From Paralichthys olivaceus (taxonomy: Eukaryota; Chordata; Actinopteri; Pleuronectiformes; Paralichthyidae), in NCBI RefSeq assembly GCF_024713975.1, contig NC_091107.1, positions 14,621,501 to 14,685,500 of the forward strand: a stretch of DNA of 64,000 nt, written 5' to 3'. Positions within the stretch are counted from its first letter, which is position 1. Each line of letters opens with the position of its first letter. Made by a program: the position numbers and the translations under genes. Below are positions 1 to 64,000 of the stretch, piece by piece. The notes beneath the pieces were generated by a model. It was not told the origin of the DNA. It saw nothing but the letters and a program-made list of their open reading frames with translations, and made no database searches.

Positions 1-1103
1 CAGGCTGTACTGTCTTCTGTACACTGTGTTTTACTAGGTCGTTATTTAGAAGCTCTGCAGGACACACAACTTATTTAGGGTGCCTTACATGTTTACTGCG
101 TCTGCACTGCATACTAAACATTGCTATGCAGACGCAGTAAATATGTGAAGAATGTTGTGAGGGTAAAAAAGACCAGGGGTAAAGTAAAGGGCATTTCCAC
201 AGATTTTGATTAAATCGTTCCAATGTACCTCATTCTCAGTTAAATATCTGAACATTAGGTCTCATTATATCAAGTAGTAATGACCGGTTTTCAAAACTAA
301 CATGGAAATCAATGACAGTGAAGACAGCCACAGGTAAACAAGGCTGCACAGCTAGCTGTCACTTTAAACTTAAGCTTTATGTACCAGAGTGGGAAACACA
401 ATAAACATAAATACATACAAAAACAAAATAAGTTGAAGGTTAATAAGAAAAGATCTTCCACACTGTGTTTCTGTCATGAAGTCCTAATCTCAGATTTAAT
501 CAAATCTGGTAGAATTATTTATATAAGTATTAAAACTTAAATTTCATTCACCTTGGCACACATCTAAAAGGCCCTACTTCCTACATGAGGGGGAAAACTG
601 GGAAAGTGATGACACAATTTAAAATTCCTGTCAATAAAAGACTATATTTACAATGTGATCGTGGTTTCCTACAAAATATATGTTGACCCCCTTTGTATGA
701 TGTCATATTTGTGTGTGTACGTGTGTGTGAGTGAGTATTGTATTTAAAAAGGCAGTTCACCTTAATGAGTAAAAAAGTATAAATTCTTAATTGTATCATG
801 CAGAAACTGGCTTTGTCCCACCATCCTGATAGAATGAAACTGAATGGAAATCTGTGATAATGTTTCTTAATAGAGACAATGTCCCTGATAATAAGGGATC
901 CACGGATGTAACATTTCATATAATATAATATTTAAGTTTATTAAAGTTAAATATTACCTAACATAAAAGTTTAGGGTAAAGTGGGTCATGTGTGTGGCTG
1001 TTTTAGTTTTGCTTCGGTTGGATGCATTTAGATTGACAGGTATGATAAGATCATAGATTAAATTCTAGGTAGCTGAAGATCAGGTTTTTCTTCATTCCTA
1101 TAG
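1..1103. other. AT-rich non-coding stretch
   Basis: I see no supported exon, RNA gene or recognisable transposon here. The reading frames are short and contain low-complexity sequence such as the GT-rich patch at about 709-736. It may be upstream sequence of the ZNF185-like gene or an intron of a gene starting outside the window. Confidence 0.4.
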
Positions 1104-1238
1104 GAAGAGCATCTTTGTGAAAGGACTGTTTTTCTTTGGAGCTAAATGAAACAAGATGCAAATGTTTCTCATGAAATACTTGAAGCTGAGGAGCGGCAGG
1201 GTCTCATCTACATCCCTGTAGAAGTGTGCAAATCTCAG
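1104..1238 (+). other. Possible short first coding exon, unassigned
   Basis: A pyrimidine-rich stretch ending in AG at about 1103 is followed by an ATG at 1146. From there 31 codons stay open to a good donor (CAG|gtcagt) at 1238/1239. The peptide begins MKQDANVSHEILEAEERQG. A TAA lies immediately before the ATG, so this would be a first coding exon. I found no downstream partner exon: joining to the ZNF185-like exon at 2288 meets a stop after a few codons. I do not recognise the peptide. It could be a coding exon of an unmodelled transcript or chance. Confidence 0.22.
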
Positions 1239-1384
1239 GTCAGTGGAATAGATAAAGAATACCTGTAAATACTAACTAATACTTTGAATTGTGCTGTTGT
1301 CACACATTCGAAAAGCAGAAAGAATAATTTAATATTAAATTAAAAATATTTATGTCTTTCATTGAGTTCTAACGAACAAGCTGC

Positions 1385-1640
1385 TGTGAGGGGCTTCCTG
1401 TCAAACAGCTATCGAACACATCAGTTCGCAAAAATGTAGCATGAACTACAAGTTAAATGGCACCTGTCAAACCATCCCTCCCGCCCACTTGACCAGCCTG
1501 CATCTCAGACTGGATGGTGCAGCGGGACGGGTGGAATCTAACATGACAGGGGGAGGGGGCTCGGGTTCAAATGTCTCGTACCTGCGATCTGGAGATCAGC
1601 GCAGGCCTGACATCACTCGGCGTTGACACTGATGACTTAA
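1385..1640 (+). other. Possible non-coding leader exon of the ZNF185-like gene
   Basis: This segment is more GC-rich than its flanks and ends in a good donor (acttaacag|gtgaga) at 1640/1641. The next acceptor downstream, at 2286-2287, opens the exon carrying the ZNF185-like start codon. A 5' untranslated exon is therefore plausible. The start point is a guess; no TATA box or other positioned promoter motif was seen. Confidence 0.25.
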
Positions 1641-2287
1641 CAGGTGAGAACAGAAATATGGTGCATGAGTGGACTTGACATTGTTTCTGATTTCATTGAC
1701 TCTGCAGGGCAAGGGCTCATTACAGAGTCAGAAATGCTTTAATTTTCTATGCATAATGAATTTGACCTGGTTAATTGTCGCTGGCACGTCTCCAGAGAGA
1801 CTCATCAGAAGTGATTACAGCACTAAGAGCAGGGTAAAATGTTAACAGGAGCTCAAGGAGAGTAAAGATGCACAGTGTGCAATGTTGTAAACACATTGAG
1901 GATTCACAACATTCAGAGTGAAGGGAACATGCAATCATTGTTTTCAACTGGATGATACTATTCTGAACAGTTTTTATTGTAATGTTAAATGTGGTAAACG
2001 CTGTGCTCACACTGAAACTGTGCCCACACTGAAACTGTGCCCAGAGGAGTTGTTGACAGATCATGAAAACCTTTTGTCGATGTCACTTTTATGTTCTGAG
2101 TGAGTTGTTGATGCAGTTTTACTGGTTTTGAATGAGATGTGTGGTCACTGGAAAAGTCACTGGTGAAACTATGGAGAAAGAAACTGCAGAATTATTGTAT
2201 TGCTCTGCATACAAGAACTACAATTCTAATTGTATTGATGTTTAAAAAACGCCTATGATAACTTTGTCTTTTACATAATTTCATCAG

Positions 2288-5200
2288 GTTGAACATCTGA
2301 GAAAATATTAGCATCATGTCGCAATGTAAGTTACACTCAAATTCAATATTTCATCCTTTAATGAGATGAAACTGTTGTGTGAGCATCATTAGTGTCCACA
2401 GATATCCTGACGTGTGTGGGTGTGTTGTAGATGTTGACAGAAACCAGGTGTTAAACACCACCAAGGTGCGAACATCGCTGAAGAACGATGGCTGCTGGAT
2501 CCAAAGATCTGAAAAGAAAAAAGAAGAGCAAGACGAAGCCCAGTAACCTTTAAAACAGATATTAAAGCCTTTGTGTTTTTTCTGATGTGCTGTGGTGCAG
2601 TAAGGCATCGCTTCTACTGCATCTTCAGGAAACACAGAGTCCCTCTTAGTAGTTTTACTCCATGAACGCATATTTTTTTAATTAATTATTTCTGCTTCCT
2701 CTGTCTTGCAGGACGGACCTCGGTGAGGAGACCGGACCCACTGAGGTCAAGCAGAAGTCATACGTCCTCTCTACAGCCAAGAAATTTGAGTGAGTGCTAA
2801 ATTATGAATATTCAGCTGTGAAGATTATCAGTGTTCTTGACTTATTTAAAATGTACAAAAATGTTAATGAACAAATGGGTTTCAGGAAGAATAAGGGAAG
2901 AACTTATCGAGCTCTTTCAGATACCACAGGTGTAATAGCAGTGGAAAGACATAATTGGTGATGTTTGATTATAGTCTCATCATAATATATATATAAATGT
3001 ATAAATGTAATTAAATAATATTCAGCAAATATAGAAAAATGTGATTTCATGAACAATTTAGATGATTTGGGCTAATATATTTATATAGTAATATTTAAAT
3101 GTCAGACACCAGTGTGACAAATGTTTTGATAAGAGAAACACTGTAGTGGCAGTTCTGCAAGTCAAACTCAAATTGTCCTTAGACCCACTTCTGTCAGTGG
3201 ATGATAACTAAAAAAATGTTCAAGCTTCAGGCACAAATCACCATCTGTGACATTAACATACTGCACATTAATATTAACTGAACTCTGGAGCAGCTCCGCC
3301 GCATCTACAAAGACCGACAGAGTTCTGTAGGCTGACCTGTGCTGCAGCAGGTTGATGAAGCATTGTTGGTTTTATAATACAAACCTCAGGCACACAGTAA
3401 CACCTTGTTGCTTTTAAAAGTTTCCTTCTAGCTAATATCCACTATAAAAAAACAGATTCCCAGTTTGAGCCGTGCAAATATTTTAACAGCCTTAAATCTT
3501 CAATAGTCACGACGAAGATGTGATAAATACTAATTATTGTTTTACTGATTTAAAAAAATAATAACTACAAATGAACTAAGATGTATTCAGTATCATTTAA
3601 ATAGATTATATAGATGTTCTGAAACATTCATAGACTGTACAGTAATAATAATTAATAATACATGTGGTAAAGTTCCCTGTGGAATGACCTGGTTTCCTGC
3701 ATCAAATAGAATCTTTATGTAACATAGTCACAGGTTTACCTATAGATAGACACACTAAGGAATGTCACTCAGTGGAGCGTATACCTCCGCCAAACAGTCC
3801 CTTTAAATTCAATCAAGTTTTCAAAATTTCACACTCACAGATATCAGTGCCCTTACATATGCCTGATTTTAATCACCAGGACCCATGAATTATTCCCAGA
3901 CAAATCTGTGAATATGTGGAATAAAGCCCTATCTTGCAATGTTAAAGAACTCCTGGATCCGACCCCTAATCTGGATCTGCCCCCAAACTTAATGGGTTCT
4001 TCTTTGGCTCATACCCCACCCCTGGGGAAATCTGTTCTGCAGGTGTTGCGTAACACTGCAAAAGACAAACAGCAATGAAAACACACTTTGTCTGCGGAGG
4101 TAGCGACACACTGATCTCTACTGATCATCCTGCTTCGGAGTCATTTTAGCTGGATGCACAATTCTAGGGAGAGTAGCTACAGAACTAAAGTATCTCTATG
4201 TCTAACTGTTGACCAATGAATATCCAAACTCTTTGACATGATTCCATAACCCCCTAAATCAACAAATCTTTTGAGATCTCCTTCCTGCAAATTAACATTC
4301 AAACCAACAAAATGTTCAAATGCTGAGCTTAAATGAGTCATGAGCTCTTACACACACCTCTGATCTGTTTCATTAATCAGATTAATAACTGCTGACTCCT
4401 GGTAACTGTTGTTAATGTCATAAGCCGAGGGGTTCACATTCTTTCCTTCCTGAATGTTTGATGAAGAACAATCCTTTTTGTGTGTCATTAATTAAAACAG
4501 ATTTGTAGTGATGACCAGACATTTATAGATATATGCAGGTGATCCCAAAGGGTTTACTGACTTTTTTCTGCTCACTGTGTTGTTTATAGTTGAACCTATT
4601 GCATTGATATTACATCACCTTCCTTTAACACGTACCTGACACACAAATGCACAACTACAACCCACACTACTGTGAAATATTGAGGGTATGGACACATTTG
4701 TGCTGCAAAATGAAAGAAAAGTCATTTACTCTGGATTTTCTTCTTGAGGTTACACCGTAGACTCCCTTTAACTAAGAGCAAACAAACATTATATATTTGA
4801 ACATACCTTTGTATTCGGACACCCCTCACCAAATTAATTAACTGTTTAGAGTTTCCTCAATAATGTTTAGGTATTTTAGACAGTATACTCAGTTTATAAC
4901 TGTTGTCCAGCAAAAGAATAAAAGATTCACAAGTGAAGTGAGTTAACAGTTTCAAAGACGTGTTATCATTTCTCTTCACAGTGTCAGTGTAAAAAGAAAA
5001 GAAAAACATGTTAACCCCTCTGTCAGTGTGTTAAGTAACAAGTTTTAGAAATGGATCTTATATTTTGCAAAATAAATCTTGCCAGATGTCACTGTGCCTG
5101 GTTTGTTTCATCAAGATCCGTGAATTATTCTCTGGGAAAACAGTAGAATGTCCTTCCTACAATGTTAAATAACTATTTTTGATAATTAATAATTCCTGGA

Positions 5201-8200
5201 TCTACACCAAAATTTAATTGGTTCTTCTCCAAGTTTTGTGGAAATCCTTTTAGTTCTGTGTGTAATCCTGCTTAAAAACCACACCAACCAATTAACAAAC
5301 AGACGGGGGTGAATACATAACCTCCTTGGCCGAGGTAATTAGTGAATACCCACAAAGAGGAAACAGAATTTAATACAGCAGAAACTTGTAGCCTGTAGTT
5401 TTCTTTATTTTTGATTTGAAAATGTTTTGTCTCCTTTAGTTTTATGTTGAGACTCACAAGCTGTGAACCACCGTTGAGCAGCATTCAAACACTATCACTC
5501 AATCACCAAACCTGAACACTACTTTGAAAATATCAACACACTCCATTCTTCTCTGCGAGCTGACAAACAGAGTTCTCTGCAGGAAGCCTCTTTCCTCAGA
5601 GGTACTAATTGGCATATTGACAGTCTTGAGCAGTAATGAGCTACAACGAAGGTCCGGCCGCTGTGAGCTCTCCGACAGTGTGTGCCTGCTGCGCTGATGT
5701 GGCAAAGGAAGGGTCAGCTGCTTGGCCCATGCTGTGTGGTGGCATTAAATGACCCTCAGTGACAACAAAGTGGTTCAGCGGGTAGATACCACATTTGCTA
5801 AAGCCTTCCTTGACAATCCTGGAACCCTCCTCTTCCTTCGCTAGCTGATACGTCCCTTTAAATACGCCTGAGAACTCCTTCTTGCTTATTGCAAAGTGAG
5901 TGTCAGTGGCACAGCCTTCCCCTAGGAGTGCTGCAAAACGCTGCCTCAGTAGCACAAAGAGTCCTGCGTTGAGCGGCTGCAGGATGTGAGAGCAATGAGA
6001 CGGAAGGCACAGCAGGACGACGTCCTCCTTGCGAGCGGCCTCCACAACCTCAAGGTTCACCGGTGACTTGTGGCCGTCAAAAATCAGCAGCAGTGGACGC
6101 TCCTTTGGTGCGTGCAGAAGAAAATGTTTGAGGAACCATTTCTTAAAGAGGTCCGAGGTGACACACCCTGAGCCTGACCACCCGTAGAGGGCGTTTGGGG
6201 GCCCTTGTGTCTTGTAACACACTCCCCCTGGATAGGCCTTTGAGTAGATAATAAATGGGGGAATGTCCTCTCCAGCAGCGCTAAAGCAAGCCAGGACAGA
6301 GATGTGGTCCCTCAGACCCATCACTGGCCTGCAGCCTAAACTGGCAGGTTTGGGGACGAGCACCCTCTTCCTGCCCAATTGAAAGCCCGTCTCGCTGCAG
6401 TTGAAGATTTGGTGAGGCTTGTCTTGGAGCCCATGAGCGTCTATGACGGTGCTCAGCAAATGAAAAAACTGATCCACGGCTTCCTTCCTCACACACACTG
6501 TCCTCCCACGGACAACATTGTCCGCTGGCTGAATGGCGATATTCTTTTCCTGCCGTTTTCTAAAATTGAGCCACCAGGTCTGGCCCAGTTTGGAAAACGC
6601 CACCCTCCGATGCTGCCGCTTGTAAATGGACGAGGCGAAGGACACCAGCTGCTGCTTGGTGAGTGGGAATCCATGCTTGGACATGTACAAGGAGAACTCC
6701 ACTAGCAGCTCCTCGTCAGCAGATGTTATGAGCTGAGCTGGTCCGCTGCGGCTCCCCGGTGTCACCCGTCCACTGACTCTGTCCCCCAGTGACGATTTGG
6801 GGACTCCAAACTCCTTGGCAGCCTGTCTCACTGTGCACCTCCCTGACTTCACCTCGATCAGTGCACGCTCCATGGCCTCCTCCGTCCATTTCTTCTTCTT
6901 CCTTCCAATTTTATCAAGATGGTTTCTTGATGGCATTTCTTCTAGAAGGGAACAGGAAATACAGGCATGAATTAAATCAACATGATACTAACAAATGATC
7001 CAAAACATATATTCCTAAGATAAAAAAAACAGACATAAACAATAACAAACTTTGCACATGATAAACTGATTCTCACAGTTTTGACCTCATCCGGCCCCTG
7101 TCAGGATCTCCTGCATCCAGTATCATTTGGCTGGAGTTGGCATCTGATTTAGTGGCTCAAAGGGAGTTTAAATAAAACTTAAATATTTCTATTTACCTCC
7201 ATCAAGGTTTGTCTGTCCGACAGTTAGCTGTATTAAACAAAAACTACAGGACGCAGTATTACCACACAGCTGGGTGAAGGGATCTTTTCTTTATCTTTGC
7301 ATTTTGTCACATTATCGTTGATGTCTCAAAAAATAGCTGATGGATTTTGAATTTACAAACAATCAGGCATGTTTTGGGACAGGTATTTATGAGGGTTTGC
7401 AATTTGGTGCAGATCCAAATGAAAATCCAGATCTAGTAAATTGAATATAGTTTCATATGTAGACTGTTTAAAGCGATGTTGATCATGTTCGGAAACTCAA
7501 GAAGCTAATCTGACTCACTGAGCGTGAAGGAGGCTGCTGGGGATTTCGCTATGAGAGCACACAGCTCGTGTGTTTGCTCCAGACCAGGCTGAGCGGGACT
7601 TACTTGTTCTTGGGGAATCGTCCTGTTAACTTTTCATGGGGAAAAGAAAACCACTGGTCCGGTGTTGGTTGTTGTCACACCGAGCTGCTGCTGCTCACAA
7701 ACATTACTGAGGTTTCTAAATGAACTCACGTGTACAGACATGAACTACACTGAGGTGTGTGTTCCACAGCCGCTGTCACGCGTCTTTAACAGACTGAAAA
7801 CACGCGGCTCCACTTCGCTCTCACCATGTTTTGCTGCCGAGCTGGAAGACAGGATATAGCGGAACACTGCCGGAAGAGTAGAGACGCTGTCTTCAGAATA
7901 AAAGTACCGTTCTTCCTGTTACCAAAATAAGTGTCAAACTCATATTAATAATTATATTTAAATACATTTAAATAATATTATTCTTTCCTTCCTTCCCTTT
8001 GTCATTTCTTTCTTTCCTCCTTCCTGCCATTCTTCCTCCCTCCCTCTGCCCCTTCCCTCCTTCCTTTTAGTGCAGTCTCCATTATAAAGTTTTTAGATGA
8101 GCGGATGTCAAGACATAAAAAAAGAGAACCGTGTGTTCCAATTTATTCATGAGCGCTATGGGCAGTGAAATTGTTGTATTATTTATTCTTTTCCTTCAGA

Positions 8201-11183
8201 TTCACATTTTCATCCTAGTATGACCTCATCCGTGTGTCCTTGGCGATACCTACATCAACAGCGGATCTGTGGAAGTTCACTCAAATATATAAATTGACCA
8301 GTGTACAGCTGCTCCATCTCGAACTTGTAGTCAATACTAAATAATAAATAAATCTTGTTCATAACCTAAAGGCAGTGCGGATCAACACGTGCACACATTC
8401 TGTACATGGACCCACATTAGGCAGAGTTGTAAAACTGAGGAACATTGTAATTATTACATAATTGTAATTATTACAATCATTGCTTCCCAATAAGTTCAGT
8501 TCATGTGGACATATACAATAAGTTATAAGTTATCTTTTGTTGTATATACTGTATTATTGTCTATACTATATTTTTTACATATTGTTATTTATTTTATTTC
8601 TATTTATTTGAATTATCTTGATAGCACAAACATCCAGTAGCAGGTGTTGTTGTTTACTAGTAGTACTGCAGCAGATGAGAAGCACAAAGTGGGACTCTGA
8701 GTCGACTCATGCGTAACTGGAACACATTCCTTGTTCAAAGAAATTGCTCCATCCCCTCACGTCAGCGCAAAGTGTTTGGTGTTACATCACTTTATATTGT
8801 GCTTCAGTACCAAGTCTGACATCATTTGTGTTGCCATTTAAGATGTTTTAGTTTTGTATCATCAATCAAAGTGGCTGGTGTTTTTCCTTTCAACTGCTTG
8901 CATGTGGGAATATAGAGTTTGAACTAATCCCCTAATTCCAGTCATCCTATTTAAAAAGCTCTCACTTATAAAGAAGATAAAACACAATCATATAATCTGA
9001 AACTGTTAAGTTACTTGTACCAGTAAGATTGTAAATTTACTCTATTCTGTGTACAAACCTTGTAAGATGTATAATTTAAGTTGAAACTTCACCTAATGTG
9101 CAATCTTAAGTGTAAGAAATACTAAGTTGATTAAAACAGTGGTGTTGATGTTTGCTTGTGGCATTCATTAGCAAGATGTAATTTACCACTGTTTTGAATT
9201 TGTTATAAGGTAAAAATACCAAGGTTCTTTTCAAGGAGTGTTTCCTATTTTTACCCTGCAGATCAGTGAATGCTCCTGTGAGTCCTCCTCCCAAACAGAC
9301 AACTGAAGGGTATGTACTGTAGGTGCTGAATTTTAATTAAAACTTAACTGTGCAAAATATAACTACACACTTCTCTTCTCTGCACCCACTTGCATTATTA
9401 ATCTCTGTTAAGCCTGAACTTTTTAACCGAATATCAAATACTAATGCAAGATTTATTTGTGTTATGAGTATATTGTTTTTTCTTCTCCTTTGCCTTAGTG
9501 AATCAGCTACTCTGACAAACGGTGAAGTCATTCTTCCCCAAGATGATGATCAGCCTGGGGGCTCAACAGTGGAGACCATAAATGATACAAAGTGGGTATA
9601 TGAAGCAAGTATGAAATTTAAAGATGCTGTGTAGGTTTTTTTGCATGTCTTTTAATGAGCTTCGTCCCTGTTACAGGCCCCAAGCACCCACAGAAGAACT
9701 CATCCAAAATGGTGAAGCAAAACCAGAAAACCCTGTTGCCGATGCAGCTGAAGAAAACAAGGAAGGACTTGCTGATGCACCAGTTGACCAATCAAATGTG
9801 GAAGACAAAGACAGCGCAGCTGAAATCTCTGCAGATATTCATGTCCAAAATGAAGGACCGACATTCTGTTCAGCAAAGGAAAATCCAGAGGCAGCAGCTC
9901 CTGCAGAGCCGGCTGAGCAACCAGTGGTAACAGCCGAAAGTGAAGGGGAACATGCTGATACAACAGCTGAGCAATCAAACCCAGGAGATCCAACCCAGCC
10001 CAAGGTCTCTGCAGATGCACGCGTGGAAGATCCTGTTGCAGAAACCTCAGATGTGGCTGGAACAGGAGAGAAGGAAGACCAACCTCACAGTGTGGAACCA
10101 ATCCCAGATTTACTGTTCGAATCTTTAGCCAAATCATTAAGTCTTCATCCTGTATCAGACTCGCTGAAGCAGTCTGCTGCCAACACCACAGTCGAGTCTG
10201 AAGAGTCTAACGTCAAAGCTGCAGCTCCAGCAGAAGCAGGTGTAAAGAGCAGTGCTGTAGAGATGCCCGAGAGTGAGGTCCAGACTGTTGATGACACTGC
10301 ACCTGAGAACACAGCAGATCCTGTGCACGTGGAGTTGGACATCACTGACGCTGTTGAACCTGTAGCTGCCCCGGAAGGTGGAGCAGTTCAGAGTGTGTTA
10401 TCTGACGGAGGCATTGAACTGACTGATGCATTGGATGTGGAGCCGCCCACAACTGAAGCTGCTCCTGAACCTGAACCTGAACCTGAACCTGTGGATGATC
10501 CAGAGCAAACTCACTCAGAGGAGGCAACACAGAACCAGTCTGATGATACCAATACGTGAGTGAACATCACAGTCATACAATTTTCATATGTTTATACTTG
10601 AAATGCATCTCATTGATTGCTGATTGCTTTTTTTTTTTATAGCACTGAAACGTTTCAAAAGCCCAGAGAGGAGCAGCAATCTAAGAACACTCTTAAAGTG
10701 ACCAGGTAATGTCTCACTTTAAAAACCATGCCCTTATGGAATTTCAAAATGAGCCCTTGAAGTCAATTTTATGGTAGATTTGAAGGGAGGTTAATTTTCT
10801 CACTTTCTCTCTACTTCAGTGATGGCAAAGCTATTTGTTCATTCTGTGACCAAATTATTGATGGAAGGATCAAGATCTCATTCAGCGAACCTCTGCTGAC
10901 CTGCCATGCTGAGTGTCTAAAGGTGTGGTGAAACATATATACATGTGTGTGTTTGTGTTGTAACATGCTCTTGTCATTGTATGATGTTGCTCCTGACCAT
11001 CTTTTGCAGTGTGTGTGTGTATTTACTGACATGCTCTTCTCATTACATCATGTTGACGTTGACCATCTCTTGTTGCAGTGTGGTGTGTGTGCTAAGGGCC
11101 TGGGAGAGTTGCTGATCCCCATGTTTCTGCGTGACCAGTTGATCCAGTGTGATGGCTGCTTCCTCTCGAGGCGTGAAGCCTGA
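2288..11183 (+). CDS. znf185: ZNF185-like actin-associated LIM-domain protein (9 coding exons, 496 aa)
   Basis: Exons: 2288-2325 (ATG at 2316), 2431-2542, 2712-2789, 9262-9309, 9499-9591, 9677-10555, 10643-10705, 10820-10922 and 11079-11183 (stop TGA 11181-11183). Coding length is 1491 nt in continuous phase. The N-terminus carries VRTSLKNDGCWIQ and KSYVLSTAKKFE, closely resembling the ZNF185 N-terminal motifs VRTTLKGDKSWI and SYVLSAAKK. The 879-nt central exon encodes a long, acidic, Ala/Glu/Pro-rich, probably disordered segment with an EPEPEPEPEP run. The C-terminus (about residues 434-491) is one complete LIM domain: CSFC, then HAEC, CGVC and a final CDGC zinc-ligand set. ZNF185 family proteins bind F-actin and act in cytoskeleton and epithelial differentiation; sciellin is the closest alternative but its repeat array is absent. 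The sixth to ninth exons sit within 1.5 kb, whereas the third intron is 6.5 kb and contains an antisense transposase-derived gene. Confidence 0.82.
3782..4104 (-). repeat. MITE-like repeat with TACCTCCGCC inverted ends (family A)
   Basis: The segment begins TACCTCCGCC and ends GCGGAGGTA, inverted copies of each other. Internal text (the 'Cctggatccgacccc' and 'cttaatgggttcttc' segments) is the reverse complement of motifs found in plus-oriented copies at 26365, 50845 and 56655. No transposase is encoded. It is a non-autonomous dispersed repeat; I cannot name the superfamily. Confidence 0.6.
5060..5340 (-). repeat. Family A dispersed repeat, degenerate copy
   Basis: The segment carries the reverse-oriented motifs 'atccgtgaattattctctggga', 'cctggatctacacc' and a terminal 'ccttggccgaggta', matching the family at 3782. 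It lies just downstream of the transposase-derived gene. Confidence 0.5.
5404..5409 (-). terminator. Candidate poly(A) signal of the transposase-derived gene
   Basis: TTTATT on the plus strand reads AATAAA on the minus strand about 230 nt downstream of the stop at 5641. Confidence 0.4.
5641..6936 (-). CDS. Pogo/Tigger (DDE_1, CENP-B-like) transposase-derived protein, 431 aa, catalytic triad lost
   Basis: A single intact 432-codon frame runs from ATG at 6936 to TAG at 5641-5643. Residues about 12-58 form a pipsqueak-type helix-turn-helix (KKKKWTEEAMERAL, AAKEFGVPKSSLGDRV). Residues about 70-140 resemble the CENP-B-type second DNA-binding domain. Residues about 175-390 are a DDE_1 endonuclease fold. 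The usual N-x-DETG block reads NCSETG (Ser181 for Asp). LLIFDGHK keeps Asp287. LPSHCSHILQPLNAG has Asn323 where Asp is normal. Two of three metal-binding acids are gone while the frame is undamaged, which points to a host protein keeping DNA binding rather than an active transposase. An acceptor (cccttctag) sits five bases before the ATG and pairs with a GTAAGT donor at 7603, so the gene is spliced. It lies antisense inside an intron of the ZNF185-like gene. Confidence 0.85.
   Translation of the reverse strand: MPSRNHLDKIGRKKKKWTEEAMERALIEVKSGRCTVRQAAKEFGVPKSSLGDRVSGRVTPGSRSGPAQLITSADEELLVEFSLYMSKHGFPLTKQQLVSFASSIYKRQHRRVAFSKLGQTWWLNFRKRQEKNIAIQPADNVVRGRTVCVRKEAVDQFFHLLSTVIDAHGLQDKPHQIFNCSETGFQLGRKRVLVPKPASLGCRPVMGLRDHISVLACFSAAGEDIPPFIIYSKAYPGGVCYKTQGPPNALYGWSGSGCVTSDLFKKWFLKHFLLHAPKERPLLLIFDGHKSPVNLEVVEAARKEDVVLLCLPSHCSHILQPLNAGLFVLLRQRFAALLGEGCATDTHFAISKKEFSGVFKGTYQLAKEEEGSRIVKEGFSKCGIYPLNHFVVTEGHLMPPHSMGQAADPSFATSAQQAHTVGELTAAGPSL
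7195..7450 (+). repeat. Family A dispersed repeat, degenerate copy
   Basis: It starts with 'acctccatcaagg', followed by 'acaaaaactacaggacgcagtat' and 'gcaatttggtgcagatcc', matching the plus-oriented family. It falls inside the short leader intron of the transposase-derived gene. Confidence 0.5.
7604..7870 (-). other. 5' untranslated exon and promoter edge of the transposase-derived gene
   Basis: On the minus strand a strong donor (CAA|GTAAGT, GT at 7603-7602) ends this segment. The matching acceptor is at 6943-6942, giving a 662-nt intron before the coding exon. The segment is GC-richer than its surroundings. An ETS-type CCGGAAG lies at 7870-7876, and no TATA box is evident, as in TATA-less promoters of broadly expressed genes. 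The exact transcription start is inferred. Confidence 0.45.
7974..8066 (+). repeat. Pyrimidine-rich (TTCC)n-like tract
   Basis: Imperfect runs of ttcc, tttc and ccct without coding potential lie within the ZNF185-like large intron. Confidence 0.7.
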
Positions 11184-11460
11184 CTGGAACAAACATGTTG
11201 TCAAAGGACTCAAAGTATACTGTGATGAGCTGAGAACATCATCTCTGTTTCCTTTACGCTGTTTTAACTGAAACCAATTTTCTCAGTTAATGCTTTTTAT
11301 GACATTTTGTCAGGATTGAGAAATCTGCACAAAGCCTTTCCCAACTTATTTTCACTTAGAATAACTGCCAAAGATGCTGAAATGAAATACTTTGCAGGCA
11401 GCATGAATGATTTTAGTGCAATATACTGTATATGGTTAAAATAAAACCACTGCTGATTTA
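11184..11460 (+). other. znf185: 3' untranslated region of the ZNF185-like gene
   Basis: AT-rich sequence follows the stop codon without an open frame. A canonical AATAAA lies at 11440-11445, predicting cleavage at about 11455-11475. This is immediately beside the poly(A) signal of the convergent plp1 gene. Confidence 0.6.
11440..11445 (+). terminator. Poly(A) signal, ZNF185-like transcript
   Basis: AATAAA on the plus strand, about 260 nt after the stop codon, is the first canonical signal in the presumed 3' UTR. Confidence 0.6.
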
Positions 11461-11465
11461 AATTG

Positions 11466-11471
11466 TTTATT
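11466..11471 (-). terminator. Poly(A) signal, plp1 transcript
   Basis: TTTATT on the plus strand reads AATAAA on the minus strand, about 750 nt after the plp1 stop codon. It lies only 20 bp from the opposing AATAAA of the ZNF185-like gene. Confidence 0.5.
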
Positions 11472-12223
11472 CAGCCTTAATTTCAAAATGAGCACAAACA
11501 ACACTCAGTAGAAGGGCTACACGTCAAACACTTGGAGGCAAGTTATCAAAGGGTCAACATCTCAATGGCATAAAACAGCTTATTTCAAGCAGTGACTGAA
11601 AAACGTCCAGGGAATGGATACACATGTGCAACATCCCCTCAACAGTGGTATTTAAAGAAAGCAAAAATGCATTAAAAGTGCATGTTTTGTAAGTGACACA
11701 AACAGGAAGATAGAAACTTATGTACATTCAGCTTCACTTGCTTTAGTACACACACTGTTGATACACAAGGTGGTGATAATGAGGCAGCAGAAAAATCATA
11801 TTCAAGCCCCATGTATGCATCAGTAAACACTGGATGGTGTGTTAGGATTTTTCCAGACAAGCTGTCATTACTCTTAATTATTCATAAAACATCATACATC
11901 ATAATCTGACAACAGCATCTGCACCAGTGAAGCCTCAGAAAACAAAGAATAAAATGAGCGAATAAACCTGCGAAAGGAAAGTGAACAACAAATTTAAGAG
12001 AATCATCTGAGATGAGGATTTGCTGCTGGGGGTGAATTATCTTCATCTCTCCATCTGTTGTTCATACAAAACACTGATGTTGTTATCGGACAGGCCTAAC
12101 AGAAATACTAGCGGGGGATTTTGGAGGTCGTAGTTTGAATCAAAGGAAAACTACAGATGGGAAGGTGTTGACTGTCCATCTCATAGCCAGGAGATGGGGT
12201 TGACTGGGATGAAGATGTTGGGG
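11472..12223 (-). other. plp1: 3' untranslated region of plp1
   Basis: About 750 nt lie between the plp1 stop and the minus-strand AATAAA at 11466-11471. No open frame of interest is present. The end position is inferred from that signal. Confidence 0.5.
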
Positions 12224-15200
12224 TTAGCGGATACCTTTTCTGCCCAGAAACCGCAAGACTGCGTAGTTGTAGGTGGTGGCAACCAGATACACAAACTGTA
12301 AGACAGATATGGAGGATGGAAGAGTAGACGAAGTCAGGTTTGTGTATGTGTTTGGAAATGGTAAAACAGCATGGACAAGCAAACAGGTAACGTTCAATTG
12401 GCCCAGCTACAAGGTCAGAAATATTTGTTCAAGGATTACTTCATCCAAGTTACAAAAGACATATTTACCCAGGAGTCTCTAGCCCTACAGGCACTTTTAG
12501 GTTGGAGTTATCCAGGACTCAAGATTAACATTTTTCCAAATGTTTTGATACATTTCTCATATTTATAATGCCACCACAGTGTGATTTTATTTGTGAGACT
12601 CACAATAGAAACTGCATTTGACAGGCACCTCTGTTATTTCAGATAATCAATACTCATGTGTGAGTAGTGTTCTGAGGAACTACTTTTCCATTTGAGAGTA
12701 GTTCTACTAAAACTGTTCAGATCAAGGTCTGAGGATCATAAAGAGTGACTGGGACAGTTTCTTTTTTTGGAGAGAGATGCTGAGTCATGTGTCAACACTT
12801 CTTTAAGCACCATAAACTAAACGTCATTCACATCCATTGTTTTTTGAATGGCAGCCAAAACCTCAGAGAGAGATACTCTGAAATTTGACCAAACCAAACC
12901 AAAGCAAAATACCAGGAAATATCTCTTTTTTTAATCCTTTATAAATTTTTTATACAATAATTTAGGTTAATAGACCATCTGGATTTGATTGGCTTGCTGG
13001 TATTAACTATAAAAACCTTAAATATATATATATATATATATATATATAATAGATAAAATAACAATATTAGACCTGACAGGGAAACAATTGCTCACCAGTG
13101 CTAGGAGAGTGACCCCAGCACCCGCAAATGCAGCTATGTACAAGTCATAGGTGACATAGAACTGTAAGACATAAGAAACAAACATCAGAGAATTGAACCA
13201 ATCCCTATACCATAATATATAAATACCCATGATTAATAATTTATAGTTGATTTTTGATTAGCTTCTGTGATTCTGCACACTGGTGTTAATGAGAAATATA
13301 ATGCAGAACTATATAAAAAAGATTACTGGATTCCTCTACTCACTTCACTGGTTTTGCAAATGGATGCCAAGGTCATCCCACAAGCTTTGCCTGGCATTGC
13401 ATTCCAAGGAAGCAGACCTAAAAATGAACACATGACGTAAGTATTGTATCTCTTATACCGTGGCTGAATCACAATGAGTTATGATGCATTTAGTTGCCAG
13501 CTCGCGCACAGCACGTCAGGGGAAAACAGCAGTAACTAAAGATACAGGCATAGTTATCTTCATTATTTCATAACTGATTCAACAAGCAGTTCTGCATCCG
13601 CTCCCTAATGATTAATTCATAGCTCTCAGGACCCACATTAACATTCTCGTCAGGTGGAGCAGCGGTCAGTCATTATCAGAACAACGCACCATACTGCCTG
13701 GCGTCCATGCAAATCCAGCCGTGTTGATTAATGCTGGGGGTTGTCTCAGCCAGGATGTTGATGTTGTGGCAGGTCTGCTCCATGTTGAACAGGAAGAAGA
13801 CCGGGATGGCACTGAAGGCGAACACCGCCATCCAGATGAAGGCCAAGATATACGTCACTATGATGAACTGTTGGGATAAGAGAGTACAGTACATAGGGTC
13901 AGAGAGATGTGGCCAGAAAAGCTCAGGTGATAAATGTGCTGTCGCTGAATCAGCTATCAACCATAAGTCATGATTCTGTGTGGAAATAAAAGAAACAAAT
14001 AACATTTCATTATGAGCTTAAACTTCAACATTTTAACAATGACCTGTCCTCACAGGATAATTCCCCTCCCCCTCCAGATAGCATACAGATGTGGGCTACT
14101 TTAGGCAGTGATGCAGCACTTCTGGCCTTCGTGTGGCCCGGGCAAAATGGATGTCAGCCCGAAGTGTCCCGCTTCTAAAACAGCAAATGCGGTCCAAATA
14201 TCGCAAAACAAATTTGGGCCTATTTTTGGCAAACATGAGGTGCTCTTGGCAAGGAGTAATCTAGAAGTGGCCCACGTGATAAATGGTTAATATGGACCAA
14301 ATGGCGCAAAACAAATTTGGGCCACCTTTGTCACCTTCGGTTGATATGCTGTATTGCTATGGCTTATTTCTGGCCCAGATCTGGCAAACAGGAGTACCAT
14401 CACTCCCAGTATGTGGGCTAGCCAGTGTGGTAGTATGACAGTGTGGGCCGAATCTGGGCCAAACAATTTTGCTATGTGGGTTACTTCCTCCTCCTCCTCC
14501 TCCTCTTTCTTACCGTCAGACTGAGGCAGCGTCCACAGTGGGTGCTCCTGAATTCACCAAAGGTCTGCTTCACAGCACTCGTGGTGTAGAAGCCCTCAGC
14601 CAGCAGCAGGATACCATAGAGGAAGAAAAATGATGCCAGGCCATAGATCACGTACTGGAAATATTTGATACTGGAATAGTCACAAGGGGAAAACAGTCAG
14701 TGAGATGAAAAAAACTCTTGAGAGATTAAAAACTAAACTTTGAGAGAATTTGATGCAGCATCACTCACAAGGACGCCATGACCTCATAGTCCTGAGCGTT
14801 GCGGGCGAAGTAAGTCTCAACAAGAACTTCGGTCTGGGTCAGCGCTTCATGCCCGCAGCCACAAAATAATGCCATGCCAGCATAGCACAGCAAGGTGGCC
14901 ACCAGGGATGGGTAGGGCACTGCCCCAATGCACCGGACACAGCAATCATAACAACCTGAGGGGGCATAATATATCAGCACACAGGCGGCACACACCGCAC
15001 ATATAACCACACAGCACATCTACGCCACAGTGGGGGAACTCTGTCACCCTGTCGGGGAACTATGGAAAAGGCCTTGCTCTGTCTGCAAATCCATGAGCAT
15101 TCACCAAAACCCCACCAACAGGCAAGAAAGCAACAGAAAAAAAAAATTAGACAGCAGGGATAAACAACAGTTCAAGCAGCGATTCCCCAATGAAGCGTCC

Positions 15201-16889
15201 AAACAAAAGCAGCCGGCACTGACTTCAGGACAAGCTCGCGCACTTCTCCTGGTGTAAGCTGCGCTGTTGAAGCAGGTAGCAAATATCCAGAGTGTTAATA
15301 AATGCATTGGCAGAAATGGGATAGAGGAAAAGCACCTAAGGCTTTGCAAAGCCAAGGCTGCCTGACCGGAAACATTTGCTGCTTTTGATCTTGTACTCCA
15401 CAAGAAGAAATATCCCAGTGCCAACCAGTGATGTACAGTCCTGCCTATGAGGTTTTACCACTGTAAAATAAGCCTCTCTGCACTGATTTCATCCGTATGT
15501 GGAAGCTGCTCTGCCCGTACCAACACCTCACAGCTCGACCCCAACTGACTCTGGTCCAGCCCTTTTGCTCCGGCGGTCACAGGCGTCACCAGGCGTGAGA
15601 GAGACGGCGGTGAAACACTGGCTCTGGGGCCCTGAACAGAGAGTGTCTCTTTGTGGCTGCAGATACAATATCCTTTGTCTTTGCTTATGATTAGTGAGGA
15701 ACAAAGGGCAGCGATGTTAAGCAAACAAAGACCTTAATGCAACAATACACACACAGTAGTATGAGGTGGCAGAGGGGGTCACCAGGACCACTACAGCCAA
15801 TGTCACTACTCAGGCCATCGTCCATCCACAGCTGGCTGAGACTGGTACCATGGCACTCAGCATCAACGCCAACGGGGGCTGTGTTCAAGTGTTCTAAGAG
15901 TGGGCGGATGCATAATGAACGAGAGGGGCAATTTGAATATCTTCACAACAACAACAACCCCACTCAAAATTATGTTGCTGCACTTTGTGAATTCTTCAAG
16001 TGCCGTGGGTGACTATCCACAGTGAATCTTTCTGGCAATTTCACTAATAACTTCAGCTGGAAGGAAAAGAGGCTGTGAGTTAAACAAACTGCCTGTAAAG
16101 TATAAATAGTAACAACAGGAAGACTGCTAGAGTCCCTTAAAAATGATTGTGCCTGCAGACGCCCACGCTTCAGCTGCAACAGTCACACGGTTGGAGAGCG
16201 AAACAGGCTCTATTCGAAGTCAGTGCAAAAAAGGGCATCAGTGCTTTTAGCAGCAGATGCAAGGGAATCTATCAACAATGCAAAGCCGTTAAAAAAAAAA
16301 AAATATGTGAAAGTTGGCGCACAAGTTGTTGTGCAAGTGAGAAACAATTGTTAGCACAAGTTGTTTGGTTCCACAGTTCTCATGGAAAGTTGCTAATTTA
16401 TACCAGTGACACATGTGGGAGTTTCTGACCTCTTTCAGTGACCTGGCATGGCCCTGCATGGCATGATGAGTGACTCTGGCCATCAATGTCGGCCACTGTC
16501 TAGTCTATGTTTACAAGGGGTTAGGGGAGGTAGCGCAGAGTTATTTTTATTTGAAAAGTAAATAATAAATAACTACAATAATATATAAATAATAAAAAAC
16601 TATGCTTTATAATATTAACAAGGGGCAAGGGGTGAATCAATCACTGTCAACAATCCATCATAATGATACATAATCCATATCGGAATAATAAAATATTTTT
16701 GTAAATTCTAAATGAAAACACATGATAAATTTGCAGCGAATCTCGCCCACAGTGCACAAGGCCAACATGATGTCCAAGGACAGAGAGGACATATTAAAGG
16801 CAACATTAGTCAGTTATTGAAGTCCACATTTTCAAATCACATTAATAATAGATGATAAGAGTTATTATGAATTCTGTGCACTCACCCAT
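12224..16889 (-). CDS. plp1: Myelin proteolipid protein, DM20 type (7 exons, 245 aa)
   Basis: Exons on the minus strand: 16889-16886 (ATG plus one base), 14955-14769, 14670-14514, 13867-13690, 13417-13344, 13161-13096 and 12295-12224 (stop TAA). The coding total is 738 nt. The protein is a four-pass tetraspan of the PLP/DM20/M6 family. It has a Cys-rich N-terminus ([10 protein letters not shown], palmitoylation sites in the family), the signature [50 protein letters not shown], and a C-terminus [16 protein letters not shown]. Exon sizes 187, 157, 74, 66 and 72 nt match mammalian PLP1/DM20; the 157-nt exon 3 lacks the PLP-specific 105-nt 3B extension, so only DM20 is encoded. Exon 4 is 178 nt against 169 in mammals. 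The product is a structural membrane protein of compact myelin and oligodendrocytes. GPM6A and GPM6B are excluded by the ICMDARQYG and C-terminal sequence. It is convergent with the ZNF185-like gene. Confidence 0.93.
13022..13048 (+). repeat. (TA)n microsatellite
   Basis: About 13 TA units lie in the last plp1 intron. Confidence 0.95.
14085..14480 (+). repeat. Degenerate repeat with 'gcaaaacaaatttgggcc' units in a plp1 intron
   Basis: The motif 'gcaaaacaaatttgggcc' occurs at about 14202 and 14307, separated by 'ggtgctcttggcaa' and 'agaagtggcccac' blocks. Related 'tctggcccagatctggcaaacaggag' and 'gggccgaatctgggccaaac' blocks follow near 14370 and 14445. This looks like the internal array of a fish DNA transposon or a minisatellite. 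It is followed by a (CTC)n tract at about 14487-14506 directly before the exon 3 donor. Confidence 0.5.
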
Positions 16890-17000
16890 GTCCAGAAAGA
16901 AGTGCAGAGTTATTGAAGTTTTGCTGGGGCGACTTCGTGACTGTGATATGAGGATATGAGAAGTTATTCCCCGCCACTCCTATATGAATCTGACTCCCGC
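16886..17000 (-). other. plp1: plp1 first exon (5' UTR and start codon)
   Basis: The minus-strand sequence ends GGACATGG|GTGAGTG, so exon 1 carries ATG plus one G, exactly as in mammalian PLP1, where intron 1 follows the first four coding bases. The upstream extent of the leader is not defined by the sequence. Confidence 0.7.
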
Positions 17001-20000
17001 TTTTGTGTCATCAACAATAGATAGACCACATCTCCCCGGGTCACATCTTAAAGTCACAAAGTCCCATTTCAGCTGCCAGTCATTATTTATGGAGCCTGAG
17101 GACTGGGTGCAGAGAGTGGGTAACAAATTCTCTATTTAATGTAGTTTAGCTGCTCTGACTAATGTTTGTGGATACTTTTGATTAAGCTCAAATATATGGG
17201 TAGTAATATGCATGCAAAAATACAGTACATTAGCCACTGAGACTATTTATTAGTTATACATAATTTTCACCCCATTTGTCAAAACAAAGTTAACTTAAAA
17301 ACACAATGTGAATGAGCCCCTATCCATTAATTTTTCCACTTTTTCAGGACATGGTTTTTAAGTTGTTGTGCACATTCATTTGTAGGGTGCATGGCATTTC
17401 ATTAACATTCAATGGTTTATCATCAGCATGCATGTGCTGTTTGTCTGTGCACACACACGCTACACGACAACGTGACAGAATAAACATCCCCGAGGGTCCT
17501 CGGAGCAGCATTAGAAAAACACACACACACAGATAAGATAAGAGGTGTGTGTCGACAAAAGAGCAAAATAAATTGAAACGCTGGAGACTGACATTGATGA
17601 AGTTGACTAACAAGGGTGACATTGACGATCAGGTCCAGCTGCTTCTCTCCTTCCCTCCCTCCCTCATGTTTGACCCAGTTGATGTCAAAGCTTGGGCTCA
17701 GTACAAAGGAGCCAGTGTGGAGCAGGAGAAAACACTTTTTGGGGAAAAACCCTCATCCTATTTTTGCCTTTCCATTTTACCCCAAACAACTGGACATAAC
17801 TAAAAGAATTTAACATTAATGTTTATATATTGCATGATATTGCATTAGTGCATTTGTTTTGGGAGCAACAGACACTTTGGGCAACTGAAATTGATGGTAG
17901 ATTAAAAAATAGCCTTGTAGACTGGTAAACTGTTTGGTTTCAGTTTCTTGTCTTTATCCTTTTTCCTCTTAAAAACTCTGAGCAATATCAGACTGAGCAA
18001 TTAGTCTGTAAGGAGAGGATGGGGGGCATTAATGAACTTCTGTACTGTATTTAAATATGTATCATGGTCGCCAGTTTTACTTGTGAGATGTAAATAATAG
18101 TAAAGTTGACTAATCAAAGGACATGGATTAGGAAGGAGGTCGAGTTTGTGGCATTCAAAGAGGATGTATGAGTAAACGTAGTCTTCAGAACTGGATGCAG
18201 ACGGTGGTCAGGGATGTGAGCAGCACACATGATGAATTATTGGACAACGCTTAATAAGACTCGCCTAACAGTCATTATTTAATGCATGAAGTGATGTTGA
18301 ACAAACACATTACTCTACAAGCTTTCAGCTAAGTTGCTTGGATGCATATATTAAAGCATATTTTGCATAATCAGATAGAAAATGGCACCTATATCATGGT
18401 CAGCACGGGGGACAGTGGTGCACTATAAATCAGTGCACTATATGTGGCTGTGTGCAGTATCTATAGCCCAGTGATCTATCTGTTTGCTGTGTGGTCACTG
18501 CACACACCAATATTTATGCACTAAATGTGATAATATGCATGTGTTGATACAAGGGAGGAGGAAACCCCTGCAAAAATATTTGCACCATCTCTTCATCCCT
18601 GTTATGGTAATGTGTTATCTTGTGACAAAAATGAACAAACAGCCATCAAACAAACAAACAAACAGAACTAGCTGTTGGAGGACAAACACGTGTCACAATT
18701 AATTCAATGGCAATGACTTGAATGCGTTTAGTATTTGTTTTACTGCATGATTTAGTAAGGACGGGCTGAGTGCTTCTCTCTTTACTTGCTTTTTGATTGT
18801 CTTTCATGATAATGTCAGACTCTTGTTCGCTTCGTGTTAGAAACCATGGGGATCTGCTACCAGCAGCCAATAGGTTTTAACATTCTCAAAGATTAAACCC
18901 CTCAAAATACTGCAGGAGGAGCAGAACAGTAGAGGAGCAACAGGGATAGATGGAAAATGACAGAAAAACACAATGAGGTTTGGAGAGTCAAATCATTCTC
19001 ACAGCAGTAAGTAAAGACTCTAAACCTGGTGGTTTGATCCCTCAGTCCTCTAATCTGTCTTCATTGTTGTATGTCTGTATCCGATGACCAATGTCAGCTT
19101 CAGACTTTATCAACCTAATGATGACCCCAACCCTATTGAGGTAGGGTCTTGGGAATGAAAATGGACATAGTTTTATCCTGGATCATGGTGGACAATACAA
19201 CTGGGACACCTCACAGTATCCACACAAGGAGACTAGCATGCAAGAATGAATTCTTTTAACATTTTCCACAGCTTGTTGTGTGGCACTGACACATAGCAGC
19301 ACACTTACAAACATGCCAAACTGAAAGAGGAATGATGCTGTTGATGCTGCCAGGTGAAGTAGTTAAACAGGAAAAAGCTTCACAGAGATTCAGTAACATG
19401 CACGGCCTCTCTGATGTTTCTTTTTTCTCTCGCGACTCCACCAAACACAAGCCAGAGAGTATGAGGCTGCTTCGGATCCCATTGCTTCTTCACATTGTTG
19501 CTCCCTGAAGTCAGCCACCGAAATCGCACAGGTTGTGAAAGTTGTCAAGCTGTGATTGTTCAGGGATCAACGTGTAGTCTGTCAGGTCTTATAACAGAGA
19601 CACAATAACGACGTTATCACAAAAAACATTGTGTAGTTAAATGTGACACAGCAAGACTATGTGTTTCAATGTGAATACCAGACCAAGCTGTGGTGGTAAA
19701 ACCCTCAAGTTTATGGAATCAAACTAGCTTTCATTCGAGTTACTTGTGAATTCATCAATATATTTGTCAATGGAAGAATGTATAATTTTTTAATCCCAAA
19801 ATTAACCCAACTTTATTCTGTTGGACATTTGTGTGTGTCGTACCAGATATTTTTCATGTTCAGCCCTATAGGGCTTTTTATGGTGTTTATTAAGTCTCTA
19901 ATTCAGGAGTGAAGACTATACTTGCAAGGGAGTATTTCAGATCATTTGAGAGCATGACTCAGTATTTCACAATCTGACTTTGTAATCCTTCACTCAAAAC

Positions 20001-20650
20001 CCTGCACTGGCTTTCAAATATACCCTGCTAGTTCTTAGATTTGCTCTGCATGCACTCCGTTATTTTGTTGTTTGGACAGATTTCCTATGCTCCAGCTTCA
20101 GCTCTCGGATTTCTCCTCTGCTCTTGGATTTTTTTGTGTAGCAAGTCCATCAAAAATCCTCAACCAGGTGTAGTGTTCACCTCTTGAATAAAAATATGAA
20201 ACAACCCCATAAAGACCCAACCGATTTATCAAATGTTGTGCATCTTCCTCTGAAGCCACAGAAGCTTTATAGCAAACACATGAAGTCATATTCGCCAACA
20301 CATTACAGACATTACGCCTGCATCATCCATATAAAATGCATTCAAATCCAACTTTTTGACTCGTCTTTAGTCCGAAAAAGATCTTTTAATAGTGGTCTCA
20401 TTTAGATTAAACAACATTATGATAGGTTCAAAGAAATCTCAAATCTCAAATCTCAAAGCTTGTTGTCCATCATGTCCATTCAGTAAAGGATGACCCCTGA
20501 ATATATCTTGGTATGCGCGGGGTCCAAAACACAATCTTTAAAGTTTCATTAAACTCACTTTTTAAATGTGAATACTTGAGTTGGTATACATACAGTTACA
20601 ATGTAATTACAGTTATCCCTCTGAAGACCTTACAGTATTCATAAACAACC
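17001..20650. other. Intergenic region between plp1 and nlgn3
   Basis: The 5' end of plp1 lies to the left and the 3' end of nlgn3 to the right. I found no splice-consistent exon, RNA gene or intact transposon. Open frames here are short and not conserved-looking. Upstream regulatory elements of plp1 are expected here but none can be pinned by eye. A short (CAAA)n run is at about 18648-18665. Confidence 0.5.
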
Positions 20651-20654
20651 GACA

Positions 20655-21643
20655 AATAAAATGTTGTTCTAAGTTTATTCTGTACAAACAAGCCAAGCCA
20701 AAAGAACCATGAGCTGGTTAGAGTAGGAAAACACATTTAAAGCGATTCTCTTTTTAAAGTGAAGCATTAGTTATAGTCCTGCAATGTTTTAAAGAAAAAG
20801 TTATGGACACGTGAAACAAAAGTATAGCTAGGATACTCAAATGGACTACAATAGATTACACAACACTACATATGCAAACCTGAATGGTAAATTTTAAACA
20901 ATGCCTAATTTACATTTTTTGAAGCACACCCCTCGGCCACACACACACACATGCACGCACGCAGTCACACACACAGAGGCGCTATATCTTTGCACCACCA
21001 GAGAGAAATGCTCTGGATGAACTGGATTTTTTTTTTTACCACATGTGCGACCAGTAAAATTTAAATCCATTGTTATGAATCCACAGTCATTTTCTAATGT
21101 GAGCGAATTACAAGGCATTTGAAAGTAATTACAATAAAAATACATTTTTATAATAAGCAATGTACCATGAGAAATATGTATAAAATAGCTCGATAATATT
21201 CATAATAATAATAATAATAATAATAATACTGCTTTTTTTGGCTTTTCCTCGGATCTCATCTCTGTCCACCACGAGTTGTAATGTCACTTTGTCCCTTGAG
21301 ATCAAAATAGATATCAGAGTAAGAAAAAGCTTCCCATACAAATCCAACTGTATAAACATTATACTAAGTTCTTGCTATGTAAAGTTTCAAAAAAGCCAAC
21401 GTGGAAAATGAAATGCGCTTTTTTTTTCTTTTTGACTGCCTTTTAAAATGAGTATTATAAAATGACTCTGCAGTTAGACTTCCTATCATGAGAGAGCAAA
21501 GGCAGGATGTTGGCGCTTTAACACCGTTGGAAAAGACAAAACGAACATATTCAATCCTATTTTAGCTACACATCCTAAATACAGCTTTACATTTCCACGT
21601 TTTACGTATGTCGCTTCGTTTCTCATCTCCGTCTCCTGCCAGG
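20655..21643 (-). other. nlgn3: 3' untranslated region of nlgn3
   Basis: About 1 kb lies between the nlgn3 stop and a minus-strand AATAAA (TTTATT at 20674-20679 on the plus strand). It contains an (AAT)n tract at 21202-21229 and a CA/GC-rich stretch at about 20938-20975. The end is inferred from the signal only. Confidence 0.45.
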
Positions 21644-32196
<10,553 letters not shown>

Positions 32197-32387
32197 GGTC
32201 TGGGCAATACAGTGCCCTTTGCACAATACAAACGCACACTGTGGTGTCTGGTCAGTCCCGCTGCACTGACCCCGTCAAACAGACATCACAAACTGTGCCT
32301 TTGACTCTGATGCTTATCAAATCCAAACACACATCAGCCAGGTATGGACCACCTCCACTTCCACTTTTCATTTCAGTGCACACAGAT
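32197..32387 (-). other. nlgn3: 5' UTR part of the first coding exon of nlgn3
   Basis: A minus-strand acceptor (gtctctttcag) at 32389-32388 opens the exon that contains the nlgn3 ATG at 32196. The leader is therefore split, with at least one further exon upstream. Confidence 0.55.
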
Positions 32388-34083
32388 CTGAAAGAGACAG
32401 AAAATGGTTGTCAATGAAACATCAAAGTATTATCTAAAGTTTGATTTAAAAAACATTATTCTCCCGTATCTTGGGGCTTTTAAAACACACATTTTTGAAT
32501 CAGCTTAATATCAGTATGCCGGATCCACTGGAACACTTTAAAGCTAATAACCTTTTGGGACAAAGTGCTGGCATGAAAGAGTAAATTAATGCTTTTACAT
32601 CTACAAATCACTGAAATCTATGTGGAGGAGGAGGCGATGGGTGGAATCTGGAAAAAACCCCATCTGCTGTGATGTTGGAGTGATGCTGTGAAAGCATCTC
32701 AGGATAAAAGGTGTTAAGCGCCCCTTCTCTTATGTAAAAGCAACAGCGGAGACAAACCTTTAAGATGTATTCAAGAGCGATTAAAAATACACACTTGCTG
32801 GGAACGACATTTCTGATGTGTGTGATACACAAGTCATGTTTTTTTGTGTCTTACATCTGAGCAACACTGTCAGCAACACACTTGAAGGTGTATAATGGAA
32901 GTGTTGAACATCCCCAGAACAAACATGTCTGATGGGACCACACTATAGCACAGAGCTCTCCCCCATAAAGCAGAGTGATTGCAAGTTAACTGAAAGACTT
33001 GGGGCAGACTTATAGGCAGCAATAGACCATTTGAGTTCAGTATCAAGAGGAAAAGGATCCTTTAATGGAAGCCATAACTGAGTCCCTATTTTTCTGATTT
33101 CTAAGTGGAAAAATCTGTTCGTCATTCCTACCATATTGGACAGATTAAAAATGCAAACTTTTACTTTGCATGCGCAAAATAATTTCGAACCCAGCTACAG
33201 TTACCATAGCTTCTCTGACAACTTCATTAGTAAGCAGCAGAATACACCTTTAATTAGATTTGCACCTTATGAAATATAAGCCCACAGACAACAAACTGCA
33301 TCGTGCTTCTTCCAATTAACACCTTAATCCAAAATGCATCACGTCTCGCTCCTTTTAGTCCAGGACAGCAGTGTAAGTTTAATATGCTTAACACAAGGTT
33401 CTCACTGACTCGTCGGTGAACAAAGCAAAAGCAAGCTTGTTAACCTAATCAGATTTATCGATGGCTACTACCCCAAGCGTTGTGAGACACCGTAGCCACA
33501 ACATCTCTCTTTTCATCTGATGAGGCTTTCTGTTGAGACAGGAGACGATACCTGCCTGCCAGTGTGAGAAACTAATTAACCACAGACGTGGCTGGTGCAT
33601 TGGTTTTTCTCCTCTCTCTTTGCAACGTTTCGGTTAAAACAGCAGGAAAGGTAATCACAAATAAAGGCGACTCGTTCTCTGTTTCACATTACCTGCAATG
33701 GACATCATTGGCTTGTCAATTTTCAAGCCAAATCAGATAGATAAAATTGTCAGAAAAGTACCATCACAGAGGTTCATTTGAGAAATATTGTACATCTCTG
33801 CCCAAGGCCAGCTTTGTCAGTATTAATTAACTACCAAAAAAAGGACAAGACGTATTCCATCTCCATCTGTTATATGACAATGATGTACAGCACTCATGAC
33901 AATAAAATGGAAAAGACAGAAAACCTAATATATATTGAATTTTTTTTTTTGTGGAGTGGGGCACATCCTCTGGTTCTGAATTGACACTGATGATACATCA
34001 CTTGGATTCTATTTGGAGGCAAAACTGCCATCACCAGTCAAATTTGGTTAGTTGTCTCTGCCTTTAGAAGCAGCCCTGGCAGT

Positions 34084-34115
34084 AAAAAAAAAAAAAAAAA
34101 GAAAGAAAGAAAAAT
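34084..34115 (+). repeat. A-rich simple repeat
   Basis: A homopolymeric A run followed by (GAAA)n in the first nlgn3 intron. It could be the tail of a retroposed SINE, but no SINE body was recognised. Confidence 0.6.
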
Positions 34116-35158
34116 CAGACACCGCTGGGGCTGCTGTAGATCAAAGCATTGATATGAATTCTTAAAATGAGCGGCACTTCCTTTTAAATTACACATGGAT
34201 TCACGATATTAGCATCAATGCATCAACTCATTAGCATATTTGTGCTATTTTGACATCAAGTCAAACATGTAATTCAATTTACTGGGGCAGAGCTGAGGTA
34301 GATTCTTAAAGGCTGTCTCTGATATACAGTATTTCATTTTCTTTTACTGAATCTGCTGCAGACACTCGAGGCAGCTGAGCACTGCTGGGCTGCAGAGTAT
34401 TCTTTTTCCAACTTATGCTCTGTGATGGGACAGATGTGGATAAGAGCTTTATGGCTCGCACCAAATGGGCCATGCGATAAAACCGAGCCATCGCTCAGGC
34501 ATAGTTTGATACGCTGCAAGTTTTTTGGGCGCAAGGAAAAATCATGGATAAGATTACTTTTTCGCCAGTTGAGAGACTGACATGTTTAAGAACCAAGATG
34601 TCTTGAAGCTTTAACATTTAATACAGGACAACTCTGCACCATGTAAGATGTTTTCATGTATGACAGTGGTCTGCTGGGTTTCCCTCCATGCACCCAAATA
34701 CTTTAATTCCCATTGGACTGGCTTGATCCCACTTAGAGACCCATTAGAATGATTGCTGTAATCACTCCCACCATTACTATCTCTACACCTACACCATTGA
34801 CAGGCACACAATTCAACACCAATTCAGTAGTAATAAAAATCTCTAGGACAACAGTATTGATCAGGCTGTGGTATAGCCCGGGGGGCCCACGACATGAAAG
34901 CATTGGATTGAGAGAGGGGGAGCCTCAGACACTCTGGGCTCCCAATGCCCTTGTAATTCGACTGGTGGCGGATCAAACACGTTTTCTTTAGTGGACCCCC
35001 CCCCGCCCCACAAAACCCCCCTTATAATTTAGCAGTGCAATGAAATGAATTGATGCATAGGAAAGGTGCAGGTAGTGCACTCCACACAATGACCAGTGCT
35101 TTGTAAATGAATGCAAAGATACAGAGACACAGCCCAGATAAGCATCGACACACTGCTG

Positions 35159-35160
<2 letters not shown>

Positions 35161-35226
<66 letters not shown>
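35161..35226 (+). repeat. (GT)n microsatellite
   Basis: About 33 GT units. In nlgn3 transcript sense this is (CA)n, about 170 nt inside intron 1. Confidence 0.95.
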
Positions 35227-35227
<1 letters not shown>

Positions 35228-35399
35228 GAGGGGGGGTAAAAATAGGGGGTAAATGCATGCGAGCCAACAGATGCACAAACAGGATAAATCCCCCAGCAGA
35301 GCAATCGCATTCAGTAAAACAGAAAGAAAAGAAACCAGTGATCGATCTGAACACAAAGATTCATCCCACGGGTAAAAATGAAAACCATCATTTACTCAC

Positions 35400-35740
35400 C
35401 TGCTTTTACAGAAGAGGCTGACACGCGCTCCATGTCGAGATTTCCTCCATCGCGTGCCGTGCCGTTCCAGTGCGTCTCGTTACAAAGACACCGTCTCTCT
35501 CTTTCTCTCTCTCTTTCTCTCTCTCTCGCCCTCTCTCTCTCTCGCTCTCTCCGTGGCTGTGTGTGTGTGTGAAATGTTTCCCCCCCTCCTGGTGTCGCTA
35601 TCAAACGCACGGATCTTTTACTCTTTATCTGCCGCTTTGCACGGTCCGTGTGCTTTGCGCATTCACGACGCCAAGGTCAGGAGCGCCAGCGGTTTTAATG
35701 GAGCGCCCACCATAGAGATCTCTCTGCGCGGCGCCCACTG
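35400..35740 (-). other. nlgn3: Non-coding first exon of nlgn3
   Basis: A strong minus-strand donor (AAGCAG|GTGAGTAAA) ends at 35400. It lies 3 kb upstream of the acceptor at 32388. The segment is GC/CpG-rich compared with flanking DNA and includes a transcript-sense (GA)n tract (35493-35551). The transcription start is not precisely placed. Confidence 0.45.
35493..35551 (+). repeat. (CT)n tract in the nlgn3 leader exon
   Basis: A CT-rich run on the plus strand, (GA)n in the nlgn3 transcript, inside the inferred non-coding first exon. Confidence 0.85.
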
Positions 35741-35747
35741 CCAGCGC

Positions 35748-35760
35748 GTTACTAGGCAAC
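35748..35760 (+). promoter_or_regulatory. RFX X-box-like palindrome at the nlgn3 5' end
   Basis: GTTACTAGGCAAC matches the classic imperfect palindrome GTTRCTNGGCAAC bound by RFX factors (EF-C/X-box type). It sits in CpG-rich DNA about 350 bp upstream of the non-coding exon donor, where a promoter is expected. Confidence 0.45.
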
Positions 35761-38700
35761 CGCCGGGATACGCCAGTGTATTAGATTCAGCCTCCAACAC
35801 ACCGACCACATCCCAATTTAGAAAGCATTAACTAACCACCTTTACCTTGGACAGCACACACATTTACATCCATGCGCTCCGGGTGAACCTGTCTTCCACT
35901 GGCCACATAAACAAGTGGCCATTCAAGAAGCCTGCACATGCACCGAGGGCCTGCGTGCAAGAGAAGATGTGCACATTATATTTTACTGTGATTATAAGCC
36001 TGTTAGTAAATTCTGACAACCATGATAAAATGGGACTTGATAAGAAAAGGCCAGCAAAATTGTAAAGCATAATTTGTGTCCAACATTTGGTTTGTAAAGC
36101 CTTTTTAAATTTGACTCATAATTAAGCTTCCAAATATGAATCAAACAATAAAACCCCTGCAATGACAGCCCTTTTGACACTAAGCCCATGTATAAGTCAC
36201 ATTTATATATTATGTTGAAAACAACAGAATTTGAGCCAAAAGTTGTTCATAAACATGGCAAAGTAAAATCAATAATGGATAAGCACAGTGTGGATAAATG
36301 CGGATAAGAATATGGATAAAAAGAAAGTAAAAACCAGTGCGAGAGGAAAATCCAATGAAAGCCACACAAGAAAAATGTTGAGATTATCAACAGAATCATA
36401 ACACAGAATCAGGCTGAATAAAAAGCAAGATTGAAAAGGTGGGTTTTTAAATTAGTTATAGCAGGACAATACCTAATGTCAAACTGTTGACGTGCAAGTG
36501 CAAGTCTTCTGAGTTTAAGACTGGATGAGCAATGCTTTGACCATGTGGCAGGAAATGAATCCAGGACGAATAAATGAAAGTCGTCTCTTTTTTAAAAACA
36601 ACTAACAAATCAATGGATCGGTGTGTTTATTCTAAGCATCGCCCATTTAAAGATTTGAGATGATTTAGCTGTTGCACTGCTTGCTAAACTATATCATTTA
36701 AAGTAAAATTTAAATTCATTTAAAAAAAATATAAATACTGCTTTAATCATACATCATAAATCCACAAACTTATACAGTATAAGGCAATATCCATGCAGAC
36801 AGCTGCTGACAAAGCAAACAGTTTTTCCCACATATGCTTTTTTTTAAATGCCCAGTGGCCATATCTCTGGTGCTGTGCTTATTGTGCACATAGGCCTGTA
36901 GAGCAGAGGGAACATCTTTGCAGTCCTTCAGAGAGATATTGCCCAGTGATGTCTGTTTCAAGCTGGGTTGCCAACGCAAAAAAAATCTAAATAATATTTT
37001 TTACGTATTTTTGTGTGCTACTAAGGCAGATTGTTTGTTTTTCCTGGAAGCAAATGAAGGGAGAATATTATATCAGATGCAGTTGAGGTGAATAAATGGC
37101 ATTCTTACCTTCTTTAGTTGATATATTCCAGGTCATCTGTGGTTGTATTTGGATGGTATGGCTCTACAAATACTTAAACGTTTTTGTGTGGACTTACCAG
37201 AATTATCCTTTTGGGATGTGTAGAGTCCCATAAGGAAGACCTTCTAATTAAAGACACAATTTCCGATCCAGATATTTGCCTCATATCTGGACAGTTTCGC
37301 AACATTAACCTTGAATGTGGTTTGAATCTGCATGATTGGGGACAAAGAAAAAAAGAGCTCTTGCTGCCATAGACGTGCCAGGATAGCCATTGTCCTTTTC
37401 ATTTTCTGTCATAATGAAAAGATTCCCATTTAGGGTTGAACTGACATGAGTTGATGTCGGCAGTTGTACTCAGAGGACTGTTGCCATAGTGCCACAGGCC
37501 TCAAAAGACAAATTTATGTCAATCTGTCAGGCACCATATAATTACTTTCAGCATCTTTACAGTTTTTTGCCAGTGATGAATCTGTGAACGTCCCACCTTT
37601 TTCCAAGGCAATGCACCACGACATTAACCTGTCCTGATGAGCCCATGTGTTGACTGAAATTAGTTTTATTGAACTGAGCCTTATTTGAGCCTGACTTTTG
37701 CAGGGCTGGGTCACCACACACTCTCCGACAAGTTCCTCCCCAGGCATTAATCAAAGGCTTGTGCTTCAGATTTTTGGGAAGACGCTGTCCTCGCAGAAAT
37801 ACAAGAAAACTGTCCGAGAGGTGAAAAGAGGAGATGAGGTCTTGCCTGAGCTGTTTTCAGCAGGGGTATAGAGATACTCACCTTCACTCACTGTAATCAG
37901 TGGTGGAAGGATAACTTTAAAAAATGTACAACTGGCCTCTGTGATTGCTAGAAAGTGTGAAAGATTAAGACTGCAGTTACAAGTGAAAGCAAGATGTCTG
38001 GGCTCACCTCCATGGACAGGGTAAAGACCTCAGATGTTGCTCGGAGTAGAGCTGCTTCCCTAACACTGAAAAAAGGCAGTGATGTGTTGGACATTTGAGA
38101 AGGATTCGTCTCATGAGGAGGTATTTGTGGCACATCAAATTGGAAGGAGACCTTGGGGGCAACACAATGATGAGATTACATATTCCATCTGGCCTGCTAA
38201 CTCTTTGTGATCCTACAAGAGAATCGAGAGATAGATGCCAGTGCCAGCTTGCAACCAGTACCCAGAATCATTTTGCCATGATAACATGTCTTTAAACTAA
38301 CCCGTCTCAATCAGCTGTCTTTCTCTTTTTCATTTTGAAGATTGTCAACATGGAGGCTGTCATGTGCATGTTTCAAGCACTACAGGCAGGGAACAGACAC
38401 CTTATTAGCTCTCACATATGTTCAAAGAAACAGAGCTATATCTTGATTCTGACCTCTTTTTTAATAAGGGTCAGTATTGGCTTTGTTTACCGGATTCCCG
38501 GCGGCCCCCTCAGATCCCTCTTTTCCCCTGCTTTGTTCTTCACGACCCACTGCAGTGTCCGCCGTGTGCTGAGAGCATACAACAGCAGCATGCCCAAATA
38601 ATGCAGAGCACTCTTCAAACAACCCTTTCACTACTACATTATGGATATGATATAAGGTCCACTGTCTTTGATGATTCCACTGACATTCCTTGTCTTTCTT

Positions 38701-38859
38701 GGCAGGAAACCATGTATTTTTTGTTGGTTGTTGATTTATTTCTGTTTCCTCCATCAGTTAATGTATTTATGTCATGCTAATGTATTGATGGGTTGTTCTG
38801 AATAACTGATCAATCAGGTAAATCAATCAAATGAAAATGTCTTCTTTGTTCCTTGAATA

Positions 38860-39260
38860 CACCATAAAAAGATTAGATTATATGAAACTTTAATGATCCC
38901 CAGGGGGAAAGTGGGTCATGTAGCTGTGGAGAAAAGGATATACCGCAGGTATGTGCAAACAGAAACAGCTGCTGAATTTACCAGAGGAGGGGAACACAAC
39001 AGGATATGGTGGTAGCAGTGAATATAGCCTGCTGAATATTGAACATACAGCCAGTCGTATAACAAGCAACAGATGCAGTCCTTCATTTGCAGGTCAGCGC
39101 ATGTTAGTTTATAGATTTACAGCAGAAATGCAGTGTGTGCAGAATGTGCATTAATGCAGAGGGAGGACAGTAAGTACACAGCAGCCTGTCAAAAGTATGC
39201 AAATGCATGATTAATATGCTGATGATTCTACAATTGGGGTACAGTGCAACGATTGCTTTG
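38860..39260 (+). repeat. Probable retroelement-derived sequence
   Basis: The segment starts near 'ttagattatatgaaactttaatgatccccag', which resembles the 'actttattgatccc' 3'-end motif common to teleost non-LTR elements. No coding domain was found. The boundary is a guess. Confidence 0.3.
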
Positions 39261-39534
39261 TATTTAGCGATGCCCATCCATAATTCCTTTACATAAACAA
39301 ATGATCACTATGTCCTATTCAAACCCTACTGGAGCTTACCTGCAGAGGTGGTGCTGTTATCAGACACCCCTGAGCGTTATTGTTGTGAGGCAGCTCCTGG
39401 CAAAGAAGGTGCATTTACATAGCTGTTTTCACACTCTTCATCACGATAATATCTTTCAATGATCTCTAAATGAAATCTCATTGAAGCACCTTTAGAATAA
39501 GAAAATTATATTCTCCATAGTTAATTGCCTTATT

Positions 39535-39630
39535 TGTTTGTTTGTTTGTCTGTTGGTTAGCTGGATTATGCAAAAACTACTCAACAGATTACCATAAAAC
39601 TTGGAGGAAGGATGCAGTATTGGTCAAGGG
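39535..39630 (+). repeat. Family A dispersed repeat, 5' fragment
   Basis: 'tgcaaaaactactcaacagattaccataaaacttgg' followed by 'aggaaggatgcagtat' matches the 5' part of the family; the 3' part is missing. Confidence 0.5.
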
Positions 39631-40507
39631 GGAGGGAGCAGGACATTTTTTTTTAACTATTGTTACACTAACTAATGTTGCAGCTGAATACCGCTCCCCT
39701 CACCCTCACATGAAGGAGAACCTGTGGTGAACTTCAGGTGTCATAAAAACTCAAAAGGTGTTTAGTTTGTCCAGTCTGGACTACAGTTAAAACATGGCGG
39801 CCTCCTAAGAGAGGACCCCCTCGATGTAAATATAAAGTATTTAAATATAAAGGGCCCATTCTAGGATAACGAAAACAACAATTCACACAATTTTGATGAA
39901 ATTGACTAGTGAAAACATCATGAGGATTATTTTATATAAAATTTTGCAGCTAGATCCCTTTCACCTAAATCTTACATACTTTAAGGCATTTTTTAAAACA
40001 TATTTCATATATATCGTGTGAATGCTGTTTACCACACTGAGGGGAAAAAGAAGGTAGATATAAGATTGCATTTCATGTGATATATTATTTTGCTCTCTCA
40101 ATGATGCTTTCCACATCCAATCCCTAATGTCAATTGCTGTCAATATTTAGCCTACCACCAAAACATGTTGCGATAAATCCCCTGCACTGTCTATGTGAGT
40201 ACCTATAGTGTATTTAATAAGCAATGCTGTGCAGCATCAATATGTATGAGGCCAATCATCCTTGGCACATCTGAGGGCTCACTGGAAGGGACAAAACCCT
40301 GCAAGACATGACTCAGGGAAAAGAACTCCCACGTACTTTCACTGTTCCTTACACTTTCCCATGATGCACTGCGCGACTGTAATAGTTGGCAGTTAGGAAA
40401 GCGATTTAATTTACCAGAACTTTATAAACATAGTTGTTTACCTGTGCGCTGCAGACACCTGCCGTTTCACTTTCAGAGACTTTGAGCACGTGAGGGAGAG
40501 CTGGTTT

Positions 40508-40601
40508 CCGGAAGGTTACCGCGGTCACTACGGCAACGGCGAGTGACGTGACAGTCGCGGGAGAGTAAACGGTTGAAGGAGCGGACTGTTTGTCTGCAGA
40601 C
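40508..40601 (+). promoter_or_regulatory. cchcr1: cchcr1 promoter with ETS, RFX-like and CRE-like motifs
   Basis: Within 100 bp of the start codon are CCGGAAG (ETS type) at 40508-40514, an X-box-like GTCACTACGGCAAC (one mismatch, two-base spacer) at 40524-40537 with an extra GTTACC half-site at 40515, and TGACGTGA (CRE/ATF-like) at 40544-40551. The region is CpG-rich and has no TATA box. Confidence 0.45.
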
Positions 40602-42984
40602 ATGGAGACACTCGACGAGCTCAGAGCTCCCACTGACTTCACCTCACCCGCTGTGTCAAGTAAGGGCTTTCTTCTGTTCGCGTGTTTGACACTTGCTCGT
40701 AACTTTATAGCAAGATCAAGATAACGTTAGCTGACGTTAGCTTACAATGTCACCTGCAAATGTCATCTCCAGTGGTGACACTTCGCTAACAATGAAAGAG
40801 GTTGACATGCTGGGAAATGTCTCCACTGAAGAAACATTAGAGATGTAGTCTGGCTAACGCATGCACTCTCATAAGCACTACTTCATGTTATGCAGGGACC
40901 GTCCAGGAGGACCTGGTGCCCCCGTCACATTTTGCATCGAGTATCCAGTCTGCTGGAGCCCCCAGAGGCGTTCAGGTCACAGGGACAACCCCACCCATCT
41001 CCTGGTTAAAGCCAGGCGTGACATCAGCACCATCAGGGGATCCCCATCCTGCCAACCCATGGCTCGCCATCACCCAGGCCCAACAAGAAATCTTGGAGCT
41101 GAGGAAGGAAAATCGACGGATTATGATGTTACAAGAAAATAGCATAAAAGGAAGGATCCCTGCAGATCATCCAACAGACCTCAGGGCGAGGTATCCTGCA
41201 GTGTATTTTATATGTTGAGAAATACTAGAATTGTACTTCATTTGGGTAAAATATTGAATCAGTCATATTTCTTTTACACAGATCTGCAGAGAGAAGTGAG
41301 CATTGGTCCAGATGGGACTCCGAGTGGCGTCTGGAGGCAGAAAAGCACAAGGCCGAAGCTGAGAGATTGAAGGGCCAGGTGGACACCCTGAAGGAGTGTG
41401 TAGGGAGACACAGAGAGGAGAACAGAGACAGAGACAGCACGCTAAACAGGTAAGAAATATGTTCACGCTAGAGTGCATTTGAGACATTTTACGGTTATGT
41501 TCAAAATTCTCTATGTTAAAAACATGTCAGAGTTTTGTGATTAATTGTAACCATCAAGCTTAACGTGGCATAATCTTTTGTATGACAGACAGAACCTTGA
41601 GCTGGAAGCGATGCGTGAAGAGCTATGTAAGACGAAGACTGAACTGAGCAAAATCAGAGATGAGCTCACTCACAGCAGTGTGCAGAAGGAGAAAATAAGC
41701 TCACAGGTAATAGTGTTTACTGACTAAACATTTCATTTCGACACCAAAGTTCACCGGGGAGTTGCTGGCGTCTTATAACTCAATTTGGAAGTTTGTTAGG
41801 TGATATTTTTAGTACAGTATTTCACAGTTTACTGACACTTTTAATTTAGCAAGTTTCGCTGATGAGTTCCATGTATGAATATTATCCTATGTTTATCATT
41901 TCTGTTGGTTTGCAGCTTGAAAGACTACAAAGCGAGTCTGGCGAGGAAATCGCAAGGCTGAGGAAAGAAGTAGACTGGAGGAAAGAGGAAACCCGGGAGC
42001 TCGCTCTGAAGGCTGAAATGGGCAGATCACAGGCTGAGGAGGAAGTCAAACAGCAGACGCTGAGACTTTCAGAACATTTGGAGCAACTTCAGAGGAAGCA
42101 AGAGGTGGAGGTGTGTACACAAGGAAGATTAAACAATCATAAATCGTGTAGATACTGATTTGGGGGATCTTTCTAAAGCGTGTCTGAAAATGTCCAACGT
42201 TATCTCTTAACTTCCAGCTGCAACAGTTGAATGCATCCCACTCAGCAGAGTTGGTTGCAGCAAAGCAAACAAACAGCGAACTACAGGACCGACTTGAATC
42301 AATGGCCTCAGAAGTGCTGCGGCTGAAGAGCACTCAGATGGAGGTGTCTACCGAGAGAGATGAGCTGAAAGAGCACATAAGGTGTCACATTCAATCTACA
42401 ACTGCCAAAGAGCCAAACATCTTTCTACATTTGTGGTCATCACATTCACTTGATTCTGGGATGTTGTTTATTTTTCAGCCAAATGGGACAAGCTCTTGAA
42501 ACACAATCTGCAACACTGCACAGCCTCAGAAATTACATCGGCCAGCTTGCCCCAGAGCAACGAGAGAAGGAACAATTAAACGAAGTGGTTGAGGTAGAGA
42601 CTTTTTAAACAGTATTGATTGCTATCAGCTCACTATGAAGTGCTTGGATGGGAAAACACTTTTAAATGTTATTCTTTTCCGTAGAGCGAGAATGGTGGAG
42701 GAAATAACTTGATGAATTAAAATGCCAGTTATAATAATTCATCCCTAGTTTATCCCTAATAATTAACATTATTTTATTTTGTAGAGGCTGAACAAAGAGA
42801 AGGCAACTCTTAAGATGACCGCTGAGCTTTTGACAATCAGACTTAACTCTGTGAATGAGATACTCACCCTTCAAGAAGAGAAAATGGGGAAGGAGGTGGG
42901 TGTTCTTTACATTTCATTTTAAAATCCCTCAAGAAAAAACTAATTTGTAAGCAATTGTTGTCCATGCTTCATCTGGAGTATTTG

Positions 42985-43056
<72 letters not shown>

Positions 43057-46000
43057 ACATGTTTTTGTTTGTGTCTGTGGGTGTTCCAACAGACCTTGAC
43101 AGGCCCACATGTCAAGAATGGATCCGAAGGCCTTCAAGTGATTCAACTCTGGAGAGAAAAGGTGTTCAAGTTATGTGTTCAGCTTCGCTCAAAGGACATT
43201 GAATTAAGAGGAGAAAAGGAGGAACTCCTTTCAAAAGTATGAATTCTGGTAGTACACTGTGGTAGAATCACATCCAGTGTGTAGGAAACTGGGATTAAAA
43301 TTAATACTGTGTGCTGTGTGTTTTAGCTCAGATCTTTGGAGCTGCACCTCCAGCAGGAGCAGCACCGGGCTAGTGTCCTCCAGCACAGTCTAGATGACAG
43401 GATAGCTGAGCTGGACCTGGAGAGAGTGGAAAAGGAGGTTAGTAGCAGAGCAAGTGATGTGATTTACGTGGCTGTCTTAAATTGTGATGATGCTAAATAA
43501 ATTCGGGCCTGCTTAGAAAAGTGATAAACACTTAGCATACATTTTTCTAGCCCAGCAGAGGATGCTGACTATATGAAAACTTTGCTAGTTCCTGAGAATT
43601 GAGGTTGTAAGAACAGCAGCTGGCCACAAAGACATAGAACCGTGCATCATGGTAGATTTGTATACGATACTCTATCATATGGTTATGTGTTTTTCCCATC
43701 AGACATTGAAACATGACTTGGCCCAGGCTCACAAGGAAAATTCTCAGCTGAAGTCTCAGAGCCAGAAATCAGCGGCTGAACTTAAAATCCTGACAGAGGC
43801 CGTGCAAAGGTAAACCAACTAGAAGAATAATTGTAGAACAGAAGGAAAATGCTAAACTGTTATTCATGTCAGTTTTAAAATATTGAATCACAGATAATTA
43901 CGGATTTTGGCTTTGCATCACAGATTCCGGGTGGCATTTGAAAGTAAGGTGGCAGAAGTTGACGCAGCTCAAGGAAGGCTTAGCACTTTCACCCAGAGGC
44001 TAGTTTTCGCTAAAAGACGAGTGGAGACAATCCAAGGTGCGATCACACTGGAAGTAAATTGGATAATTGCAATGGTTCACTTTATAGTAAAGAATTCACA
44101 TGATTGTGTTTCTGCTTCTACAGGTTTGATCATGAGGAGAGTGGCTCTGCAGAAAATTCAGCAGGCCAGTAAACAGGTAGAACAGGACGCTGACAGGTAC
44201 AGTATGAGGTTCCATCATATACATCTCTTAAGCCTAAATTAAAACTGCTTACTTGTTTTGAACAAAAGCTTCCAAATTTCAATCAATGCTTTTATGAAAT
44301 GTAATAAATCACACACCTCTTTGCATTTTAATCCTGTAAACGCCAGATCTTTTAGTGCTTCTACTGGTTAAGTAATTACATGAAAATTAAATGAATCATT
44401 ATGGGTCAGATTTGGAGTGAGCCAATTTAGAAAACATTTCATCCAAATTAATTTACCCTTTCAACACTAATTCAGAATTAATAGGCTTATTCAAGCCTAC
44501 TAATGCATTTCACATTGCATTTATATATTTGTAATTGTATACACAGTCCAAGTAAGAGCATATTGCTTTACAAAACATGCCTCAAAAGAAGAAGTGTTCA
44601 AACATGAAAATATCTGTTTCAGCGTTGTTGGAAATGGGGCAGAATAAATCAATACAGTGATATTAATAACTAAATGTCAGGATATCACAATATGATAGTT
44701 TTAAATAGTATTACTCAACATGCAAAAGCTGTTCCTTTCTGGTTGGCAAGAGTGAAGCTTGCTTTGTTAGATAAAACTGTGCAGTTGCTTCTCAGCCTCT
44801 CTACATGACTCTCTGTTCCTTCATTTGCTCTGCCATCTTGTCTGTGCTGCCCTGCAGCCTGACAAACCTCCAGACAGAGCTCGGTTTGGTGTGTGAAGAG
44901 AGAGACAAGCTCACACAGGAGCTCAAAAGAACCCCGGAGCTCATCGAGAAAGCCTTGGCCGATCTGAAAGAACAGTGTGAGCACCCTTTCTACAACATGA
45001 CAAATTGTAATGGATCATCTGTTGGCTGTACATGTTTTGGCAACCCATGTGTCTCAGCTCACTTTGCACCTCCTCCTCAGATGAAAGCAGACGGAGGCAG
45101 CAGCAACAGGAGCTGGAGCAGAGCTGGACAGAGGTCCGGCAAGCTGTGGCTGGGAGAGAGGAGGCAGAGCGGAGCCTGCAGGACATGCAGGCTCAGCTGG
45201 AGGAGTGCAAGGGCAGTCTGGAGAAACTCCGCTCTGAGCTGCTCACCCAGCAGGAGCACAGCGAGCAGGGTGAGGCAGCAGCTAGATTAAGCCGAATTAC
45301 TAGTTTTCAGCCTTGATTTATCTGAGCAAAGGAGACAGCGCCCCTGCTCTTTTTCAAAAACGCCCTTCATCACATTCTCCTTATATTCACATCTTGGATT
45401 AGGTTGCCACTCCCCTCTGCTTGGTGGCATAACTGGAGCAGTTGGGGATTAAGTGAAATGCTCAAGAGCACCTTGACTGTAGTTGTTCCACCAACTCCTC
45501 CTAAAGGGAATATATCTGGCTAGCTGCTACGTGCACCACGATTTTTACCAACTTGTCGCTAACTTTATTTTGTCTGCCATTTGAAGCTGGGCTTGTAGCG
45601 TGTAGCTGGTAATTAAGAGCTTTTAGATGAAAAACAGCTGCCTGCGAGGCCCTGCTGTGAGTCAACCAAACAATTAAATCTGCAAGGCACAAAATCAAGG
45701 TGATGATCTTCAAGTTCCCACAAAACTCTGACTGCAAGTCAGGTGATACATTTCAGTTTTGGTTTGTCACTATGAGAGACTCTTTTCATTTACATGATTC
45801 ACAGAACAGATTATAGCCACTTAAATAATGCACACATCAGATCCATGCTGATTGATTTAATCTTTCTCCTAAATGTCAGGTCTTAATATGAGTCGCTGTA
45901 TATTCCTCAGCTTTCAATGAAATGTTTTTTTTTAATTAAATAGAGGTGCCCTTTTCTGACCTTTAGGCCACTGCCACCTTGCTGTGTCAGTTTGTTACGT

Positions 46001-47126
46001 TCAGGCAGGGATACAATGTTTTTTCTGAATTTAAAGAAACATGAAAATACAAAACAAATACACATACTCTAAACACACATATCCATAATAATAATGTCTC
46101 AATAAAGTCTCATTCTGATATTTGATAAGCCTGGATCATTTAATTAGCTCTGAAAATTTGTAAACAGATGCATAAAGATCAATTTATTCTGCGACATAAA
46201 CAAACACAGCATCAGACTCTGTTTTTCAATGGTACATTTGCTGTTCTTCAGTCCTGCAGGAGAGGGTGTCTGAGATTGAGCACCGCTGTGCTGAGAAGCT
46301 GAGAGAGATGGAGGTTCAAGTCAATACGGCCAGGAGAGAGCACACCAAAGCAGGTAGGAGCCGGATTAGCACGGCGCTACATCCTCTCACAGAAGCCTTA
46401 CACAAGGGACTGAAGTCATATCTGTAACACAGACTGTGAGCTAATATGACTGGAATTGTTTACACAGTATACAGCAGCATTTCCTGTTGGCGCTTCATCC
46501 GTCTGTGTTGTCTCTTACAGTTATGACATTGCGGCAGTTTCAGAGAGAGAAAGCAAGGAAGCAGGATGAGAAGAGAGAAACTCAGTATTTAGGGGGTGTA
46601 CACACAAAGAGGGAAGTTCAGAAAACACAACCAAAGGAGATGGAAAAGGACAAAAGTCTATTGATGGTGAGAGTTTCTTGAAGCAAATAACAGTTGTTGT
46701 TTCTGTCTGTATTTCTGTTAATGAACTCATAGACCTGAATCTGTTCCAGGCCACTGTTGCAGAGCGAGGGCTGGCGAGTGAGTACACAAGAGTTCCTGCA
46801 GCAGCTTCACAAATCTCTGCTGCTCCCAGAGAACAACAACCAGAACCTTCAGAGAGGGGTAGCTCTGTGCGGGCAAAGGTCCAACTGCCTGCTGAGGGTA
46901 AGAAATGTCCCAACTCCTACAGATGCTATTCATTTAAAACACTAACACTTACACAGACATGATTGAAATGACTGTCGGGCCTGTCTGTGTCCCTTCAGAG
47001 AGACTCCTGTCTGTTTTGGAGGAGCTCCGCACTCTCAGTGCTGCAGTGGTACACAGCTCTGAGGACTCTGAGGAGGAGGGAGAGAAAAACAGCGTGGGTC
47101 CATCCACAGACAGCTTGCACAGCTGA
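40602..47126 (+). CDS. cchcr1: Coiled-coil alpha-helical rod protein 1 homologue (19 exons, 867 aa)
   Basis: Exons: 40602-40659, 40896-41190, 41282-41449, 41589-41706, 41916-42110, 42218-42381, 42479-42593, 42785-42895, 43093-43236, 43327-43437, 43703-43809, 43924-44036, 44124-44196, 44858-44976, 45081-45269, 46252-46353, 46521-46666, 46750-46897 and 46999-47126 (stop TGA 47124-47126). The total is 2604 nt, with every junction in phase. The product is almost entirely Leu/Glu/Lys/Gln-rich coiled coil after a Pro-rich start. Blocks matching human CCHCR1 are PPSHF near the N-terminus, LRNYIGQ, ILTLQEE, LWREKVFKLCVQL, GLIMRRVALQ, ARREHTKAVMTLRQFQRE and KEMEKDKSLLMAT, in the same order. CCHCR1 is a centrosome and P-body associated coiled-coil protein. 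Length is slightly above the human 782 aa. Poly(A) candidates are AATAAA at 47773-47778 or in the AAATAAATAAAT run near 47582. Confidence 0.92.
42988..43055 (+). repeat. (TG)n microsatellite near a cchcr1 splice acceptor
   Basis: About 34 TG units in transcript sense end about 37 nt before the exon at 43093. Confidence 0.95.
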
Positions 47127-47790
47127 TACCTGAGGATGAGTCACTGGAGGCAGTTAAAACACCTTCATTTGTACAAAAGGTGGGCAGTGTTAAAGATGTA
47201 GTAGCCAATTACAGTCAGTGGAAACACATAGTTTGAGCCAAACATCAGAAAAGCACGCATGTCACATTTGCCGGTGGGTGTACAAGAATAATAATTGGTA
47301 TTTAATGCACATGACACGGTGTGCATAAATATCAGTTATCTACAGGATAATGTTTATACACAGATTCTGCATGTGAATATGCAGAATAGCACTTAATGGA
47401 GAATAGCCAAAGTCGTATCTGGACCTAAAACGCCTGCACAGTTTGGAGTGCAAACATTTTACGGCCAAAAGAAGATGGAGTCTTGGTCTGGTTACTCACT
47501 GTCTACACCATAAGTTCCAAAATATTGGTTGTTGCCCCAATATTTTGTTAATGTAAAATAGCTGCACAGATAGTGATGACTTAAATAAATAAATGCAAAC
47601 ATGTGACTAGATGGAAGCCTGCGAGATAAAAATACAACTGTACAACTAGTACTTTCCCTCCTAATGTGAATAGAGTATCTATTAGTAGTCTGTACTGTTC
47701 AGTTCATGTGATGGTCTAAGTATTTCTTTGCTATGCTGAGGCTGGTGTTTTACTTTTCAATGCAACCTAAGTAATAAAATATGTTTTTAT
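47127..47790 (+). other. cchcr1: 3' untranslated region of cchcr1
   Basis: AT-rich sequence after the stop. The AATAAA at 47773-47778 is the best candidate signal, with an earlier AATAAA-containing run near 47582. No further exon was found. Confidence 0.45.
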
Positions 47791-49587
47791 AGTTAATTAC
47801 ATGGTCTTCAACAATATGTTCTGGGGGGAGATGGTGATGAAGAAATTCATGATTTGATAAAAACGGAACTTCAAGTATTGATGTCAGATCCTAAAGAAGA
47901 AGAGCAACGAACACATCTGATGTCTGGGTTTTACATTAAGTAATCAATCATTTGAAAAAATACACGGGAGTCTCTCAGGTCTGTCAAATCAAAGTTAAAT
48001 CTATAAAGCTGTTTTTTATGTGATTGTTGCGTCTGCTCTCTCTTTATATAACACATGAACAACAAGGGGGGGGGCCCGAATAATTTCAAATGGAAGAAAT
48101 CGATATTTTCTATTTAGGTTCACGGAGGTCAGTTTTAAAATGACTCTGCAGTTGCAGGATTGACGATGATAAACATCATGATGAACTAGATAATTGTGCT
48201 ATTTGTCATGTTGTCACGAGTGCTAATACATTTTGCAATAGCTCATAGTTTCGAGCCTCTAGGTTAAAAAAAACACCTCATGGAGAACCGAGGGAGAGCA
48301 GAGTGAAAATACTAATAAAGACCAGACGGTGTTACTCTACTTTCTAAGAGCATCAAAATTAATTTGCGGGGACACACTCGAAGCTTGAGAGGTGATTCAT
48401 CACAGTAGAGGATTAATGCAGTAAATGTAATTTTGCATTTCAGTAGTGCACTGTTGCTTTTATTTATGGTTCTTGAGAGTTTGTAAAACAGCATAGTATA
48501 TGCATTGTATTTTAAGCATATGATAAATCAATAATTACACTGATGATGGTGAAGAAACTATACAAAGTTTTAATTTACATACATTATGATTGATTATTTT
48601 AAAATGTTCCACCAATTTTAATATCACACCCTTGTCCATTTATCTGTCAGTGATCCACTTCAGACACTTGTACCCTGTATCAAATGTATTGTCTTGTGCA
48701 GATCAAAACCACCAGAGGGCGACATTGTCAAAGATGAGCTCAGCACATGCAGCGATCTCCATCATTTCTTTGGCTTAAAGCAACACACAACTTTTACTGT
48801 GCAACAGTGCCCCCTGCAGCCAAATGTGTAGACTCATTCTGTTAACCCCCGAGTCCGATATACGAGATTTAGTGGTTTTCATTAAAAAAACCAAAAGCTT
48901 TTTTACCTGTTGACTGCTGATCTTCAGTTCGACATTACTCTTGAACTTGTTGGGTCAGATTCTGCTGATTTGAGCTGCAACAATCAGTCAGTTGCACACT
49001 TCTCACAGGAGATCGTACCCTGTCAGTAAAGTTCCATGGACCAAGAATAGGCCGCCCCTTCAACAAATTTTGAAGCTGCTATTTGAATGTAAAAAAGTTG
49101 CATAGTGCTGCTTTAATTCTTGTAATTAATCCATTATGCTGCATTGTTTCTCCACAAACATGAGAGCAGGACTCTGGTGAAAAACTTTCAGGTTGATGGG
49201 AAAACGTGGTGCAATAACACGTTGTTGTATACAGCCTCAGTAAATGCATTTACTTTATATATCATTGCCTCAGCAGTGTTGAGAGAGTAGCTCAGCAGCC
49301 AGAGTACACCGTGGTTAACTGGTGAATAATTTAGTAGAGCACTGCAACCTAGAAGAGACATGAAATAAATGATGTAATAAAAACCAATCAATAAGCTCCT
49401 GAACAATTCAGAATTAATGACATATAAAAAAATAAATGGTCCAAACAAGCGCATGTCTGGAAACGGAGTTTATATCTATTTTTACAGTTTCCTTTTGGTT
49501 GTAATATTACCAGTGGAACTAAACCAGTTCTTAGACCCAGGCTCCACTGACTAAAGCTATTTTATTGATAGAGTTTATAGGACTGTT

Positions 49588-49818
49588 ATGTGTTTGTGTG
49601 TGAACCCTCCTCCCCGATGCTGTGCCGTCAGACTGCAGCGCGTCAAATCAGAACATCTGCTGCCATCAGCCGTGCCTGTCATCAAGCGTCTGCGTCAAGC
49701 AGCTACGTCTGTTTGTGGTTGTAATCGAAATGACCATACCTGCAGGTTCTGTCTACGCTTTGGCTGTTGTGGAAGACTCTCTGCAGTTCAGCAGCACTGG
49801 TTTATTTTCAAGAAATGA
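49588..49818 (+). other. Cysteine-rich small ORF, unrecognised
   Basis: A 76-codon frame opens at ATG 49588. It has a possible dibasic cleavage site (PVIKR) followed by a compact Cys cluster with the pattern C-x-C-x6-C-x2-C-x4-CC and ends at TGA. An AATAAA lies about 45 nt downstream (near 49864). The arrangement recalls the last exon of a small secreted peptide precursor, but I cannot match it to hepcidin, endothelin, agouti or other known families. There is no clear signal peptide. It may be chance. Confidence 0.2.
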
Positions 49819-50381
49819 TTTATGACTTTATTGTAAAATGTTATGTCAAATATTTATGACTTAAAATAAAGAAACTAATTATTACAAATATCATGGGACT
49901 GAAATGGCGCCATGACCAGTTTCCTTTTGCTAAATTATGTTGAATTACTATGGTGCACTGTACACAGTCATTATAAACCATGTTTATATACTGTGATTTG
50001 GCCAAAGTCCGGCTTCCTCCTCTGTTATCCGCTGCCTCTGATACGTTCTGTTGCACTTTGCCAAATGTCCCAAAAGTAGAGTCCTCTCGGGGACAGTGCT
50101 CAGTCAAGCTTGCTTCAGTCAGTGACTGGAATAAGCTGCAGAAATCCTGGTCAATTATTCTCACTGTGTGTCTCTCAAGGACATGCAGCTCTTCCTTAGA
50201 TGTGTTATTTGGCACATCATCTCCCTTTTCATTTGCTAACCCTAATATTTGATAACTTGTAAATTATAACCCCCTGAGCACTAACTCCTGCACAGTTGTT
50301 TTTACATTAGATTACATAAGAAACCTCACATCCTCGGTCCTCACATGAAGACAGCATTCTGGATTCAGATATTACACTGGT

Positions 50382-50553
50382 TCAAACAAACAGCGGCTCG
50401 TCTTCCCAGCGTCCCCGCAGGCCGGCGGTCAGAGGCGACTTGGATCTGTGTCCGGGGTTGATGTGATCCAGTGAGGCTGGGGTGTCGAGCACCAGTGTCG
50501 CATGCTGCCCGAGAGCCCTGGTGGATGGCCGTGTGCTGCTGTGGCAGGACACG
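50382..50553 (-). other. Candidate terminal coding exon, minus strand, gene unknown
   Basis: On the minus strand a good acceptor (gttcctccctgtag) opens at 50553. It is followed, after one phase base, by 57 codons to TGA at 50382-50384, ending in the residues RGRWEDEPLFV. Third codon positions are strongly G/C and the segment is an isolated GC-rich island, as expected of coding DNA. I found no upstream partner exon and do not recognise the protein. A retrocopy fragment, or a plus-strand non-coding exon using the GTAAGT donor near 50606, are alternatives. Confidence 0.33.
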
Positions 50554-50844
50554 CTACAGGGAGGAACAGCAGCGACGGAGGAGCAGTGCAAGGAAATGCA
50601 GCCAAGTAAGTAACCCTATTTATAGATGCAGGCAATGTGGGGCATTGTTTGGAGGGAGGGGGTTGCAGTGGACAAGTGTCTTCAAACAGAAGCTGTAATG
50701 CTGACTTACCCTTGGTCTGGATGTGATTTACTGTACTGACATCTCCACAATGACAAAGGTCAACAAACAGCAAGAATAGAATTGAGAGTAATCATAGAAG
50801 AACTTTGCGTCATCAACATTATTATGATCACACTTGTTTTCAAC

Positions 50845-51145
50845 TGTTTGTCGGTTGGTTTGTGTGTATTTGAGCAAGATTACACAAAAACAACACGGCA
50901 GATTTACTCAAAATTTGGTGGAAGGATATGATATGAGTCAGAGAAGAACCCATAACATTTTGGTGCAAATCTGATTTTTTTTTGTTGACATTTTTTTCAG
51001 AATTCCATGGGAATAATTCATGGATCTTGATAAATAAAATCAGGAACATTTAGGAAACTAATATCTATGAGTGTGAGAAATTTACTGCAGCTTTATTGAC
51101 TGTTGGGCCTTGGCGGAGGTATGTCCTCTACTGAGTGCCATAGTT
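50845..51145 (+). repeat. Family A dispersed repeat, near full-length
   Basis: Ordered motifs: 'gcaagattacacaaaaacaac', 'aaatttggtggaaggat', 'cattttggtgcaaatctg', 'ggaataattcatggatcttg', 'ctaatatctatgagtgtg', and a terminal 'gggccttggcggaggtatg' with 'ctctactgagtgccat'. Confidence 0.65.
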
Positions 51146-54100
51146 ATCAGTATATTTCAACATTTCAGATTAATACAACTACAGAGAGTCTTCAGAAAAT
51201 GATGGAGAATGCATGAACGCATGGTTTTCTTGTCAAAAGTAAAACCTGTTTTCTGAGGATGATAAAGTCACCACCTGTGCCAATCAGTCATCGTGTTTGG
51301 AGCAGTAATTGCACTTCCCTTTAGGGATGATCAGTGCAATCTGAAATGCTGCACTGATGTAGACAGTGTTTACCATATGCGTGAATGAATGAACAAATGT
51401 TGCAAAGGATACTCGCTCTTTGTAATTATCACAGTGCAAATGAGCCATTAAAAGCCTTGTGGTCCTTGCATGAGTTACCTGCTCTCATGCATTAATAAAT
51501 AATGCTTAACATACAATGCAAACCTCAATGGATATTTAATACGCAATTTAAAAACGATCAGAGGCTCCCTGACTTTCGTAAGGAGAATAAAATGTAAAGA
51601 TTGTAACTGTATATTACTTAGAATACATATAGACTTATGTTTGCTCACAGTTTTTTTCACAGAGGTAATATATGGGGGAATCAATGGAAAGTCAGCCAAA
51701 GGGCAGAGCGTCTAATGTTAGTTCTGTCCTTTAAAACATCTGTTGTTGAGATGTCATCAGGCAGAGAAAAGAGACAAGGAATCTTTTAGAAAACAGCACA
51801 TTGATAATTAAAATGGCCAGGCTCATTTGTTTTGTTCTGCAAGCTCTTTGCCTGTGGGATATTCAGTTAAAGATGTGGGGATGTTTAATCAAATTTCCAT
51901 TAATATTCATCTGTGCTGCTGCACCTTAGCTCCCTCTGGTTACCAGCATGCTGTTCGACTGAGGCTTCCTAATTACCAGATTCCTGGACTTTCGTTTCAT
52001 CATTTTCTCCATTTGTGCACAATCTGTTCTACAGAATATCATTTTGTTTCTGGTGCTGCTGTTTCCTGCAGAGATACTTTGTTTGAGAGAATCAATTTGT
52101 GACAGTTTAATTATATACTCAATATAGTAATAGACAAGTGGACTTTTCCCCCATGAGGAATGAACTATTTTTCAATGATGTATTATCGGTTGTTCATCAT
52201 GTCAAGAAGAAAAGAAATGGTGGTGGACTGAAACAATTCTGCCATCTGCTCACAATAAATACCCTTCACTTTTTCCTGACTAATTATTTTAAAGCACTGT
52301 GATTTATTCCTCTCCATATAAACATTGCCTTGAGCTTCCTGTCATTCAACTGATATGCTAATGCTTGTGCTGGTAATAAAGTAGGACACACTGTATAAGC
52401 AGGATGATAAACACGCTCAAGCTAATATTTTTAAACACTGTACCCGACAGACATCTGTGAGGTTACATCTTTGAGAGTCCTATGAAAAGTCCACAGTGGA
52501 CCATGGTTGGAGATTCAGTAATATACATCAAAGAAAATAAGATGAAAGCGTACGTTATATGAATGTGGACTAAGATCTTTTAAGAGATGACATTTTGGAG
52601 AAAACTGTTTATGAAAATGAATAGAGAAAGAGTATCTCATCCCCATGTATGTATAATATAAGAGCTGTGATTGCAGCTTGGTGCTTTAGATTTTTTGGGA
52701 TTTCCCCCTCATTTGTTTTTGCTAAAGCTTAGTGACGATGGATGGGGGGAGCGACTGTGATCGGTTGCAGTATCATGTAAGTCACGCTTGCTTTTCAACG
52801 GAAGTCAAATCAAAGATTTAGCTGGGTTATTCAAGGATTTTGCTCATGCCTTTGTCACATCATGTTTAGATTATTTTCGTGCACATTCTCCTTGCATTAC
52901 TCAGTCATTTTTAAAGCGTCTCCAGTTTGATTGAAATTCCGCCGGCAAGCAAAGTCTCCTCATGAAGACTCATGTTTGACCTGTTTAAGCTTCTTAACAC
53001 TCAGCTCAGCTCAAATTGATTTAAAAATCCTATTTATTACGTATAAGTCCCTCCAGAGCAGAACTTCAGCACATACTCTCTGATCATTTATAGATTCACA
53101 GCCTGTAACACCTATGAATGCAACAAAGTAAATCAAGACAGACATTTATGTATTTGATTTTCTTCCACATCACTGGGCAGTAGTGCACGAAGCTTGGTAA
53201 TTATCTGTGTACTTGGTCATTTGCAACACGGCATATACGTACATACTTTAATTCCCTACTGAGACCCATAAACACTGACCAACACCATGTCCAATATTTA
53301 GCCAAAATGTTTTCCTTTGACTAAATAAGCTGTTTTAGTTGGCTGATGAATACATTAGATGTCTTTTCCACAAAGTGCATTTCTTCATTGAGAGCATTTC
53401 ATTGAGCCATACTGAAATATCTTTGTCACTGTTTGATGGGTTGCTAGGATATTTTCATTTATGGTCTGCAGAGGATGAGTCCTTGTGACTTTGGTGGTTC
53501 CCTATGTTTCTTTTTCCTCTAAGGCCACTTTGAGGTTTTACCATAGTGGCTTTTAGCGAAATGTCTCAACAAATACACTGGATGGATCACTATGAAATTT
53601 GGTGCACTCATTCATGCCCCATTTAGGATGAATTGTAAAACCTTTGGTAATCAACTGACGACTAGCTTGGCCATAGAAGAGAGGAATGTACAGAATATAT
53701 GGGTTAGGCACACAGAGCAAACATTAAGCACATATATAAGTAACTGTTGAAACACATGAGATGCACATGATGTATCATTCATTTGTCCAATAGATTATAG
53801 TTTATAAAACAAACTGAATACTCTTGACAAGTTCAGATATTCTAAAGCCACAGAATGTGCAAAAGAGAGAAAAGTGTTGTTAACTTGTGAACAGATTAAG
53901 ATCTGAGGATAAATAATTAATTTATTGTTATCAACTCAGGTCAAACACAGACACATCTTCCTCTGTGGACTGCTGATCACTCCGAGCTGTCAGATAAAAC
54001 CAGAACACATCTAAACTTTGTTTTTGTCCATTCAGCTGCTCTAAAGAAATATGTCGTCTTCTCTCATTGAAACAACATCCACAGTGTTCAATGCTATAAC

Positions 54101-55589
54101 AAACTTGGTGAACTCACCTCCTCCGTGCACTTCACATTACCTATTTTGTGTTTCTGATGATGAGATAAAGTTCAGAGGTAAAAACATGAAATCAAATTGA
54201 AAATATGTAAAGAAAAACTGGCATGTATTGTAAGATGTGGTATCAGAGCACTTTCTGTAGCTGAAGCTTGATGCTGAGCCATAAATACCTGAGCTTTTCA
54301 GGAACCTTATAGGAGAGAATGAAACATAAAAGCTTTATCGTAGAGTTTTATAACAATCAGTGATGTCGTTTTATCTCCTGACCTTTCTGGGGAGCTTCAG
54401 ACCACTTATTGCAGCTGTAACGTTGGGTAACAAAAAGCGATGTCAACATTTTATCTGAAGAATTTTGTGTGCATTTCATTTTTATTGTTGTGTTGTTGTG
54501 GCTGCACATAAACCTCTCTCGGGAACCACTTCACAGGACAAGCAGGCGTGTGACATACTGCCCACTGTTTTGGTTGCAGCGTGTGTTTTTATTAAATCCT
54601 ATAGTTAATCCAGTGCTCAGCCTGCCCCCAGGTTTTTTCCCCTGGGGATGGATGAATATAAAGTTGTGAGAGTGCTGCAGTCAAATCTGTCATGCATACG
54701 AGAGAGAGCAACTTGTTATCACACGTTTTGCTCGCTCCCTCTTGATCCCTGACCAAGAATAAATAATGGCACAGATTCGTAGAGTGCCGCTGGGTTCTGA
54801 AGACATTGTTTACAACTGGATTTCTCATCCTTAATTAACCAGTGCCAACCCTCGTTTACGTTATCTGCCCCAGGAAAATGAAGCCGCGCACTCATCGGAG
54901 CACTTCTACTGTGCCCTTTTCAGTTCGCCCAGCGCCCTTTAACCCTATTGTCACCTCAAATGGGAAATGCGAAGCTTCACATGGCTGCACGGTGCCTCAT
55001 CCAATTTCACAGGTTCAAGCTCTATGTAATGATGCTAGTACAGAGGCCGTGACTAAATACACAAGTAGAGAGGCAACCTTCAAAACAAGTATTATTTGAA
55101 TTAACAATCTGTCAAAGAAAAGAGAGCCGGCTCGGCTTTATAGCTGATGTAATTTCAATGTAATTTAATGGCTGTAAAAGAATATTAGCTTTTTATGAAA
55201 TGTAGTGATGCAGATACTTACACAATGATAGTCTAATAGTTTTTCTTTGTATTTTAACATCAGTTACCTGTTTGACAGTTGTTGACAGAGACTTTTCAAA
55301 AGTAGATTCAGTGGCCTTCTCTTGATGACTTGATTACTATGGATGTGTCTGACTGTAACCGTGTACTCTCTGTTAAATCCATTAATGACACTGTAAAAAC
55401 CCTACTATCAGAATGTGATATTGGAAATCAAAAATAGGATCGGTCTCTATGCTGCAAGACAGCTTGATTTCCTCGCTTGATTTTTGAGAAGACAACTGAC
55501 GTCACTTTGCATCAGATATGAACTTTGGCTTGTGGACAACAAGTACTTTCACAAGTACCTTGAGTAGTTCAAGGTCCAGGGATGTTCAC

Positions 55590-55905
55590 ATGTATCACAC
55601 AATTTACACACTAGGGCCAAATATATGTCCAACATGATTCAGTAAGATGCACACCATGTTGTTAATTCTTTGTTGACTGTCAGCTCATCTTTGAGCGAAG
55701 ATTCACCTCATTGAGTATATCTTAAAAATTGTCCCTTGTTCAAGTACATTGTGTTCTTCAAAAAAAGCTTCAGGAAATAAAAAAAATCTTTTGTTGGTGT
55801 TGTTGGTAGTGTTAGTTTTTTAAGAACTACTTACAGTATAAGGCTAGATAGGGGCCAGTTAGCTTTCAGCTGGGGCCCCTGGAGCCGCCCCTGGTCAGTC
55901 AGTTG
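55590..55905 (+). repeat. Repeat related to the hAT element at 23209
   Basis: It shares 'catgtccaac', 'gattcagyaagrtgcaca' and 'tgttgactgtyrgctc'-like blocks with the nlgn3 intron element. It ends 'agccgcccctg', the same CCCCTG terminus. The left end is not recognisable, so it is truncated or diverged. Confidence 0.4.
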
Positions 55906-56654
55906 GATCCGGAAAACAACACTGAAGAAAGACTTAATGAGCAGCAACCTTTAATCTGTTAAAACATTGCTAATGTTCCCATGCAGTGTATCTCACTAAC
56001 TAGCAGGACTTCACTATTTATCATCTTATTGCCAGTGTTGCCTCTTGGAGCGGTGCCAGAACTTCACCATGCTATTAATTGGACCCACCATATGGTCGAC
56101 ACTTCATTAATGCCATTTTGACTAAAACTCCATGGGGAGTTGTGGAGAGGCCTGCTGATATGTGGACTCAGTTGAATCATACTAAAGAGGCTGACAGAGA
56201 GTGAGAGAGTCCCTGAGCAGATTTGCTGCTGTGCAAAGCGGGAAGCTAGGTGTGCTGAAGTAGCAGTGCAATGATATCCTGAAAGCTCGCCTAATATTCC
56301 AACACTTATTGAAAGAGTGTCAGATACATGCAGAGGAACTCTCCACTGGGGGAAACTGTTATGCTCTGTGAAGCCAGAGGTTCGTAAGTAGAGGCTGCAA
56401 AGTCCCGCTGACACTAATTGTACCATAAAGCCAACTCATTAAGAGGCAGATAGGAAGGCGTAATAACAAAGACAAAGATATCACCATACTTATTCAATTC
56501 ACTACAGCATATTCCTATTTATACTATATATATATATAGAATGGTGGAGGTCGTGCAATGTGATTTCTTTTTTGTTGAAGGTAAACTAGACTGAGAGCAG
56601 AGAACAAATCTTTTATTCTGATCTTTACCAAATGTAGATTTTATTTTAGGTTTC

Positions 56655-56960
56655 TTTACCTCTAGCAAGGAGGTTATTTTTTCACCATTGTTTGTTTGTT
56701 TTTTTAAAGCACAATTATGCAAAAACTCCTGGACAGACCACAGGGATGGTGGAAGGACGCAGTATGGGTCTGGGAAGAACCATTTGGTGTGGATCTCGTT
56801 CAGGGGGCGGATCCAGGAATTTTGAAGGAAGCATTTTTGACATTTAAAGAAAAGGCAAATTGAGCAGACTGATATCTATGCTTGTGTGACATTTGGTGCA
56901 GCAGGATGGATTTGAGGAGTCTGTTGGACCTTGGTGGATATGTGTGCTCGACTTTGTAAT
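56655..56960 (+). repeat. Family A dispersed repeat
   Basis: 'ctctagcaaggaggtta' at the left, 'tatgcaaaaactcctggacagacc', 'agggggcggatccaggaatttt', 'tgatatctatgcttgtg' and 'ggaccttggtggatatgtg' on the right follow the family order. Confidence 0.6.
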
Positions 56961-58624
56961 GCAGACACTTACATATATAGTTACATGATAAACCTTAACC
57001 TGCACCTTTCAGTGGCCCACATCAGAAGTCCCAAGAAATTGATGTTAAAATTGGGATATGTGGTTTTAATAAAGGAAAGTACTAGTAATAGTAAAAAAAA
57101 AGTAGTAATAAGTAAGTAATATGTTTAACTTTTAAAAGTAATGAAAAGATTAATGAACTCAAACACTCATTTAAAGTAAATTATTTTAGCTGAACTGAAA
57201 AATATAAAATCAGCAAGAGATATGAAAATATGAAATAACTTTCAGTGCATTTTGCCTTATTTCCAAATCAAGATGGGAGCTTAAAGAAATATTAATAACC
57301 CTGCTGTTTCTACACACGGGGTTCAGCTAGCCTTGACTGCACCAATCATTTTTCTACATTACATTATCTGGTTCAGCAGCATGGATAATTTACTAAAGTG
57401 TAGTTCATTGCAGGTTACACTTTGGGCTACACTTTACTTTGTGTTTTCCTCGGGTATATGTATGTTTTGCAAGAATTTCCTTTGAACAATCTTGGGTGTA
57501 TCTACAAGTGACCTGAAACTAATCGGATCATTTTTCAAGTGCCATATATACAATCAACACACACAGTGGTGCATGTCCCTAAAAAGGTCTACATAGCATC
57601 CACACAATATTGTCTTTCATGCAATTGAACCTAATGATAGTGCAGTTGTTCTACTTACTGTGTCCTCAGAAAGATTAGAGCTGTATGCCGAGCATTAAAT
57701 CACATCCAGATCAATAAGCACAGACTCTGTGTAGCCTGTTCTGCTGTGCTGCTTTTGCAGTCATCTAAATAGGAAGCTGTAATGATTTCTACCATTCCAA
57801 CGCACATATACTGTATATAAATATATAATTACAAACCCAACCCTGTTCCAACAAATCACACTCTGGGAATAATTAGTACTGTATTGCTCAGATAATCTAG
57901 TGGAATGTAAGAGTTGCATGTAGAAAGCAACACTGGAGTGAGTGCAACTTTAATGCCCTGAAAAAGAACACTTGTCCCTAAAAACTGAGTTAACTGCTGT
58001 GTTTCAGTAGATTTAAACCCAATTCCTGTGCATACTAAAGCATGGACCCCAGAGTCTGCTATGAAGCATCATAAATAACAATTAAATTTAAAGGCCTGAA
58101 AATCACCTGTAAATAGAAACTCTATCCTCTATTAACTGTTTACTCTGTTGGTAAAACTCTGGATGCTTCATATAGCTCAGGCTGCAAACATTACACACTA
58201 TTGATTTTAGACAGTAATGAATAGAACTGCAGTGTTTTCAAGTAAAAACAACAACATCAAGTTTGTGGTGTTTGCACCAAGTCATGTGCAACTGCTTTAG
58301 TATAATTGTTCCCGGCTCTTGATGTCTGGAGCTGGTTTGTGATCGTCTGCAGGTTCGCTGACATTGTAAACTTTTAGGGCCAGATGTTACCTGGGAATCA
58401 AAGTGTACGTGCTGCGCTGCTGGTGCACCCTTGTTGATATCGACTCCTGTGTTACGAGTCTGATTGTCAGGCAGAGCACAATCTCGATGTCTGGTAGGTG
58501 GTGTAATAATTGGATGGACTATGTTTAACCACAAACAAACTGAGATTCCATGAGGTCAAAGATTTATCTGCTCAGATCTGTTCAGTGTTTCTGGTTAACA
58601 CACACATACACATATATATACATG

Positions 58625-58625
<1 letters not shown>

Positions 58626-58672
<47 letters not shown>
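58626..58672 (+). repeat. (TA)n microsatellite
   Basis: About 23 TA units, upstream of gria3. Confidence 0.95.
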
Positions 58673-58673
<1 letters not shown>

Positions 58674-58788
58674 CATTAGTGAGGACACTTAGTGATTTAA
58701 CAGTAATAAATCAGACATCTACAGTCTCTGCACCCAAACACCTGCAGGGGACAGCCTAACATCATACTGATACTGTTCAGCATGTGTG

Positions 58789-58836
58789 ATGGATGGATGG
58801 ATGGATGGATGGATAGATGGATGGAAAGATGGATAG
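58789..58836 (+). repeat. (GATG)n microsatellite
   Basis: Tandem ATGG units with a few substitutions. Confidence 0.95.
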
Positions 58837-58996
58837 AAGACATACTTCAGTACTTCAGTCTTTGTGAGGACATTCAGTGACATAATGAATTCCTTAGCTG
58901 ATCCCTACAACCTCACAACTATAGACATACAAATACACACACATAAGTCAGCATTGGAGAACTAGATGTGTGTGTGTGGTGCTGCTGTGATTTTGC

Positions 58997-59022
58997 ACCA
59001 CACACACACACACACACACACA
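58997..59022 (+). repeat. (CA)n microsatellite
   Basis: About 13 CA units, about 550 bp upstream of the gria3 start codon. Confidence 0.9.
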
Positions 59023-59332
59023 TGCATACACACACAGCTGCACCGCCTCACACACTAACTCTGCAGTGACGTGAGGAGGAAGACGGGTGGCTGCTCTTAT
59101 TATAATTCAACGTTAGAGCAAGTTTGATAACCTCCCTCCTCTCCTCCTTCTCCATCCCTCCCTCCCTCATCCCTCTCTCAGTATCTCTTTCTCTCTCTCT
59201 CTCCGTGGTCCACCTCAAAGGTCTTTATCCCCAGTAAGAAGATCCGCTTCCCCCTCTCCTCCTCCTCCTCCTCCTCCACCTCCTCCATCTTTGAGATTAA
59301 ACATTGGCTGTGTGTCTCCAGCATCAGCATCA

Positions 59333-59454
59333 GCAGAGAGAGAGAGCGAGAGAGGGAGAGAGAGAGAGAGAGACAGAGAGAGGTTGGCGCTGCAGTTGCG
59401 CTGGCACACATTCAACGTGGGTGCACACAGTGAGTGAGTGAGTGAGTGAGTGAG
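59333..59454 (+). repeat. (GA)n and (GTGA)n tracts in the gria3 leader region
   Basis: A GA-rich run (59333-59382) and a GTGA tandem (59429-59454) lie within 250 bp upstream of the gria3 ATG, probably in the 5' UTR. A (CTC)n run at about 59256-59290 precedes them. Confidence 0.8.
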
Positions 59455-59575
59455 AGAAAGAGCCGCCGCATCTTGTGGATTTCTTTGCGCATAACCAGCC
59501 CGTGTACATGCTTCTCCCTGCTCCTCTTCCTCCGTCACCTCCACGCCACGAGTTGGTTTCACTTCTCGGAGAAAG

Positions 59576-62440
59576 ATGTGGCATCGCGCAATAGCGACAG
59601 TCCTCGTTTTGTTGCGTTTTGCGGGTCACTCGCTGGCAGGTTTTCCAAATCAGATCAACATCGGTAAGTTCTCCGGGATCCTCAGCCTTGCACGCACATC
59701 TCTTTGTTCACATAGTCTAAATAGGACACGTCTCTGTGGGCTGCACACATTGATCTAGTTATGTGCATCACTGCCAAGTTGACTTCTCTTAAATCCTGGA
59801 TGTTGCAGGTTTTTGCGCGTCTCTGTGGGCGTAGTGGTTAAAAATAGAGTTGATCCAAATGGTTAAAATCTGCAGTGAGTGGTAACACACTGACTTCTTG
59901 TGTTGTCTTTGTGAAATAAACTGATATAAATAAATGAATAGGTACTGTCCTTCTCAAGGAAATTAAAAGTGCCTTCTGTATTTGTATGTTGGGAATGTAT
60001 GGAAGCCCATTTCTGCCAGTTTGTAAGAAAATCCTGTAAGTCAATATAATGAGAAACTTTCTCAGAGTAATGACTAACTAAATCAAAAACATTAACTCAG
60101 TTTCTCTAAAAATGAGTTAGTATCTCAAAATTATGACTAATGGTGTGTTTCATTCAATGAGATTACATATAAAGCTAACGCACTAATAGATGTGAATTTC
60201 GCGCCACTCACGGTGGGCAACGCAGAGGCCAATTGCATCATTGCGTCTCTCTGTCTTGAGTTACAATAGTCGAATGAAAAATGTGTCTGATGCGATATCG
60301 CAAAAGCCAATCAGAGTTGAGAATGAAATTCACCAGAGACAGGTCTTCGCACTGATCCGAGCTTCCAGGTCACTAAACTGGCCACTCATCAGGTCATGCT
60401 GGACATGTCATCCTGAAGAAGACCCTGGAGGTGTGTGCACCTGTGGATGGTCTTGAGCACACACACACACACAACGGCACTGGCCTCTCCACTGTCTCCA
60501 CAACATGTACAACACAATTGTAGTAACTTCAGCCAGTGGTTGTCCTCCTTCCCTCTATTTTGGAGAACAGGTGAAAATTCTCGTGTTCTGTTTACTTGTG
60601 TGACTCACACGAGTACCGGAAGCAAACACAAATGATCCTGCAGCCAAACTTGCTTGTGTAACAGTATCTCAAAATAAGATAATAACTTACTCAAAGTATA
60701 GACTTTGTATGTCAAAATAGTGACTTAAATAACTTACTATCTCATCATTTTTTACTTTTTATCCTCAGAATTTCGATTTAGCATTCATATCTTTTTTCTT
60801 TCACTTGTCAGAAATGGGCTTCCATATAGATGGGATAATTAGAGCGCTATTCTTCAGTGTGTGACATCTTTCCCTTGTAGGTGGACTTTTCATGCGCTCT
60901 ACAGTGCAGGAGCACAGCGCCTTCAGGTTTGCTGTCCAGCTGTACAACACCAACCAGAATGCGACGGAGAAACCCTTCCACCTCAATTACAATGTCGACA
61001 ACCTGGAGTCCTCCAACAGTTTCTCTGTCACGCATGCCTGTGAGTAGCTACACACTGTATAAACCTCTCAGTAAGACAAGTCTCACATGTTCATCACTGT
61101 TTAATTGTGGCAGTGGCCAAAGGTTAAATTGGTTGCATCGTGCAAAATTGATCTGGTCTTTCTCCACTGTCAAATAAACACCAACATGTCCCAAAGTAAT
61201 TTTCATGTGCGGACATGAATAAATAAATAGAATTAATAAATGGACCTTAATAAATTATTTGACCCCTGTTGAATACTGTTTTTGAACTGAATTTGGTGTT
61301 TCAATGAAATAGATGGTCACCTGCCAAGTGTCCTGCCTAATGCACAGACTCATTGACCAGCTGGATGATGGAGTGTGACTGCCTCTAACCGGCCAAACAC
61401 AGTGATTATTGTAGACCCTGTTATTCAGTAATTCCAGAGGAGCTGATGAGCAACACTTAGATGACTGTGCTTGAAAGATGGGAAAACAAACATCGCTGCT
61501 CGGGCTGCTGCCATGTTGTGTGGCTTTAGGTGATGGCTACACGTTTAATTGTGGCAGTGGCTGAAGGTTAAATTGGTTGCATCGTGCAAAATTGATCTGA
61601 TCTTTCTCCACTGTCAAATAAACACCAAAAAGTAATCTTCACGTCCACACCCTAATAAATGATTTGACCCCTGTCCATGTTATTGGTTTTGTTTGTTTGT
61701 AAGCAAGATTACAAAAAAACGACTTGACAGATTTCCAAAAAACCTGGTTTAGGACATGGGACAAGAAAAAAATCCATTACATTTTGGTTTGTCTCTGGAA
61801 AAGGGGCAGTCAGGAATTTTGGTGCATCTTAAATGAATTCAAGGGAAAAGTTTGGGCCTTGGCTGAGGTATGTGCTCTACTGAAAGCCATTCTAGTCATT
61901 TGTTACTTCTTTTCAAATATAATGTAGAACTGTAGCCAACCTTAGGCTGTTGCTTTTTGATTGTCAGTCCCTTTGATAACGATTTTAAACATCACATTAT
62001 GTTATACTTGCAGCACAGTGGTGTAAATTTGTCTGGCTGCACTTTTGACAGATAAATAGCCTAACGTATCAACTGTAACATGCTGTAATCCTTGTAGTCA
62101 TCTCTACAAACATGATGAATTTGATCGGAAGGGTTGCAGAGTGGGAGATTGCTTCATAATTGGTCTACCAGTCACTCTTCTGCCATGTAGGGCACCAAGA
62201 TCTGTCTGGAGAATTAATTTGTTATCCTCCTTCCACCAACTGCACTTCACACTTCATGCTTAAGGATCAGCTGCTGCCCTCCAAAGGCTGTCAGCTGCCG
62301 CAGAGACGCCTGTAACCTAATGAAGTGAGGAAAATGCCCCAAATAAAGAAAAAAGGAAATTGAGCAAAAGTATAAACTAATAAATCAAAGGCTTGGTTAT
62401 GATAAACATTCAGAATAGCTGTTGAAGGCATGTAGTTGTT

Positions 62441-62533
<93 letters not shown>

Positions 62534-64000
62534 CACGGAACAAGGAGCAGCCTTGGGGAGAAGCTGCAGGCAGATGCAGGATTACACATACACGTTACAC
62601 AAACATATTTGCACACTCACACCTTGATGCTGACGCCCTGTTCAACTACAGCCTTGGACTGTCGGCTGCTGAGTAATTACATTGGAGCAGCTGTGGGGTC
62701 AGTGCTTAGCTCAAGGGCACTTCATCAGTTGTTGTTGAGGAAGAGATGAATGCTGCATGCATGCCTTGACCAGATCATGGATAAAGCACAAACCTGGGCC
62801 TGTAGTTCATTTTTAACAATGATTATTATTTTGTTATTATTATTATTATTATTAGTAGTAGTAGTTTATTACATATATGGGATATGTATTTTATATATGA
62901 TATATAAAGTGAGTCTTGCACATTAATTCCACAGGATACTACTTGCAGGTTTTTGTAACCCTGTAGAGTAAAATAGAGGCCCGGATCTGACATTTTAGAC
63001 CATAGCCAGGGCCCAACTTTGAATAAACTTCAGTTGATTGTTACTGAAAGAATCTAAGGGTTTTTCTTCCTAAACGATGAGAAGAAATACAAGATAATAA
63101 GGAGGATTAACTACAGCGAGATATGCTGATGCAAGATGAAGCTAGAGGACTGATGCTAAATGCTCTCCAGTAGAAAAAGACCAGTCAGTAGCTCATTGAG
63201 CAGACCAGCCAGGCTAGTTTATGACTAAGTCATCGCTGGAAAACGCACCAAGTGTGCAAGTGTCCAAGCAATTCTTATTATATTCATTTGGATTGTATAA
63301 TACCCTGTTTCCTTGGCAGGTGTTGATTTAGAAAATGAATGTGATCAGTATGAACTGCCGCATTTCTATTCTGGCAGCAGTTACAGGTTAGTCATTGCTC
63401 TGCTTTCCTACAGTTCACATTTTTACATTTTCATAACATCTGAAAAAGTTAAAATGACTGAGAAATTTGTGGGATTGTCTACAAAACTCCCCCTGTACTA
63501 TGAAATGAAAAACAGAAGACCCTGCAGTTGTATAAAAGAGAGGAACTACTATTTGTCCAGAGCTTTGTTGAACCTTTTGTATGTCTTCATGTTGAAATAA
63601 AGCAGGACAACACTGCTACCTTCCAGCTGGGTCAGTATATAATGATTGTTACAAATCCCTGTTGGCAAATGACTCCGTTATTGGCAATAGGGATCAATAG
63701 GTGGAATGCTATAGTCCAGCAGCAGTAGCAGCATTACAGTGTGTATGTGTGAGTGTGTGTGTGTGGTGCTCCAGTTTGTTCTCCAGTATGGAAAAATCAA
63801 TCTTCACCAAGCTTTCATTTTCTCTATTGCAGTCGCTCTCTTCTAATAAAAGCCTGACTCTCCAACTTCCTCTGGCCATAGATGCTGAATTTTCAGTTTG
63901 ACGCTTGCATTGCAGATATTATAGTTAAAAATACAACATGTGAGCAGCCAATGATACTAGCATTAGCAGCAAACAATTTCCAATCAGTGTAACTGTATTG
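59576..64000 (+). CDS. gria3: AMPA-type glutamate receptor subunit 3, first two coding exons (partial)
   Basis: Exon 1 is 59576-59663 (ATG to ATCG|gtaagt) and exon 2 is 60881-61039 (donor gtgagtag). They join in phase. Exon 1 encodes a signal peptide ([19 protein letters not shown]...) and the mature start GFPNQINI. Exon 2 encodes the beginning of the amino-terminal (LIVBP-like) domain, with [35 protein letters not shown] and [23 protein letters not shown] and the [14 protein letters not shown] block are diagnostic of GRIA3 among GRIA1-4. GRIA3 forms ligand-gated cation channels at excitatory synapses. The rest of the gene lies beyond the window; I saw no convincing third exon before 64000, so intron 2 exceeds 2.9 kb. 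The fish a/b paralogue is undecided. Confidence 0.9.
60000..60824. mobile_element. TA-flanked DNA transposon remnant with inverted ends, gria3 intron 1
   Basis: The left end TGGAAGCCCATTTCTG (60000-60015) and the right end CAGAAATGGGCTTCCA (60809-60824) are perfect 16-bp inverted copies. Each is bounded by TA (59998-59999 and 60825-60826), a TA target duplication as in Tc1/mariner-like and some other superfamilies. The interior repeats 'gagatactaactca'-like and 'aacttactatctca'-like motifs and a 'gaatttcgcgccactcac' block that may be a nested insert. There is no transposase frame. The right end is only 54 bp before exon 2. Confidence 0.7.
61099..61270 (+). repeat. Direct repeat copy 1, gria3 intron 2
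   Basis: 'gtttaattgtggcagtgg' through 'ctgtcaaataaacaccaa' and later 'ttgacccctgt' recur nearly unchanged at 61543. Confidence 0.75.
61543..61675 (+). repeat. Direct repeat copy 2, gria3 intron 2
   Basis: A near-identical copy of 61099-61270, shortened between the 'aacacc' and 'gatttgacccctgt' blocks; the two copies start 444 bp apart. Confidence 0.75.
61681..61895 (+). repeat. Family A dispersed repeat
   Basis: 'gcaagattacaaaaaaacgac', 'ccattacattttggt', 'caggaattttggtgcatc', 'gggccttggctgaggtatg' and 'tgctctactgaaagccat' follow the family order, with internal deletions. Confidence 0.55.
62442..62532 (+). repeat. Long (GT)n microsatellite
   Basis: About 45 GT units, the longest simple repeat in the window, in gria3 intron 2 and transcript-sense (UG)n. 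Confidence 0.97.
62820..62868 (+). repeat. (TTA)n/(GTA)n microsatellite
   Basis: Tandem TTA units passing into GTA units, intronic in gria3. Confidence 0.85.

Follow-up and report, generated by a model that had tools for sequence, protein, structure and literature searches.

The conversion of pogo transposases into host genes is a known kind of event, represented by POGK, POGZ, the TIGD genes and CENPB, and, as far as reviews of pogo domestication describe them, the known vertebrate cases are mostly tetrapod (PMC7386202, PMC7325037). One of these accounts gives TIGD-like sequences as restricted to tetrapods and coelacanth, reports the Tigger- or pogoR-derived group of TIGD2-7, JRK, JRKL and CENPB from the same animals, and describes the catalytic triads of the TIGD genes as varied (PMC7325037). 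Altered triads also appear in Table 1 of the other review, where DD34S (TIGD2), DD30N (TIGD6) and DN35D (POGK) are accompanied by Ka/Ks values below 1 (PMC7386202). The Passer-derived proteins POGK and POGZ have been tested for Passer transposition, in a section headed as showing no Passer transposase activity (PMC9976928), and transposon-derived HTH-Psq factors are described from several invertebrates (PMC10027918). Among the transposons themselves, the classification of Gao et al. (2020, PMC7386202) characterizes Tigger by a DD29-36D triad with either CENP-B_N/HTH_Tnp_Tc5 or HTH_Tnp_Tc5 alone and, in the part considered here, gives HTH_psq only for Fot and Fot-like elements, of which the latter can carry HTH_psq together with HTH_Tnp_Tc5.

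The window analysed here (the whole stretch of 64 kb from the genome of Paralichthys olivaceus) contains, on its minus strand, an uninterrupted frame of 431 codons plus stop at 5641-6936, with its ATG at 6936, its stop codon at 5641-5643 and no internal stops, while the plus strand across the same interval is riddled with stops. A previous sequence-only reading had described an intact 431-residue frame without stop or frameshift, leaving its strand unstated, and we annotate this frame as the single coding exon of a pogo-transposase-derived protein on the basis of the open frame, its Pfam domains and a protein match in its own genome. An HTH_psq domain at residues 18-58 (6763-6885, minus strand, as are all features of this gene given below) matched at E 1.1e-8 and 35.1 bits, above the Pfam cut-off, spanning 41 of the 45 profile positions, and is predicted to form three helices (pLDDT about 83-88). 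It is followed by a second helix-turn-helix, HTH_Tnp_Tc5-like, at residues 75-133 (6538-6714; E 0.0016), which reached 18.8 bits where 22.2 are required and is modelled as helices of low confidence, and by a DDE_1 match at residues 213-334 (5935-6300; E 4.2e-16, above the Pfam cut-off), recovered independently in a genome-wide DDE_1 scan. Since both the DDE_1 and the HTH_psq matches exceed their cut-offs, the frame is not a product of chance, and the association of DDE_1 with N-terminal helix-turn-helix motifs is that of the pogo superfamily. The helix-turn-helix half, which had been described as complete, is thus nearly so in its psq part, whereas the second motif falls short of recognition.

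The second and third triad positions (codons 287 and 323) are separated by 35 residues, the spacing found in Fot, Fot-like and Passer DD35D transposons, and the combination of HTH_psq with a Tc5-like motif is one that Fot-like transposases can also carry (PMC7386202). CENP-B_N was absent from the protein in Pfam searches up to E 10. The presence of HTH_psq without CENP-B_N argues against membership of Tigger, which we rejected although the 35-residue spacing alone would be compatible with it; of the earlier label "Tigger/pogo-like", the pogo ancestry stands, on DDE_1, HTH_psq and the DD35D spacing, and the Tigger assignment does not. Judged from its sequence, the protein fits the DD35D pogo groups (Passer or Fot-like) rather than Tigger specifically. 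Compared with domesticated relatives, it resembles POGK and POGZ in lacking a TIR and in its DDE_1 domain of DD35D spacing, which is preceded by one or two DNA-binding motifs at the N-terminus, but it has neither KRAB nor zinc fingers and its N-terminus is of psq rather than BrkDBD type. It likewise resembles TIGD2-7, JRK, JRKL and CENPB in being an intact pogo transposase frame of host-gene type with an altered triad, as theirs often are, but those proteins carry CENP-B_N and differ in N-terminal domain and spacing. A psq domain is also common to this protein and to LCOR-type proteins, LCoR being its sole sequence match among solved structures (E 0.077).

The complete assembly of Paralichthys olivaceus (588 Mb in 25 contigs) was searched for relatives, all locus counts being lower bounds. 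With the 431-codon protein as query, one match was obtained at E up to 0.001, namely itself (two candidates scored), which argues that the family is neither live nor recently burst, since several related copies would be expected of a live pogo element. At least three DDE_1 loci were recovered from five candidates (the 5641-6936 frame and two others, L003 and L004), and at least four HTH_psq loci from 15 candidates, comprising the same frame and three loci resembling LCOR, none of which coincides with a DDE_1 locus; 5641-6936 is therefore the only locus combining psq and DDE_1 that was found in the 588-Mb genome. L003 (G000:C18:8480420-8483935, positions 844-2409) is an intact pogo-type frame, roughly 500 residues long, that encodes HTH_Tnp_Tc5, DDE_1 and a sub-threshold CENP-B_N; its triad, N170-D275-D307, has Asn in place of the first catalytic Asp. 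Three inverted pairs of at least 18 bases were listed for it, the sole pair bracketing the frame being of 22 bases at 82%, and L003 is possibly another domesticated gene. L004 (G000:C10:23989306-23992653, positions 760-2098) is a Passer-type relic composed of fragments of BrkDBD and DDE_1, in which the triad Asp residues are kept and the reading is split by stops and a change of frame just past the third Asp. L004 thus exhibits a pattern of decay in this genome, triad kept and frame broken, that is the reverse of the one at 5641-6936. An opposite-strand frame with a weak zf-BED match overlaps the 3' end of this relic.

Beyond the fish genome, a protein-derived pattern scan of viral contigs returned 14 stretches and one scan of prokaryote contigs 37, none of them related to the 431-codon protein, and a second prokaryote scan returned zero. 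From the IMG/VR motif scan came a single contig, L001, which bears two pogo-like ORFs, one of them psq-like with 24-25% identity to our protein and the other partial, and an alignment-based scan of viral contigs (34 stretches) yielded one relative, which was L001 again. On this contig (1749-3947 and 4626-8498), presumably fungal-like, the pogo-like ORFs are joined to phage-like genes, the latter recognized by eye, and an ambiguous base lies between its two parts, so that it may be a chimeric assembly.

The triad was read from an alignment of five rows, namely the 431-codon protein, two rows from the single contig L001, L003 and L004, the identities of these relatives to the protein being 24, 27, 23 and 16%, respectively. 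Codon 181 (AGC, 6394-6396) encodes Ser, in the motif NCSETG, at the position that would normally hold the first catalytic Asp; this column holds Asp in two of the three relative rows that reach it and Asn in the third, L003. Codon 287 (6076-6078, IFDGHK) retains the second catalytic Asp, as do all four relatives, and codon 323 (AAC, 5968-5970, LQPLN) encodes Asn where all four have the third Asp. The neighbouring DGHxSH motif reads DGHKSP in this protein, codon 292 (6061-6063) encoding Pro where the second His is conserved in all four relative rows, a change beyond the two proposed earlier. Across these columns the protein has thus lost two residues of the triad and one of the adjoining motif while the frame has remained whole, and the replacement of two DDE acids by Ser181 and Asn323, proposed earlier from the sequence, is borne out at both positions. 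The protein has hence S181-D287-N323, or SD35N for DDD, and has lost two triad residues, compared with one in POGK, likewise altered (DN35D; Table 1 of PMC7386202), and none in POGZ. Given the established chemistry of DDE enzymes, catalysis by such a triad is very unlikely.

An AlphaFold2 model built from the five rows had a mean pLDDT of 50.6 and placed the psq helices with good local scores (83-88), whereas the succession of secondary-structure elements of an RNase H-like fold was recognizable at low confidence. Residues 317-431 fell below 50, so that the modelled position of Asn323 is unreliable. The best Foldseek match was Mos1 mariner (E 7.7e-7, TM 0.28, rmsd 25.5), and the transposase domain of SETMAR was also recovered at low TM-scores; these matches are weak because the overall model is poor. 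The persistence of Asp287 and, in the model, of the general RNase H-like fold order is what could be claimed for a transposase that still works through an altered active site, as part of a live but rare element. We regard this as exceedingly improbable, since two triad Asp have become Ser and Asn and the motif His has become Pro, since the protein matches only itself and no element ends were found, and since POGK and POGZ are reported, under the heading cited above, as without Passer transposase activity (PMC9976928).

Fot, Fot-like and Passer transposons possess DDD triads, terminal inverted repeats and TA-type duplications, none of which was seen at 5641-6936. A search for TA-flanked inverted repeats to the left (4600-5640) and right (6940-8600) of the frame found none that was credible: among 9,102 TA-bounded pairs of 20 bases, the closest agreed at 14 of 20 positions and was AT-rich. 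A general inverted-repeat scan produced no pair convincingly bracketing the frame among the 25 of 33 pairs listed. A search of the genome with the upstream flank as DNA gave 39 non-self matches among the 40 scored of at least 569 candidates, all within 7222-7469, a dispersed repeat copy lying inside the putative intron described below, and the promoter side of the flank (7475-8010) is single-copy in the genome. A live or recently multiplied transposon was consequently rejected, in view of the single protein match, the small number of DDE_1 loci found (at least three), the lack of detectable TIRs and TA duplications, and this unique flank. A short piece at about 5094-5151 resembles the 7222-7469 repeat, which therefore occurs on both sides of the frame. 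The 7222-7469 copy has drifted by about 0.13 from its family, a value biased low because only the seven best-matching copies were compared, and one that dates the repeat alone, bounding the age of the ORF only if the promoter exon and the ORF already formed one unit. No Rfam match was found across the 64-kb window.

Neutral substitution of the frame was simulated at six divergences, assuming a kappa of 2 and indel ratios of 0.05 and 0.10. Runs at 0.12 substitutions per site stayed stop-free in 0.6% of cases, and with indels the survival of the frame fell to between 8e-6 and 1e-8. The joint chance of losing at least two of the three Asp while keeping the frame open peaked, over the six divergences, at 0.46% considering stops only and at 0.10% with an indel ratio of 0.05, in agreement with the earlier argument that a frame rarely outlives the loss of two catalytic residues by decay. 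At low divergence the frame is often spared, 40% of simulated copies being stop-free at 0.02 substitutions per site, and an ordinary non-functional transposon copy, too recent to have acquired stops and having lost its triad by chance or before insertion, would take advantage of this; it could be a young lone insertion, for example a copy that was defective before it arrived by horizontal transfer and whose ends were overlooked. Such a copy is nevertheless an unlikely source of the locus, because recent insertion would be expected to leave kin, and the protein has one genome match among at least three DDE_1 loci, because TIRs and TA duplications were not seen around 5641-6936, and because even at its peak the required combination of events arises in about 0.5% (stops only) or 0.1% (indels) of cases. 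Near-identical copies, inverted repeats and TA duplications, the pattern by which the sequence-only reading proposed to recognize an ordinary transposon, were looked for, the copies by protein and by upstream-flank DNA, and not found. Taken together, the simulation, the drift of the repeat and the contrast with L004 favour, indirectly, selection on a non-catalytic protein, which would be of the purifying kind.

The frame lies within a plus-strand gene which, from its resemblance to ZNF185, we take to be znf185-like. An upstream exon of this gene, recognized by its likeness to ZNF185 and with ends set by eye, is at 2432-2544, further exons lie at about 9490-11182, and two exons within 10820-11182 give a LIM domain once their peptides are joined (PF00412, E 3e-6). 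The occurrence of plus-strand exons of the LIM gene on both sides implies that the frame is antisense to it and most likely inside one of its introns, and the znf185 setting suggested earlier is accordingly upheld. Farther along the window, minus-strand exons of a gene that its motifs lead us to assume to be neuroligin-like are found at 21644-32274.

Several gene-like signals accompany the frame. A putative 5'-UTR intron of 662 bp (6942-7603), which had been proposed before, is delimited by a CAA|GTAAGT donor at 7603 and a TTTCCTGTTCCCTTCTAG acceptor ending at 6942, both present in the sequence. Upstream of it, a presumed core promoter and non-coding first exon occupy 7604-7880 (upstream end guessed), with a CTTCCGG motif at 7876 and a CpG observed/expected ratio of 0.89-1.07 in 150-bp windows starting at 7701-7851, compared with a mean of 0.39 over the 64 kb. 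This rise is modest, with a GC content of 0.32-0.53, and falls short of a formal CpG island; some of the windows at 8101-8400 show raised values too. An AATAAA poly(A) signal is located downstream of the stop codon (5404-5409). A longer protein starting in the first exon was considered and rejected, since reading upstream in the same frame runs into stops, the last of which is followed by no ATG. Third-position GC content is 0.62 in the frame, 0.57 in the L004 relic, 0.35 in znf185 and 0.74-0.78 in the neuroligin exons, and therefore fails to separate the frame from a relic. Going by these signals, transcription of the gene probably starts at a first exon of its own, runs antisense to znf185 and is followed by a single splicing step in the 5' UTR. 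The same signals weigh against a gene that was once domesticated and is now decaying in the Paralichthys olivaceus lineage, its frame still whole and its constraint gone. The weakness of the second helix-turn-helix, the lost motif residues and the DDE_1 score of 59 bits, against 137 for L003, which denotes strong sequence divergence, agree with such decay, whereas 431 codons without stop or frameshift and the presence of splice and poly(A) signals do not, and we consider it improbable.

The best explanation of the locus, and in our judgement a probable one, is that a pogo transposase has been domesticated as a non-catalytic DNA-binding protein, for which the single-copy intact frame (copy number by protein match) with neither TIRs nor TA duplications is the expected form. 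The domestication first proposed from the sequence is in this way retained as the best-supported reading, its Tigger label apart. According to this explanation, a transposase gene of the pogo superfamily (DD35D) would have been captured by a fish genome, would have lost its terminal repeats and metal-binding triad, and would have been kept as a single-copy host gene whose product may be a non-catalytic nuclear protein. By the precedent of TIGD2, TIGD6, POGK and POGZ, this protein would probably bind DNA through the psq helix-turn-helix, with the second helix-turn-helix, and the remaining RNase H-like domain may provide a scaffold on which the protein dimerises or contacts other proteins, as proposed for POGK, POGZ, CENPB and TIGD proteins.

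More tentatively, and as a conjecture that we hold to be possible rather than probable, the gene could have arisen in ray-finned fishes separately from the pogo-derived genes of tetrapods, through conversion of a psq-type DD35D transposase into a chromatin protein resembling CENP-B or POGZ, one that may still recognize relics of its parent family as genomic binding sites. No psq-type pogo-derived fish gene and no transposase in a znf185 intron were found among titles of the open-licence literature, which leaves absence in print unproven, and the gene is apparently a new member, of psq type and from a ray-finned fish. Apart from the psq type and the fish host, the finding is of a familiar kind. 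If the conjecture is true, this genome would, counting L003, contain no fewer than two pogo genes domesticated independently in ray-finned fishes. With a psq-type case from a ray-finned fish, pogo domestication would gain a further independent origin, based on a different DNA-binding domain, and the generality of losing the triad while keeping the DNA-binding half could be put to the test.
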